Positions 1 through 53,323 of a DNA stretch of 53,323 bases are shown piece by piece. The DNA is from Tardiphaga robiniae. GTDB taxonomy: Bacteria; Pseudomonadota; Alphaproteobacteria; Rhizobiales; Xanthobacteraceae. The stretch lies in the NCBI RefSeq assembly GCF_013359755.1, contig NZ_JABMCJ010000061.1, positions 1-53,323 of the forward strand. Direction: 5' to 3'. The translations under genes and the position numbers were made by a program. The notes under the pieces were generated by a model. That model worked only from the letters and a program-made list of their open reading frames with translations. It did no database searches and was not told the DNA's origin. The first letter of the stretch is position 1. Each line of letters opens with the position of its first letter.

Positions 1-369
1 CCTTGGGACTTTAATTCGCGATCGGAGCGTTCGTCGAGGCAAAGTGCAAGCAACCGAAAAAACACCGCAGGCGGAACGTCGGGCACGCGCTCGGCGCCTC
101 CGAAAGTCCTGATGCACTCTAAATTGCGGAAAACCGCATCGCATCAGGCCCAAGGGTGCAATGGGCACCCGGCGTTCCGCACGCCCTCTCACAGGGGGCA
201 GGGAATGCAAGAGACGACGGCGCCCCCGCGCCGCAAACAATGGGGGCGATGACGCATGTCTTCAGAGCAGTGGCTGTTTGACAGTTGAATCTGCGATGGC
301 GCGTAGGCGCCAGAGGAATCCCTTCCTCAGCGTGGCTACGCCGCTTGGGGGAGGAGCAGGAAGAGCGTG
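1..369. other. Intergenic DNA with a run of hairpins, no supported gene
   Basis: I see no convincing protein gene here. Several inverted repeats lie close together: CCTGATGC (108-115) pairs with GCATCAGG (141-148) around an inner GCGG-AAAA-CCGC hairpin; GGGTGC (154-159) pairs with GCACCC (165-170); GGCGT (171-175) pairs with ACGCC (181-185); and a CGCCCCC/GGGGGCG pair lies around 210-238. The chain could be an unrecognised structured RNA or palindromic repeat DNA. The plus-strand reading frame at 161-388 runs through these hairpins, has no recognisable domain and enters the 3' end of the next gene, so I do not call it. Confidence 0.35.
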
Positions 370-1197
370 CTACTGCTTGAACGGATAGGCCAGTTGCCCG
401 GTGAATTCGGTCGGCAAAGGCTCGCCGTCGACACCGTAATTATCCGGCAGTTCACCCTTCGGCATGCGGAAGGTCCCGAACATGATGTCCCAGATCGGAA
501 ACGTGCCGGCGAAATTGGTATTACCGCCGCGCTCCAGCGACGTGTGGTGCCAGCGGTGGAACACCGGCGTCGCCAGCACATATTTGAACGGCCCGAGGGT
601 CCAGTTCAGATTGGCGTGCACGAAAGCCGAGTGGAAGGTCGTGAACGGGCCGACCCACAGCATGATGTTCGGCGAGATACCGGCCATCAATAGCAGCACG
701 TCGACCGCGACGGTGCCGAGAAACAGGTTGACCGGATGAAACCGTGCAGCGGAGATCCAGTCGATCTCTTCCGACGAATGATGGATGGCGTGGTACTTCC
801 AGAAGCCGCCGCCGTGATACATCCGGTGCAGCCAGTAGAGCATGAAGTCGGACACCACGAGGAAGAAGATCCCCTGTACCCAGAGCGGCATCTGCGCCAG
901 CGGCCCGTGGCCGTTGTCGTAGAAGGCAATCAGTTCATCGGCATCGTGAATATTGAAGACGACGGCAGCGCCGACCACGAGGAGTCCGATCCGCACGACG
1001 CGGGTGATCAGCGGCACGAAGAACCAGTAGACCACGTCGGTCACGATCTCCGTCTTGCGCCACCAGTGCTTGCCGGGATTGCAGGCCCAGAAATGCGTCA
1101 GCACCGTAAAGACCACCGCAACAACCAGCGTGATCGGCACCACCTTCATGATGGTCTCGCCGAACATGTTCAGGACTTCCATGGGGAGTATAGTCAT
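370..1197 (-). CDS. Sterol desaturase / fatty acid hydroxylase family membrane protein
   Basis: This is a di-iron, membrane-embedded oxygenase of the fatty acid hydroxylase superfamily, about 275 aa. The three expected histidine clusters are visible: HRMYH, then HAIHHSSEEIDW, then HRWHH near the C-terminus. They coordinate the two irons in this family. Hydrophobic segments before and between the clusters fit an integral membrane enzyme acting on a lipid, such as a fatty acid, hopanoid or sterol-like substrate; the substrate cannot be read from the sequence. I start at the ATG at 1197 because GAGG lies 5 nt upstream of it; an in-frame start at 1224 would add nine residues. The gene is monocistronic and divergent from the pilin gene. 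Family assignment is secure, exact function is not. Confidence 0.85.
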   Translation of the reverse strand: MTILPMEVLNMFGETIMKVVPITLVVAVVFTVLTHFWACNPGKHWWRKTEIVTDVVYWFFVPLITRVVRIGLLVVGAAVVFNIHDADELIAFYDNGHGPLAQMPLWVQGIFFLVVSDFMLYWLHRMYHGGGFWKYHAIHHSSEEIDWISAARFHPVNLFLGTVAVDVLLLMAGISPNIMLWVGPFTTFHSAFVHANLNWTLGPFKYVLATPVFHRWHHTSLERGGNTNFAGTFPIWDIMFGTFRMPKGELPDNYGVDGEPLPTEFTGQLAYPFKQ

Positions 1198-1307
1198 CGC
1201 GACCTCGTAGGCTCCGGAGGCCAAGAGTTACCGCGGTATGCTTAAGGAGCGATGAAGCGAAAAGGACACGCCTGGTGTCATCACACCCAAGTCATTCTAA
1301 AATCGCT

Positions 1308-1322
1308 TTAAGTAGGTATTTA
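1308..1322 (+). promoter_or_regulatory. Candidate CtrA box upstream of the Flp pilin gene
   Basis: The sequence reads TTAA-N7-TTTA, seven of eight positions matching the alphaproteobacterial CtrA consensus TTAA-N7-TTAA. It lies in an AT-rich stretch about 160 nt before the pilin start. In Caulobacter the pilA gene of the same type of cluster is CtrA-activated, which makes the site plausible. It is a short motif and binding is inferred only. Confidence 0.4.
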
Positions 1323-1482
1323 CCGTGCAAAAGAAGAGACAAATGCGACCGACTTTCATCAATCGAATTAACCGCACTGCAATTCCCCACTCCTAGTGTT
1401 CCCTCATGGTCACGGTGCTGAGAACGCCGGGGAGACCAGGCATCACGATCGACAGCCACGTGCACATATGGAGTTTTATATT

Positions 1483-1647
1483 ATGAAGAACCTCGTTTCG
1501 CGTTTCATGAAGGATGAGTCCGGCGCCACCGCTATCGAATACGGCCTGATTGCTGCCGGCATCTCGCTGGCCATCATCGCGGTCGTTAACGGCCTCGGCT
1601 CGAACCTGAACGGCAAGTTCACCTCGATCAACGGCTCGCTCAAGTAA
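1483..1647 (+). CDS. pilA: Flp/Fap family type IVb pilin
   Basis: A 54-aa prepilin, the major subunit of the Tad pilus. A short basic leader (residues 1-14) ends in Gly14 and is followed by ATAIEYGLIAAGIS. The prepilin peptidase is expected to cut after Gly14, leaving Glu at +5 followed by Tyr, the Flp signature. The hydrophobic helix continues to about residue 41. I chose ATG 1483 because GGAG at 1470-1473 is correctly spaced and the leader then has normal length; the frame stays open upstream but that part is not pilin-like. A strong terminator follows directly, so the pilin can be made in excess of the assembly proteins encoded downstream. Confidence 0.93.
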   Translation: MKNLVSRFMKDESGATAIEYGLIAAGISLAIIAVVNGLGSNLNGKFTSINGSLK

Positions 1648-1670
1648 GCGACTGTTACGAGTGCATCAAA

Positions 1671-1696
1671 GGCTCCGGTGTCCGGAGCCTTTTTTG
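1671..1696 (+). terminator. Rho-independent terminator after the pilin gene
   Basis: GGCTCCGG (1671-1678) and CCGGAGCC (1682-1689) form a perfect 8-bp stem with a 3-nt loop, followed at once by a T-run (TTTTTTG). It lies 23 nt after the pilin stop codon and would separate pilin expression from the rest of the cluster. Confidence 0.9.
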
Positions 1697-1734
1697 TTTC
1701 GGGATGCTGCTGAGCCGTCGTCGTCAAAAGTGTA

Positions 1735-1875
1735 ATGCGTATGAGACACCCCGACATTCCCCGCTCCGTCCTGCAGGGACTTCAGATCTCGCTCCGCGAC
1801 CCCGCCGGTCTGGTCTGCGCCGCATTGATTCTCGCGCTGGTCGCCGTCGCGATTCGGATCGCCAGCGTTTGGTAA
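1735..1875 (+). CDS. Possible 46-aa single-span membrane protein between pilin and cpaA
   Basis: A short reading frame runs from ATG 1735 to TAA 1873. The predicted peptide has a basic N-terminus (MRMRHPDIPRSV) and one hydrophobic stretch (AGLVCAALILALVAVAIRIA) near the C-terminus, with almost no soluble tail. I do not recognise a family. It lacks a clear Shine-Dalgarno sequence, but it lies between the pilin terminator and cpaA in the same direction, where small accessory membrane proteins occur in some Tad clusters. It may be a real small gene or a chance frame in high-GC DNA. Confidence 0.4.
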   Translation: MRMRHPDIPRSVLQGLQISLRDPAGLVCAALILALVAVAIRIASVW

Positions 1876-1950
1876 ATTCTTTCTTGTTGTCCGATTGTTC
1901 ATTTCTGCTGGCTAGGTTTTCCGTTGTCGCCGTAACGGGCCCTTGAAGCC

Positions 1951-2475
1951 ATGATCCTCGATTTGACGCGCCTCCTGCTGTTCCCGGGCCTGATGGCCTA
2001 TGCGGCGATCAGCGACCTTTTCACGATGACCATTTCGAACCGTATCTCGCTGCTGCTGGTGGCGGGCTTCGCCGTGCTGGCGATCTTCGGCGGGATGGGC
2101 CTTCACGATGCGCTGTCGCATCTCGGCGCGGGGGCGACCGTGCTGGTGGTCGCTTTCGCCTGTTTCGCGTTCGGCTGGATCGGTGGCGGCGATGCCAAGC
2201 TCGCCGCAGCTGCGGGACTGTGGTTCGGCTTCGACCATCTCCTGAACTACCTCGTTTACGCCTCGCTGTTCGGCGGCGCGCTCACATTGCTGCTGCTCCA
2301 GTTCCGGCAGTGGCCACTGCCCTATGCGCTCGGCGGCCAAGCCTGGCTGATGCGTCTGCATCACAAGGAAACCGGCATCCCTTACGGTATTGCCCTCGCC
2401 CTCGGCGCATTGCTCATTTACCCCGACACCGGATGGGTGAAGACGATCGACCTGGCGCGTCTCGCGCTTCACTAA
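1951..2475 (+). CDS. cpaA: Prepilin peptidase CpaA/TadV (A24 family)
   Basis: This 174-aa multi-pass inner-membrane aspartic protease cleaves Flp prepilins (and pseudopilins where present) after the leader glycine. Both catalytic aspartates are visible: Asp22 in AISDLFTMTISN and Asp81 in the GGGDAKL motif, matching the type IV prepilin peptidase arrangement. It has the short CpaA/TadV form, without the N-methyltransferase region of PilD-like enzymes. Hydrophobic segments fill most of the protein. It begins the assembly part of the Tad cluster and is followed by cpaB after a gap of about 120 nt. Confidence 0.93.
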   Translation: MILDLTRLLLFPGLMAYAAISDLFTMTISNRISLLLVAGFAVLAIFGGMGLHDALSHLGAGATVLVVAFACFAFGWIGGGDAKLAAAAGLWFGFDHLLNYLVYASLFGGALTLLLLQFRQWPLPYALGGQAWLMRLHHKETGIPYGIALALGALLIYPDTGWVKTIDLARLALH

Positions 2476-2490
2476 GATCGGAACTTTCTA

Positions 2491-2520
2491 TTAACGCGAT
2501 TTAGATACCGCTCATTAACC
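2491..2520 (+). promoter_or_regulatory. TTAA-rich promoter region upstream of cpaB, weak CtrA-like
   Basis: TTAA-N7-TAGA (2491-2505) and a TTAACC half-site (2515-2520) lie in the AT-rich gap before cpaB. The match to the CtrA consensus is poorer than that upstream of the pilin gene, but two such sites in one cluster support joint cell-cycle control. This is inference only. Confidence 0.25.
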
Positions 2521-2596
2521 ATGCTTTGACGAATAACTGGTCAACTCCCGTTACAGCGGCGGCAGCGTCGCGGCGTAATGTGGAAAGTTGAAGCGT

Positions 2597-3382
2597 ATGA
2601 ATACCGCACGCATTGTGGTCCTCGCCATTGCACTCGGCGCTGGCAGTGTGGCGCTATATCTTGCGAGCACATCGGACGCACCGCCGCCCCCTCAGGTCGC
2701 CGAAGCCCCGACAACTGACGTTCTCGTTGCCAAGGCCGATATCGCGCTCGGTCAGGCGCTCGGTCCCGATGATGTCCAGTGGCAGTCCTGGCCCGCATCA
2801 GCGGCGAGCACCAATGTCATCAGCCGTAACAGCCGCCCGGACGCAGCGACGCAAATCGCCGGCTCCATCGCGCGTTCGGCCTTCATTGCCGGCGAACCGA
2901 TCCGCGAACCGAAACTGGTGCGCGCCAATGGCGCTGGCTTCATGGCCGCCGTTCTGCCGACCGGCATGCGCGCCGTCTCCACCGAAATTTCGCCGGAAAC
3001 CGGCGCCGGCGGCTTCATTCTGCCAAACGACCGCGTCGACGTAATCCTGTCGAAGCGCGAACGTGGCACGGATCGCAGCGGCATTGAGGTCATCAACTCC
3101 GAGATCATCCTGAACAATATCCGCATTCTCGCCATCGATCAGGCGCCCAAGGAAAAGGATGGTCAGAATTCAGTCGTCGGCAAGACCGCAACGCTCGAAT
3201 TGAAGCCCGAACAGGCCGAGTTGCTCGCCCGCGCGCGGCAGAGCGGCACGATCTCACTGGCATTGCGGGCCCTGGTCGACGCTAACGCGCCTGCGCCGGT
3301 TGAAGATCCCAATGGCGGTAAGCGCGACAGTATTAGCATCGTGCGTTACGGCATCCCGTCGACCGCGACCATGACGAAGTGA
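2597..3382 (+). CDS. cpaB: Flp pilus assembly protein CpaB (RcpC)
   Basis: A periplasmic Tad-pilus protein of about 261 aa with an N-terminal membrane anchor (RIVVLAIALGAGSVALYLAS). It is followed by a SAF/RcpC-type domain recognisable from ADIALGQALGPDDVQWQSWP and FILPNDRVDVILSK. In this family CpaB acts with the secretin, probably in the periplasm at the peptidoglycan or the channel entrance. ATG 2597 is preferred over an in-frame TTG at 2588 because GGAAAG at 2582-2587 is well spaced only for the ATG. The stop lies 17 nt before the chosen cpaC start, consistent with an operon. Confidence 0.92.
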   Translation: MNTARIVVLAIALGAGSVALYLASTSDAPPPPQVAEAPTTDVLVAKADIALGQALGPDDVQWQSWPASAASTNVISRNSRPDAATQIAGSIARSAFIAGEPIREPKLVRANGAGFMAAVLPTGMRAVSTEISPETGAGGFILPNDRVDVILSKRERGTDRSGIEVINSEIILNNIRILAIDQAPKEKDGQNSVVGKTATLELKPEQAELLARARQSGTISLALRALVDANAPAPVEDPNGGKRDSISIVRYGIPSTATMTK

Positions 3383-3399
3383 TCAAGAGGACGCAGGCG

Positions 3400-4854
3400 A
3401 TGAAGCGCATCACAACAGGCGGATCGATGCGGGCTCTTGCAGCCCGCGCGCTGTCGCTCACCGCCATCACGGCGCTCACGATCAATCCCGTATCGACGCC
3501 CGTTTTCGCGGCCGACTCCGCGTCCATGCAAGCCGGCAGCGCCGGCGCCTTGAACGCAAAATTCCTGCCGCTCGGCATCGGCAAGTCGATCGTTATCGAC
3601 CTGCCGCGCGACATCAAGGATGTGCTGGTCGCCGATCCCAAGATCGCCAACGCCGTCGTGCGTTCGGCGCAGCGCGCCTACATCATCGGTGCGACCGTAG
3701 GCCAGACCAACATCGTATTCTTCGACGTCAACGGCCAGCAGATCGCCGCCTATGATATCGCCGTCACGCGCGACCTGAATGGTATTCGGGCCGCGCTCAA
3801 GCAGACCATGCCCAATACGGATATTCGCATCGAAGGTCTCGGCGATGGCGTGATGCTGTCGGGTACGGCATCGAGTCAGGTCGAAGCGCAGCAGGCCGCG
3901 GACCTCGCGGCGCGCCTCGTCGGCGGCATGGACAAGGTCGTGAACAGCATCTCGGTGCGCGGGCGTGATCAGGTCATGCTCAAGGTCACCGTTGCGGAAG
4001 TCCAGCGCAACATTGTCAAGCAGCTCGGCGTCGATCTGTCGGCATCGATGAGCTACGGCACGTCCGTCGTCAACTTCAACAATAGCAACCCGTTCACGGC
4101 GCGCGGCGGCAGCCTGGTCTCCGATAATGCCCTCAAGGCATCCTTCGGATCGACGCCATCCGTCACGGCGACGCTGAAAGCGATGGAAAACGCCGGCGTC
4201 ATCCGGACGCTTGCCGAGCCCACGCTGACCGCGATCTCCGGCGAGACCGCCAATTTCCTTGCGGGTGGCGAATTCCCGGTCCCCGGCGGCAATACCTGCG
4301 ATCCCACGACGCGGATCTGCACGACGCAGATCACCTTCAAGAAATTCGGTATTTCGCTGGGCTTTACGCCGGTGGTTCTGAGCGAAGGTCGTATCAGCCT
4401 GCGTGTCGGCACCGAAGTCTCCGAGCTATCGCAGGAAAATTCCGTCACGATCAGCGGAACGTCGATCCCGGCGATCAAGGTCAACCGTGCGGACACCACG
4501 CTCGAGATTCCGTCCGGCGGTTCGATGGTAATGGCCGGCCTTATCAAGCAGCAGACCAAAGCGGCCATCAGCGGCCTGCCGGGCATGTCGCAATTGCCTG
4601 TGCTGGGCACGCTGTTCCGCAGCCGGGATTACGTCAACAACAACACCGAGCTGATGGTCCTGGTCACGCCCTATGTGGTCCGCGCCGTCGCGCAGAAGGA
4701 TCTCTCGCGTCCGGATGACGGCTTCGTGGATGCATCCGATCCGCAGGCCGATCTGCTCGGCAACGTCAACCGCATCTATGGCGCACCGCACCGCACCGAG
4801 CCGACCCAACCGACGCGCAGCTATCGTGGTGTTTTCGGCTTCATCACGGATTGA
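3400..4854 (+). CDS. cpaC: Type II/III secretin family protein CpaC (RcpA)
   Basis: The outer-membrane secretin that forms the pore for the Tad pilus, about 484 aa. It has a signal peptide (cleavage near VFAADS), an N-terminal pilus-secretin domain (FLPLGIGKSIVIDLPRDIK), a BON-like middle region (around residues 120-170) and a C-terminal secretin domain with VPVxGxx-like elements and FRSRDYVNNNTELMVLVTP. The length is usual for CpaC. ATG 3400 has AAGAGG 9 nt upstream; a GTG at 3379 overlapping the cpaB stop would lengthen the signal peptide without need. It overlaps the possible TTG start of cpaD by 4 nt. Confidence 0.94.
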   Translation: MKRITTGGSMRALAARALSLTAITALTINPVSTPVFAADSASMQAGSAGALNAKFLPLGIGKSIVIDLPRDIKDVLVADPKIANAVVRSAQRAYIIGATVGQTNIVFFDVNGQQIAAYDIAVTRDLNGIRAALKQTMPNTDIRIEGLGDGVMLSGTASSQVEAQQAADLAARLVGGMDKVVNSISVRGRDQVMLKVTVAEVQRNIVKQLGVDLSASMSYGTSVVNFNNSNPFTARGGSLVSDNALKASFGSTPSVTATLKAMENAGVIRTLAEPTLTAISGETANFLAGGEFPVPGGNTCDPTTRICTTQITFKKFGISLGFTPVVLSEGRISLRVGTEVSELSQENSVTISGTSIPAIKVNRADTTLEIPSGGSMVMAGLIKQQTKAAISGLPGMSQLPVLGTLFRSRDYVNNNTELMVLVTPYVVRAVAQKDLSRPDDGFVDASDPQADLLGNVNRIYGAPHRTEPTQPTRSYRGVFGFITD

Positions 4855-4871
4855 GACGGGGCAAGTATCCG

Positions 4872-5612
4872 ATGACCATGATCAATCACACAGCGATACA
4901 CTCTTCGCGCACACGGACCGCCACTGGCGCGCTGCTGTTCCTGGCGCTTGCGCTCGGCGGCTGCAAGACCGTTGCGCAGGACACGACGTCGAGCATACCG
5001 GACGATTACCGGCTGCGGCATCCCATCGTTGTCGAAGAACGGGCCAAGACCACCGAGGTCTTCGTCGGCAGCCAGCGCGGCGGCCTGTCGGCCACACAGC
5101 GCGCGGATATCGTATCGCTCGGTCAGGACTGGTTGCGCGAAGGCACCGGCGTCATCACTGCGGAGGTGCCGGTCAATACACCGAATGCACGCGCCGCCAG
5201 AGAGTCTTATCGTGAGGTTCATTCGCTCCTGATGGCGATTGGCGTGCCCCAGAACGGCGTCCTGATGCGTAGCTATCAGCCGAGCGATCCGCGTATGTTG
5301 CCGACCATCCGCGTCAGCTACCCGCTGATCGCGGCTTCGGCCGGTCCGTGCGGCACCTGGCCCGACGACCTTGCGTCGTCGATCAAGAACAAGGGCTATC
5401 TCGCGAACAAGCCATATTACAATCTCGGCTGCGCCCAGCAACGCAATCTCGCCGCCATGGTCGCCAATCCTTCGGACCTGGTTCAGCCGCGCGCCGAAAC
5501 CCCTGTCTATGCCGGCCGACGTACCGTCGTGCTGGACAAGTATCGCAAGGGTGAGAGCACCGCGACGACCTATCCCGAAGACAAGACCAGAATCAGCAAT
5601 GTGGGCCAATGA
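4872..5612 (+). CDS. cpaD: Pilus assembly lipoprotein CpaD
   Basis: A 246-aa outer-membrane lipoprotein of the CpaD family, thought to help assemble or stabilise the secretin. The signal sequence ends in a lipobox, LALGGC, followed by KTVAQD. The mature part carries the CpaD features YRLRHPIVVEE and, near the C-terminus, GCAQQRNLAAMVANPSDLV, typical of the domain end. ATG 4872 was chosen since it directly precedes a normal lipoprotein signal; the frame is open upstream to a TTG at 4851. The stop codon overlaps the cpaE start (ATGA), indicating translational coupling. Confidence 0.92.
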   Translation: MTMINHTAIHSSRTRTATGALLFLALALGGCKTVAQDTTSSIPDDYRLRHPIVVEERAKTTEVFVGSQRGGLSATQRADIVSLGQDWLREGTGVITAEVPVNTPNARAARESYREVHSLLMAIGVPQNGVLMRSYQPSDPRMLPTIRVSYPLIAASAGPCGTWPDDLASSIKNKGYLANKPYYNLGCAQQRNLAAMVANPSDLVQPRAETPVYAGRRTVVLDKYRKGESTATTYPEDKTRISNVGQ

Positions 5613-6871
5613 TTAGCTACGCGCAGAAAACCGCAGACGAGCAGCCCTCCGCACCCGCAGCAGAGGAGCATATTGCGCCGGCACCGCGGGTGTCGGTGCA
5701 GGCGTTCTGCGAGACCGTGGAAACCGCTGCCGCTGTGCAGGCCGCCGCCGAGGACAGGCGCCTGGGCAAGGCTCACATCAAGATCCAGATGGGCGGCATG
5801 CCTGCGGCCATCGAGGCCTATCGGTCGGCACCGACGCCGAACGTCATCGTTCTCGAGACCGAACCGCGCGGCGACATTCTCGCTGGCCTTGATCAACTGG
5901 CGACAGTTTGCGATTCCGGTACCCGCGTGGTGGTGATCGGCAAGGTCAACGATGTCACGCTCTACCGCGAGCTCGTTCGTCGCGGCGTCAGCGACTACGT
6001 GATCGCGCCTGTTGCGACGATCGACGTCGTTCGTTCGATCTGCGGATTGTTCTCGGCGCCGGAAGCCAAGGCGGTCGGCCGTATCATTGCCGTAGTCGGC
6101 GCCAAGGGCGGCGTCGGCGCGTCCACCATCGCTCACAACGTCGCCTGGGCGATCGCGCGCGATCTGGCGCTGGACTCCGTTGTCGCCGACCTCGATCTTG
6201 CCTTTGGAACCGCCGGGCTGGACTACAACCAGGACCCGCCGCAAGGCATCGCCGACGCAGTGTTTTCGCCGGATCGTGTCGACACCGCCTTCATCGACCG
6301 TCTACTGTCGAAGTGCACCGACCATCTCAGCCTGCTGGCTGCCCCCGCCACGCTGGACCGCGTCTACGATTTTGGCGCCGAGGCCTTCGACTCGATCTTT
6401 GACACGCTGCGGTCGACAATGCCCTGCATCGTGCTCGACGTGCCGCATCAATGGTCGGGATGGACCAAGCGGGCCCTGATCGGCGCGGACGACATCCTGA
6501 TCGTCGCGGCGCCGGATCTCGCCAACCTGCGCAATACCAAGAACATGTACGATCTGATAAAGGCCTCGCGCCCCAATGATCGCGCACCGCTGTACTGCCT
6601 CAATCAGGTCGGCGTTCCAAAGCGGCCCGAAATCAGCGCCAGCGAATTCGCCAAGGCCATCGAGACACCGCCGATCGTCACGATCCCGTTCGATCCACAG
6701 ATGTTCGGCTCGGCCGCTAACAATGGTCAGATGATTGCCGAAATTGCGGCCGGCCATCGCACCACCGAACTCTTTCTGCAAATTGCGCAGCGGCTGACGG
6801 GCCGCGGCGAGGCCAAGAAGCCACGAGGATCCTTCCTGGGTCCGTTCCTGGAGAAATTGCGGTCGAAGTAA
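5609..6871 (+). CDS. cpaE: Pilus assembly ATPase CpaE (MinD/ParA-like, TadZ)
   Basis: A 420-aa protein with an N-terminal receiver-like domain (about residues 30-145) and a C-terminal MinD/ParA-type ATPase. The deviant Walker A motif GAKGGVGAS lies near residues 163-171, and a Walker B-like VVADLDLAFG follows. In this family CpaE/TadZ places the Tad machine at the cell pole. The N-terminal domain resembles response-regulator folds, but I see no clear evidence that it is phosphorylated. It overlaps cpaD by 4 nt and is followed by cpaF after 21 nt. Confidence 0.93.
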   Translation: MISYAQKTADEQPSAPAAEEHIAPAPRVSVQAFCETVETAAAVQAAAEDRRLGKAHIKIQMGGMPAAIEAYRSAPTPNVIVLETEPRGDILAGLDQLATVCDSGTRVVVIGKVNDVTLYRELVRRGVSDYVIAPVATIDVVRSICGLFSAPEAKAVGRIIAVVGAKGGVGASTIAHNVAWAIARDLALDSVVADLDLAFGTAGLDYNQDPPQGIADAVFSPDRVDTAFIDRLLSKCTDHLSLLAAPATLDRVYDFGAEAFDSIFDTLRSTMPCIVLDVPHQWSGWTKRALIGADDILIVAAPDLANLRNTKNMYDLIKASRPNDRAPLYCLNQVGVPKRPEISASEFAKAIETPPIVTIPFDPQMFGSAANNGQMIAEIAAGHRTTELFLQIAQRLTGRGEAKKPRGSFLGPFLEKLRSK

Positions 6872-6892
6872 TTCACCGCATGGAGTGTTGTC

Positions 6893-8350
6893 GTGTTTGG
6901 TAAGCGTAGCGGAACAGATACCGATGTCCGGGCCGTCAAGCCCGCCAGCGCGCCGGAGCCCTCTCCCGGCGCGATGGCTGCGTCTGCGCCACCGGCTGTG
7001 TCATCGCCGCCGCTGTCACCCGCGCGTGCTGCACCAGCGGCCCCCGTCATCGCAGAGCGTCGCTCCGAAAATTACTATCAGGTCAAAGCGACGATTTTCG
7101 GCGCCCTGATCGAGGCGATCGATCTCGCGCAGCTCGCCAAGCTCGACGGAGAATCCGCGCGCGAGGAAATCCGCGACATCGTCAACGAGATCATCGCGAT
7201 CAAGAACATCGTGATGTCCATTGCCGAGCAGGAAGAACTGCTCGACGACATCTGCAACGACGTGCTCGGTTACGGGCCGCTCGAGCCGCTTCTGGCGCGC
7301 GACGACATCGCCGACATCATGGTCAATGGTGCCGGCACGGTGTTCATCGAAGTCGCCGGCAAGATCCAGAAGACCGGCATCCGCTTCCGCGACAATCAGC
7401 AGTTGCTGAATATCTGCCAGCGCATCGTCAGCCAGGTCGGCCGCCGCGTCGATGAATCCTCACCGATCTGCGACGCTCGTCTTGCCGACGGCTCGCGCGT
7501 CAACGCCATCGTGCCGCCGCTGGCCATCGATGGTCCTGCGCTGACGATTCGTAAGTTCAAGAAGGACAAGCTGACGCTCGAGCAGCTGGTCAAATTCGGC
7601 GCGATCTCGCCGGACGGCGCCCAGATCCTTCAGATCATCGGCCGCTGCCGCGCCAACGTGCTGATCTCCGGCGGTACCGGTTCGGGCAAGACCACGCTGC
7701 TGAACTGTCTCACCAACTATATCGACGACGACGAGCGCATCATCACCTGCGAAGACGCCGCTGAACTTCAGCTGCAGCAGCCCCACGTGGTGCGGCTCGA
7801 AACCCGGCCGCCGAACATCGAGGGCGAAGGCCAGGTCACGATGCGCGAACTGGTGCGTAACTGTCTGCGTATGCGTCCGGAGCGGATCATCGTCGGCGAA
7901 GTCCGCGGACCCGAGGCATTCGACCTGTTGCAGGCGATGAATACCGGCCATGACGGCTCGATGGGCACCCTCCACGCCAACAATCCGCGTGAAGCGCTGT
8001 CGCGCTGCGAATCCATGATCACCATGGGTGGCTTCTCGCTGCCCTCGCGCACCATTCGCGAAATGATCTGCGCGTCGATCGACGTCATCGTACAGGCCGC
8101 CCGTCTGCGCGACGGCTCGCGCCGCATCACGCACATCACCGAGGTGATGGGCATGGAAGGCGACACCATCATTACGCAGGACCTGTTCGTCTACGACATG
8201 GTCGGTGAAGACGCCAACGGCAACATCATCGGACGGCACCGCTCGACCGGTATTGGCCGCCCGCGGTTCTGGGATCGTGCCCGCTATTACGGCGAGGAGA
8301 AGCGGCTCGCGGCGGCGCTCGATGCTGCCGAAGTCATAGCGCCGAACTGA
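6893..8350 (+). CDS. cpaF: Tad pilus secretion ATPase CpaF (TadA)
   Basis: The hexameric GspE/VirB11-type ATPase that powers pilus extension and retraction, 485 aa. The Walker A motif [11 protein letters not shown] is near residues 260-268; an Asp box region ([12 protein letters not shown]), Walker B ([17 protein letters not shown]) and His box ([18 protein letters not shown]) follow in the usual order. The first 50 residues are Pro/Ala-rich and probably flexible. The start is GTG 6893 with GGAG at 6882-6885; no better ATG is available. It lies in the middle of the assembly operon, 7 nt before tadB. Confidence 0.95.
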
Positions 8351-8357
8351 GGAGCGA

Positions 8358-9335
8358 ATGATGAACATGCAGGCGCTCGCATTGGCATTCATGGCCAGCA
8401 TCGCTGTCGGCGGTCTGGCCTGGGTTTTTCTCTATCCGCTGTTGTCCGGCGAGAAGAAGGCCGAAACCCGCCGTGCATCGGTCGCGCGGACGGAGCCCGT
8501 GGCGCGCCAGGTCGACAGAAACCAGCGGTCCCGGCGCGAGCAGGTCGAAGGATCTCTCAAGGAAGTCGAAGCACGTCTCCAGAAGGAAAAGAAGATCCCG
8601 CTCGGAATCCGGATCGCGCAGGCCGGCCTCGACTGGAGCGACCAGAAATTCATGGTGATCTCCGGCATTCTGGGAGGCGGAAGCTTCCTGGTGACCATGA
8701 TGTTTGGCGGCGGTCTGCTCGCGGCCGCCGGTCTCGGATTCGCCGCCGGCTTCGGCCTGCCGCGCTGGATCCTCAGCTTTCTCAAGAAGCGGCGCGAGGC
8801 GGCCTTCCTCAAAGCGCTTCCAGATGCTGTCGACGTCATCGTTCGCGGTATCAAGGCCGGTCTGCCGCTATTCGACTCGATCAAGGTTGTCGCCGCCGAC
8901 GCGTCGGAACCCCTACGCAGCGAATTTCTTGCCATCATCGAAACTCAGACCATAGGTATGCCGCTCGGCGAGGCTTGCGCGCGGCTCTATGAGCGCATGC
9001 CGCTTCCGGAAGCCAACTTCTTCGGCATCGTCATCGCGATCCAGCAAAAATCGGGCGGCAACCTCTCGGAAGCTCTCGGCAACCTCTCCAAGGTGCTGCG
9101 CGACCGCAAGAAGATGGCCGAGAAAATCCAGGCCATGTCGATGGAAGCCAAGGCGTCCGCCGGCATCATCGGCTCGCTGCCGCCGATCGTGATGTTGCTC
9201 GTCTATCTCAGCACGCCTGAATATATTTCGCTGCTGTGGACCCATCCGACAGGCCGCCTGATGCTGGCGGCCTGCGTGGTCTGGATGTCCTGCGGCATCT
9301 ACGTCATGAAGCGCATGATCAACTTCGACTTCTGA
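8358..9335 (+). CDS. tadB: Tad inner-membrane platform protein TadB (CpaG)
   Basis: A 325-aa type II secretion F-domain membrane protein. The N-terminal anchor (ALALAFMASIAVGGLAWVFLYPLL) is followed by a charged cytoplasmic stretch, a hydrophobic hairpin, the T2SSF domain (FLKALPDAVDVIVRGIKAGLP to NLSEALGNLSKVLRDRKKM) and C-terminal membrane segments. TadB pairs with TadC to form the platform that couples CpaF to pilin insertion. Two ATGs lie in tandem (8358 and 8361); GGAG at 8351-8354 is slightly better spaced for the second, so the true protein may be one residue shorter. tadC starts 10 nt after the stop. Confidence 0.94.
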   Translation: MMNMQALALAFMASIAVGGLAWVFLYPLLSGEKKAETRRASVARTEPVARQVDRNQRSRREQVEGSLKEVEARLQKEKKIPLGIRIAQAGLDWSDQKFMVISGILGGGSFLVTMMFGGGLLAAAGLGFAAGFGLPRWILSFLKKRREAAFLKALPDAVDVIVRGIKAGLPLFDSIKVVAADASEPLRSEFLAIIETQTIGMPLGEACARLYERMPLPEANFFGIVIAIQQKSGGNLSEALGNLSKVLRDRKKMAEKIQAMSMEAKASAGIIGSLPPIVMLLVYLSTPEYISLLWTHPTGRLMLAACVVWMSCGIYVMKRMINFDF

Positions 9336-9345
9336 TGGTGCTGGC

Positions 9346-10320
9346 ATGCTCGATCTCCTGATAGCAAAGCTTCACGACATCCGTTTCATGACGATGCTGC
9401 TGGCCGCGATCGCGGTTGCGGCAACGGCCTACAGCCTGCTGACGCCGCTATTCGCCGGCGATGGCCTCGCCAAGCGAATGAAAGCGGTCGCCAGCGAACG
9501 GGAGCGGCTGCGGCAGCGCGAGCGGGACCGCATGGCGAAAGGCGAGAGAGTGTCGCTGCGCCAGACGCCGAAGCAGTTGGTCTCCAAGGTCGTGACCGAG
9601 TTCAACCTCAGCAAATGGCTGGCGCAGGAAGCCGCGCTCGACAAGCTGGTCATGGCCGGCTATCGCGGCCAAGCGCCCTATATCACCTTCCTGTTCTTCC
9701 GCGCCGTCACGCCGATCGTGTTCCTCGTCTTCGCGATCCTCTATGTGTTCGTCATCTCGCGCATGGAACAGTCGATGCCCATCAAGATCGGCATGTGCCT
9801 CGGTGCCGCCTATCTTGGCCTGCAGGCGCCGATGATCTTTCTCAAGAATGCAATCACCAAACGCCAGCTTTCGATCCGCCGCGCGTTTCCGGACGCTCTC
9901 GATCTGCTGCTGATCTGCATCGAATCCGGCATGTCCATCGAAGTCGCGTTTCGCCGCGTGTCCATCGAGATCGGAACGCAGTCGGTGGCGCTGGCCGAGG
10001 AATTCACACTGACCACGGCCGAACTGTCCTATCTGCAGGATCGCAAGGTTGCATATGAGAACCTCGCAAAGCGTACCGGATTGGAGGGCGTCAAATCAGT
10101 CTGTCTGGCGCTAATGCAGTCGGAACGCTACGGCACTCCGCTCGGTCAGAGCCTTCGCGTGATGGCGCAGGAAAACCGCGACATGCGCATGAACGAAGCC
10201 GAGAAGAAGGCCGCCGCGCTGCCGCCGAAGCTGACGGTGCCGATGATCCTGTTCTTCCTGCCGGTTCTGTTCGTCGTCATTCTCGGCCCAACGGGCATCA
10301 AGGTCGCAGCGATGCAGTGA
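9346..10320 (+). CDS. tadC: Tad inner-membrane platform protein TadC (CpaH)
   Basis: A 324-aa paralogue of TadB with the same T2SSF architecture: N-terminal hydrophobic segment (about residues 14-35), basic cytoplasmic stretch (ERERLRQRERDRMAKGERV), membrane hairpin, then RRAFPDALDLLLICIESGMS and ALMQSERYGTPLGQSLRVM, and a C-terminal membrane helix (MILFFLPVLFVVILGPTGI). It forms the platform with TadB. It is the last gene of the plus-strand cluster. No TadE, TadF or TadG pseudopilin or minor pilin gene follows, so those, if present, are elsewhere in the genome. Confidence 0.94.
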   Translation: MLDLLIAKLHDIRFMTMLLAAIAVAATAYSLLTPLFAGDGLAKRMKAVASERERLRQRERDRMAKGERVSLRQTPKQLVSKVVTEFNLSKWLAQEAALDKLVMAGYRGQAPYITFLFFRAVTPIVFLVFAILYVFVISRMEQSMPIKIGMCLGAAYLGLQAPMIFLKNAITKRQLSIRRAFPDALDLLLICIESGMSIEVAFRRVSIEIGTQSVALAEEFTLTTAELSYLQDRKVAYENLAKRTGLEGVKSVCLALMQSERYGTPLGQSLRVMAQENRDMRMNEAEKKAAALPPKLTVPMILFFLPVLFVVILGPTGIKVAAMQ

Positions 10321-10374
10321 GGCCGGTGAGCTTGGCCTTGCTCAACGTCATTGCGAAATTTGACCTGCGAGAAA

Positions 10375-11178
10375 TTACGACCGACGCGGCGCGTCGTCGT
10401 CCCGGGCGCCCAGGCGGGGCTGACCTTTACTGCTCAGCATCTGCTTGAGATAGGCGACATTCGCCGCTGCTTCGTCTGGGGGCAGGTCAGCCCTCACGAT
10501 AGATTCCGCTTCACCGAACCGGCCCTGCAGGCCAACCACGAGACCGAGATTCTGGCGAACGCGCGGATCGACATTGCCGCGGCCCTGCGCGCGGCGCAGC
10601 GTCGCCTCGGCCTGCGGCAGATCCTTCGAGAGCATGTAGGACAGACCGAGATTGGAGAGCACGGACGACTCCTCCGGCCTGATCTTCAGCGCGCTGTCGT
10701 AGTAACGGCGGGCTTCGTCATGCCTCCCCATCTGGTCAAGGACGGCGCCCTGTGCCGACAGGATACGCCAGTCCGGATTGGCTGGGCTATGTGCGGTGGT
10801 CAGCACATCGAAGGCGCGCTGGAAGCTGCCGGCGTCGGCCAGCGCGCGGCCGTAGCCTGCCAGCAGCGGCTTGTTGCCGGGATTCGTCAGCGTCGCCTGT
10901 TCGAACACCGAAACGGCCTGGGCCCGCTGGCCGTTGGCCCGGAGCGCCTGGCCGTAACGCAGGGCAGCGTCAGCATCCTTGGGATTGGCGCGATAGCGTT
11001 CGCCATAGACTTCGGCAGCACGCGCGGGATCGGTATCGCTTGGTGCTTCCGCCCGAGCGCCAAGGGAACCGGTGATATCGGACATGCCCGCCGTCTTGCA
11101 GCCGGCAAGGCCTGCGGCCAGGATCGCGGTCACCGCCGCGGTCGTCAAAAGCCGGGCAAGACAAGGGGGCTGACGCAT
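10375..11178 (-). CDS. TadD-like TPR lipoprotein
   Basis: A 267-aa lipoprotein: signal sequence with lipobox LAGC (followed by KTAGMSD), then tetratricopeptide repeats across about residues 50-220 (for example PKDADAALRYGQALRANGQ and ILSAQGAVLDQMGRHDEAR). TadD proteins in Tad clusters have this architecture and are needed for pilus assembly at the outer membrane, probably by supporting the secretin. It is transcribed towards tadC, 54 nt from it, so it is not in the same operon. I start at ATG 11178, which begins a standard lipoprotein signal. Membership of the pilus system rests on position and architecture. Confidence 0.8.
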   Translation of the reverse strand: MRQPPCLARLLTTAAVTAILAAGLAGCKTAGMSDITGSLGARAEAPSDTDPARAAEVYGERYRANPKDADAALRYGQALRANGQRAQAVSVFEQATLTNPGNKPLLAGYGRALADAGSFQRAFDVLTTAHSPANPDWRILSAQGAVLDQMGRHDEARRYYDSALKIRPEESSVLSNLGLSYMLSKDLPQAEATLRRAQGRGNVDPRVRQNLGLVVGLQGRFGEAESIVRADLPPDEAAANVAYLKQMLSSKGQPRLGARDDDAPRRS

Positions 11179-11351
11179 GACAGGTTGACTCAACAATGGC
11201 GCGAACGGGCGGGCCGGACGCCTTCAGCAATAGAGTGTTAACCCTAATGGCTGGTTAATCGGTGCAGACCGCGCCATATCCTCCCATACCGTCGCTTGAC
11301 GCCCTTTGCGCTTCGGGTGTCATTGCCGCTCCCTTTCGCGAGATTCCGCAT

Positions 11352-12734
11352 ATGCATTCCGCCTTCGAGACCGCTGCCGCCGCATCCGCCATACCGATCA
11401 CCTTCGCGACCAAGACGACCTGGCCCGAAATCAGCGCGGCACTCCCCGCGCGGGCGAGAGCTTTCGCCGCGGCCAACGGTTTTGCGGCGAAGCCCGGCGC
11501 GTGGCTGGCGCTGCCAGCAGAGGACGGCGCCATTGCCCAGGTGATCTTCGGACTGGAAGACGACAGCGCGACCTTCCGTGACCTGTTCCGCCCCGGACAG
11601 TTGCCTGGCCTGCTGCCGCCCGGCACCTACCGTTTCGCCAACGCCCCCCACGACACCCGCCTCGCCGTACTGGCTTTTGCGCTCGGCAGCTATCGTTTCG
11701 GCCGCTATCGCAAGAATGATGAGCCCAAGGCGAAGCTGGTGCCGCCGGATGGTATCGATGTCGCCGATATCAGCCGCATGGCCGAGGCTGCAGCACTGGC
11801 GCGCGATCTCATCAATACGCCGTCGAACGATATGGGACCGGAAGAACTCGCCGCGGCCGCCAGGGATCTCGCCACGCGTTTTGGCGCAGAGTTCAACTGC
11901 ATCGTGGGCGACGACCTCGTGCAACAGAATTTTCCGCTGATCCACGCCGTAGGCATGGCCTCGACGCGCGTGCCACGACTGATCGATTTCTCCTGGGGTG
12001 ATCCGTCGCATCCTAAAGTGACACTGGTCGGCAAGGGTGTCTGCTTCGACACCGGCGGCCTCGATCTCAAGCCATCGAGCGGCATGCTGATCATGAAGAA
12101 GGATATGGGCGGCGCCGCCAATGTCCTGGCGCTGGCGCTGATGGTAATGGACGCCAAGCTGAAAGTGCGGTTGCGCGTGCTGATCCCTGCTGTCGAGAAC
12201 GCCGTGGCCGGCAATGCTTTTCGTCCGCTCGATATTTTCAAATCGCGCAAGGGTCCGACGGTCGAAATCGGAAACACAGACGCCGAAGGTCGCCTGGTGC
12301 TGGCCGATGCGCTGGCCTATGCCGATGAGGAGAAACCGGACCTGCTGGTCGATCTGGGCACACTGACCGGCGCTGCACGCGTAGCGCTTGGTCCAGATTT
12401 GCCGCCCTACTACACCAATGACGAAACGCTGGCGCTCGACGTTGCGCGCTGTGCGAAGGAGCAGAACGATCCGCTCTGGCGACTGCCGCTCTGGGCGCCC
12501 TACGATGCCTGGCTCGACTCCAAGGTCGCCAATATCAACAACGCACCATCCGGCGGTTTTGCCGGCTCGATCACCTGCGCGCTGTTCCTGCAGCGTTTCG
12601 TCGAAGCTGCGAAGAGCTGGCTGCATGTTGATATCTATGGCTGGACGCCATCGGCGAAGCCAGCGCGCCCCGAAGGCGGCGAATGCCAGGCGGCACGCGC
12701 AATCTATCAGCTATTGAGCCAACGCTATGGATAA
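11352..12734 (+). CDS. Leucyl aminopeptidase family protein (M17)
   Basis: A cytosolic di-zinc M17 aminopeptidase of 460 aa that removes N-terminal residues from peptides. The catalytic C-terminal half shows VGKGVCFDTGGLDLKP (metal/catalytic lysine near residue 228) and the family signature NTDAEGRL near residues 307-314. The N-terminal half is the variable regulatory domain. It resembles the shorter PepB-like branch more than PepA. ATG 11352 gives a normal length; upstream in-frame codons have no family similarity. The stop overlaps the next gene by 8 nt, so the two are co-translated. Confidence 0.92.
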   Translation: MHSAFETAAAASAIPITFATKTTWPEISAALPARARAFAAANGFAAKPGAWLALPAEDGAIAQVIFGLEDDSATFRDLFRPGQLPGLLPPGTYRFANAPHDTRLAVLAFALGSYRFGRYRKNDEPKAKLVPPDGIDVADISRMAEAAALARDLINTPSNDMGPEELAAAARDLATRFGAEFNCIVGDDLVQQNFPLIHAVGMASTRVPRLIDFSWGDPSHPKVTLVGKGVCFDTGGLDLKPSSGMLIMKKDMGGAANVLALALMVMDAKLKVRLRVLIPAVENAVAGNAFRPLDIFKSRKGPTVEIGNTDAEGRLVLADALAYADEEKPDLLVDLGTLTGAARVALGPDLPPYYTNDETLALDVARCAKEQNDPLWRLPLWAPYDAWLDSKVANINNAPSGGFAGSITCALFLQRFVEAAKSWLHVDIYGWTPSAKPARPEGGECQAARAIYQLLSQRYG

Positions 12735-13578
12735 ACGCGACCCCAGGCTCACACCCGCGCGGCCAGACGTGGCCGCGCGATATCTTGAAGGTCAGGTCGA
12801 GGCCGCACGCTTCGTCGACGGCGAAGAATTCGAGGTTGCCGATGGCGTCGCCTCCATGCGGCTCCAACCATTCTCCGGCGCAGAAATGAATACGCAGGCC
12901 TTGAAGGGCGAGCGCTTCACCATCTACGACCGCAACGACGAAGGCTGGGCCTGGGGCCAACTCAATGGCGACGGCTATGTCGGCTGGCTCTCGGATCTCG
13001 CACTCTATCCACCCGGGCCGACGCCAACACACAAAGTGACCGCGCTCCGGACGTTCCTTTTCCCTGGGCCCTCGATCAAGCTGCCGCCGACAGATACGCT
13101 GCCGCTGGGCGCGCGCCTGGCCATCGTCAAGATGACAGATGCGTTTGCGATGACGAATGCCGGACATTGTGTACCGAGGCGGCATGTCGCGGAGATCGAT
13201 GCGTTCGAAAACGATTTCGTTGCGGTCGCCGAGCACTTCGTCGGCACGCCCTATCTCTGGGGCGGCAAGAGCAGCCTCGGTATCGATTGCTCCGGGCTAG
13301 TGCAAATCGCACTGACCGCCGCGGGAACCGGATGCCCCCGCGACAGCGACATGCAGGAGAGCGGCCTCGGCCGCGCCTTGACAGACGCCGAGATGCAGCA
13401 TCTGAAGCGCGGCGACCTGATCTTCTGGAAGGGCCACGTCGCCATCGCCCGCGATGCCGACACAATCGTGCATGCCAATGCGCATCACATGGCAACGGCC
13501 ATTGAGGACACGAAAGGCGCCATTGCGCGGATCAGGGCGGCCGGCAGCAATGTCACGAGCATCAAACGGCTGGACTAG
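12727..13578 (+). CDS. NlpC/P60 family cysteine peptidase with SH3-like domain
   Basis: A 283-aa protein predicted to cut gamma-D-Glu-diaminopimelate-type bonds in peptidoglycan peptides. N-terminal SH3-like segments (about residues 30-130, including GWAWGQLNGDGYVGWL) precede the NlpC/P60 domain. The catalytic Cys is in GIDCSGLVQ near residue 187 and the His in GHVAIA near residue 236. There is no signal peptide, so it may act on cytoplasmic muropeptides during recycling, which fits its coupling to an aminopeptidase gene. Its 3' end overlaps the convergent NUDIX gene by 17 bp. Confidence 0.9.
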   Translation: MDKRDPRLTPARPDVAARYLEGQVEAARFVDGEEFEVADGVASMRLQPFSGAEMNTQALKGERFTIYDRNDEGWAWGQLNGDGYVGWLSDLALYPPGPTPTHKVTALRTFLFPGPSIKLPPTDTLPLGARLAIVKMTDAFAMTNAGHCVPRRHVAEIDAFENDFVAVAEHFVGTPYLWGGKSSLGIDCSGLVQIALTAAGTGCPRDSDMQESGLGRALTDAEMQHLKRGDLIFWKGHVAIARDADTIVHANAHHMATAIEDTKGAIARIRAAGSNVTSIKRLD

Positions 13579-14218
13579 GCACCGCGCGCTCGTAGTAGTC
13601 CTGCAGTCGGTCACGATGCAGCGCCAACCACTGTAGGGCACTCACCATTAGGCCATTGTGAATTGCGCCGCCATCCAGCGCCGCGATCGCGTCGTGGATG
13701 GAGACCACGAAGGGCCGCGTATCCTCAGTCTCTCCGACGAGACCGCCCCGAACAGGCACCTTGCTGCTGTCGACGAAGCCGAGAAAGAACGTGATATATT
13801 CGTCGGTGCAGCCTGGCGTCGGCAGCACGCTATAGAGTTCAAACAAACGCTGCGGCGTTACGCCGATCTCTTCCGCGCATTCTCGCGCAGCGGCGGCGAG
13901 CGGCGTTTCATCGCCATCGATCCGCCCGGCGACGATCTCGACCATCTCACCACGCCCCGTGGCCAGATGCGCCGGCAAACGGAACTGGTGGATCAGTACG
14001 ATCTTGCCGCGCTCCAGATCGATGGGAATTACTGCTGCCACCCTGCTCGCACGCAGCACGTCGCGCTGCTGCCGCAACGTCTCATCGTCCGCGCGAATGA
14101 TCGCGAAATCGTACCGTTCGTAGGTCATGAAGCCGCGTCCGACCACCGTCGGAGCCGAGACAGCGACATCGGCAGCACGGTCCGTAATGGTGGGACGGTG
14201 ATCGTTGTCTTTCGTCAT
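13562..14218 (-). CDS. NUDIX hydrolase, ADP-ribose pyrophosphatase-like
   Basis: A 218-aa NUDIX enzyme. The full NUDIX box GX5EX7REUXEEXGU is present at residues 98-120: Gly98, Glu104, Arg112-Glu113, Glu116-Glu117, Gly119. The surrounding sequence (VLIHQFRLPAHLATGRGEMVEI) resembles ADP-ribose or nucleoside-diphosphate-sugar pyrophosphatases. The exact substrate is not readable. It begins 6 nt after the yejF stop on the same strand and is probably the last gene of that operon, though its function looks unrelated to transport. Confidence 0.88.
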   Translation of the reverse strand: MTKDNDHRPTITDRAADVAVSAPTVVGRGFMTYERYDFAIIRADDETLRQQRDVLRASRVAAVIPIDLERGKIVLIHQFRLPAHLATGRGEMVEIVAGRIDGDETPLAAAARECAEEIGVTPQRLFELYSVLPTPGCTDEYITFFLGFVDSSKVPVRGGLVGETEDTRPFVVSIHDAIAALDGGAIHNGLMVSALQWLALHRDRLQDYYERAVPSPAV

Positions 14219-14224
14219 TGTATC

Positions 14225-15862
14225 CTACTGCGCAGCATCCCCGCCCGGTGCCGTTTCGATCCTGAACGCTGCGGCAAACAGCGCGCGGGTGTAATCGCTC
14301 TTCGGATTCTTGAACAGATCCGCAGCCGGGCCCTCTTCGACCACCTTGCCGTGTCGCATCACGATCAAATGGCTGGCCAGCGAGGCGACTACGCGCAGGT
14401 CATGCGAGATGAACATATAAGTGAGATCGCGCTTGCGCTGCAGCTCGCGCAGGAGATCCACCATCTGCGCCTGGAACAACATGTCGAGCGCGCTGGTCGG
14501 CTCGTCCAGAACGACGAAACTCGGCTCCAGCACGGCTGCGCGCGCGATGCTGATACGCTGGCGCTGGCCGCCGGAGAATTCATGCGGATAGCGGAACCGG
14601 GTCTTGGGATCGAGGCCGACATCCTGCAGCGCCTTGACGACGCGCATCTCGCGATCCTCCTGCGAAAGAGAAGGCTGGTGCACGCTCAGACCTTCGGCCA
14701 CGATATCGCCGACCGACATGCGCGGCGATAGCGCACCGAACGGATCCTGAAACACAATCTGCATGTCACGCCGGATCGGCCGCATATCCTTGAACTGCAG
14801 TCCCTGGATATCCTTGCTCAGGAACACGATCGGTCCTTGCGAGGAGATCAGCCGCAGCAACGCGAGCCCCAACGTCGTCTTGCCCGAGCCGGACTCGCCG
14901 ACCACCCCCAGCGTTTCGCCCTGCCGTACCTTCAGACTGACGCCGTCCACGGCCTTCACGTGACCCACCGTCTTGCGCAGCAATCCGCGCTTGATCGGGA
15001 ACCAGACCTTGAGACCGTCCGTCGACATCACCACCGGCGCTTCCGGCCGCGGCGGCGCGGGGTCGGGCTTCGGTTCGGCCGCAAGGAGTGCCTTGGTATA
15101 GGGATGCTGCGGCGCCGTGAACACCTGCTCCACCGGCCCCTGCTCGACGATCTTGCCGTTGTTCATCACGCACACCGTATCAGCGATACGGCGGACGATG
15201 CCGAGATCGTGGGTGATGAAGAGGAGACTCATGCCGAGCCGCTGACGAATGTCAGCCAGCAATGCGAGAATCTGCGCCTGCACCGTGACGTCCAGCGCGG
15301 TGGTCGGCTCATCGGCGATCAGCAGATCGGGCTCGTTCGCTAGCGCCATCGCGATCATGACGCGCTGGCGCTGACCGCCAGACAGCTGATGCGGATAGCT
15401 GGCGAGACGCGTTTCCGGATCGGGAATGCCGACTTGCGTCAGCAATTCCAGCGTTCGTTCGCGCGCCTTGCTGCCGCGGATGCCGTTATGGAGTTGCAGG
15501 ATCTCGCCGATCTGCGCACCGATCGTGTGCAGCGGGTTCAGCGAGGTCATCGGCTCCTGGAAGATGATGGAGATATCGTTGCCCCGGATGCCGCGGATCT
15601 CGCGCTCTGACATGCTCAGGAGCTCATGGCCCTTGAAACGAATATGGCCGGACGGATGTGACGCCGTCGGATAGGGCAGCAGCCGCAGGATCGACATGGC
15701 GCTGACGGATTTGCCCGAGCCGGACTCGCCCACAAGCGCAACACACTCGCCCCGTTTGATCTCGAACGACACCCTGTCGACAGCGACCGACGTATTGCCG
15801 CCATGGTGGAAGGCGACCGAAAGATCGCGCACATCGAGCAGCGGCTGGTTGATGGCATCCAT
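14225..15862 (-). CDS. yejF: ABC importer double ATP-binding protein YejF
   Basis: A 545-aa fusion of two ABC ATPase domains of the oligopeptide/dipeptide type. Walker A motifs are GESGSGKS at residues 45-52 and GESGSGKT near 320; signature motifs are LSGGQRQR near 163 and FSGGQRQR near 432. The second half ends each domain with the Opp/Dpp C-terminal extension ([20 protein letters not shown]). In this family YejF energises YejB-YejE for uptake of peptides, including microcin C in Escherichia coli and nodule NCR peptides in Sinorhizobium meliloti. It is the last transporter gene of the minus-strand operon, 9 nt after yejE. Confidence 0.93.
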
Positions 15863-15871
15863 GCTGCGGCC

Positions 15872-17050
15872 CTACCTGAACGTCTTGCGCGGATCGAAGG
15901 CATCGCGCACGCCCTCGCCGATGAAGATCAACAGCGACAACATGATCGCCACCGCGAAGAAGCCGGTGAAGCCGAGCCACGGCGCCTGCACATTGGCCTT
16001 GCCTTGCGACAGCAGCTCGCCGAGCGACGGCGAGCCTGGCGGCAGGCCGAAGCCCAGGAAATCCAGCGCGGTCAGCGTCATCACCGAGGATGAGACGATG
16101 AATGGCAGGAAGGTCATCGTGGCAACCATGGCATTGGGCAGCAGATGCCGGATCATGATCTTGGCGTTGGATACGCCGAGCGCCCGCGCCGCCATGATGT
16201 ATTCGAAATTGCGCCCGCGGAGGAATTCGGCGCGCACGAGACCTACGAGCGATACCCATGAGAACAGCAGCAGGATCCCAAGCAGCACGAAGAAGCCAGG
16301 CACCAGCACGGACGACAGGATCAGCAGCAGATAGAGTGACGGGATCGCACTCCAGATTTCGATGAAGCGCTGGAAGGCCAGATCGACCCAGCCGCCGAAA
16401 TAGCCCTGCACACCGCCTGCGGCGATGCCGATGATTGACGAAACGATCGTAAGCGCGAGGCCGAATAGCACCGAGATGCGGAAGCCGTAGATCAGCCGCG
16501 CAACAACATCGCGGCCCTGATCGTCGGTGCCGAGCCAGTTATATTCGAGATCGCGGCAGCTCTTGAGGCCCTTCTTTTCGACCACCGGCTTGCACTGCTC
16601 CTCGGTGAGCATCCATGTCGGTTTCGACGGTGCCGGCGTCGGCAGATCGAGATTATGCGTGTCGTAGGAATAGCGGATCAGCGGCCAGAGAATGGTGCCG
16701 TTCTTCTCGGCGATCAGCTTCTGCAGGAACGGATCGCGATAGTCCGCAGCCGTCTCGAAATCACCGCCGAAGGTCGTCTCCGAATAAGTGACGAAAGCTG
16801 GGAAATACATCTTGCCGTCGAACTTGATGAAGAACGGCCGGTCATTGGCGATCACCTCTGCGAACAGCGAGATGAAGAACAGGGCCATGAAAAGCCAGAA
16901 CGACCAGTAGCCGCGGCGATTGGATTTGAAGTTCTGCCAGCGGCGCTGGTTGAGTGGCGAGATGCCGAGCGGATGCCGCGATGGCGGCACGGCTTCGCCG
17001 AACGGCGACTGTGTGGTGCTCTCCACGGGAAGGGGCGCGGTGATGGTCAT
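15872..17050 (-). CDS. yejE: ABC importer permease YejE
   Basis: A 392-aa inner-membrane permease. A long N-terminal part has the first membrane helix (WSFWLFMALFFISLFAEVIA) and a large periplasmic loop, followed by the BPD transmembrane domain with the EAA loop (EFLRGRNFEYIMAARALG). The length and the periplasmic insertion with YNWLGTDDQGRDVVARL are typical of YejE and of DppC-like permeases. Its start codon shares its last base with the yejB stop region at 17050, showing tight coupling. It forms the channel with YejB. Confidence 0.93.
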   Translation of the reverse strand: MTITAPLPVESTTQSPFGEAVPPSRHPLGISPLNQRRWQNFKSNRRGYWSFWLFMALFFISLFAEVIANDRPFFIKFDGKMYFPAFVTYSETTFGGDFETAADYRDPFLQKLIAEKNGTILWPLIRYSYDTHNLDLPTPAPSKPTWMLTEEQCKPVVEKKGLKSCRDLEYNWLGTDDQGRDVVARLIYGFRISVLFGLALTIVSSIIGIAAGGVQGYFGGWVDLAFQRFIEIWSAIPSLYLLLILSSVLVPGFFVLLGILLLFSWVSLVGLVRAEFLRGRNFEYIMAARALGVSNAKIMIRHLLPNAMVATMTFLPFIVSSSVMTLTALDFLGFGLPPGSPSLGELLSQGKANVQAPWLGFTGFFAVAIMLSLLIFIGEGVRDAFDPRKTFR

Positions 17051-18156
17051 CAGACTTCTCGCGCCTCAAAGTCGATCCGCGGATCGATCCACATATAGGC
17101 CAGATCGGACAGCAGGTTCACCACCAGACCGACCAGCGAGAAGATGAACAACGTGCCGAACACCACGGGATAATCGCGGTTGAGGACGCTCTCGAAGCCG
17201 AGCAGGCCGAGGCCATCAAGCGAGAAGATCGTCTCGATCAGCAGAGAACCCGAAAAGAAGGCGTGGATGAATGCGCCCGGGAATCCGGCGATCACGATCA
17301 GCATGGCATTGCGGAAGATGTGATTGTAGAGCACCTGCCGCTCATTGCAGCCTTTGGCGCGCGCCGTCATCACATATTGCTTGCGGATTTCATCGAGAAA
17401 CGAGTTCTTGGTCAGCAGCGTCATGGTGGCGAAGGCGCCGAGCACCATGGAGATCAGCGGCAGCGTCATGTGCCAGAAATAATCGATGATCTTCCAGTAC
17501 CACGGGAACTGGCTCCAGCCGTCTGAAGTCAGGCCGCGTAGCGGGAAGATGCTCCAGAACGATCCACCCGAAAACAGGATGATCAATAGGATCGCGAACA
17601 GGAAGCCGGGAATGGCGAAACCGACAATGATGACCGCCGAGGTCCAGGTGTCGAAGCGCGAGCCGTCCTGCACTGCCTTGCGAATGCCGAGCGGAATCGA
17701 GATCAGGTAGGTGATCAACATCATCCAGATGCCGAGCGACATCGAGACCGGCAACTTCTCCTTGATCAGTTGCAGCACTGTCGTGTCACGGAAGTAACTC
17801 TTGCCGAAATCGAAGCGGGCGAAGTTCCACAGCATCAGCGCGAAACGTTCCGGCGCCGGCTTGTCGAAGCCGAACTGCTTTTCAAGGCTCTTGACAAAAT
17901 CCGGATCAAGCCCCTGCGCGCCGCGATATTTCGAGTTCACCGCATCGCCTGCGGCGCCCGGCTGCGCACGGTTACCGAAGTCGCCGCCGGACGAGCCGGA
18001 GACGCGCGACGCGCCGGTATCGGCACCGCTGAGCTGTGCGATCACGCGCTCGACAGGACCTCCGGGCGCAAATTGCACCACCACAAAGGAGACGAACAGG
18101 ATTCCCAGCAGTGTGGGAAACATCAGCAGCACGCGCCGTGCGATATATGCGCCCAT
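17050..18156 (-). CDS. yejB: ABC importer permease YejB
   Basis: A 368-aa DppB-like permease. The N-terminal helix (YIARRVLLMFPTLLGILFVS) starts at residue 3; the periplasmic insertion is followed by the permease core with the EAA loop (DEIRKQYVMTARAKGCNERQ). I start at ATG 18156, two bases after the stop codon of the preceding binding-protein gene. The frame remains open for 57 more codons upstream, but that stretch overlaps the binding-protein gene in another frame and has no permease character. It works with YejE and YejF. Confidence 0.93.
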   Translation of the reverse strand: MGAYIARRVLLMFPTLLGILFVSFVVVQFAPGGPVERVIAQLSGADTGASRVSGSSGGDFGNRAQPGAAGDAVNSKYRGAQGLDPDFVKSLEKQFGFDKPAPERFALMLWNFARFDFGKSYFRDTTVLQLIKEKLPVSMSLGIWMMLITYLISIPLGIRKAVQDGSRFDTWTSAVIIVGFAIPGFLFAILLIILFSGGSFWSIFPLRGLTSDGWSQFPWYWKIIDYFWHMTLPLISMVLGAFATMTLLTKNSFLDEIRKQYVMTARAKGCNERQVLYNHIFRNAMLIVIAGFPGAFIHAFFSGSLLIETIFSLDGLGLLGFESVLNRDYPVVFGTLFIFSLVGLVVNLLSDLAYMWIDPRIDFEAREV

Positions 18157-18157
18157 G

Positions 18158-20014
18158 CTATTTGGCCTGCTCACTTGAAGGTTTTGCGGACGCCCACCAC
18201 AGATCGGGGGCACCGACGCCGATATATTTCGGCAGATTGGCGGGATGGCCGAACACATCCCAATAGGCCACGCGATGCGAGGCCGCATACCATTGCGGCA
18301 CCCAGTAGCGCCCGGCACGGATGACACGATCCAGCGCTCGCGCCGCGAAAACCAGCTTGGGCCGCGTATCGGCGGCGATGACTTCGTTCATCAGGGCATC
18401 GACCACAGGATCGGAAATGCCGGCGAGATTGTTCGAGCCCTTGGTCGCTGCCGACTGCATCGAGAAGAACGAACGCAGCGAATCACCGGGAATGGTGGAA
18501 AAGCTGAAACGTTCGATGGCTGCATCGAAGTCGAAATCGTCGCGGCGTGCGCGGAACTGCACGGGATCGACAAGGCGCACACTGGCCTCGATGCCGAGCG
18601 TGCCGAGATTCTTGATATAGGGCATGTGATGCGCCTGGAAAGCAGGCTCATCGAGCAAAAACTCGACCTTGAACGGCTCGCCCTGCGCCGTCATGCGCTT
18701 GCCGTCCTTCATCACGCAGCCGGCGTCGTTCAGGAGCTGGATGGCCTTGCGCAGCAGCGCACGGTCCTGACCTGATCCATCCGATGTCGGTGGCAGATAG
18801 GGCGCTCCGAAAACTTCGGCCGGCACCTTGTCGCGAAACGGCTCCAGCAATGCGAGCTCTTCCGGCGACGGCGCGCCGGTCGCCATCAAATCAGAATTCT
18901 GGAACGGCGACACCGTGCGCACATAGGCGCCATACATGATGGTCTTGTTGGTCCATTCGAAATCGAATGCATTGCCGAGCGCCTCGCGCACGCGCGGATC
19001 CTTGAACTTGGCGCGGCGTGTGTTGAGGAACCAGCCCTGCGCACCGGACGGTGTGTCATCGGGCAGCATCTCCTGCTTGACGCGACCATCCTTCACCGCG
19101 GGGAAATCGTAGCGCGTGTTCCAGATGCGCGAGGTGAACTCCTCGCGATACAGATAATTGCGACCGGTGAAACCTTCGAAGGCCACGTCGCGGTCGCGAT
19201 AGAAATCGAACCGCACTGTATCGAAATTATAGCTGCCGCGATTGACCGGAAGGTCCGCGGCCCACCAGTCCTTCACACGATCGAATTCGATATAGCGCCC
19301 GACTTCGAAGCGCCCGACCTTGTAGGGACCGCTGCCGAGCGGCGTCTCCAGCGACGTCTCATCGAATGCGCGCTTATCGTAATAGGCCTGCGAGAAAATC
19401 GGCATGCCTGCCACGAACAACGGCACATCGCGGCCGCGTTTCTCGGCGAATGTCACCACCAGCGTCAGGTCGTCCACAGCCTCGGCCTTCACCATGTCGC
19501 GCATCTGCTGCGTGATGATGGGATGGCCCTTGGTCTTGAGGGCCGTCAATGAGAATGCCGCATCGCGTGCAGTGAGCTTGCTGCCGTCGTGGAAGCGAGC
19601 TTCCGGCCTCAGCGTAAAACGATAAGTCAGACCATCGGCAGAGATCTGCACGGACTTCGCGACCAGCCCGTACATCGCGTCTGGCTCGTCGCCCGCGCGC
19701 ACCATCAGCGGGGCGAAGGTCATGCCCATGCCCTGCGCGCCGTCGCCCTTCAGAACATAGGCGTTCAGCGAATTGAAGGTCTGGAACGACTGGTTGAATG
19801 CACGGCTCGACGGCACCGTCGAGAAGGCGCCGCCCTTCGGCGCCTTGACGTTGACGTAGTCGAAATTCGGAAAATCGGCCGGATATTTCAGATCGCCAAA
19901 GGCGGAGATGCCGTGGGCTTCGCTCGGCGCTTGCGCCAAAGCGGGGCTGAAGCGTGACGCCGCGATAGCGCCGATCCCGAGACCCAGCACGTGCCGACGA
20001 TTGAGCTGCGCCAT
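18158..20014 (-). CDS. yejA: Extracellular solute-binding protein, YejA type (second copy)
   Basis: A 618-aa periplasmic peptide-binding protein of family 5. It has a twin-arginine-like signal (NRRHVLGLGIGAIAASRFS, cut near ALAQA). The mature part shows family motifs such as GISAFGDLKYPADFPNFDYV near the N-terminus and FNFDTVRFDFYRDRDVAFEGF-like segments later. It delivers peptides or peptide conjugates to YejBEF. ATG 20014 places the signal at the N-terminus; the frame runs 60 codons further upstream inside the preceding gene. It is one of two consecutive yejA-like genes, 14 nt after the first. Confidence 0.9.
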   Translation of the reverse strand: MAQLNRRHVLGLGIGAIAASRFSPALAQAPSEAHGISAFGDLKYPADFPNFDYVNVKAPKGGAFSTVPSSRAFNQSFQTFNSLNAYVLKGDGAQGMGMTFAPLMVRAGDEPDAMYGLVAKSVQISADGLTYRFTLRPEARFHDGSKLTARDAAFSLTALKTKGHPIITQQMRDMVKAEAVDDLTLVVTFAEKRGRDVPLFVAGMPIFSQAYYDKRAFDETSLETPLGSGPYKVGRFEVGRYIEFDRVKDWWAADLPVNRGSYNFDTVRFDFYRDRDVAFEGFTGRNYLYREEFTSRIWNTRYDFPAVKDGRVKQEMLPDDTPSGAQGWFLNTRRAKFKDPRVREALGNAFDFEWTNKTIMYGAYVRTVSPFQNSDLMATGAPSPEELALLEPFRDKVPAEVFGAPYLPPTSDGSGQDRALLRKAIQLLNDAGCVMKDGKRMTAQGEPFKVEFLLDEPAFQAHHMPYIKNLGTLGIEASVRLVDPVQFRARRDDFDFDAAIERFSFSTIPGDSLRSFFSMQSAATKGSNNLAGISDPVVDALMNEVIAADTRPKLVFAARALDRVIRAGRYWVPQWYAASHRVAYWDVFGHPANLPKYIGVGAPDLWWASAKPSSEQAK

Positions 20015-20028
20015 GCGCGATGTGCTCC

Positions 20029-21930
20029 TCAAGAGCGCTTGCCGATCTTGGCGGCCTTGTCGGCGTCGTACCACCAGATGGCGGGGAAACCCGACTGGCC
20101 GTATTTCGGCGGCTCGGGCGGTCGGCCAAAGCGATCCCAGCGCGCGGTGCGGACCTTGTTGTAGGTCCATTGCGGCACCACGAAGTTGTTCCACAGCAGC
20201 ACACGATCGAGCGCCTTGGTCGCAGCGACGAGATCGTTGCGGTCCTTGGTGAAGATCACGCGATCGATCAGCTTGTCGATCGCAGGATTCTTGATGCCGA
20301 CGATGTTGCGTGAGCCGGCCATGTCGGCAGCCTGCGAGCCCCAGAATTCACGCTGCTCGTTACCGGGTGACAGCGACTCCGGCCAGGACGACACGACGAT
20401 GTCAAAATCCCAGGTCCGCAGCCGGTTCTCATATTGCGTGGCATCGATGGTGCGGACCGACACGCCGATGCCGAGACGTTCCAGCGACGGCTTGAAGAAC
20501 AGCATCACGCGCTCGAAAGAGGGATCCTCGCCGAGCAATTCCAGCTCAAACGGCGCACCGGTCTTGGCATTGACCAGTTTGCGATCACGGACTTCGTAGC
20601 CCGCTTCCTTGAACAGTTGCAGCGCTTCGCGAAGATTGCCGCGCACATTTTCAGCACTGCCACCGACCGGATTCGTATAGGGCTTGGTGAAAACCTCCGG
20701 CGGCACTTCGGCGCGCACCGTCTCCAGAATCTCCAGCTCCTTGCCTTCCGGCAGGCCTGAGGACGCAAGCTCGGTGCCGTCGAAATAGCTGGAGATGCGC
20801 TTGTACTGGCCAAAGAAGATCTGCTTGTTCATCTCCTCGAAGTCGAACGCATAATTCAGCGCGCGGCGGACGCGCGGATCCTTGAACTTATCGCGGCGAA
20901 TGTTGAGCGCGAAGCCCTGCATGATGCCCGACGAGCGATTGAGGAATTCCTCGAGAACAACGCGCTTCTCGGCCACCGCCGGAAAGTCATAGGCCGTCGC
21001 CCAGTTCTTGGCGCTGTTCTCGGTGCGCCAATCCACCTGGTCGCCCTTGAAGGCTTCGAGCGCGACGGTGCCGTCGCGGAAATACTCGTAGCGCAGCTCA
21101 TCGAAATTATTGCGACCGACATTCACATTGAGGTCGCGCCCCCAATAGTCTTTCACGCGCTCCACCGACACCGAGCGCCCCGGGACGAACTCCTTGATGC
21201 GATAGGCGGCGCTGCCAAGCGGCGCCTCAAGTGTTGTGCTGCCGATGTCGCGCTTGGCGCCGGAAGCATTGGTGCCTTCCCACCAATGCTTGGGCAGCAC
21301 GGTGAGCTGGCCGACGATCTGCGGCAGTTCACGGTTGCCGGGCGCATCGAAGGTGAACTTGATCTCGCGCTCGCCGACCTTCTCGGCCTTCACCACATGG
21401 CGGTAATAGGCAGAATATTGCGGATGATATTTCTTGAAGGACTCAAGCGAGAAGATCACATCCTCCGGGGTCACCGGCTTACCATCATGCCACCTGGCAT
21501 TCACACGCAGCCGGTAGGACACCCAGGAGTAATCCTCGGGATGGCTGACGGCTTCGGCCAGCAGACCATATTCGGTCGAGACCTCGTCCAGCGATCCTGT
21601 CGTAAGGGACTCGTAGATCAGTCCGACGGCACCGGCGATGTTGCCCTTCACGCCGGCCACCGCGATGTTGAAATTGTCGAAGGTCCCGATGGCGATCTGG
21701 CGGACGGTGCCCCCCTTAGGCGCTTCCGGATTGACGTAGTCGAAGCGCTTGAACTCCGCCGGATACTTGATCTCCCCGAACAGGGACAGCGCATGGCGCC
21801 ATTCTGCACCTTTTGCCGCAGACTGGGCACTTGCTGCGTCGATGACGGAGAGGCTGCCGGCACCACCGATGACAGGGGCAAGTGCGGCGAAGGCGCTGGT
21901 CTGGAGAAGGCGGCGTCGGGAAATCGTCAA
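20029..21930 (-). CDS. yejA: Extracellular solute-binding protein, YejA type (first copy)
   Basis: A family 5 periplasmic binding protein of about 633 aa, first gene of the operon. A Tat signal (TISRRRLLQTSAFAALAPVIG) precedes a mature domain with ALSLFGEIKYPAEFKRFDYV, closely parallel to the second copy. The start is uncertain. TTG 21930 puts the RRR motif at residues 5-7 and has AGGA upstream; an ATG at 22023 would add 31 residues before the signal. Having two binding proteins for one YejBEF suggests broader substrate range, as in the YejA1A2BEF system of Sinorhizobium meliloti. Sequence identity between the copies is only partial, so they are old paralogues. Confidence 0.87.
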   Translation of the reverse strand: MTISRRRLLQTSAFAALAPVIGGAGSLSVIDAASAQSAAKGAEWRHALSLFGEIKYPAEFKRFDYVNPEAPKGGTVRQIAIGTFDNFNIAVAGVKGNIAGAVGLIYESLTTGSLDEVSTEYGLLAEAVSHPEDYSWVSYRLRVNARWHDGKPVTPEDVIFSLESFKKYHPQYSAYYRHVVKAEKVGEREIKFTFDAPGNRELPQIVGQLTVLPKHWWEGTNASGAKRDIGSTTLEAPLGSAAYRIKEFVPGRSVSVERVKDYWGRDLNVNVGRNNFDELRYEYFRDGTVALEAFKGDQVDWRTENSAKNWATAYDFPAVAEKRVVLEEFLNRSSGIMQGFALNIRRDKFKDPRVRRALNYAFDFEEMNKQIFFGQYKRISSYFDGTELASSGLPEGKELEILETVRAEVPPEVFTKPYTNPVGGSAENVRGNLREALQLFKEAGYEVRDRKLVNAKTGAPFELELLGEDPSFERVMLFFKPSLERLGIGVSVRTIDATQYENRLRTWDFDIVVSSWPESLSPGNEQREFWGSQAADMAGSRNIVGIKNPAIDKLIDRVIFTKDRNDLVAATKALDRVLLWNNFVVPQWTYNKVRTARWDRFGRPPEPPKYGQSGFPAIWWYDADKAAKIGKRS

Positions 21931-22094
21931 TGTGCTGAATCCTGTGAACCGAAGCAGTCTATTAGAACGGTCATATAAGGCGAGGGTTCGACCGATTATG
22001 CCGGCTTTTCCGCAGGATACCACCCGTCACGCTGGTTGCATCCTAACGCGTTGCGGCCAAACGTCCCGCTTAAGCTTTGGTAATGCAGATACGA

Positions 22095-22121
22095 AAACGG
22101 CCAGGCTGAGCCTGGCCGTTT
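22095..22121 (-). terminator. Rho-independent terminator for cycM
   Basis: AAACGGCCAGGC (22095-22106) and GCCTGGCCGTTT (22110-22121) form a perfect 12-bp stem with a 3-nt loop. Read on the minus strand it ends in TTTT and lies 44 nt after the cycM stop codon, so it also insulates the yej operon downstream. Confidence 0.85.
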
Positions 22122-22164
22122 AATCGATGATAAATTACCAAGGAACAGCGTTACGACACCGTCC

Positions 22165-22713
22165 TCATTTCGCTGCAGTGGGCAGCGGCACCGGCTTATC
22201 GGCGAGAGTTGCGAGATAGGCGATCACGTCGGCGCGCTCGCTATCCTTTTGAATGCCGGCGAAGCCCATGGCCGTGCCCGGTACGGTGCCCTTCGGATTG
22301 GCGATGAACTTGTTCAGCTCCTCGAAGGTCCAGGTGCCGCCCTTGGCCTTCATGCCCGCCGAGAAGTTGAACCCGGCCTTGCCTTCGCCCACCTTCTCAT
22401 TGACGACGCCGAACAGGTTCGGGCCAACGCGGTTCGGACCGCCCTTTTCGAATGTATGGCAGGCGGCGCACTTCTTGGCTGCGGTTGAGCCCTTCTCGAC
22501 CGAAGCCGTCTGCAGCAGCTTCTCGATCGGTTCGGACGGCGCGGCAGCGGCCTTGGCACCGCCGGCGGCCTCTTCCTTCACGGCGATATCAAAGCCGGGC
22601 TTTTCCATATGCTTCGGTGAAAACACAGCCTGGGCGGTGAAATTCGTCACCATCAGAACCAGGCAGGTGCCGAGAATGGCGCCCATAATCTTGTTGAGTT
22701 CGAAGGAGTCCAT
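22165..22713 (-). CDS. cycM: Membrane-anchored cytochrome c, CycM type
   Basis: A 182-aa class I cytochrome c tethered to the inner membrane by an uncleaved N-terminal helix (IMGAILGTCLVLMVTNFTAQAV). A low-complexity Ala/Glu linker (residues 46-62) leads to the haem domain with C82-A-A-C85-H86 and the distal ligand Met149 in PGTAMGFAG. In Bradyrhizobium CycM carries electrons from the bc1 complex to the aa3 oxidase. Length and layout match CycM closely. It is monocistronic and divergent from kdsB across about 200 nt. Confidence 0.92.
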   Translation of the reverse strand: MDSFELNKIMGAILGTCLVLMVTNFTAQAVFSPKHMEKPGFDIAVKEEAAGGAKAAAAPSEPIEKLLQTASVEKGSTAAKKCAACHTFEKGGPNRVGPNLFGVVNEKVGEGKAGFNFSAGMKAKGGTWTFEELNKFIANPKGTVPGTAMGFAGIQKDSERADVIAYLATLADKPVPLPTAAK

Positions 22714-22921
22714 AGTCGAAAAGCCCCACGCCGTTTTAGGTCATTGGAAGGCCGCTCCAACGGCCTCGACACACTCAGGAATCACGTTCCTGCGGCCCTC
22801 AGGCCTGCCGTTTTGAGATAACGGTTTGCCCATCCTCTGGCAACCCGTATAAACGCCGCGCCCTTTGATGTGCATCATACTTTTCGGGGGGAAGATCACT
22901 GGAATCCAAGCCGATTTTGAC

Positions 22922-23662
22922 ATGACAGACACACGCACCCTGGTGCTCATTCCCGCCCGGATGGCGGCCACCCGCCTGCCCGGCAAGCCGCTGCTCGATA
23001 TTGGCGGGCTGCCGATGATCGTGCATGTGGCGCGACGCGCCAAAGAGGCCGGTCTGGGCCGTGTCGCCATCGCCACCGATACGGCCGACATCGCGGACGC
23101 CGTTAAAGCCCACGGTTTCGAGGCGGTCATGACCTTCCCGGACCACCCGTCAGGGTCCGACCGGATTTTTGAGGCCCTGTGCAAGCTCGATCCGGCCGGG
23201 CACGTCCAGACCATCGTCAACGTCCAGGGCGACCTGCCCACTATTCCGCCGGGCGACATAAGCGCCGCGGTCCGCCTGCTCGACGACCCCGCGGTCGACA
23301 TCGCGACCCTGGCGACCGAGATCCACAAGGATGACGAACATACCAATCCGAGCGTGGTGAAGCTGATCGGCTCGCCAGCCGGACCCGACAGGCTGCGTGC
23401 GCTGTATTTCACCCGAGCCACGGCGCCCTATGGCGACGGGCCCCGCTACCATCACATCGGGCTTTATGCCTATCGGCGCGCCGCGCTCGAAGGCTTCGTC
23501 AAACTCGCGCCGTCGACGCTTGAGCTGCGCGAAAAGCTCGAACAGCTCCGCGCACTGGAAGCCGGCATGCGGATCGACGCCGCCATCGTCGATAGCGTCC
23601 CGCTCGGCGTCGATACGCCCGCGGATCTCGAAACCGCCCGCCGGCTACTGGCAAAAACCTGA
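22922..23662 (+). CDS. kdsB: 3-deoxy-manno-octulosonate cytidylyltransferase (CMP-KDO synthetase)
   Basis: A 246-aa cytosolic enzyme that makes CMP-KDO from CTP and KDO for lipopolysaccharide inner core synthesis. The nucleotide-binding start [18 protein letters not shown] and the motifs [23 protein letters not shown] and [12 protein letters not shown] fit KdsB. ATG 22922 begins the conserved region; the frame is open further upstream without similarity. The gene abuts pheA: its TGA at 23660-23662 lies 21 nt before the preferred pheA start. Confidence 0.95.
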
Positions 23663-23683
23663 GTGACTGATACAAGGCCCGCC

Positions 23684-24556
23684 ATGACCATTCCCCAAAA
23701 TCAGATCATGAAGATCGCATTCCAGGGCGAGCCCGGCGCCAATTCCCATATCGCCATCGTCGAGGCGTTTCCGAATGCCGAGCCGCTGCCCTGCGCCACC
23801 TTCGAGGATGCGCTGGCCGCGATCACCTCGGGCGAGGCCGATCTCGGCATGATCCCGATCGAGAACTCGATTGCCGGCCGCGTCGCCGACATCCATCATC
23901 TGCTGCCGCAGTCGGGCCTGCATATCGTCGGCGAGTGGTTTCTGCCCATTCACCACCAGATGATGGCGCTGCCCGGCGCGAAGCTCACCGACATCAAGAC
24001 GGTGGAAAGCCACGTCCACGCGCTTGGCCAGTGCCGCCGCATCATCCGCAAGCTCGGCATCAAGGCCATCGTCGCCGCCGATACCGCCGGCTCGGCCCGC
24101 GCGATTGCCGAACGCGGCGACAAGAGCTGCGCCTCGCTGGCCTCACGGCTCGCGGCAGATATCTACGGGCTCGAAATTCTCGCCGAGGACGTCGAGGACG
24201 AGGATCACAACACCACGCGTTTCGTCATCCTTTCCAAAGACGCCAAGTGGGCGCCGCAGGGCTCCGAACCGCTGGTCACCAGTTTTGTTTTCCGCGTCCG
24301 CAACCTTCCTGCGGCGCTCTACAAGGCACTCGGCGGCTTCGCCACCAACGGCGTCAACATGACCAAGCTGGAAAGCTACATGGTCGACGGCGAGTTCTTC
24401 GCCACGCAGTTCTACGCCGATGTCGACGGCCATCCGGATGACCGCAACCTCGCTTTCGCACTCGAAGAACTGAAGTTCTTCTCACGCGAATTCAGGATCG
24501 TCGGCGTCTATCCGGCGCATCCTTTCCGCGCGACCTTCGGCGAACCGACCTCGTAA
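23684..24556 (+). CDS. pheA: Prephenate dehydratase
   Basis: Makes phenylpyruvate from prephenate in phenylalanine synthesis. This is the stand-alone 290-aa form: a catalytic PDT domain (IAFQGEPGANSHIAI to HNTTRFVILS, containing the catalytic TRF motif), then an ACT regulatory domain (TSFVFRVRNLPAALYKALGG and LESYMVDGEFFATQFYADV) that binds phenylalanine for feedback inhibition. There is no chorismate mutase domain. ATG 23684 has AAGG upstream; a GTG at 23663 would add seven residues. It is co-directional with kdsB. Confidence 0.95.
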   Translation: MTIPQNQIMKIAFQGEPGANSHIAIVEAFPNAEPLPCATFEDALAAITSGEADLGMIPIENSIAGRVADIHHLLPQSGLHIVGEWFLPIHHQMMALPGAKLTDIKTVESHVHALGQCRRIIRKLGIKAIVAADTAGSARAIAERGDKSCASLASRLAADIYGLEILAEDVEDEDHNTTRFVILSKDAKWAPQGSEPLVTSFVFRVRNLPAALYKALGGFATNGVNMTKLESYMVDGEFFATQFYADVDGHPDDRNLAFALEELKFFSREFRIVGVYPAHPFRATFGEPTS

Positions 24557-24565
24557 CCGGCAAGT

Positions 24566-24976
24566 TCAGGACGACGCCGGCCGGACGTGATCGGTCAGCG
24601 CATGCGTCGCCGCCATGGGCGATCCAGGCAGAAATAGCTGAACCGGACGGATTTCATAGACCGCAGTCGGATTGACGCGGCGCAGATCGCGCGCGGTCGC
24701 GACGGCGTCCTCACGGGTCGCACAATCGACCACATAGAAGCCGAGCAACTGCTCCTTGGTCTCGGCAAAGGGCCCGTCGATGACCACGCCGGCACCGGGT
24801 CCGCGCAAGGTGAATGCACCCTTGGTGCCGCCCAGCCGCGCAGCCGGCCCCATCCGGCCGTCGGCCGTCAGCTTCTCGTGAAGCTCATGAAGATTGGCCA
24901 TCACCGCAGTGTCTTCGTCGGCCGTCCACGACACGACGACGTCTTCGACGTGATAGGCCAGGATTGCATAGAGCAT
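24566..24976 (-). CDS. YCII-related (DGPF-domain) protein
   Basis: A 136-aa ferredoxin-like-fold protein of the YCII-related superfamily. The family hallmark DGPFAETKEQLLGFYV is present at about residues 66-81, preceded by the HELHEKLTADGRMGPAARL region. Members are often found beside ECF sigma factors or small-molecule enzymes; no biochemical role can be assigned. It converges on pheA with a 9-nt gap and lies downstream of the VOC gene in the same direction, 78 nt away. Confidence 0.85.
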   Translation of the reverse strand: MLYAILAYHVEDVVVSWTADEDTAVMANLHELHEKLTADGRMGPAARLGGTKGAFTLRGPGAGVVIDGPFAETKEQLLGFYVVDCATREDAVATARDLRRVNPTAVYEIRPVQLFLPGSPMAATHALTDHVRPASS

Positions 24977-25054
24977 AGGTTTTACCTCGTGTGGTGACGG
25001 CGCCGATCCAAGGACGTTTCGGTAGTCCCGATCCCGACATTGCCTTTCGAAACT

Positions 25055-25501
25055 TTACGACGCCTCGCAAATTGACGCGTCCACCGCAACCAACTCGACG
25101 ATATTGCCGTCCGGATCGGTGACGTAAATGGAGCGCCAGCCGATCCATCGGTGTTCGTAGGTGTTCGGCTTGAAACCCGCTTTCGTCAGGGCATCGAGAG
25201 CAGGCTGATAGTCCGATAACGCAATCTCCAGCGCAAGGTGATGCAGAGTGGGTGCCCGCAAATCGGGAGCAGACCATTTCGTGTCGTCACGATTGGACGG
25301 CTGATCGGCCCTGAAAAGACCGATAATCCGGTGATGGCCTTCAAAGCCATCTTCCACTTTGAGAAATACAATCCGATCGTCGAAGGCGCGCAGCAGACTG
25401 AGACCAAGGACATCTCGATAGAAACTGACCGCGCGCGGCATATCGCTGACACGCAGAACAACTTCGCCAAGGCCACGCGGTGTTACCAGAGGCGCCATCA
25501 T
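25055..25501 (-). CDS. VOC family (glyoxalase/dioxygenase-like) protein
   Basis: A 148-aa single-module vicinal oxygen chelate protein. It shows the beta-alpha-beta-beta-beta pattern: GLGEVVLRVSDMPRAVSFYRDVLGLSLL at the N-terminus, HHLALEIALSDYQPALDALTKAG in the middle and GWRSIYVTDPDGNIVELV at the end. The metal-ligand positions (His in HHLALEI, Glu in NIVELV) suggest it binds a metal. The substrate is unknown. It follows the luciferase-like monooxygenase gene after 24 nt and is likely co-transcribed. Confidence 0.85.
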   Translation of the reverse strand: MMAPLVTPRGLGEVVLRVSDMPRAVSFYRDVLGLSLLRAFDDRIVFLKVEDGFEGHHRIIGLFRADQPSNRDDTKWSAPDLRAPTLHHLALEIALSDYQPALDALTKAGFKPNTYEHRWIGWRSIYVTDPDGNIVELVAVDASICEAS

Positions 25502-25525
25502 CCCCTCCCATTGTCGCGGCGCTCG

Positions 25526-26557
25526 CTAAGCTCGCTGCGCCCAGGCTGCTGCTCTCTGCAATTGAAATACATCCGCCAACAGATCATAGGACCGCTTCCG
25601 CGCCTCATGATCATACATCGCGGTAATGACCATCAACTCATCGGCCTGGCATTCGCTGATGAGCGGCTGCAGCTTTTCCAAGACTGTCGACGGACTGCCG
25701 ACGAACAGACGTGAACGATTGCGCGCGATCTTCATCTTTTCGCTGTCGCTATAAGGATAGGCCAGCGCCTCTTCGACGCTCGGCAGCGGCGCGTATTCGC
25801 CGCGGTCGCGACGGAGGCGATTGAGGTCGGCCGACGAGGCCAGCCGCTCGGCCTCGGCATCCGTCTCCGCGCAAATCACTGCGACAGCGAGAATCGCATG
25901 CGGTGCCTGCCGCCAGCTGGAGGACTTGAAGCGCGCGCGGTAATGCACCATCGCGTCGGCGGCGTCGTGGGATGCAAAATGGTGGGCGAAAGCGAAGCCC
26001 ATGCCCACCTGCGCAGCGAGATCCGAACTGTAGTCGCTGGACCCGAGCAGCCAGAGCGGCGGCAGTGGCACGTCATTCGGCATCGCCACAACGTTGTTAT
26101 AGGGATGACCTTCCGGGAATTGCCGCGTCTCCCACAGTACCAGCTCGCTCAGTCGCTCAAGGAAATCATCGCCCTCGCGGCCGGCAAGACGGTTGCGCAA
26201 CGCATAAGCCGTCGCGCCATCGGTCCCCGGTGCGCGGCCGAGGCCGAGATCGATCCGGCCGGGAAACAGCGCCTCCAACATCTTGAAGCGCTCGGCCACC
26301 ATCAGCGGCGCATGGTTCGGCAGCATCACGCCGCCGGAGCCGACCCGGATGTGCTGCGTCACTGCCGCAATCTGCCCGATCATGATCTCCGGTGCCGGGC
26401 TCGCGACCGACGCCAGATTGTGATGCTCGGCCAGCCAGTAGCGGACATAGCCGAGGCGATCGGCATGTTTGGCCAGATCGATGCTGTTGCGGAGCGCGCC
26501 CGCGGGCGGCGTGCCTGACGTGACGACCGAGAGGTCGAGAATGGACAATGGGATCAT
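25526..26557 (-). CDS. LLM class flavin-dependent oxidoreductase
   Basis: A 343-aa bacterial luciferase-like monooxygenase with a TIM-barrel fold, expected to use reduced FMN. Typical segments are LSILDLSVVTSGTPP, YWLAEHHNLASVASPAPEI (the conserved AEHH motif), GRIDLGLGRAPGTD and FVGSPSTVLEKLQPL near the C-terminus. It resembles the MsnO8/YhbW-like subgroup, whose substrates are mostly unknown. It is the first gene of a three-gene minus-strand set with the VOC and YCII-like genes, and diverges from metF. Confidence 0.88.
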   Translation of the reverse strand: MIPLSILDLSVVTSGTPPAGALRNSIDLAKHADRLGYVRYWLAEHHNLASVASPAPEIMIGQIAAVTQHIRVGSGGVMLPNHAPLMVAERFKMLEALFPGRIDLGLGRAPGTDGATAYALRNRLAGREGDDFLERLSELVLWETRQFPEGHPYNNVVAMPNDVPLPPLWLLGSSDYSSDLAAQVGMGFAFAHHFASHDAADAMVHYRARFKSSSWRQAPHAILAVAVICAETDAEAERLASSADLNRLRRDRGEYAPLPSVEEALAYPYSDSEKMKIARNRSRLFVGSPSTVLEKLQPLISECQADELMVITAMYDHEARKRSYDLLADVFQLQRAAAWAQRA

Positions 26558-26676
26558 GGCGCCAAGCTAGTGCCTGCGCTGGAGAGGGCAAAGAGCGTTT
26601 TGGGCCACCAACGCCTCCCCCAAACGCCGACGGCAGCAAAGACCGCCTCTCGTGGGACGAATTCTGATATAAGAAT

Positions 26677-26866
26677 AATTACACGACATCTGCCCACATA
26701 CATCGTCATAGATCGAAGCGGCCAGATCGGCTATTTAAGGCCATATTCTGGTAATTTTGCAGGAAACCGGCGCTGCCCACTTATATTCCAATGAGGGAAA
26801 TTACGCGAGATATCTGCTCTTAGTTGGGCCAATTCCCACCCTAAAACCGCTCCAGATGGGCTATTT
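26677..26866. promoter_or_regulatory. AT-rich metF leader with an imperfect tandem motif
   Basis: The 410-nt gap between the monooxygenase gene and metF has no supported gene. It holds two imperfect copies of one arrangement: AATTAC-RCGA followed by ATCTGC (26677-26692 and 26799-26816), then CCAGATSGGCTATTT (26722-26736 and 26852-26866, 14 of 15 identical). The copies are about 125 nt apart. The stretch is much more AT-rich than the genes. It could be tandem operator sites or a repeated leader RNA. It does not match SAM-II, SAH or cobalamin riboswitch consensus as I know them. Confidence 0.4.
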
Positions 26867-26967
26867 CAGTCACCGACCATAGCCTATCTTTGTGCAGTGC
26901 AGCCAACGTCCCCCGGGCTTGGCGCCAGAGACAACCGGTACCGCTTCATGCGGTGGAGTTCGACGCG

Positions 26968-27867
26968 ATGACCGAGATCAACCCGGCCACCCCCACCAAG
27001 CTTCCCAATATTTCCTTCGAGTTCTTCCCGCCGAAGACCGAGGAGATGGACCGGACCCTGTGGGACACCATTGAGCGCCTGGCGCCGCTGAACCCGTCCT
27101 TCGTGTCGGTGACCTATGGCGCCGGTGGGTCGACGCGCGAGCGCACCCACGCCACCATCGTCCGTCTGCTCAAGGAGACCGCCCTCACCCCGGCGGCGCA
27201 TCTGACCTGCGTCGGCGCGCCGAAAAGCGAAATCGACGATGTCGTAACCCGCTATCATGAGGCCGGCGTTCGCCACATCGTGGCCCTGCGCGGCGATCCG
27301 ACCACGGGCATCGGCACGGAATATATACCGCACCCCGACGGTTACAAGACCTCCGCCGATCTGGTCGCCAGCATCCGCAACCGCTATCCCGATATCGACG
27401 TCACCGTCTCCGCCTATCCGGAGAAGCATCCCGAGAGCGCCGACTTCGATGCTGACATCGATACGCTAAAGGCGAAAGTCGATGCCGGCGCGACTCGCGC
27501 CATCACCCAGGTGTTCTTCGATAACGACCTGTATTTCCGCTACCTCGACAAGGTCCGCGCCCGCGGCATCGATATCCCGGTGCTGCCCGGCATCATGCCG
27601 ATGCATAATTTCAAGCAGGCGAGAGCCTTCGTCACCCGTGCTGGCACCACAGTGCCCGACTGGCTCGCCGCCAAGTTCGACGGCCTCGATAACGATGCCG
27701 AGACACGCAAACTGGTAGCCACCACCGTGGCCGCTGGCCAAGTGCAGAAGCTCGCCAAGCAGGGCGTCTCCGATTTCCATTTCTACACGATGAACCGCGC
27801 CGATCTCGTTTTCGCCATTAGTCACCTGTTGGGCTTCCGGCCGAACGGCGCGCAGAAAGCTGCCTGA
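26968..27867 (+). CDS. metF: 5,10-methylenetetrahydrofolate reductase
   Basis: A 299-aa FAD enzyme that makes 5-methyltetrahydrofolate, the methyl donor for the methionine synthase encoded next to it. The barrel starts with [19 protein letters not shown] and shows [25 protein letters not shown] and [18 protein letters not shown], all typical of MetF. ATG 26968 has GGAG about 9 nt upstream; the open frame upstream is not MetF-like. The stop lies 4 nt before the metH start, so the two are translationally coupled. Confidence 0.95.
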
Positions 27868-27871
27868 TCTC

Positions 27872-30800
27872 ATGTCCGTACCCGTTTCGCCGAAGCGTAC
27901 CGAACTGCTTGCCGCCGCTGCCGAGCGCATTCTCGTGCTCGACGGTGCCATGGGCACTATGATCCAGGGTCTGCAATTCGACGAGGCCGCATTCCGCGGT
28001 GAGCGCTACAAGAATTTCCACCGCGACCTCCGCGGCAACAACGACCTGTTGATCCTGACGCAGGCCGACGCCATCGAGGACATCCACGCGCAATATCTGC
28101 GCGCCGGTGCCGACATCGTCGCCACCAACACCTTCTCCTCGACCTCGATCGCGCAGGCCGATTACGACCTGCAGGACATCGCCTATGAGATGAGCCGCGA
28201 AGGCGCGCGCCTCGCCAAGAACGCCGCGATCACCGTCGCTGCCGAGGACGGCAAGCCGCGCTTCGTCGCCGGCGCCATCGGCCCGACCAACCGCACCGCC
28301 TCGATCTCGCCGGATGTCGCCAATCCCGGCTATCGCGCGGTGACCTTCGACGACCTCCGCATCGCCTATAGCGAGCAGATCAACGGTTTGCTCGACGGCG
28401 GCGCCGACCTCCTGCTGGTTGAAACCATCTTCGACACGCTGAACGCCAAGGCGGCGCTCTATGCCATTGCCGAAATCTGCGAGGCGCGCGGCATCGACGT
28501 GCCGGTGATGATCTCCGGCACCATCACCGACAAGTCCGGTCGCCTGTTGTCCGGCCAGATGCCGGAAGCGTTCTGGAATTCGGTGAAGCACGCCAGGCCC
28601 GCCACCATCGGCTTCAACTGCGCCCTCGGCGCCGAAGACCTGCGCGCGCATATCGCCGATATCGGCCGCGTCGCCGATACCCTCGTCTGCGCCTATCCGA
28701 ATGCCGGCCTGCCCAACGAATTCGGCCAGTATGACGAGAGCCCGGAATTCATGGCGGGGCTGATCGGCGAGTTCGCTGCCAGCGGCCTCGTCAATGTGGT
28801 CGGCGGCTGCTGCGGCACCACGCCGGACCATATCGCGGCCATCGCCAAGGCCGTCGCGCCGCACAAGCCGCGCGTTGTACCGGAGATCGCACCGCTCCTG
28901 CGCCTGTCAGGTCTGGAGCCATTCGAACTGACCTCGGCGATTCCCTTCGTGAATGTCGGCGAGCGCACCAACGTCACGGGCTCCGCGAAATTCCGCAAGC
29001 TGATCACCGCCGGCGACTACACCGCCGCGCTGCAGGTGGCGCGCGACCAGGTCGAGAACGGCGCACAGGTCATCGACGTCAATATGGACGAAGGCCTGCT
29101 GGATTCCGAGGCGGCGATGGTCGAGTTCCTCCATCTCGTCGCCTCCGAGCCGGATATCGCCCGCGTCCCGGTGATGGTCGACTCGTCGAAATTCAACGTC
29201 ATCGAAGCCGGCCTGAAATGCGTTCAGGGCAAGCCGATCGTCAATTCGATCTCGATGAAGGAAGGCGTGGAGAAGTTCATCCATGAGGCCAAGATCGCGC
29301 AGCGCCATGGCGCCGCCGTGGTCGTGATGGCCTTCGACGAGGTCGGCCAGGCCGACACGTTCGCGCGCAAGACCGAGATCTGCAAACGCGCTTACGACAT
29401 TCTGGTAGGTGAGCTGAACTTCCCGCCGGAAGACATCATTTTCGATCCGAACATTTTCGCCATTGCGACCGGCCTCGAAGAGCACAATAATTACGGCGTC
29501 GACTTCATCGAGGCTACGCGCTGGATCCGCCAGAACCTGCCGCATGCCCATATTTCCGGCGGCGTCTCCAACCTCTCCTTCTCGTTCCGCGGCAACGAGC
29601 CGGTACGCGAGGCGATGCATTCGGTGTTCCTGTATCACGCCATCAAGGCGGGCATGGATATGGGCATCGTCAATGCCGGCCAGATGATCGTCTATGACGA
29701 CATCGATCCTGAACTGCGCCAGGTCTGCGAGGACGTCATCCTCAACCGCGATCCCGGCGCCTCGGAACGGCTGCTCGAACTCGCCGAGAAATTCCGCGGC
29801 CAGACCAAGCAGGCCAAGGAGCAGGATCTCACCTGGCGCGAATGGCCGGTGGAGAAGCGGCTGAGCCACGCGCTGGTGCACGGCATCACCCAATATATCG
29901 ACGAGGATACCGAAGCTGCACGCCTGACCGTGGCGCGCCCGCTGCATGTCATCGAGGGCCCGCTGATGGCCGGCATGAACATTGTCGGCGACCTGTTCGG
30001 CGACGGAAAGATGTTCCTGCCGCAGGTGGTGAAGTCGGCCCGCGTGATGAAGCAGGCGGTGGCCTACCTGATGCCGTTCATGGAGCAGGAGAAGGCCGAC
30101 AATCTCGCCGCAGGGATCACCGGGGATGGCCGCAAGAATGCCGGCAAGATCGTGCTCGCCACGGTGAAGGGCGATGTCCACGACATCGGCAAGAACATTG
30201 TCGGCATCGTGCTCCAGTGCAACAATTTCGAGGTCATCGATCTCGGCGTCATGGTGCCGGCATCGAAGATCATCGACACCGCTAAGGCCGAAGGCGCCGA
30301 CATCATCGGCTTGTCCGGCCTGATCACGCCGTCATTGGACGAGATGACGTTCCTGGCCGGCGAGATGGAACGGCAGGGTCTGAAGATGCCGCTGCTGATC
30401 GGCGGCGCGACGACCAGCCGCGTGCATACGGCGGTGAAGATCGATCCGAACTACCGCGCCGGCGCTGTGGTGCATGTCAACGATGCCAGCCGCGCCGTGG
30501 GCGTTGCCTCGTCGCTGCTGTCGCCGGAGAAGAGCGTCGCCTATGCGGCCGAGGTGCGCGCCGATTATGCGAAGATTTCTGCCGCGCATTTCCGCGCTCA
30601 GCAGGACAAGAAGCGGCTCTCGCTGATCGCAGCGCGCGCCAACGCGCATGTCGCGGACTTCAGCAAGACGGTGCGCAAGCCGACCTTCCTGGGCATCCGG
30701 ACTTTCAGCGATTATTCGCTCGAAGAGCTTGCTGCCTATATCGACTGGACGCCGTTCTTCCAGACCTGGGAACTGTCCGGCCGTTTCCCCGGCATCCTCA

Positions 30801-31711
30801 CCGACAGCGTGGTCGGCGAAGTCGCGACGTCGCTCTATGCCGATGCGCAGAAGATGCTCAAGCAGATCGTCGAGGAGAAGTGGTTCACGGCGAAGGCAAC
30901 CATCGGCTTCTGGCCGGCCAACGCCGTGGGCGACGACATCCGCCTCTATGCCGATGACACCCGCACAACCGAGATCGCGACGCTCTACACGTTGCGCCAG
31001 CAGCTCGAAAAGCGCGAGGGTCGCTTCAACGCCGCGCTTTCCGACTTCATCGCGCCGAAGACCTCGAATGTGCCGGATTATATCGGCGGCTTCGTCGTCA
31101 CCGCGGGCATCGGCGAGGATATTATCGCCGATCGCTTCAAGAACGCCAATGACGACTACTCGTCAATCTTGTGCAAGGCACTGGCCGACCGTCTCGCCGA
31201 AGCCTTTGCAGAACGCATGCATGAGCGCGTGCGCAAGGAGTTCTGGGCCTATACGCCGGACGAGAACATCTCGACCGACGACCTGATCCTGGAGAAGTAT
31301 CAGGGCATCCGCCCTGCTCCCGGCTATCCCGCACAGCCCGATCACACCGAGAAGGCGACGATCTTCAAATTGCTCGATGCGGAGAACACTGCGGGCGTAA
31401 CACTCACCGAAAGCTACGCCATGTGGCCGGGCTCGTCGGTGTCCGGGCTCTATTTCAGCCATCCCGAGAGCTATTATTTCGGCGTCGGCAAGATCGAGCG
31501 CGATCAGGTCGAGGAATATGCCGCGCGCAAGAACATGAGCGTGGCCGAGGTGGAACGTTGGCTGGCGCCGGTGCTGAACTACATTCCGGGTGCCGAGCCT
31601 GCGCCGGTCGCCGTACCCGCGCCTGCCAATGACGAACTCGCGACCCATCCGCCGGGATGTAACTGCGCGGTGCATTTGATGTATCGCGGCAAGAAGGTCG
31701 GAGCGAAGTAG
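27872..31711 (+). CDS. metH: Cobalamin-dependent methionine synthase
   Basis: A full-length 1279-aa MetH that methylates homocysteine using methylcobalamin and 5-methyltetrahydrofolate. The modules appear in order: homocysteine domain (zinc ligands Cys250, Cys313, Cys314; DGAMGTM near residue 25), pterin domain ([13 protein letters not shown] near 355), cobalamin cap and binding domains (D768-V-H770-D-I-G motif, His770 being the lower axial ligand), and the C-terminal S-adenosylmethionine reactivation domain (from about residue 930; [15 protein letters not shown]). A short extra C-terminal tail contains GCNCAVH, not part of the classical domains. Structured repeat copy A follows about 50 nt downstream. 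Confidence 0.97.
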
Positions 31712-31764
31712 CGCTTTGCAAGTCGCAGGATGTGCTTGTCAAACAGCCAAGCTCTCGCATTCTC

Positions 31765-32154
31765 GCGGCGCTTGCGCGTCCGAGGTATGAGCAGTCCCCC
31801 TCAAACGATGAGGGGTGGCGGCGCGCCGTGAGGCGCAAAGGGTGGTTTTATCGCGATCCGCTCCACCGGAACGCCGGCAAGCTGCAACCGCGCAACGCCT
31901 CACGGCGCGCCACCGCGGCGATTTCTGTCCCCGGGACCGTTGTTCCGGGCAAAGGCGCAGAGCTCCGCACTCCGCTGATCCCGACGGTTTCCCGCCGTTC
32001 ACCAATGCCACGTCCAGCCAGCATGAGTGGCAGACCCCCGTAGTGGGGCCGGACGGTGACCCAAGACCTCCCGAGTGCGCGGGGTACGTCACCCCACACC
32101 CGCAGGCGCCGCATCCCTGTCCACTTCAAGACGCCTCTAGAAGCGCCCCTCGCG
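31765..32154 (+). ncRNA. Structured repeat element, copy A (candidate RNA)
   Basis: Hairpin-rich element with a second copy at 52935-53323. The core at 31918-32079 matches 53096-53257 at 156 of 162 positions without gaps. Visible helices include CCCCTC/GAGGGG (31797-31802 with 31810-31815); GCGCC-GTGA-GGCGC (31823-31836, a GNRA tetraloop); CCGG-AACG-CCGG (31866-31877); CCGCG/CGCGG (31888-31892 with 31914-31918); CCCGGGA/TTCCGGG (31930-31949); and GGGGT-ACGTC-ACCCC (32081-32095). In addition CGTCC (32011-32015) pairs with GGACG (32051-32055) around two inner hairpins, GCCA/TGGC and CCCC/GGGG, giving a three-way junction. The GNRA loop supports plus-strand transcription. The boundaries are approximate and the family is not one I can name. 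Confidence 0.6.
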
Positions 32155-32342
32155 AACGGGATAGAAGGCATATAGACCTATATAGGATTTTCGTCAATAG
32201 GGCGTGAGGGATTATTTTCTCTCTACCACCGCCGCGACGAATTCCGCTCCCGGCAAAGTTATCGTTTCAATCCCGTGGCGACGGAACGATCAGGAAGGCC
32301 GCAGCTTGTCGTATGCGCAATATTTGCGTTTGGAGGGTTGAA

Positions 32343-32591
32343 ATGAAACGTACCATGATCGCGACGGCAGCCGCGGCGCTCCTGGGTCTGGGCCTGATGC
32401 TTCCAGCGAACGCCATGCCGGTCGGTGGGCTTGCACCTGCGAGCACCGCCAGCGACATCATCCAGATTCGTGGCCATGGCGGCGGACATCACGGCATGCA
32501 CCGCGGCGGGCGTGGACATCATTACGGCTGGGGCCGCGGACGCGGCCATCATTATGGCTGGTCGCGCGGACGGCATCGCGGCTGGCGCTAA
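32343..32591 (+). CDS. Small secreted His/Gly/Arg-rich protein
   Basis: An 82-aa protein with a clear Sec signal peptide (KRTMIATAAAALLGLGLMLP, cut near ANAMP). The mature tail is rich in Gly, His, Arg and Trp with repeated GHHYGWxRGR units. Such low-complexity secreted proteins are frequent in Bradyrhizobium relatives, and their His clusters could bind metal, but no function is established. ATG 32343 has GGAGGG at 32332-32337; the frame continues 10 codons upstream without a signal peptide there. A hairpin follows immediately after the stop. Confidence 0.7.
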   Translation: MKRTMIATAAAALLGLGLMLPANAMPVGGLAPASTASDIIQIRGHGGGHHGMHRGGRGHHYGWGRGRGHHYGWSRGRHRGWR

Positions 32592-32639
32592 AATCTGATT
32601 CATCTTCGATGAATCAGATTCTAGCTTCTTCTTTTATTT
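32592..32639 (+). terminator. Hairpin with T-rich tail after the small secreted gene
   Basis: AATCTGATTCATC (32592-32604) pairs perfectly with GATGAATCAGATT (32608-32620) around a 3-nt loop, followed by a T-rich stretch (CTTCTTCTTTTATTT). It begins at the stop codon of the small secreted protein and probably ends its transcript. The same hairpin sequence type is also frequent as a repeat in Nitrobacteraceae, so it may be a repeat used as a terminator. Confidence 0.6.
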
Positions 32640-32688
32640 GAGCATGATCTTATCCGAAAACCGGTATCTACTTTTCGGGATCATGCTC
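32640..32688. repeat. Palindromic intergenic repeat (GAGCATGATC type)
   Basis: GAGCATGATC (32640-32649) pairs with GATCATGCTC (32679-32688), with an inner CCGAAAA/TTTTCGG pair. I recognise this palindrome as one of the common dispersed intergenic repeats of Rhizobiales. No gene is involved. Confidence 0.7.
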
Positions 32689-32732
32689 TAACGACCAACA
32701 GCAGGCGCGATCAACCTGACATGAACATCATG

Positions 32733-32758
32733 AAGAGCCGCCCGCACAGGCGGCTCTT
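32733..32758. terminator. Hairpin between glpK and the small secreted gene
   Basis: AAGAGCCGCC (32733-32742) pairs perfectly with GGCGGCTCTT (32749-32758) around CGCACA. It is 20 nt from the glpK stop, and on the plus strand the stem runs into TTTC. The position suggests a glpK terminator that may work in both directions; the T-run is short. Confidence 0.6.
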
Positions 32759-32777
32759 TCTGTTGGCGAGCAGGCTT

Positions 32778-34277
32778 TCAATCCTTCCCCGGATCGCTCG
32801 CCAGCACACCCTTCACCGCCTGCGCCCAGCCCTTCAGTTTTCGTGTCCGCGTGGCTTCGCTCATGGCCGGCTTGAAGCGGTGTTCGAGCCGCCAGTTGTC
32901 GGCGAATTTGGCAGGCTCCGGAAATACGCCGGCCGTGAGACCGGCGAGATAGGCAGCACCCAGCGCGGTGGTTTCCTGGATCATCGGGCGATCGACTGGT
33001 GCATTCAGCAGATCCGCGAGACGCTGCATGGTCCAGTCCGATGCGGTCATGCCGCCATCGACGCGCAGCACGACAGTCGCAGCGGAGACATCGGGCCAGT
33101 CGGCACGCATCGCCGCATAGAGATCCCTCGTCTGATAGCAGACGCTTTCCAGCGCGGCATGGGCGAGTTCGGCCGGGCCGGTGTTGCGCGTCAGTCCGAA
33201 CAGCGCTCCGCGCACATCGGGATTCCAGTAAGGCGCACCGAGGCCGACAAAGGCCGGGACCAGATAGACCGATTGCGAAGAATCGTTCTGATCAGCGAGC
33301 GGCCCGCTTTCGGCCGCGCTCTTGATGATGCCGAGCCCGTCACGCAGCCACTGCACGGCGGAGCCGGCAACGAAGATCGAACCTTCCAGCGCATAGGTCC
33401 GCACGCCGTTGAGCTGATAGGCAACCGTGGTGAGCAGCTTGTTCTTCGATTGCACCGGCGTCGTGCCGGTGTTGAGCAGCGCAAAACAGCCGGTGCCGTA
33501 AGTCGACTTGATCATGCCCGGCGCGAAACAGGCCTGCCCGATGGTTGCAGCCTGCTGATCCCCGGCAATGCCGCCGATGATGATCGTGCCACCGAACAGA
33601 TCGGTGCTGCCGAAATCCGACGAAGAGTCCTGCACCCTGGGCAGCATCGCCTTGGGCACACGCAGCAGCTTCAGCAGTTCGTCATCCCACTCGCCGGTGT
33701 GGATGTTGAAGAGCTGCGTGCGCGAGGCATTGGTGGCGTCGGTGGCATGCACCTTCCCCGCCGTCAGCCGCCACAGCAGATAGCAATCGACAGTGCCGAA
33801 CAGCAATTCGCCGCGCTCGGCGCGGTCGCGCGCGCCGGGGACATGATCGAGAATCCACGCCACTTTCGTTCCGGAGAAATACGGATCGATGATCAGGCCG
33901 GTCTTTTGCGTGATCAACGGCTCATGGCCGTCGGCTTTCATCTGCGCGCAGATCTCCGCGGTACGGCGGTCCTGCCAGACGATGGCACGGTGCACAGCCT
34001 GGCCGGTGACGCGGTCCCACACCACCACCGTCTCGCGCTGATTGGTGATGCCGATGGCGGCAATATCCTTCGCGGTAACGCCCGCCTTCGTCATGGCCTC
34101 GTGGCAAACGGCCAACGTCGAGGTCCAGATATCCTCGGGCTCATGCTCGACCCAGCCGGAGGCCGGGAAATGCTGCGGGAATTCCTGCTGCGCACTGGCC
34201 GCGATCGAGATGTCGGCGCGAAAGATCATCGCGCGCGAGGATGTGGTGCCCTGATCGATGGCCATCACGAAAGACAT
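32778..34277 (-). CDS. glpK: Glycerol kinase
   Basis: A 499-aa FGGY-family kinase that phosphorylates glycerol to glycerol 3-phosphate in the cytoplasm. The N-terminal ATPase motif [14 protein letters not shown], the substrate segment [10 protein letters not shown], the [11 protein letters not shown] phosphate loop and the C-terminal [16 protein letters not shown] all fit GlpK. The length is standard. No glpF, glpD or regulator adjoins it, so it looks monocistronic here. It is followed by a hairpin terminator. Confidence 0.95.
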
Positions 34278-34368
34278 GACGTTTCTTCCCGAAAGATTGT
34301 GGTCGCGTTGTGTTGGGAGGCGCAGGCAACCGGATTAGCGCGGGCGCGTCAAGCGGCAGCGCCGGCGG

Positions 34369-35571
34369 TCAGGTCGCCGAGTCGATCATCATGACCAGAG
34401 CGGACGCGACCATCGCCAGTTCGCGCGGCAGCGTCTCGCGGGCCCGCCGCACCATGCCCTCGCCGAGCCGGCCAAAGAAACGCGCCCAGCGCTGCGCGCG
34501 CCAATACAGCGAATTCTCGACAGTGACTGAGCGCAGCTTGAACGCCTTGCCGGTGGCCCAGGCGTCGCATTCCAGCTTCAACGGATCGGCGTAATATTGC
34601 GCGATCTTGTCGGCGCCCATGCCTGAAGTCGCGAGCCAGTTCGGGATATGCACGCTGCAGAGCTGCGCGACATCGGTGAACACCTTGTCGGTGCCGGTGC
34701 CGCTGCCCGGGCACGGCGAAGCAAAGGCATCGCCAACCAGCACGACGCCAGGCTGGACCACATTGTCGCTCTCATAGAGATCGATGGGGCGGATCCTGAT
34801 ATCGCCGGATATCTTGTAGTCGCCGATCAGCGCGCGCAGTTTCGGCAGGCAGGCGTCAAGCGCCGCCTCGGGCGTCCGGCGCATCTGGCGAATCCAGGGA
34901 TCGTCGGTCTCGCGATAGACGAACAGATTGCCGCGCATCGTGTCGCCGATCGGGAACAGCGTGACATAGGCGGTGCGATGAACCGTGGTTTCCGCGAAAT
35001 AAGTGAGCGCCGGAAAGGCAAAACGTTCACGGCCGACGGGCGCGATATCGAAACCCACCGAGATCGAATGATTGGCCGAGATGACCGGGCGGCCGATATT
35101 GAGCTGATTGCGCAGGCTGACGCTGGCGCCGTTGGCGAGCACAACGAGACGCGCGGAAATCTCCTCGCCATTGGACAGGCCGATGGTCTGACGGTCATCC
35201 GATGTGGCGATCGACGTCGCCTTGGCGTGAATGGTCTCGACAGATGACGGGATCTGGCCACGCACGGTATTGACCAGCGTGTCATAGAGAAAGCCGTGCT
35301 GCTGACTGGGGCGCTTGTCGATCACGCGGCCGAAACGCGCGATCCAGATCTCGTCGTCATGGGTGGCGGCACCGAGCACCGCATCGACGAGACCTGTCTT
35401 GCGCAGCCGCTCGAGCTGGACGCCGCCGCTGATCTTCTCGCAGCGGAGTTCGGGGGGATGGACCTGATGCGGTTCGATCAGGATCGCAGACACACCGGCG
35501 CGACCGAGCATCGCCGCAGCCGTCGACCCGGCGAGGCCGCCACCAATGATCGCGATATCCGTCTGCCGCAC
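34369..35571 (-). CDS. FAD-dependent oxidoreductase
   Basis: A 400-aa flavoprotein. An N-terminal Rossmann fold (IAIIGGGLAGSTAAAMLGRAG) binds FAD, and a second FAD motif with GDAFASPCPGSGTGTDKVFTDV lies near residue 280, as in the p-hydroxybenzoate hydroxylase, geranylgeranyl reductase and halogenase superfamily. The sequence HQVHPPELRCEKISGG after the first motif is like that of geranylgeranyl-reductase-like members. The reaction is unknown. It lies 88 nt upstream of the glpK start, on the same strand, and is separated from the SDR gene by a palindromic repeat. Confidence 0.8.
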   Translation of the reverse strand: MRQTDIAIIGGGLAGSTAAAMLGRAGVSAILIEPHQVHPPELRCEKISGGVQLERLRKTGLVDAVLGAATHDDEIWIARFGRVIDKRPSQQHGFLYDTLVNTVRGQIPSSVETIHAKATSIATSDDRQTIGLSNGEEISARLVVLANGASVSLRNQLNIGRPVISANHSISVGFDIAPVGRERFAFPALTYFAETTVHRTAYVTLFPIGDTMRGNLFVYRETDDPWIRQMRRTPEAALDACLPKLRALIGDYKISGDIRIRPIDLYESDNVVQPGVVLVGDAFASPCPGSGTGTDKVFTDVAQLCSVHIPNWLATSGMGADKIAQYYADPLKLECDAWATGKAFKLRSVTVENSLYWRAQRWARFFGRLGEGMVRRARETLPRELAMVASALVMMIDSAT

Positions 35572-35679
35572 GGGAACTCTCCAGCTGCGGCTATCCGTGC
35601 GCCCGAAATGTTAAAAAACGGGAAAGGATTGAGGCAGGCGGCAAGTGGCTACCGCCGGAGGTTTGTTTCGCGGGATTTC

Positions 35680-35833
35680 TTACCCTCCCCTGCAGGGGGA
35701 GGGTCGGCGATCATCGCGCGCAGCGCGGTGAGAGGCGGCGTGGGGTGAAGCTGCGGGCGACAGCGTCTGTGGCTTCACCCCACCCCGACGAACGCTACGC
35801 GTTCGTCGACCCTCCCCCTTCAGGGGAGGGTAA
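35680..35833. repeat. BIME-like palindromic repeat
   Basis: TTACCCTCCCCTG (35680-35692) is the exact reverse complement of CAGGGGAGGGTAA (35821-35833). Inner pairs include CGTGGGGTGAAGC-like with GCTTCACCCCACCC-like arms and ACGAACGC/GCGTTCGT. It fills the gap between the SDR gene and the FAD oxidoreductase gene on the minus strand. It is probably a mobile or dispersed extragenic palindrome. Confidence 0.8.
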
Positions 35834-35838
35834 GGACG

Positions 35839-36609
35839 TCACACCGATGCGGTCGTCACGCCGCCGTCGATGACGATGGTCTGGCCGGTCATGAAGGTGG
35901 AGGAATCCGAGCCGAGATAGGCGACGGCGCCAGCGATCTCGTGGGGTTCGCCGATCCGGCGCAGCGGCGTGGTTGCGGTGCGGCGCTTGAGATTGGCCTC
36001 GTCTTCCCACAGCGCTTTCGCGAAGTCGGTCTTCACCAGCCCAGGCGCGATGCAATTGACGCGCACGCCCTTCGGTCCCCATTCGCCGGCGAGGCTGCGA
36101 CACAGGGAGAAGTCGGCAGCCTTGGAGATGCCGTAGGCGCCAATCACCGTGGACCCGCGCAGACCGCCGATGGATGAGATGATGACGACAGAGCCCTTGC
36201 CGCGCTCGGCCATTGCCGGGATCGCCTTGGCGCAGAGCCAGATGTTGCTCTTGACGTTGGAGCCCATGATCTTGTCAAAGGCCTCATCCGCAATATCGAG
36301 CAGCGGACCGTAATAGGGATTCACCGCGGCATTGCAGACCAGAATATCGATCGGGCCGTAATGTTTCACGGTGCCATCGATCAAAGCTTCGACCTCGTCG
36401 CGGCGCGAGATGTTGCAGGGAATGACATGGGCATCACCGCCATTGGCCTTGATGCCATCGACCACGGCCTGACAGGCATCGGCCTTGCGGCTGGAGACGA
36501 CGACCTTGGCACCGAGGCTGGCGAGCAATTCCGCGGAGGCCTTGCCGATGCCGCGGCTGGACCCGGTGATGACGGCGACCTTGCCGGTGAGGTCGAAGGG
36601 ATTGTTCAC
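35839..36609 (-). CDS. Short-chain dehydrogenase/reductase, last gene of the pim-type operon
   Basis: A 256-aa classical SDR. The NAD(P) motif T15-GSSRGIG22, the NAAV motif (residues 93-96), and the catalytic Tyr159 and Lys163 in YGISK are all present. In beta-oxidation operons such enzymes act as 3-hydroxyacyl-CoA or related alcohol dehydrogenases, which fits its position after the acyl-CoA dehydrogenase gene. Its position would correspond to pimE of Rhodopseudomonas palustris, but I am not certain of that gene's product and leave the symbol blank. The start is GTG 36609 preceded by AAGGAGG. Confidence 0.88.
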   Translation of the reverse strand: MNNPFDLTGKVAVITGSSRGIGKASAELLASLGAKVVVSSRKADACQAVVDGIKANGGDAHVIPCNISRRDEVEALIDGTVKHYGPIDILVCNAAVNPYYGPLLDIADEAFDKIMGSNVKSNIWLCAKAIPAMAERGKGSVVIISSIGGLRGSTVIGAYGISKAADFSLCRSLAGEWGPKGVRVNCIAPGLVKTDFAKALWEDEANLKRRTATTPLRRIGEPHEIAGAVAYLGSDSSTFMTGQTIVIDGGVTTASV

Positions 36610-36652
36610 GGGCGGCCTCCTTGTTGTTGATTGATTTTAGCGACGGCGCATT

Positions 36653-36806
36653 CCTTCTCCCCGCATGCGGGGAGAAGGTGGCTGGAATGCGCGTAGCGCG
36701 TTCGAGTCGGATGAGGGGGACTCTCCACGAGTTCATGAGCGCGTGGAGAGTCCCCCTCACCCGGATTGCTTCGCAATCCGACCTCTCCCCGCAAGCGGGG
36801 AGAGGT
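36653..36806. repeat. BIME-like palindromic repeat between pimD and the SDR gene
   Basis: Three nested or adjacent hairpins: CCTTCTCCCCGC/GCGGGGAGAAGG (36653-36678), GAGGGGGACTCTCCAC with its complement (36713-36757), and CTCTCCCCGC/GCGGGGAGAG (36784-36805). It is the same family as the element at 38013-38175 but in the opposite orientation, so the two form an inverted pair around pimD. Confidence 0.85.
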
Positions 36807-36817
36807 TAAGAGCAGAG

Positions 36818-37960
36818 TTACTCCGTGATCCCGCCCGCCTGCGCGACGCGGCGGAGGTGATAATCGGCATCGCCGAACTGCTGCTCGATCATGGTCAGCC
36901 GCTTGAAGTAGTGGCCGATCTTGTACTCCATGGTCACGCCGACGCCGCCATGCAGCTGCACGCCGCCCTGGCCGACGAAGCGCGCGGAGCGGCCGATCTG
37001 CACCTTGGCAGCGGCGACCGTCTTGGTGCGTTCGTCGAGATCGGTGAAGCTCGACGCCATCGAGGCCAGGAACGACATGCTGCGCGCGGTCTCCAGCGCG
37101 GTGAACATGTCGGCCGCGCGGTGCTGCAGCGCCTGGAACGAGCCGATGGCGACGCCGAACTGCTTGCGCTCCTTGATGTACTCGACGGAGATCTTCAGTG
37201 CCTCTTCCATCGCGCCGACCGCTTCGGCACACAGTGCGATGCGGGCGTCATCGACGACCTGATTGACGATCGACAAGCCATCCTCGGCATTGCCGATCGC
37301 AGCATCTGCGCCGACCTCGACATTGTTCAGCTTGATATCGGCGGCGCGGCTGCCGTCCTGCGTCTCATAGCCCTTGATGTCGACGCCCTTGGCATTGGCC
37401 GGCACCAGGAACACGCCGACGCCCTTGGCATCGCGCTGGCCACCGGCGGTGCGTGCGGTGACGATCAGCGTATCGGCGGTGTCGCCGTGACCGACGACGA
37501 ACTTCTCGCCGGACAACGTGTAGCCCGAACCGCTCTTCTTGGCCGACGTCTTGATGTCCCCGAGGTCATAGCGTGAGTCACGCTCGACCTGTGCAAAAGC
37601 CATGGTCTTGGAGCCGTCGATGATCCCGGGCAGATGCGCAGCACGCTGCTCCGCAGAGGCGCGGCGCAGGAAACCGCCGCCGAGCACCACCGTGTCGAGA
37701 TAGGGCTCGACCACGAGATTACGGCCCAGCGCTTCCATCACGATCATGGTCTCGATCGGACCGGCACCGAAGCCACCGTCATCTTCCGAGAACGGCAGAC
37801 CGAGCAGGCCCTGTTCGGCAAACTTGCCCCAGACGTCGCGGCTCCAGCCGCCCTTCTCGGCGCGATACTTCTTGCGAGCCTCGAATTCGTAAGACGATTT
37901 CAGCAGGCCGTCGACGCTGTCCTTGAGGAGGCGCTGCTCCTCCGACAAATCAAAATCCAT
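36818..37960 (-). CDS. pimD: Acyl-CoA dehydrogenase, small subunit type (PimD-like)
   Basis: A 380-aa FAD acyl-CoA dehydrogenase that introduces the alpha-beta double bond in acyl-CoA. The N-terminal helical domain (DFDLSEEQRLLKDSVDGLL), the middle beta domain (FAQVERDSRYD to SGEKFVVGHG) and the C-terminal helical domain (FGVAIGSFQALQHRAADM and QLHGGVGVTMEYKIGHYFKR) are complete. Its pairing with a second acyl-CoA dehydrogenase gene, plus thiolase, ligase and hydratase/dehydrogenase, matches the pimeloyl-CoA dehydrogenase genes of the Rhodopseudomonas palustris pimFABCDE operon. Repeats occur on both sides of the gene. Confidence 0.88.
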   Translation of the reverse strand: MDFDLSEEQRLLKDSVDGLLKSSYEFEARKKYRAEKGGWSRDVWGKFAEQGLLGLPFSEDDGGFGAGPIETMIVMEALGRNLVVEPYLDTVVLGGGFLRRASAEQRAAHLPGIIDGSKTMAFAQVERDSRYDLGDIKTSAKKSGSGYTLSGEKFVVGHGDTADTLIVTARTAGGQRDAKGVGVFLVPANAKGVDIKGYETQDGSRAADIKLNNVEVGADAAIGNAEDGLSIVNQVVDDARIALCAEAVGAMEEALKISVEYIKERKQFGVAIGSFQALQHRAADMFTALETARSMSFLASMASSFTDLDERTKTVAAAKVQIGRSARFVGQGGVQLHGGVGVTMEYKIGHYFKRLTMIEQQFGDADYHLRRVAQAGGITE

Positions 37961-38012
37961 GGTCTTTCTCTCTCGGATCGCGCGTAACGCGCGTGTGAAT
38001 GTGTTTAAGCTC

Positions 38013-38175
38013 CCTAACCTCTCCCCGCTTGCGGGGAGAGGTTAGGGCGAGCGAAGCGGAGCCTTCGGGTGAGGGGGACTATCCGCGGGCACCGGGCCGG
38101 CGGAGGCTCCCCCTCATCCGGTCCGAATGCGCTACGCGCAATCGGACCACCTTCTCCCCGCAAGCGGGGAGAAGG
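38013..38175. repeat. BIME-like palindromic repeat between pimC and pimD
   Basis: Starts with a perfect hairpin, CCTAACCTCTCCCCGC/GCGGGGAGAGGTTAGG (38013-38046). The middle has GAGGGGGA and TCCCCCTC arms, and it ends with CCTTCTCCCCGC/GCGGGGAGAAGG (about 38150-38175). The reverse complement aligns with the repeat at 36653-36806. It occupies almost the whole gap between the two dehydrogenase genes. Confidence 0.85.
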
Positions 38176-38181
38176 AAGACA

Positions 38182-39369
38182 TCACAGTCCCAGCACCGCT
38201 TTCGCGATGATGTTGCGCTGGATCTCGTTGGAGCCGCCATAGATCGACACCTTGCGGTAGTTGAAATAGGTCGGCGCGATCGGCGAGGCCCAGTCGCCCT
38301 CTTCGTTCTGCCCTTCGCCTTCCGGCATGAACGGCAATGCGAATGGGCCGGTGACTTCGAGCAGCAGCTCGGTGAGCGTCTGCTGGATTTCCGAGCCCTT
38401 GATCTTGAGGATCGACGAGGCCGGATCCGGCTTACCCTTGCCGTGCTTGCCTTCGGCCGCGACGACGCGCATCTGCGTCAGTTCGAGCGCCTTCAGCTCG
38501 ATCTCGGTCGCAGCCAGCTTCTGGCGGAACTGCGGATCCTCGATCAGCGGTTTGTCACCGGACATCACGCTGGACGCCAGCTCCTTGATGCGGCGGATGC
38601 GCTCCTTCGACATGCCGACGCGCGCGATGTTGACGCGCTCGTTGCCGAGCAGGAATTTGGCGTAGTCCCAGCCCTTGTTCTCTTCACCAACCAGATTCTC
38701 GGCCGGCACCACGACCTCATCGAAGAACACTTCGTTGACTTCGACGCCGCCATCGATGGTCTGGATCGGGCGGACGGTGATGCCCTTCGACTTCATGTCG
38801 ATGAGGATGAAGGAGATGCCCGACTGCTTCTTCGCATCGGGGTCGGTGCGACAAAGGCAGAAGATCCAGTCGGCATGTTGCGCGAGCGTGGTCCAGGTCT
38901 TCTGGCCGTTGACGATATAGGTATCGCCCTTCTTCTTCGCCGTGGTCTTCAGCGAGGCGAGGTCCGAACCCGAGCCCGGCTCCGAGAAGCCCTGGCACCA
39001 CCAGTCGTCCATATTCGCAATGCGCGGCAGGAAGTGCTTCTTCTGCTGCTCATTGCCAAAAGTGTAGATGACTGGGCCGACCATGTTGACGCCGAACGGT
39101 AGCGGCGGCGGCGCCGGGGTCTTCTGTAGCTCTTCGAGGAAGATGTACTGCTTCGCCGCGCTCCAGCCGGTGCCGCCATATTCCTGCGGCCAATGCGGGA
39201 CGGCCCAGCCCTTCTTGTTGAGCGTGCGCTGCCAGTTCACCAGGTCGTCCTTGCTGGTGTGGTGACCTTCCTGCAGTTTCTTGCGCACCGCCGGGTCGAG
39301 GCTTTCGCGGAAAAAGGTGCGCACCTCGTCGCGGAATGCTGTTTCTTCTTTGCTGAAGCTCAGATCCAT
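38182..39369 (-). CDS. pimC: Acyl-CoA dehydrogenase, large subunit type (PimC-like)
   Basis: A 395-aa FAD acyl-CoA dehydrogenase. Motifs include DLSFSKEETAFRDEVRTFF at the N-terminus, WCQGFSEPGSGSDLASLKT and YIVNGQKTWTTLAQHADW in the middle domain, and YGGSNEIQRNIIAKAVLGL at the C-terminus. It probably works as a heteromer or partner with the PimD-like protein on dicarboxyl-CoA such as pimeloyl-CoA. ATG 39369 has a strong AAGGAGG in front; the longer frame to 39465 overlaps the thiolase gene and is not used. It starts 28 nt after the thiolase stop. Confidence 0.88.
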   Translation of the reverse strand: MDLSFSKEETAFRDEVRTFFRESLDPAVRKKLQEGHHTSKDDLVNWQRTLNKKGWAVPHWPQEYGGTGWSAAKQYIFLEELQKTPAPPPLPFGVNMVGPVIYTFGNEQQKKHFLPRIANMDDWWCQGFSEPGSGSDLASLKTTAKKKGDTYIVNGQKTWTTLAQHADWIFCLCRTDPDAKKQSGISFILIDMKSKGITVRPIQTIDGGVEVNEVFFDEVVVPAENLVGEENKGWDYAKFLLGNERVNIARVGMSKERIRRIKELASSVMSGDKPLIEDPQFRQKLAATEIELKALELTQMRVVAAEGKHGKGKPDPASSILKIKGSEIQQTLTELLLEVTGPFALPFMPEGEGQNEEGDWASPIAPTYFNYRKVSIYGGSNEIQRNIIAKAVLGL

Positions 39370-39397
39370 CGGATCCTCCTTGTGAGCAGATGTGTAA

Positions 39398-40585
39398 TTA
39401 CTGAACGATTTCGAGCAGGCCGGCGGAGCCCATGCCGCCGCCGACGCACATGGTGACGACGGCATATTTCGCCTTGCGGCGGCGGCCTTCGATCAGCGCG
39501 TGACCGGCGAGACGTGCGCCCGACATGCCATAGGGATGGCCGACCGAGATCGCGCCACCATTGACGTTGAGCTTTTCCGGATCGATGCCGAGCTTGTCGC
39601 GGCAGTACAGAACCTGCACGGCGAAGGCTTCATTGAGTTCCCAGAGATCGATGTCCTCGATCTTGAGGCCATGACGCTTCAAGAGGCGCGGCACGGCGAA
39701 CACTGGACCGATGCCCATTTCATCCGGCTCGCAGCCGGCGGAGACGAAGCCGCGGAAGATGCCGAGCGGCTTGAGGCCCTTCTGCGCAGCGAGCTTGTCG
39801 CTCATGATCACGGTGGCGCTGGCGCCGTCCGAGAGCTGCGAGGCATTGCCGGCGGTGATGGTGAAGCCATCGCCGCGCACGGCCTTCAGACCGGCGAGGC
39901 CTTCGGCAGTGGTTTCTGGACGCGGGCCTTCATCCTTCGACAGCGTGATGTCCTTGAACGAGACTTCGCCGGTCGCCTTGTCGACGACCCCCATCCTGGT
40001 CGCGATTGGCGCCAGTTCGTCGTTGAACTTGCCGCCCTGCTGCGCGGCCGCGGTGCGGCGCTGGCTCTCCAGCGAATATTCGTCCTGGCGTTCGCGTGAG
40101 ATGTTGTAGCGCTTGGCCACCGTCTCGGCGGTGTCGAGCATCGGCATATAGACGTCGCCCTTGATCTTCATCAGTTCGGGATCGACGGTGTGGAACTTGT
40201 TGGCGTGCTCGTTCTGCACCAGCGAGATCGACTCGCCGCCGCCGCCAACCGCGATCTCGACGCCGTCGAAGATCACCGAACGTGCGGCCAGCGCAATCGC
40301 CTGCAGGCCCGAAGCGCACTGACGATCGATAGTGGTGCCGCCAACCGTGACCGGCAGGCCGGCGCGGAGCAGCGCCTTGCGTGCGATGTTGCCGCCGGTC
40401 GCACCCTGCTGCAGGGCTGCGCCCATCACCACATCTTCGACTTCCTTGGGATCAATGCCGGCGCGCTTGACGGCATGCTCGATCGCATGGCCGAGCAGCG
40501 TCGCGCCTTCGGTGGCATTGAGGGCGCCGCGAAAGGCCTTGCCGATCGGCGTACGGGCGGTGGAAACGATAACGGCTTCGGTCAT
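39398..40585 (-). CDS. pimB: Acetyl-CoA acetyltransferase (thiolase, PimB-like)
   Basis: A 395-aa thiolase that cleaves 3-ketoacyl-CoA to acetyl-CoA and a shortened acyl-CoA. The nucleophile Cys90 is in [13 protein letters not shown]; the [11 protein letters not shown] histidine motif (near residue 352) and the second Cys in [11 protein letters not shown] (near 382) complete the active site. The start ATG overlaps the TGA of the ligase gene (ATGA), showing coupling. In the pim pathway it would release acetyl-CoA from the dicarboxyl chain. Confidence 0.92.
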
Positions 40586-42285
40586 GGGCGGGGTCCTCCA
40601 GAGGCGGTTTGTTGTTGCGAGGTTGTTTCTTGGTTCATGATGGGCGTGGGTTGCAACCCGCGCAAGGCGTGACGCGAGAGTTTTCCGACCGCAGTGCGCG
40701 GCAAATCGTCGACGAAATCCAGGGCGGCCGGTAGTTCATGCTTGCCGAGCTTGCCGGTGAGAAACGCGCGCAGCTCGTCGATAGTGAACGGCGCCGCGCC
40801 ATTGCGCAGCCTGATAAAGGCCTTAGCCGCTTCACCGCGATATTGATCGACGACGCCGATCACGATCACTTCCTGTACGGAGGGATGTTCGTAAATCGCC
40901 TGCTCGATCATCTGCGGATAGACGTTGAAACCGCCGGAGATGATCATGTCCTTCTTACGATCGACCAGATAGAAGAATCCGTCTTCATCCATGTAGCCGA
41001 TATCGCCGGTGAGGAAGCGATCGCCGACGAATGACTCGGCACTCTCCTGCGCGCGGTTCCAGTAGCCTTTGGTGACGTTCGGCCCCTTGATGCGGATTTC
41101 GCCGGTTTCGTTGACGCCGAGCACCCTGGTCGGGTCATCGAGTGACACCACGTCAATCTCGATCCCTGGCAGCATCAGGCCGATCGAGCCCGGCTTGTCG
41201 AGACCGCCGGGCGGATGGCTGGTGCCGGGCGAGCAGGTTTCGGTCATGCCCCAGCCGCTCTTCAGCGACAGGCCAGTCTTGCGCTCGAACAGACGCGCCA
41301 CTTCATCGGGCAACGGCGCGCCGCCAGAGGCCGCCGACACCAGCGACGACAGATCGCGGGTCTCCAGCGACGGATCGGCCGCGATGGCGATCCACATGGT
41401 GGGCACGCCGGGAAATACGGTGGCCTTCTTCTTCTCGATATCGTCGAGCACGCGGCTGACATCGAAACGCTGATGCAGCGAAATGGCGTCACCGAGGCTG
41501 ATGCGGCTCAGCAGGATCACGGTCAGTGCATAGATATGAAACAGAGGCAGCACGCAGATGACGCGCTCGATCCGATTGCGCCCGGCGCGTGCCGGCGCGC
41601 CCCATAGATTGTAGATCGAGACCGCCGAGGTGAGATTGCCGTGGCTCAGCATCGCGCCTTTCGGCAGGCCGGTGGTGCCGCCGGTATATTGCAGCAATGC
41701 GACATCATCGGCCGAAATCTCCGGCCACTGCGTCGGCGGCGTGGCGCCTGCGGTAAAATTGCGGAAAGTGACGATGGCGGGATTTTCCGGCAGCGGCAGC
41801 TGCGGATTGTTGACGGGGCCCCAGTCGTCATCCTCGCAGACGATCAGGCGATCGAGCAGGCCTTTGTCGAGAAACTTCAGTGCCATCGGCAGCAACGCCG
41901 CGAGGTTGCTCGTCACCAGCACGCGTGCGCCGGAATCCTTGAGCTTGTGGGACAGCGCGATCTCGCCATCGAGCGGCGACAAATGCACGAGGCGGGCGCC
42001 GGCCTTGAGGCCACCGAAGAAATGCACCGGATGATCCGGCGTATTGCCGAGAAAGATGCCGATGGAGGAGCCCTTGCCATAGCCGGCGCGCATCAGCGCG
42101 GCAGCTATGATATCGACGCGCGCCTGCAGATCATTGAACGAGATCGGCTGATCCCGAAATTCGATGGCGGTGCGGTCACCATGTTTTGCAACGGAGTCGG
42201 CAAGCAGACCCGGCAGCGACCCACGCGCAATCGGCGCGTCCCATCTGACGCCCGGTGGGTAGTGCTGTTCGCCGGGATGGGTCAT
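40582..42285 (-). CDS. pimA: Acyl-CoA ligase, dicarboxylate or medium/long chain type (PimA-like)
   Basis: A 567-aa ANL-superfamily enzyme that activates acids with ATP and CoA. The AMP-binding motif LLQYTGGTTGLPKGAMLSH and later SGWGMTETCSPGTSH and GYMDEDGFFYLVDRKKDMI are present; the C-terminal catalytic lysine region (LPRTAVGKLSRHAL) is complete. It supplies CoA esters to the beta-oxidation enzymes encoded beside it. ATG 42285 was chosen; the frame stays open to 42411 through a palindromic repeat, which is not protein-like. The gene is separated from pimF by that repeat. Confidence 0.88.
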   Translation of the reverse strand: MTHPGEQHYPPGVRWDAPIARGSLPGLLADSVAKHGDRTAIEFRDQPISFNDLQARVDIIAAALMRAGYGKGSSIGIFLGNTPDHPVHFFGGLKAGARLVHLSPLDGEIALSHKLKDSGARVLVTSNLAALLPMALKFLDKGLLDRLIVCEDDDWGPVNNPQLPLPENPAIVTFRNFTAGATPPTQWPEISADDVALLQYTGGTTGLPKGAMLSHGNLTSAVSIYNLWGAPARAGRNRIERVICVLPLFHIYALTVILLSRISLGDAISLHQRFDVSRVLDDIEKKKATVFPGVPTMWIAIAADPSLETRDLSSLVSAASGGAPLPDEVARLFERKTGLSLKSGWGMTETCSPGTSHPPGGLDKPGSIGLMLPGIEIDVVSLDDPTRVLGVNETGEIRIKGPNVTKGYWNRAQESAESFVGDRFLTGDIGYMDEDGFFYLVDRKKDMIISGGFNVYPQMIEQAIYEHPSVQEVIVIGVVDQYRGEAAKAFIRLRNGAAPFTIDELRAFLTGKLGKHELPAALDFVDDLPRTAVGKLSRHALRGLQPTPIMNQETTSQQQTASGGPRP

Positions 42286-42326
42286 GGACGATGGACCTGC
42301 AATGATAGTAGCCGCTGCGCGTAATA

Positions 42327-42480
42327 TCCCTCCCCCTTGTGGGGAGGGTCGGCCGAGCGACGTCGATGCGCAGCATCGACGGAAGCGGAGGCCGGGGTGG
42401 GGGTGCCACAAGCTCTGAGTGCGGGGCTACCCCCACCCGACCGACCTTCGGTCGGCCACCCTCCCCACAAGGGGGAGGGA
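42327..42480. repeat. BIME-like palindromic repeat between pimF and pimA
   Basis: TCCCTCCCCCTTGTGGGGAG at the left end (from 42327) is mirrored by CTCCCCACAAGGGGGAGGGA at the right end (to 42480). Inner GGGGTGGGGG and CCCCCACCC arms and a CCGACCTTCGGTCGG hairpin add further pairing. It lies inside the operon and would be transcribed with it. Confidence 0.85.
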
Positions 42481-42507
42481 AAAGAGCAGTGAGCGCTCCC
42501 GGCCATC

Positions 42508-44592
42508 TCAGCCCTTCGCCAGTGACGCAAACGTCTTGCCTTCATCGGCGAGCTTCTTCAGCAGCGCGGCCGGCTCCAGCGACGGATCGTTGGTCTGCTT
42601 GGCGTAGAACTGCAGGCGCTCGACAATCTGCTTGAGGCCGACCTGATCGGCATAGAACATCGGGCCGCCACGATAGATCGGCCAGCCATAGCCATAGAGC
42701 CAGATCACGTCGATATCGCTCGGACGCGATGCCACCTTCTCTTCGAGGATGCGCGCACCCTCGTTGATCATCGGATACATCATGCGTTCCAGGATTTCCT
42801 GATCGCTGACGGCGCGACGGGTCAGGCCCAGGCTCCGGCAGGTGTCGTCGATGAGCTTCTCGACGTCCGGATCCGGCACCGGCGCGCGGGAGCCGGCCTC
42901 ATACTTGTAATAGCCCTTGCCGGTCTTCTGACCGAAGCGGCCGGCTTCGCAGAGCGCATCGGCGATCGGCGAGGTGATGCCGCGATCCTTGCGCGAGCGC
43001 CAGCCGATATCGAGGCCGGCGAGATCGCCCATGGCGAACGGACCCATCGGCATGCCGAACTTGGTGACGACGGCATCGACCTGCTGTGGCAGCGCGCCTT
43101 CGAACAGCAACTTCTCGGACTGCTTGGAGCGGGCCGCGAGCATGCGGTTGCCGACGAAGCCGTCGGAGACGCCGACCACTGCCGGCACCTTGGCGATCTT
43201 GCGGGCGACAGCGACAGCGGTGACGAGCGCATCCGGCGCAGTCTTGTCGGCGCGGACGATTTCGCACAGCTTCATGACATTGGCCGGCGAAAAGAAGTGC
43301 ATGCCAAGCACGTCCTGCGGACGCTTGGTGACGGCTGCGATCTCGTCGATGTTGAGATAGGACGTGTTGCTGGCAAGGATGGCACCCGGCTTGGCATAGG
43401 CATCCAGCGCGGTGAACACTTCCTTCTTGATCGCCATGGTCTCGAACACGGCTTCGATCACCAGATCGACATCCTTGACGTTTTCGAGGCCGACGACGCC
43501 GTTGATCAGCGCCATGCGCTTGGCCGGTGCATCGGCAGGAATGCCGCCGCGCGCTGCAGTCGCCTCGTAATTCTTCTGCATGATACCGAGACCACGCTTG
43601 AGCTGCTCTTCGCCGGTCTCGATCAGCGTCACGGGAATACCGGCATTGGCGAAGGACATCGCAATACCGCCGCCCATGGTGCCGGCGCCGATGATGGCGA
43701 CGCGCTCGACCGGACGCGGCTTGACGCCTTCCGGCACGTTCTGGACCTTGGCGGCTTCGCGCTCGGAGAAGAAGGCATAGCGCTGCGCCTTGGACTGGTC
43801 GTCGGCGACCAGCTTGAGGAACATCTCGCGCTCCTTCTTGAGCGCCTCGTCGAACGGCACGTCGAGCGTCCAGCTCACGGCTTCGGCGCAGGCCAGCGGC
43901 GCATTCATGCCGCGGTTCTTCTTGTTGGCGGCTGCGGCGGCGCTGGTGAAGATGGTGCGATCGGCGCGCGCGGCGGCGAGCTTGGAATCGTCGTTGCGCA
44001 GCAGGCGCAGCGGACGCTTCTCGGCGATGACCTTGCGCGCGAAGGCTTCTGCGCCCGAGGCCGGACCTTCGACGATCTCCTCGATCAGACCGTTCTTCAA
44101 AGCTTCAGATGCGCTGATCGGATCACCGGTGACGACCATCTTGACGCCGAGTTCAGGACCGACTGCGCGCGGCAGGCGCTGTGTGCCGCCGGCACCCGGC
44201 AGGAGGCCGAGCTTCACTTCGGGCAGACCGAGCTTGGCTTCTTTTGTCGCCACGCGGAAATGACAGCCGAGTGTGAGCTCGAGGCCGCCGCCGAGCGCGG
44301 TGCCATGGATCGCGGCGATCACCGGTTTGGAACAATTCTCGATTTCCGAGATGACTTCGCTCAATCCGGGCGACTGCGGCGGCTTGCCGAATTCGGTGAT
44401 GTCAGCGCCGGCAACGAAGGTACGGCCTGCGCATGCGATGACGATCGCCTTCACGGCAGGATCGGCAGCGGCCGTTTTGACGTTCTCAAAAATGCCGCGG
44501 CGAACCGCCGCACTCAGCGCATTTACAGGGGGAGAGTTGATCGTGACGATGGCGACTTCATCATGACGTTCAAGCTTTACGACATCGCTCAC
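42508..44592 (-). CDS. pimF: Enoyl-CoA hydratase / 3-hydroxyacyl-CoA dehydrogenase fusion (PimF-like)
   Basis: A 694-aa multifunctional beta-oxidation enzyme, FadB-like. The N-terminal crotonase domain (about residues 1-190) has HGTALGGGLELTLGCHFRVA and GLLPGAGGTQRLPRAVG. The 3-hydroxyacyl-CoA dehydrogenase NAD domain starts near residue 297 with VAIIGAGTMGGGIAMSFANA, and its C-terminal domains contain NRMLAARSKQSEKLLFEGA and YGYGWPIYRGGPMFYAD. It hydrates and oxidises enoyl-CoA to 3-ketoacyl-CoA. The start is GTG 44592. It is the first gene of the operon, facing the IclR gene across a 161-nt regulatory gap. Confidence 0.92.
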   Translation of the reverse strand: MSDVVKLERHDEVAIVTINSPPVNALSAAVRRGIFENVKTAAADPAVKAIVIACAGRTFVAGADITEFGKPPQSPGLSEVISEIENCSKPVIAAIHGTALGGGLELTLGCHFRVATKEAKLGLPEVKLGLLPGAGGTQRLPRAVGPELGVKMVVTGDPISASEALKNGLIEEIVEGPASGAEAFARKVIAEKRPLRLLRNDDSKLAAARADRTIFTSAAAAANKKNRGMNAPLACAEAVSWTLDVPFDEALKKEREMFLKLVADDQSKAQRYAFFSEREAAKVQNVPEGVKPRPVERVAIIGAGTMGGGIAMSFANAGIPVTLIETGEEQLKRGLGIMQKNYEATAARGGIPADAPAKRMALINGVVGLENVKDVDLVIEAVFETMAIKKEVFTALDAYAKPGAILASNTSYLNIDEIAAVTKRPQDVLGMHFFSPANVMKLCEIVRADKTAPDALVTAVAVARKIAKVPAVVGVSDGFVGNRMLAARSKQSEKLLFEGALPQQVDAVVTKFGMPMGPFAMGDLAGLDIGWRSRKDRGITSPIADALCEAGRFGQKTGKGYYKYEAGSRAPVPDPDVEKLIDDTCRSLGLTRRAVSDQEILERMMYPMINEGARILEEKVASRPSDIDVIWLYGYGWPIYRGGPMFYADQVGLKQIVERLQFYAKQTNDPSLEPAALLKKLADEGKTFASLAKG

Positions 44593-44633
44593 GGCATTCT
44601 CCTTGGCTACGTTTACCGATCTGATTTTCTTAG

Positions 44634-44648
44634 TTTCGCACTGCGAAA
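44634..44648. promoter_or_regulatory. Palindromic candidate IclR operator
   Basis: TTTCGC-ACT-GCGAAA is a perfect 6-bp palindrome with a 3-nt centre, in the divergent gap between pimF and the IclR gene. IclR-family operators of aromatic and dicarboxylate pathways often have this TTCGC-N3-GCGAA form. TTGACA on the plus strand (44663-44668) and on the minus strand (44701-44696) lie close by and are possible -35 boxes for the two divergent genes; no good -10 boxes are seen. Confidence 0.5.
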
Positions 44649-44753
44649 TTTAATTCCACATCTTGACACGGAGGGTTATTTTGAAGAGCGTCCCTTGTCA
44701 ACGAGGGCCGTGGTGCAATCGTATGAAACTGACAAAACCAAATTTTGGGAAGC

Positions 44754-45620
44754 ATGAAACGTCCAGCGAAGAATGTGGCGACAGATCGCAATTTCGTCGT
44801 CGCCTTGGCTCGCGGCCTGGATGTCTTGCGTGCATTTCGCCCCAATGACGGGCTTCTCGGTAATCAGGAGATTGCCGCCCGCACCAAATTGCCGAAGCCA
44901 ACCATCTCGCGATTGACTTACACACTCACGAAGTTGGGCTACCTTACACCTGTGCCACGCTTCGAGAAGTATCAACTCGCGCCAGCAGCCATGGCCCTGG
45001 GGTATGCTGCACTTGCGAACTTAGGCGTTAAGCATCTCTCGGAATCATTTCGCGACGAATTGATGCGGCAGACCGGCGGCGCCTGCGCAGTCGGCGCGCG
45101 CGATCGGTTGAGCATGATCTATTTCGGGCAGAGCCGTTCCAGTCTCACTGTTGGCGTTCAACTCGACGTCGGCTCGCGCATCCCCATTGCAACCACGGCG
45201 ATGGGCCGCGCTTATTTCTGGGCGTTGCCGCCGGAAGAACGTGCCCAATTATTGCGCGAATTTCGCGAACATTACGGACATCGCTGGTCGAAGATGCGTG
45301 ATGGACTCGAACGTGCGGGCGAAATGGTCGCACGCCACGGCTTCGTCATCTCGGCTGGCGAGTGGCAGGACGATGTGCACGCTGCCGGTGTTGCAATGAC
45401 ATTGAATGACGGCACCGGTCCTTATGCCTTTAATTGCGGCGCGCCCGCGTTCCGTTTCACGGAAGAGCGCTTGCTCAACGATATTGGACCTCGGCTATTG
45501 GCGATGGTAAGAAACATCGAAGCGGCGCTCGGGGGAACAGCTGCACCACAATCCAAAAAACTCGACAGCAAAAAAATCAAATCAGGAGGGAAAGTTGCAC
45601 GCATTGTTGAAGGGCTCTGA
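44754..45620 (+). CDS. IclR family transcriptional regulator
   Basis: A 288-aa DNA-binding regulator. A winged helix-turn-helix domain (about residues 15-75; ALARGLDVLRAFRPNDGLLG and IAARTKLPKPTISRLTYTLT) is followed by the IclR effector domain (VGVQLDVGSRIPIATTAMGRAY) that senses a small molecule. Its divergent position and the palindrome in between suggest it controls both the pim-type operon and the transporter genes downstream, probably sensing a dicarboxylate or its CoA ester. ATG 44754 is preferred; an in-frame TTG at 44745 would add three residues. Confidence 0.9.
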   Translation: MKRPAKNVATDRNFVVALARGLDVLRAFRPNDGLLGNQEIAARTKLPKPTISRLTYTLTKLGYLTPVPRFEKYQLAPAAMALGYAALANLGVKHLSESFRDELMRQTGGACAVGARDRLSMIYFGQSRSSLTVGVQLDVGSRIPIATTAMGRAYFWALPPEERAQLLREFREHYGHRWSKMRDGLERAGEMVARHGFVISAGEWQDDVHAAGVAMTLNDGTGPYAFNCGAPAFRFTEERLLNDIGPRLLAMVRNIEAALGGTAAPQSKKLDSKKIKSGGKVARIVEGL

Positions 45621-45683
45621 CAGCCTTCATCGTCGTGACCTGCGCAAGACTTCGCCGCAGCCGACGATCGAGGGACGCCGCAC

Positions 45684-46496
45684 ATGACACAGGCACAACT
45701 CGCAGAGCGCGCGCCCGTCGCATCGACGGCGCCGCTGCTTTCGGTTCGCGACGTCAGCGTTGTGTTCGGTGGCATCATCGCGTTGAACGGCGTCTCGTTC
45801 GACATGCAGAAGGGTCACATCCTCGGCCTCATCGGACCGAACGGCGCCGGCAAGACCACGCTGTTCAATTGTCTCAGCCGGCTCTACCAGCCGAGCAAGG
45901 GCGATATCCTGATGGACGGCCAGACGATCCTGAATCGTCCGGCCCACAAGATTTCCGAGATCGGCATCGGCCGCACCTTCCAGAACGTCGCGCTGTTTCC
46001 GAACCTGACCGTGCGTGACAATGTCCGCGTCGGCAAGCATGCGCGCACCAACAGCGACATCATCAGCGATTCGCTGAAGCTGCCATGGGTGCGATCAGGC
46101 GAAGCTGCTATCAACAAGGACGTCAACGACATCCTTGATTATCTCGATCTGCACAGCGTTGCCGATACGATCGTCAGCGGTCTTCCCTTCGGCACGCAGA
46201 AGCGCGTCGAACTCGCGCGTGCGCTCGCCGCCGAACCGAAGATCCTGCTGCTCGACGAGCCCGCAGGCGGTCTCAACCATGAGGAAGTCTACATTCTTGG
46301 CGACCTGATCCGCCGCATCCGCGACGATCGCGGCGTGACGGTGCTCCTGGTCGAGCATCACATGGGTCTCGTGATGTCGATCGCCGACCATGTCGTCGCA
46401 TTGAATTTCGGCAAGAAGCTCGCTGAAGGCACACCTGCTGCCGTCCAGAAAGACCCTGCTGTGATCAAGGCCTATCTGGGAGACAAAGACTCATGA
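45684..46496 (+). CDS. livG: Branched-chain-type ABC importer ATP-binding protein (LivG-like)
   Basis: A 270-aa ATPase of the hydrophobic amino acid (HAAT) importer family. The Walker A motif GPNGAGKTT is at residues 51-59, and a Q-loop (IGRTFQNVALF), a signature-like LPFGTQKRVELARALA and Walker B (ILLLDEPAGGLNHEE) follow. The context next to a pimelate operon suggests the cargo is a dicarboxylate or fatty acid rather than an amino acid. The gene overlaps livF by 4 nt and starts 63 nt after the regulator gene, with GAGGGA as ribosome site. Confidence 0.88.
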   Translation: MTQAQLAERAPVASTAPLLSVRDVSVVFGGIIALNGVSFDMQKGHILGLIGPNGAGKTTLFNCLSRLYQPSKGDILMDGQTILNRPAHKISEIGIGRTFQNVALFPNLTVRDNVRVGKHARTNSDIISDSLKLPWVRSGEAAINKDVNDILDYLDLHSVADTIVSGLPFGTQKRVELARALAAEPKILLLDEPAGGLNHEEVYILGDLIRRIRDDRGVTVLLVEHHMGLVMSIADHVVALNFGKKLAEGTPAAVQKDPAVIKAYLGDKDS

Positions 46497-47206
46497 CCGC
46501 GATGCTTCACGTAAAAGACCTGCGTGCGTATTACGGCCAGGTCCAGGCACTGCACGGCCTCGAATTCGAACTGCAGGAAGGCAGCCTCACCACCCTGCTT
46601 GGCGCCAATGGTGCCGGCAAGACCACGACGCTGCGCTCGATCTGCAACATGATCCGCTCCACGGGCTCGATCGAGTTCGAGGGCAAGAAGCTCGACAACA
46701 AGTCGACCGAAAGCATCGTGCGGCTGGGCATCGCCCATGTTCCCCAGGGCCGCGGCACCTTCACCACCATGACGGTGGAAGAGAACCTGCAGCTCGGCGC
46801 GATCAGCCGCAAGGACACCAAGGCGATCGGTGACGACATCGAGCGCATGTATGCCCACTTCCCGGTGCTCAAGCAGCGCCACACCCAGCAGGCCGGCACG
46901 CTGTCCGGCGGTGAACAGCAGATGCTCGCGGTCGCCCGCGCGCTGATGCTGCGTCCCCGCCTGATGCTGCTGGACGAGCCGTCCTTCGGTCTCGCGCCGC
47001 TGATCGTGCGGGATCTGTTCAAGATCCTCGGCAAGATCAACCGCGAGGACAAGGTCAGCATTCTTGTGGTCGAACAGAACGCGCAGCTCGCGCTCGAACT
47101 CGCCGACAAGGCCTATGTCATCGAAACAGGACGCATCGTGATGTCCGGCACAGCCGACGAGATCGCGAACAACGAAGACGTCCGTAAATCGTATCTGGGA
47201 TATTGA
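46493..47206 (+). CDS. livF: Branched-chain-type ABC importer ATP-binding protein (LivF-like)
   Basis: A 237-aa HAAT-type ATPase that forms the ATPase pair with the LivG-like protein. Walker A GANGAGKTT is at residues 37-45; Q-loop (IAHVPQGRGTFTTMTVEENL), signature LSGGEQQMLAVARALM and Walker B LMLLDEPSFGLAPLI are intact. It overlaps livG by 4 nt (ATGA) and precedes the permease gene by 10 nt, so the transporter genes form one operon. Confidence 0.9.
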   Translation: MTAMLHVKDLRAYYGQVQALHGLEFELQEGSLTTLLGANGAGKTTTLRSICNMIRSTGSIEFEGKKLDNKSTESIVRLGIAHVPQGRGTFTTMTVEENLQLGAISRKDTKAIGDDIERMYAHFPVLKQRHTQQAGTLSGGEQQMLAVARALMLRPRLMLLDEPSFGLAPLIVRDLFKILGKINREDKVSILVVEQNAQLALELADKAYVIETGRIVMSGTADEIANNEDVRKSYLGY

Positions 47207-47216
47207 GGGGGCGGCC

Positions 47217-48095
47217 ATGGAACTCTTTACCAACCAAGTCCTGGCTGGCATCGCCACCGGCGCGATCTACGCCTGTATGGCGCTCGCCGTGGTCATGATC
47301 TACCAGGCGATCGACCACCTGAACTTCGCCCAGGGCGAAATGGCGATGTTCTCGACCTTCGTCGCCTGGCAGATGATGCAGTGGGGCATACCCTATTGGG
47401 GCGCATTCGCGCTGACGCTGATTTTCTCCTTTGTCGGCGGCATCGTCATCGAGCGGGCTTTGTTCAAGCCGCTCGCCAAGGCGCCGGTGCTGACCCACGT
47501 CGCCGGTTTCATCGCGCTGTTCGCCATCATCAACAGCGTCGCGGGCCTGACCTGGGACTTCACCATCAAGCAGTTTCCCTCGCCGTTCGGCTCGTCGCCG
47601 TTCCTGGGCAGCCAGCTGATCTCGACGCATCAGGCCGGCATGATCGGCGTGACGATCATCCTGCTCGTCCTGCTGTTCATCTTCTTCCGCTACACCCGCG
47701 TGGGCCTTGCGATGCGGGCAGCGGCGTCGATGCCTGAATCGGCGCGGCTGGTCGGCATCAACACGTCATGGATGATTGCACTCGGCTGGGGCATGGCGGC
47801 CGCGATCGGTTCGATCGCCGGCATGCTGATCGCCCCCGTCGTGTTCCTCGAGCCCAACATGATGGGCGGCGTGCTGATCTACGGATTTGCCGCGGCCGTC
47901 GTCGGCGGGCTCACGAGCCCACTGGGTGCTGTCATTGGCGGGTTCCTTGTCGGCGTCTTCGAGAACCTCGTCGGCACCTATATCCCGGGTGTCGGCAATG
48001 AGCTGAAACTGCCCATCGCCCTGGCGCTGATCATCACCGTGCTGGTCGTCAAACCCAATGGCCTGTTCGGCCGTGCCATCGTGAAGCGAGTTTGA
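47217..48095 (+). CDS. livH: Branched-chain-type ABC importer permease (LivH-like)
   Basis: A 292-aa inner-membrane permease of the LivH family with about eight hydrophobic segments. It starts with NQVLAGIATGAIYACMALA and has AMRAAASMPESARLVGINTS, the family's cytoplasmic EAA-like loop that contacts the ATPases. GAGGGGG precedes the start with good spacing. It pairs with the LivM-like permease, whose ATG lies 3 nt after this gene's stop codon. Confidence 0.9.
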   Translation: MELFTNQVLAGIATGAIYACMALAVVMIYQAIDHLNFAQGEMAMFSTFVAWQMMQWGIPYWGAFALTLIFSFVGGIVIERALFKPLAKAPVLTHVAGFIALFAIINSVAGLTWDFTIKQFPSPFGSSPFLGSQLISTHQAGMIGVTIILLVLLFIFFRYTRVGLAMRAAASMPESARLVGINTSWMIALGWGMAAAIGSIAGMLIAPVVFLEPNMMGGVLIYGFAAAVVGGLTSPLGAVIGGFLVGVFENLVGTYIPGVGNELKLPIALALIITVLVVKPNGLFGRAIVKRV

Positions 48096-48097
48096 TC

Positions 48098-49126
48098 ATG
48101 AGCACCGTTCAAGACGTCTCCGCCGCTCCCGCGGTCGCTGCCGTTCCCAAAAAGGCAATGGCGCTCGGCCCGCTGGCATCGCTGATCATCCTGGCGCTGC
48201 TCATCGTCACACCACTATTCGTGAAGAACTTCATCATCTTCCAGATGACGATGTGGCTGATCTACGCCATCGCGGTTCTCGCGCTGAACATCCTGACCGG
48301 CGCCAGCGGCCAGTTCTCGCTCGGCCAGAGCGCGTTCTACGCCCTCGGCGCCTATACGTCGGCAATCCTCATGGAACATGTCGGCGTCAACTACGCACTG
48401 ACGCTTCCTGTCGCCGGCCTCGTCTGCTTCATCGCCGGCTTCCTGTTCGGCCTGCCGGCGCTTCGGCTCTCCGGCATCTACCTTGCGCTGGCGACCTTCG
48501 CCCTCGCGGTGGCAATGCCACAACTTCTGAAGCTCGGCGTGTTCGAACACTGGACCGGCGGCGTGCAGGGCCTTGTCGTCACCAAGCCTGATGCACCGGA
48601 AATCCTGGCCTCGCTGGGTCTGAAAGTGTCGCAGGACATGTGGCTGTACTTCTTCACCCTCGCGGTCACGATCCTGATCTACATCCTCTCGGTCAACCTG
48701 CTGAAGTCGCGGTCGGGCCGAGCCATGATGGCGATCCGTGACAACGAGATTGCCGCCTCGGCGATGGGTGTGGACGTCTCGCTCTACAAGACGCTGGCTT
48801 TCGGCGTTAGCGCAGGGATCACCGGCGTTGCCGGCGGTCTCGGCGCCATCGCCGTGCAGTTCGTGGCACCGGATGGCTACACCATCCAGCTCGCCATCGC
48901 GCTGTTCCTCGGCATGGTCGTCGGCGGCGTTGGCTGGCTTCCCGGCTCGCTCGCCGGTGCGGCTTTCATCGTCTTCGTTCCGAATATTGCGGAACACGTC
49001 TCGAAGGGTCTGTCTGGCGCCGTGTTCGGCGTCATCCTGATCATCATCATCTTCCTGCTCCCGAACGGGGCCAGGCAACTCGCCTATTTGGCACAGGGCT
49101 TGATAGGCAAACTACGTAAACACTGA
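48098..49126 (+). CDS. livM: Branched-chain-type ABC importer permease (LivM-like)
   Basis: A 342-aa permease of the LivM family. After a polar N-terminus it has repeated membrane segments and the conserved LTGASGQFSLGQSAFYALGAY, and RAMMAIRDNEIAASAMGVDVS, the loop that docks on the ATPases. ATG 48098 is preferred over an in-frame TTG at 48092 that overlaps the livH stop. The binding protein gene follows after 6 nt, so all five transporter genes up to 50362 are likely one transcript. Confidence 0.9.
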   Translation: MSTVQDVSAAPAVAAVPKKAMALGPLASLIILALLIVTPLFVKNFIIFQMTMWLIYAIAVLALNILTGASGQFSLGQSAFYALGAYTSAILMEHVGVNYALTLPVAGLVCFIAGFLFGLPALRLSGIYLALATFALAVAMPQLLKLGVFEHWTGGVQGLVVTKPDAPEILASLGLKVSQDMWLYFFTLAVTILIYILSVNLLKSRSGRAMMAIRDNEIAASAMGVDVSLYKTLAFGVSAGITGVAGGLGAIAVQFVAPDGYTIQLAIALFLGMVVGGVGWLPGSLAGAAFIVFVPNIAEHVSKGLSGAVFGVILIIIIFLLPNGARQLAYLAQGLIGKLRKH

Positions 49127-49132
49127 GGACCT

Positions 49133-50362
49133 ATGAACTGCAGAAACTTTCTGCGCACCGCCGCGCTCTCGAGCGCGGCGTTTGCGTTTCTCGCCTTCTC
49201 AACTTCCGCGAATGCCCAGAAGAAATACGACACCGGGGCGAGCGATACCGAGATCAAGATCGGCAACATCATTCCCTATAGCGGCCCGGCTTCGGCCTAC
49301 GGCATCATCGGGAAGATGGAAGAAGCCTACTTCAAGATGATCAACGATCAGGGCGGTATCAACGGCCGCAAGATCACCTTCGTCAGCTATGACGATGCCT
49401 ACAGCCCGGCCAAGGCTGTGGAACAGACCCGCAAGCTCGTCGAATCCGACGAAGTTCTGTTCGTGTTCGGTCCGCTCGGCACGCCGTCGAACACCGCGAT
49501 CATGAAATACCTGAACGCCAAGAAGATCCCGCAGCTGTTCGTCGCCACCGGCGCGACCAAGTTCGGCGAGTACAAGACCGCGCCATGGACGATGGGCTGG
49601 CAGCCAGCCTATCAGAGCGAAGGCCGCATCTTCGCGCAATACGCGATCACCGAGAAGCCGAACGGCAAGATCGCCGTGTTCTACCAGAACGACGACCTCG
49701 GCAAGGACATGCTGAAGGGCCTCAAGGACGGCCTCGGCGAGAAGGCCTCGATGATCGTGGCTGAAGACAGCTATGAAGTATCCGAGCCGACCATCGACTC
49801 GCACATCGTCAAGATGAAGGCATCGGGCGCCGACATCTTCGTCTCGATCTCGACGCCGAAATTCGCCGCGCAGGCGATCAAGAAGGTGGCCGAGATCGGC
49901 TGGAAGCCGATGTTCTTCCAGAGCAATGTCGGCTCCTCGGTCGGCGCAGTGATGCGTCCCGCCGGCATCGACAACGCGCAGGGCGTGCTGTCGCTGGCCT
50001 ATGCCAAGGATGCCATCGATCCGCAGTGGAAGGACGATGAGGGCATGAAGAAGTATCTCGACTTCCTGGCCAAATACGCCCCCTTCGCCAATCCCGCCGA
50101 AAGCTCGGCTGCTTATGGATACGGCCAGGCACAGACCGTGGTTCAGGTCCTCAAGCAGGCCGGCGACGACCTGACCCGTGCCAACATCATGAAACAGGCC
50201 GCCAGCCTGAAGGACTTCGCACCCGACACGTTGCTGCCGGGCGTCAAGATCAACACCTCGGCGACCGACTTCTACCCGATCGAGCAACTGCGCATGATGC
50301 GCTTCACCGGCGAGAAGTGGGACGTGTTCGGCCCGCCGATCGACAGCAAGCTCGGCGGGTAA
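49133..50362 (+). CDS. ABC importer substrate-binding protein (first of tandem pair)
   Basis: A 409-aa periplasmic type I binding protein of the Leu/Ile/Val-binding superfamily. It has a signal peptide with cut near ANAQKK; the mature part starts with KYDTGASDTEIKIGNIIPYS and contains NDQGGINGRKITFVSYDDAY. Roughly three quarters of residues match the second copy at 50655. In Rhodopseudomonas palustris, binding proteins near the pim locus are linked to dicarboxylate or fatty acid uptake, so I infer such a ligand here; the sequence alone does not prove it. It is translated from GAGGA directly after livM. Confidence 0.85.
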   Translation: MNCRNFLRTAALSSAAFAFLAFSTSANAQKKYDTGASDTEIKIGNIIPYSGPASAYGIIGKMEEAYFKMINDQGGINGRKITFVSYDDAYSPAKAVEQTRKLVESDEVLFVFGPLGTPSNTAIMKYLNAKKIPQLFVATGATKFGEYKTAPWTMGWQPAYQSEGRIFAQYAITEKPNGKIAVFYQNDDLGKDMLKGLKDGLGEKASMIVAEDSYEVSEPTIDSHIVKMKASGADIFVSISTPKFAAQAIKKVAEIGWKPMFFQSNVGSSVGAVMRPAGIDNAQGVLSLAYAKDAIDPQWKDDEGMKKYLDFLAKYAPFANPAESSAAYGYGQAQTVVQVLKQAGDDLTRANIMKQAASLKDFAPDTLLPGVKINTSATDFYPIEQLRMMRFTGEKWDVFGPPIDSKLGG

Positions 50363-50370
50363 ACTCAACC

Positions 50371-50498
50371 GTCATTCCGGGATGCCCGAAAGGCGACGAA
50401 GTCGACTGAAGGGTAGACCCGGAATCTCGACATGAGTGATGAACAATACGAGGTTCCGGGTTCGCACGCGCGAAGGCGCGCATACGCCCCGGAACGAC
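50371..50498. repeat. BIME-like palindromic repeat between the two binding-protein genes
   Basis: GTCATTCCGGG at the left end is mirrored by CCCCGGAACGAC at the right end, with inner pairs such as GACCCGGAAT with GTTCCGGGTTC and a CGCGCG hairpin. It starts 8 nt after the first binding-protein gene and precedes a terminator. It is a dispersed palindromic repeat of a different subfamily from those in the pim operon. Confidence 0.75.
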
Positions 50499-50519
50499 AG
50501 CGATAATGCCCAATAAAAC

Positions 50520-50554
50520 AGCCCCTTACGACGAAAGTCGTGAGGGGCTTTTTC
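50520..50554 (+). terminator. Rho-independent terminator after the liv-type operon
   Basis: AGCCCCTTACGAC (50520-50532) pairs with GTCGTGAGGGGCT (50537-50549) around a GAAA tetraloop, with one T-G wobble, and is followed by TTTTTC. It ends the transcript containing the first binding-protein gene, so the second copy likely has its own promoter in the next 100 nt. Confidence 0.92.
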
Positions 50555-50654
50555 TTGCCAGTTGCAGTGGAAAAGTATTCAATCCAACGCGCCGCAGCAT
50601 TCAACAAAAAACAAGAATACGCGCGGCTTCATCAAATGATCAGGGAGATCAGAA

Positions 50655-51884
50655 ATGCCTTCGTTCAGCTCGCGTGCAATGACGTTCACGGTTGCCGCAG
50701 CCCTCAGTGCGGCCCTTGGCGGTACTGCCTTCGCCCAGAAAAAATACGACACCGGCGCCAGCGATACCGAGATCAAGATCGGCAACATCATGCCCTATAG
50801 CGGGCCCGCATCCGCCTATGGCGTGATCGGCAAGATGGAAGAAGCCTATTTCAAGATGATCAACGATCAGGGTGGCATCAACGGCCGCAAGATCAATTAC
50901 ATCACCTATGACGACGGCTACTCGCCGCCTAAGGCTGTGGAGCAGGCGCGCAAGCTCGTCGAGTCGGACGAAGTATTGTTCATCGCCAGCTCGCTCGGAA
51001 CCCCGTCGAACTCCGCCATTCAGAAATACATGAATGCGAAGAAAGTCCCGCAACTGTTCGTGGCCACCGGCGCCACCAAGTTCGGCGACTACAAGGACTT
51101 CCCCTGGACCATGGGCTGGCAGCCTGCCTATCAGAGCGAGTCCAGGATCTATGCAGCCTATCTGCTGAGGGAAAAGCCCGACGCCAAGATCGCGATCATG
51201 TACCAGAACGATGATTTCGGTAAGGACATGCTGAAGGGTCTGAAGGATGGTCTCGGCGCCAAGGCTGCATCGATGATCGTCGCCGAGGAAAGCTATGAAG
51301 TGTCGGAGCCGACCATCGAGTCCCATATCGTCAAGCTGAAGTCGACCAATGCCGACACCTTTGTCAGCTTCACCACGCCGAAATTCGCTGCGCAGGCGAT
51401 CAAGAAAGTGGCGGAGCTCAGCTGGAAACCGACCTTCATCCAGAGCAATGTCGGCTCTTCGGTCGGCGGCGTGATGAAGCCGGCGGGTTACGAGATCGCC
51501 CAGGGCATCCTGTCGGCGAACTACGCCAAGGACGGCGCCGATTCCAGCTGGGACAATGACGAGGGCATGAAGAAATTCTACGCCTTCCTCGCCAAATATG
51601 CGCCCACCATGGACAGGAGCGACGGCTCGGTCGTCTATGGCTATGGCCAGGCGCAGACCATCGTTCAGGTGCTCAAGCAGGCCGGTGACAACCTGACCCG
51701 CGCGAACATCATGAAGGAAGCAGCCAACCTCAAGGAATTCGCGCCCGACACATTGCTGCCCGGCGTGACCATTTCGACCTCGGCGACCGACTTCTACCCG
51801 ATCGAGCAGCTGCAGATGCAGCGCTTCAAGGGCGAGAAGTGGGAGCTGTTCGGCCCGATCATCGCGGGCAAGATCGACGGCTGA
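50655..51884 (+). CDS. ABC importer substrate-binding protein (second of tandem pair)
   Basis: A 409-aa close paralogue of the protein encoded at 49133, equal in length. The signal peptide (TFTVAAALSAALGGTAFAQ) differs, while the mature parts are closely alike (KYDTGASDTEIKIGNIMPYS). Differences occur mainly in short blocks such as FVFGPLG versus FIASSLG, which lies where this family contacts ligand, so the pair may bind different chain lengths. AGGGAG at 50642-50647 is the ribosome site. It stands behind a terminator, hence may be expressed separately while using the same LivGFHM transporter. Confidence 0.85.
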   Translation: MPSFSSRAMTFTVAAALSAALGGTAFAQKKYDTGASDTEIKIGNIMPYSGPASAYGVIGKMEEAYFKMINDQGGINGRKINYITYDDGYSPPKAVEQARKLVESDEVLFIASSLGTPSNSAIQKYMNAKKVPQLFVATGATKFGDYKDFPWTMGWQPAYQSESRIYAAYLLREKPDAKIAIMYQNDDFGKDMLKGLKDGLGAKAASMIVAEESYEVSEPTIESHIVKLKSTNADTFVSFTTPKFAAQAIKKVAELSWKPTFIQSNVGSSVGGVMKPAGYEIAQGILSANYAKDGADSSWDNDEGMKKFYAFLAKYAPTMDRSDGSVVYGYGQAQTIVQVLKQAGDNLTRANIMKEAANLKEFAPDTLLPGVTISTSATDFYPIEQLQMQRFKGEKWELFGPIIAGKIDG

Positions 51885-51890
51885 TGTTCT

Positions 51891-51939
51891 GATCTCTCCC
51901 CGCCGGTTGAAGCCAAGCTTCGCCAGGCGGGGAGAGATC
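51891..51939. terminator. Long perfect hairpin after the second binding-protein gene
   Basis: GATCTCTCCCCGCC (51891-51904) pairs perfectly with GGCGGGGAGAGATC (51926-51939); the loop contains GAAGC-CAA-GCTTC. It lies between the convergent stops at 51884 and 51944. No T-run follows on either strand, so it may stabilise 3' ends or act as a weak bidirectional terminator, or be a repeat. Confidence 0.55.
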
Positions 51940-51943
51940 GAGA

Positions 51944-52432
51944 TCAGTAATAATCCCGGAACGCATCCGCGAGACTGTCGGGCTGCCAGTCGATCTGGTC
52001 CGACGCGATCGGATCGTCCGATAGCAGCGCACTCGCCTGCGTCTTGTAATCCGGCGCCACGTAATCCGCCTGCGGCAGGCCACGGCGCACGATATCCTGA
52101 TAGTTGAGATAGTTGTCGCGATTTCCCACGAAGGTACACATGCATTTGGCGGGATCGGCATAGAGATAGCGCGGACCGTTCGGCGTGGTGTGCACGACGA
52201 AGCGATAGGCCGGCAATTTGCTTAAGGCCGCCTTCCCTGCGGCATCGTTGGCAAAGCGCGCCTTGAAGCCGGCGGACTCCATATCGAAACCGACCTTCTG
52301 CAGCACTGGCACGCTCGGCAATTCCCGCGCCACCAGCAGCGTGATATCGAGCAGCGCCAGCACCGCGATGACAGCGAGCGCGATGCCGCGCGGGTGCAAA
52401 GCGGAAAACGTCATCATCGTTACTGCGCGCAT
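51944..52432 (-). CDS. Hypothetical membrane-anchored protein
   Basis: A 162-aa protein I do not recognise. After a short N-terminus there is one hydrophobic helix (GIALAVIAVLALLDITLLVA) and then a soluble domain, probably periplasmic, with FVVHTTPNGPRYLYADPAKCMCTFVG-like sequence carrying two close cysteines (CMC). The C-terminus is acidic (DSLADAFRDYY). ATG 52432 is used; internal ATGs at 52417 and 52414 are also possible. Codon use is like that of its neighbours. It stands alone, convergent with the second binding-protein gene. Confidence 0.65.
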   Translation of the reverse strand: MRAVTMMTFSALHPRGIALAVIAVLALLDITLLVARELPSVPVLQKVGFDMESAGFKARFANDAAGKAALSKLPAYRFVVHTTPNGPRYLYADPAKCMCTFVGNRDNYLNYQDIVRRGLPQADYVAPDYKTQASALLSDDPIASDQIDWQPDSLADAFRDYY

Positions 52433-52552
52433 GTCGCAAAACCCCGGCTATAAGCGCGCATCGGCGCGCACTATTGCGCGCGACACTAACGGACCCCGCA
52501 TGCGGTGTCACGGCAGCGCCGCCGCAGGAAGCAAGGCCGGTTAACAAATCCA

Positions 52553-52870
52553 TCACGCCGCCTCGCTGGCGACGAGCGCCTCCAGGACGCGCCAATACAT
52601 TTCGTCCAGCATCGCTTGCTGCTGCTCTGCATTCAGAACACGCCGTCGTTGAAACAGAAGACAGATCGGCCGACTGCCTGTGCAATGGTGTGCACGACGA
52701 CAGGCCTTGATGACGCAAGTGCGATGGGTGCGCAGGATGTTCGCATTGCCGCGCTCGATCTCCTCGATGCAGGCGGCGACGATCATATCCGACAGCCGCT
52801 TGGCCGCCAGGTCGCTCTTGTCCCTGGCGCGCTGCGCGAGATGCCAGGCGTCGTGTTGCGAGATGATCAT
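52553..52870 (-). CDS. Hypothetical small soluble protein
   Basis: A 105-aa protein of unknown family. It is mostly helical in appearance (AQRARDKSDLAAKRLSDMIV, then EEIERGNANILRTH, and AEQQQAMLDEMYWRVLEALV at the end) with a basic middle containing three cysteines (CVIKACRRAHHC). No signal peptide or membrane segment is seen. It could be a small regulatory or DNA-associated protein, but nothing in the sequence proves that. An ATG at 52870 begins the frame after GGGAG on the minus strand. It starts about 65 nt from structured repeat copy B. Confidence 0.55.
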   Translation of the reverse strand: MIISQHDAWHLAQRARDKSDLAAKRLSDMIVAACIEEIERGNANILRTHRTCVIKACRRAHHCTGSRPICLLFQRRRVLNAEQQQAMLDEMYWRVLEALVASEAA

Positions 52871-52934
52871 GTGAACTCCCGTTGTGACGATGATGACTGG
52901 ATATGAGTGACTTGGGTGACGGTCACGCGCCGTC

Positions 52935-53323
52935 CTTGCCCGCGCCTGAGCGCGTGAGTGGCAGTCCCGGTGCTCTCCCTCGAAAATGAGGGAGATGAAG
53001 CGCCGAAAGGCGCGACTTGGTAACAGTGCCGCAGCGTAGTGTCCGGATCGCCGGACAGCAGAGGCCGCGGAAACGCCTTTCGACGCTCCACCGTGGCGAT
53101 TTCTGTCCCCGGGACCGTTCTTCCGGGCAAAGGCGCAGACCTCCGCAGTCCGCTTATCCCGACGGTTTCCCGCCGTTCACCGATGCCACGTCCAGCCAGC
53201 ATGAGTGGCAGACCCCCGTAGTGGGGCCGGACGGTGACCCAAGGCCTCCCGAGTGCGTGAGGGAACGTCTCCCTCCCGCCCGCAGGCGCCACATCCCGCC
53301 CCGCGCTAACAAGCGTCCCTGGC
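52935..53323 (+). ncRNA. Structured repeat element, copy B (candidate RNA), cut by window end
   Basis: Second copy of the element at 31765-32154, same orientation. The core 53096-53257 is 96% identical to copy A. The flanking helices keep the same order with different sequence: TCTCCCTC/GAGGGAGA (52974-52981 with 52988-52995), GCGCC-GAAA-GGCGC (53000-53013, again a GNRA tetraloop), TGTCCGG/CCGGACA (53040-53057), CCGCGG/CCGTGG (53065-53070 with 53091-53096), and GAGGGA-ACGTC-TCCCTC (53059 offset region 53259-53275: GAGGGA after GCGT, loop ACGTC, then TCCCTC). The small reading frame at 53039-53221 and the opposite-strand frame at 52867-53292 fall inside it and are probably not genes. The 3' boundary is beyond the window. 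Confidence 0.6.

Follow-up and report, generated by a model that had tools for sequence, protein, structure and literature searches.

A multi-copy structured RNA of about 430 nt and a linked small Cys4 protein: a candidate RNA-protein system in Tardiphaga and related bacteria

The stretch of Tardiphaga robiniae DNA analysed here (the window, 53,323 nt) carries two copies of a structured, non-coding RNA element, predicted to be about 430 nt long, that recurs throughout the genome and in related bacteria (family F1). In many genomes one type of copy (type B) runs directly into the gene for a small basic protein with four invariant cysteines, here called Cys4, and other copies (type A) stand alone. 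Sequence comparison establishes the RNA, its strand, a promoter-like sequence, an rRNA-like box in part of the copies and the pairing with the Cys4 gene. Tentatively, and with slightly less than even confidence, we propose that the copies are RNA genes within an RNA-protein system in which the Cys4 protein would bind its own leader and the stand-alone copies would act in trans. The features of the window on which this proposal rests are collected in Table 1.

Table 1. Features of F1, F2 and the Cys4 gene in the window.
Feature	Position	Strand	Basis and remarks
Copy 1, predicted ~430-nt RNA, type A, stand-alone	31733..32162	-	Alignment A1, 27 copies; both ends predicted
Promoter-like sequence of copy 1	32169..32197	-	TTGACG - 17 nt - TATATG, read directly
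5' closing helix P1 (CTATCCCGTTC / GGACAGGGATGCGG) around hairpin 32130-32149	32109..32164	-	8/9 pairs with two-sided changes, 88% of cells paired
Core of copy 1, branched domain closed by GGG..ACCGU/ACGGU..CCC	31932..32113	-	Covariance model R1 (181 positions)
Long hairpin (GGTGGCGCGCCGTGAGGCG..CGCCTCACGGCGCGCCGCC)	31817..31914	-	19 pairs, 8 with two-sided changes, 97.5% of cells paired
C-rich hairpin CCCCTC..GAGGGG	31797..31815	-	Read directly
3' hairpin CTCGGACGCGCAAGCGCCGCGAG, type A tail	31762..31784	-	Read directly
3' box TGGCTGTTTGACA of copy 1, resembling a 16S rRNA leader sequence	31737..31749	-	
Core of copy 2 (type B)	53110..53293	-	Covariance model R1, 5.7e-34; promoter beyond contig end
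Cys4 protein gene, 105 aa	52553..52870	-	ATG 239 nt after RNA core of copy 2; GGGAG precedes
F2, 3' part: long hairpin, C-rich hairpin, 3' hairpin, box (271-283)	1..293	+	Alignment of 8 F2 copies

Direct comparison of positions 31918-32079 with 53096-53257 reproduced the ungapped 162-nt core with exactly six differences that an initial annotation of the window had described, and a repeat search of the window returned an ungapped pair of 191 nt at 93%. The longer recurrence of about 390 nt claimed in the same annotation held in part: the repeat is real, but what recurs at the second window copy is no more than about 250 of the 390 nt (query 102-353, 89%), since the element comes with two kinds of ends, A and B. 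The suggestion that the element is multi-copy was confirmed by searching the whole genome (6.3 Mb in 94 contigs, the window being contig C66), which gave 19 places, 17 of them containing element sequence and the other two 33-38 nt of the 3' tail only. Ten pieces at contig ends pair into five copies when their flanks are compared with contiguous relatives, so the 17 places probably represent about 12 loci. Contig ends hold 10 of the 17 F1 places and many sites of a second family, F2; both ends of the window contig fall inside repeats (F2 on the left, F1 on the right), and the flanks of L014 and L185 indicate that contig C91 continues copy 2. The element family would account for a number of the assembly breaks in this genome. 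Four features had escaped the initial annotation: the promoter-like sequence on the minus strand, the 3' box in common with the rRNA leader, the related family F2 at the left end of the window and the Cys4 gene that follows copy 2.

Covariation among copies shows a folded RNA in which a closing helix is joined by a branched core and a long hairpin. Alignment A1 (27 copies) has 83 consensus pairs, 40 with two-sided changes, and 95.3% of its cells are paired; none of 500 shuffles was equally good on any of five measures. Since this structure was predicted from the alignment itself, a separate count was made with the core model R1 on 42 sequences from named loci and other families, in which 25 of 38 pairs had two-sided changes, with 142 such cells compared to 33.7 in shuffles (0/500), and sliding the partners by 1-3 columns lowered pairing from 95.7% to 39-57%. 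Removing one sequence equal to a training row and another close to one left 40 sequences, with 135 two-sided cells over 25 of 38 pairs and again 0/500 shuffles as good; all of these sequences were aligned by fit to R1, which biases the alignment toward that model. The result agrees with the earlier suggestion of a structured RNA family and adds strong covariation to it.

The two hairpins that the initial annotation had noted in the core were also recovered, with two-sided changes in 5/6 and 3/4 pairs, one pair of the second hairpin being unpaired in 24 of 42 sequences. The CGUCC/GGACG helix that had been drawn as closing the junction fared worse, with 3 double-change cells versus 19 for a competing ACCGU/ACGGU helix that uses the same CGU. 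Both helices are almost always complementary, and a switch between them is therefore possible. The long hairpin is compensated in other copies, for example as CGCCGAAAGGCG..CGCCTTTCGGCG. Copies L011, L012 and L027 have an extra hairpin-like insert of about 33 nt (CTAGCAGTCGCAGACT..) directly 5' of it.

The initial annotation had read the element from the plus strand, and this orientation did not survive comparison. Of 1564 pair cells in the 42 sequences, 1497 are standard on the minus strand versus 1385 on the plus strand, and 128 G.U versus 16 A.C cells likewise favour minus. This asymmetry, together with the promoter-like sequence 5' of the conserved end, leads us to read the element from the minus strand. 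Transcription of copy 1 is expected to start near 32162, and the predicted RNA is convergent, without overlap, with a 1279-aa ORF ending at 31711, metH according to the initial annotation. Most listed copies reaching that far have TTGAC-N17-TATNNT before the conserved 5' end. Among 68 named copies with sufficient upstream sequence, 43 agree with the consensus at nine or more of its 12 bases (mean 8.9, compared to 7.1 in shuffles), TTGA[CT]-N16..19-TAnnnK is present in 40, and the best -35 sits 83-91 nt 5' of the core in 54. Copies from other genera or families (L104, L128, L143, L239, L244, L268 and L269, the last four judged by eye) have a different -35-like sequence, TTATCCCC or AATCCCCG, at the promoter position, and several copies have an AT-rich stretch 5' of the promoter, also seen by eye.

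Long ORFs cross the element on both strands, as is usual at such G+C content, and could be taken to mean that it is a degenerate protein-coding repeat of overlapping hypothetical ORFs. We give that reading practically no credence: all six frames are interrupted by a stop in 27 of 59 copies, the pairing changes are compensatory, and core lengths are spread over all classes modulo 3 (27/20/20 of 67), in line with the earlier remark that the core bears no sign of protein selection. The coding interpretation is already contradicted by these data.

Behind type B copies the sequence opens a reading frame, with its start codon and ribosome site, for a basic Cys4 protein. The protein is arginine-rich and has the motif C-x4-C-x-R-x3-C-x6/8-C with four invariant cysteines, which may bind metal; 18 such proteins, 18-36% identical to the one in the window, keep all four cysteines and one arginine. 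A profile of the core of the protein (A6, 18 rows, threshold E<=0.001), built from proteins beside the RNAs, matched 118 of 296 genomes of the host's family, with one to four matches each. Across the same 296 genomes, 108 had both RNA and protein, 33 RNA only, 10 protein only and 145 neither (Fisher p = 2.6e-38, in a test that treats genomes as free of shared ancestry). The unmatched genomes, 33 of 141 RNA-bearing and 10 of 118 protein-bearing, may in part reflect incomplete genomes and the caps set on the searches.

Among 30 Cys4 loci retrieved, one per genome, the R1 core lies upstream on the same strand in 29; 17 of the 30 contain a profile row and are therefore not independent, and the core is upstream in 12 of the 13 loci without one. 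The exception, L336, has a Cys4 protein without a normal N-terminus and is without the RNA. The start codon follows the core end by 163-248 nt in 25 of the 29 loci, two more not being placed by the pattern and two having an uncertain start. RNA and Cys4 gene also occur together once in another family of the order (L243). Not every type B copy is followed by the gene: at one locus (seen in L010, L050 and L088) no ORF was found, and in L008, L025, L048, L139 and L194 an ORF is present without the Cys4 motif.

Scanning ten Cys4 proteins against Pfam and NCBIfam gave chance-level matches only, and PDB sequences contained no significant relative. An AlphaFold2 model of the protein was confident (mean pLDDT 92.5, pTM 0.74), with helices at 5-45, 48-51, 55-60, 69-73 and 81-104; a fold search of this model against the PDB gave no match (best E 4.7). 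A phage origin was considered and rejected, as PHROGs gave nothing significant: 18 members drew six families, each of them through a single protein, with a best E of 0.013.

We favour the RNA-plus-protein reading on the ground that the gene following the RNA is the same, in a fixed orientation, across genera, and the other neighbours vary. Around 77 named loci, analysed with a crude gene finder, the downstream gene shares the strand of the element in 29 cases and lies on the opposite one in 33; for the upstream gene the numbers are 30 and 15. The even downstream split led us to reject type A copies as cis-regulators of one kind of downstream gene. The upstream same-strand excess is a feature that the RNA-protein explanation leaves over.

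At E<=1e-4, R1 matched 141 of 296 family genomes in 30 of 47 genera, and copy numbers from this search are at-least values, up to nine candidates per genome having been scored. Named hosts include Tardiphaga, Rhodopseudomonas and Pseudolabrys as well as MAGs. In a sample of the order, 10 of 397 genomes matched. Seven of the ten belong to other families; more than one match was present in five of the seven, most scores were weak, and the element layout can be traced in the sequences of the matches outside the family. A class sample (385 genomes, strict filters) gave no match except the element's own genome. Phage and plasmid records had no blastn match, and one exact pattern searched in viral contigs was not found.

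A selfish RNA element, in which type B with Cys4 would be the autonomous form and the stand-alone copies non-autonomous forms spread through it or by recombination, is the main and a serious rival, although we consider it somewhat unlikely. Such an element would be multi-copy, as observed, and indifferent to the strand of the downstream gene (29 same, 33 opposite), and its presence would vary between relatives. Variation of this kind is seen at one intergenic site compared in 12 genomes, which holds F1 in G013 and G009, F2 in G012, a box-like remnant in G015 and nothing in the other eight; the flanks are too diverged to fix an insertion boundary. However, all 12 loci of this genome (G000) have at least one flank in common with a copy in G001, G016 or G005, and some loci are common to more distant genomes too. 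The promoter-like sequence and structure are intact, and the Cys4 fold matches neither an enzyme nor any other structure, which also speaks against mobility. Two copies in G001 (L187, L188) have no flank-sharing partner. At two loci (L197, L198, L203, L205, L216 and L017) the downstream flank is conserved and the upstream flank differs in each genome; by eye, the upstream-flank genes there resemble defence-type cargo (ATPases, ParA, RelA/SpoT-like).

Identity between copies shows that they are homogenised, as judged from their sequences. In G011 and G013 the closest paralogues are 96-98% alike and the remaining ones as little as 78-89%, compared to 74-81% for orthologues of those loci. At L225, a third locus, paralogues reach 83-86% and orthologues 68-69%. 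Among the closest genomes (L190), likeness is about the same for both, at 92.8% versus 88-92%. We read the greater likeness of paralogues as concerted evolution.

F2 is a second multi-copy, RNA-like family with the same layout as F1 and 563-586 nt from promoter to box. Further F2 copies were found at L157, L159, L161, L018, L277-L279 and L285, and F2 parts, often the 5' or 3' module alone, matched 58 of 198 family genomes. The F2 5' module also occurs in genus g49, which is without F1; R1 found none in the 14 genomes of g49 listed in the order sample. Modules are exchanged between families: L018 consists of an F2 body with an F1 type A tail like that at 31762-31784. One locus holds F1 in G001 and F2 in G016, G005 and G002. 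In G001 the upstream and downstream flanks of two copies are swapped relative to G000 and G016.

Such flank exchange, and the substitution of F1 and F2 for each other at one locus, would also fit a repeat that acts only as DNA, whether REP-like or a recombination hot spot, with the RNA irrelevant. We regard this as very improbable, since G.U pairs are kept on one strand, a promoter-like sequence stands at a fixed distance, the protein gene is paired in one orientation and Br-REP1 and Br-REP2 are absent inside the element. PMC5082802 describes Br-REP1 and Br-REP2 as palindromes of 20-40 nt, and mentions, without data, that in Nitrobacter, Oligotropha and Afipia Br-REP2 is surrounded by a larger repeat. 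Both they and the element are intergenic repeats in related bacteria, but identity was rejected, as their consensus does not lie inside the element (best 8/20 and 20/40 mismatches). Repeats of the form TCATTCCGGGGCGC..CCCGGAATC in the flanks of L005, L007, L157 and L277 resemble the Br-REP2 of that paper by eye. The window contains other repeats as well: a tandem duplication at 49214-51880 (stretches of 261-300 nt, 77-84% alike, spaced by about 1.52 kb) and inverted repeats at 35679-35834 and 38020-38172 (94% and 84% complementary, arms 91-92 nt apart).

The 3' end of many type A copies reads GTGGCTGTTTGA(A/C)A. Of the 66 named copies whose sequence extends far enough, 26 have this 12-nt box with at most one mismatch, compared to 0.03 expected from shuffles, and 36, type B among them, lack it even at two mismatches. 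The 16S rRNA leader of this genome contains GGGCTGTTTGACA about 260 nt before 16S. Ten genomes were queried for 16S leaders, of which one had no 16S match and one gave a fragment only, whose leader was left out; GCTGTTTGACA was found in the 16S leaders of this genome and of all eight other genomes read (two by eye). The element and the 16S leader of the same genome thus have GCTGTTTGACA in common. By its sequence the box is boxA-like; the element differs from rRNA leaders in having it at the RNA 3' end, not before 16S rRNA. Exact TGGCTGTTTGAMA sites in the genome number 23, of which 22 fall within F1 (3) or F2 (19), and the last (L160) lies within apparent coding sequence.

This concentration of exact sites in F1 and F2, the occurrence of the sequence in nine 16S leaders and the AT-rich stretch before the promoter of several copies could indicate that the RNA is a decoy or sensor of rRNA antitermination, working through Nus factors at its boxA-like 3' end, with Cys4 as a side feature. 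We think this improbable, as more than half of the named copies, type B included, are without the box and the covarying core would be left without explanation.

The element did not fall into a known RNA family. Scanning the whole window with Rfam 15 gave no match at gathering score, and at lax E-values the best matches lay far below gathering scores. The initial annotation had offered a relation to HEARO/omega-RNA (Rfam RF02033) as an option; the same scan gave no HEARO match at gathering score or at E<=10. HEARO with IscB shares the plan of a multi-copy structured RNA that has a protein-coding form and RNA-only copies, but the recurrent neighbour here is the Cys4 gene, whose product of about 105 aa is not a nuclease. 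The string ACAGAAA..CCGCC, which to us resembles RNase P, had no RNase P match at E<=10 and this identity was rejected.

OLE RNA is a single-copy RNA of about 600 nt in Gram-positive bacteria, with the membrane protein OapA. The likeness is that of a large structured bacterial RNA beside a dedicated protein gene; unlike OLE, the present element has numerous copies that stand alone, and the protein beside it is the small Cys4 protein; OLE was not matched in the Rfam 15 scan, and the neighbour at 29 of 30 loci encodes a protein without a Pfam or NCBIfam match, OapA included. In the CsrB/CsrC and RsmX-Z systems, several RNA copies titrate a small RNA-binding protein, and titration of this kind is what we propose here. 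The element, however, is a compact branched RNA, one copy of which leads the protein gene, and the protein is a different one, the Cys4 protein matching no CsrA family in Pfam or NCBIfam (for CsrB/CsrC/RsmX-Z with CsrA, see PMC5027483). By analogy, the system perhaps resembles OLE-OapA or CsrB-CsrA in its working, although the comparisons with OLE, CsrA and HEARO all failed to place it in those families. In the open-access literature we recognised no description of the RNA or protein; a 2012 paper on Bradyrhizobium/Rhodopseudomonas sRNAs possibly mentions it.

In the RNA-protein system that we propose, each copy would be transcribed from its own sigma70-type promoter, and the Cys4 protein would bind the conserved RNA core. 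Where a type B copy runs directly into the Cys4 gene, as it does in many genomes, the protein would bind its own leader and could exert feedback control. The stand-alone type A copies might then be trans-acting partner or decoy RNAs that titrate the protein, with copy number and gene conversion maintaining their dose. At the 3' end of type A, the rRNA-type box may bring in Nus factors and define where the RNA ends through Rho-dependent termination, by analogy with the boxA of E. coli suhB (PMC5725501).

Our wider view, which we hold with about even confidence, is of an undescribed Hyphomicrobiales RNA-protein system: an RNA of about 430 nt, with copy numbers per genome reaching about a dozen or more, that is gene-converted and exchangeable with F2, with a Cys4-leader master copy, copies acting in trans, and a modular superfamily (F1, F2) sharing 5' and 3' modules. 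Bacteria have few large structured RNAs, and fewer still with a protein dedicated to them. The element is also an example, outside rRNA genes, of copies that evolve in concert and of cassettes that replace one another. With a linked candidate partner, many natural variants and cultured hosts among Tardiphaga and Rhodopseudomonas strains, its function should be testable at once.
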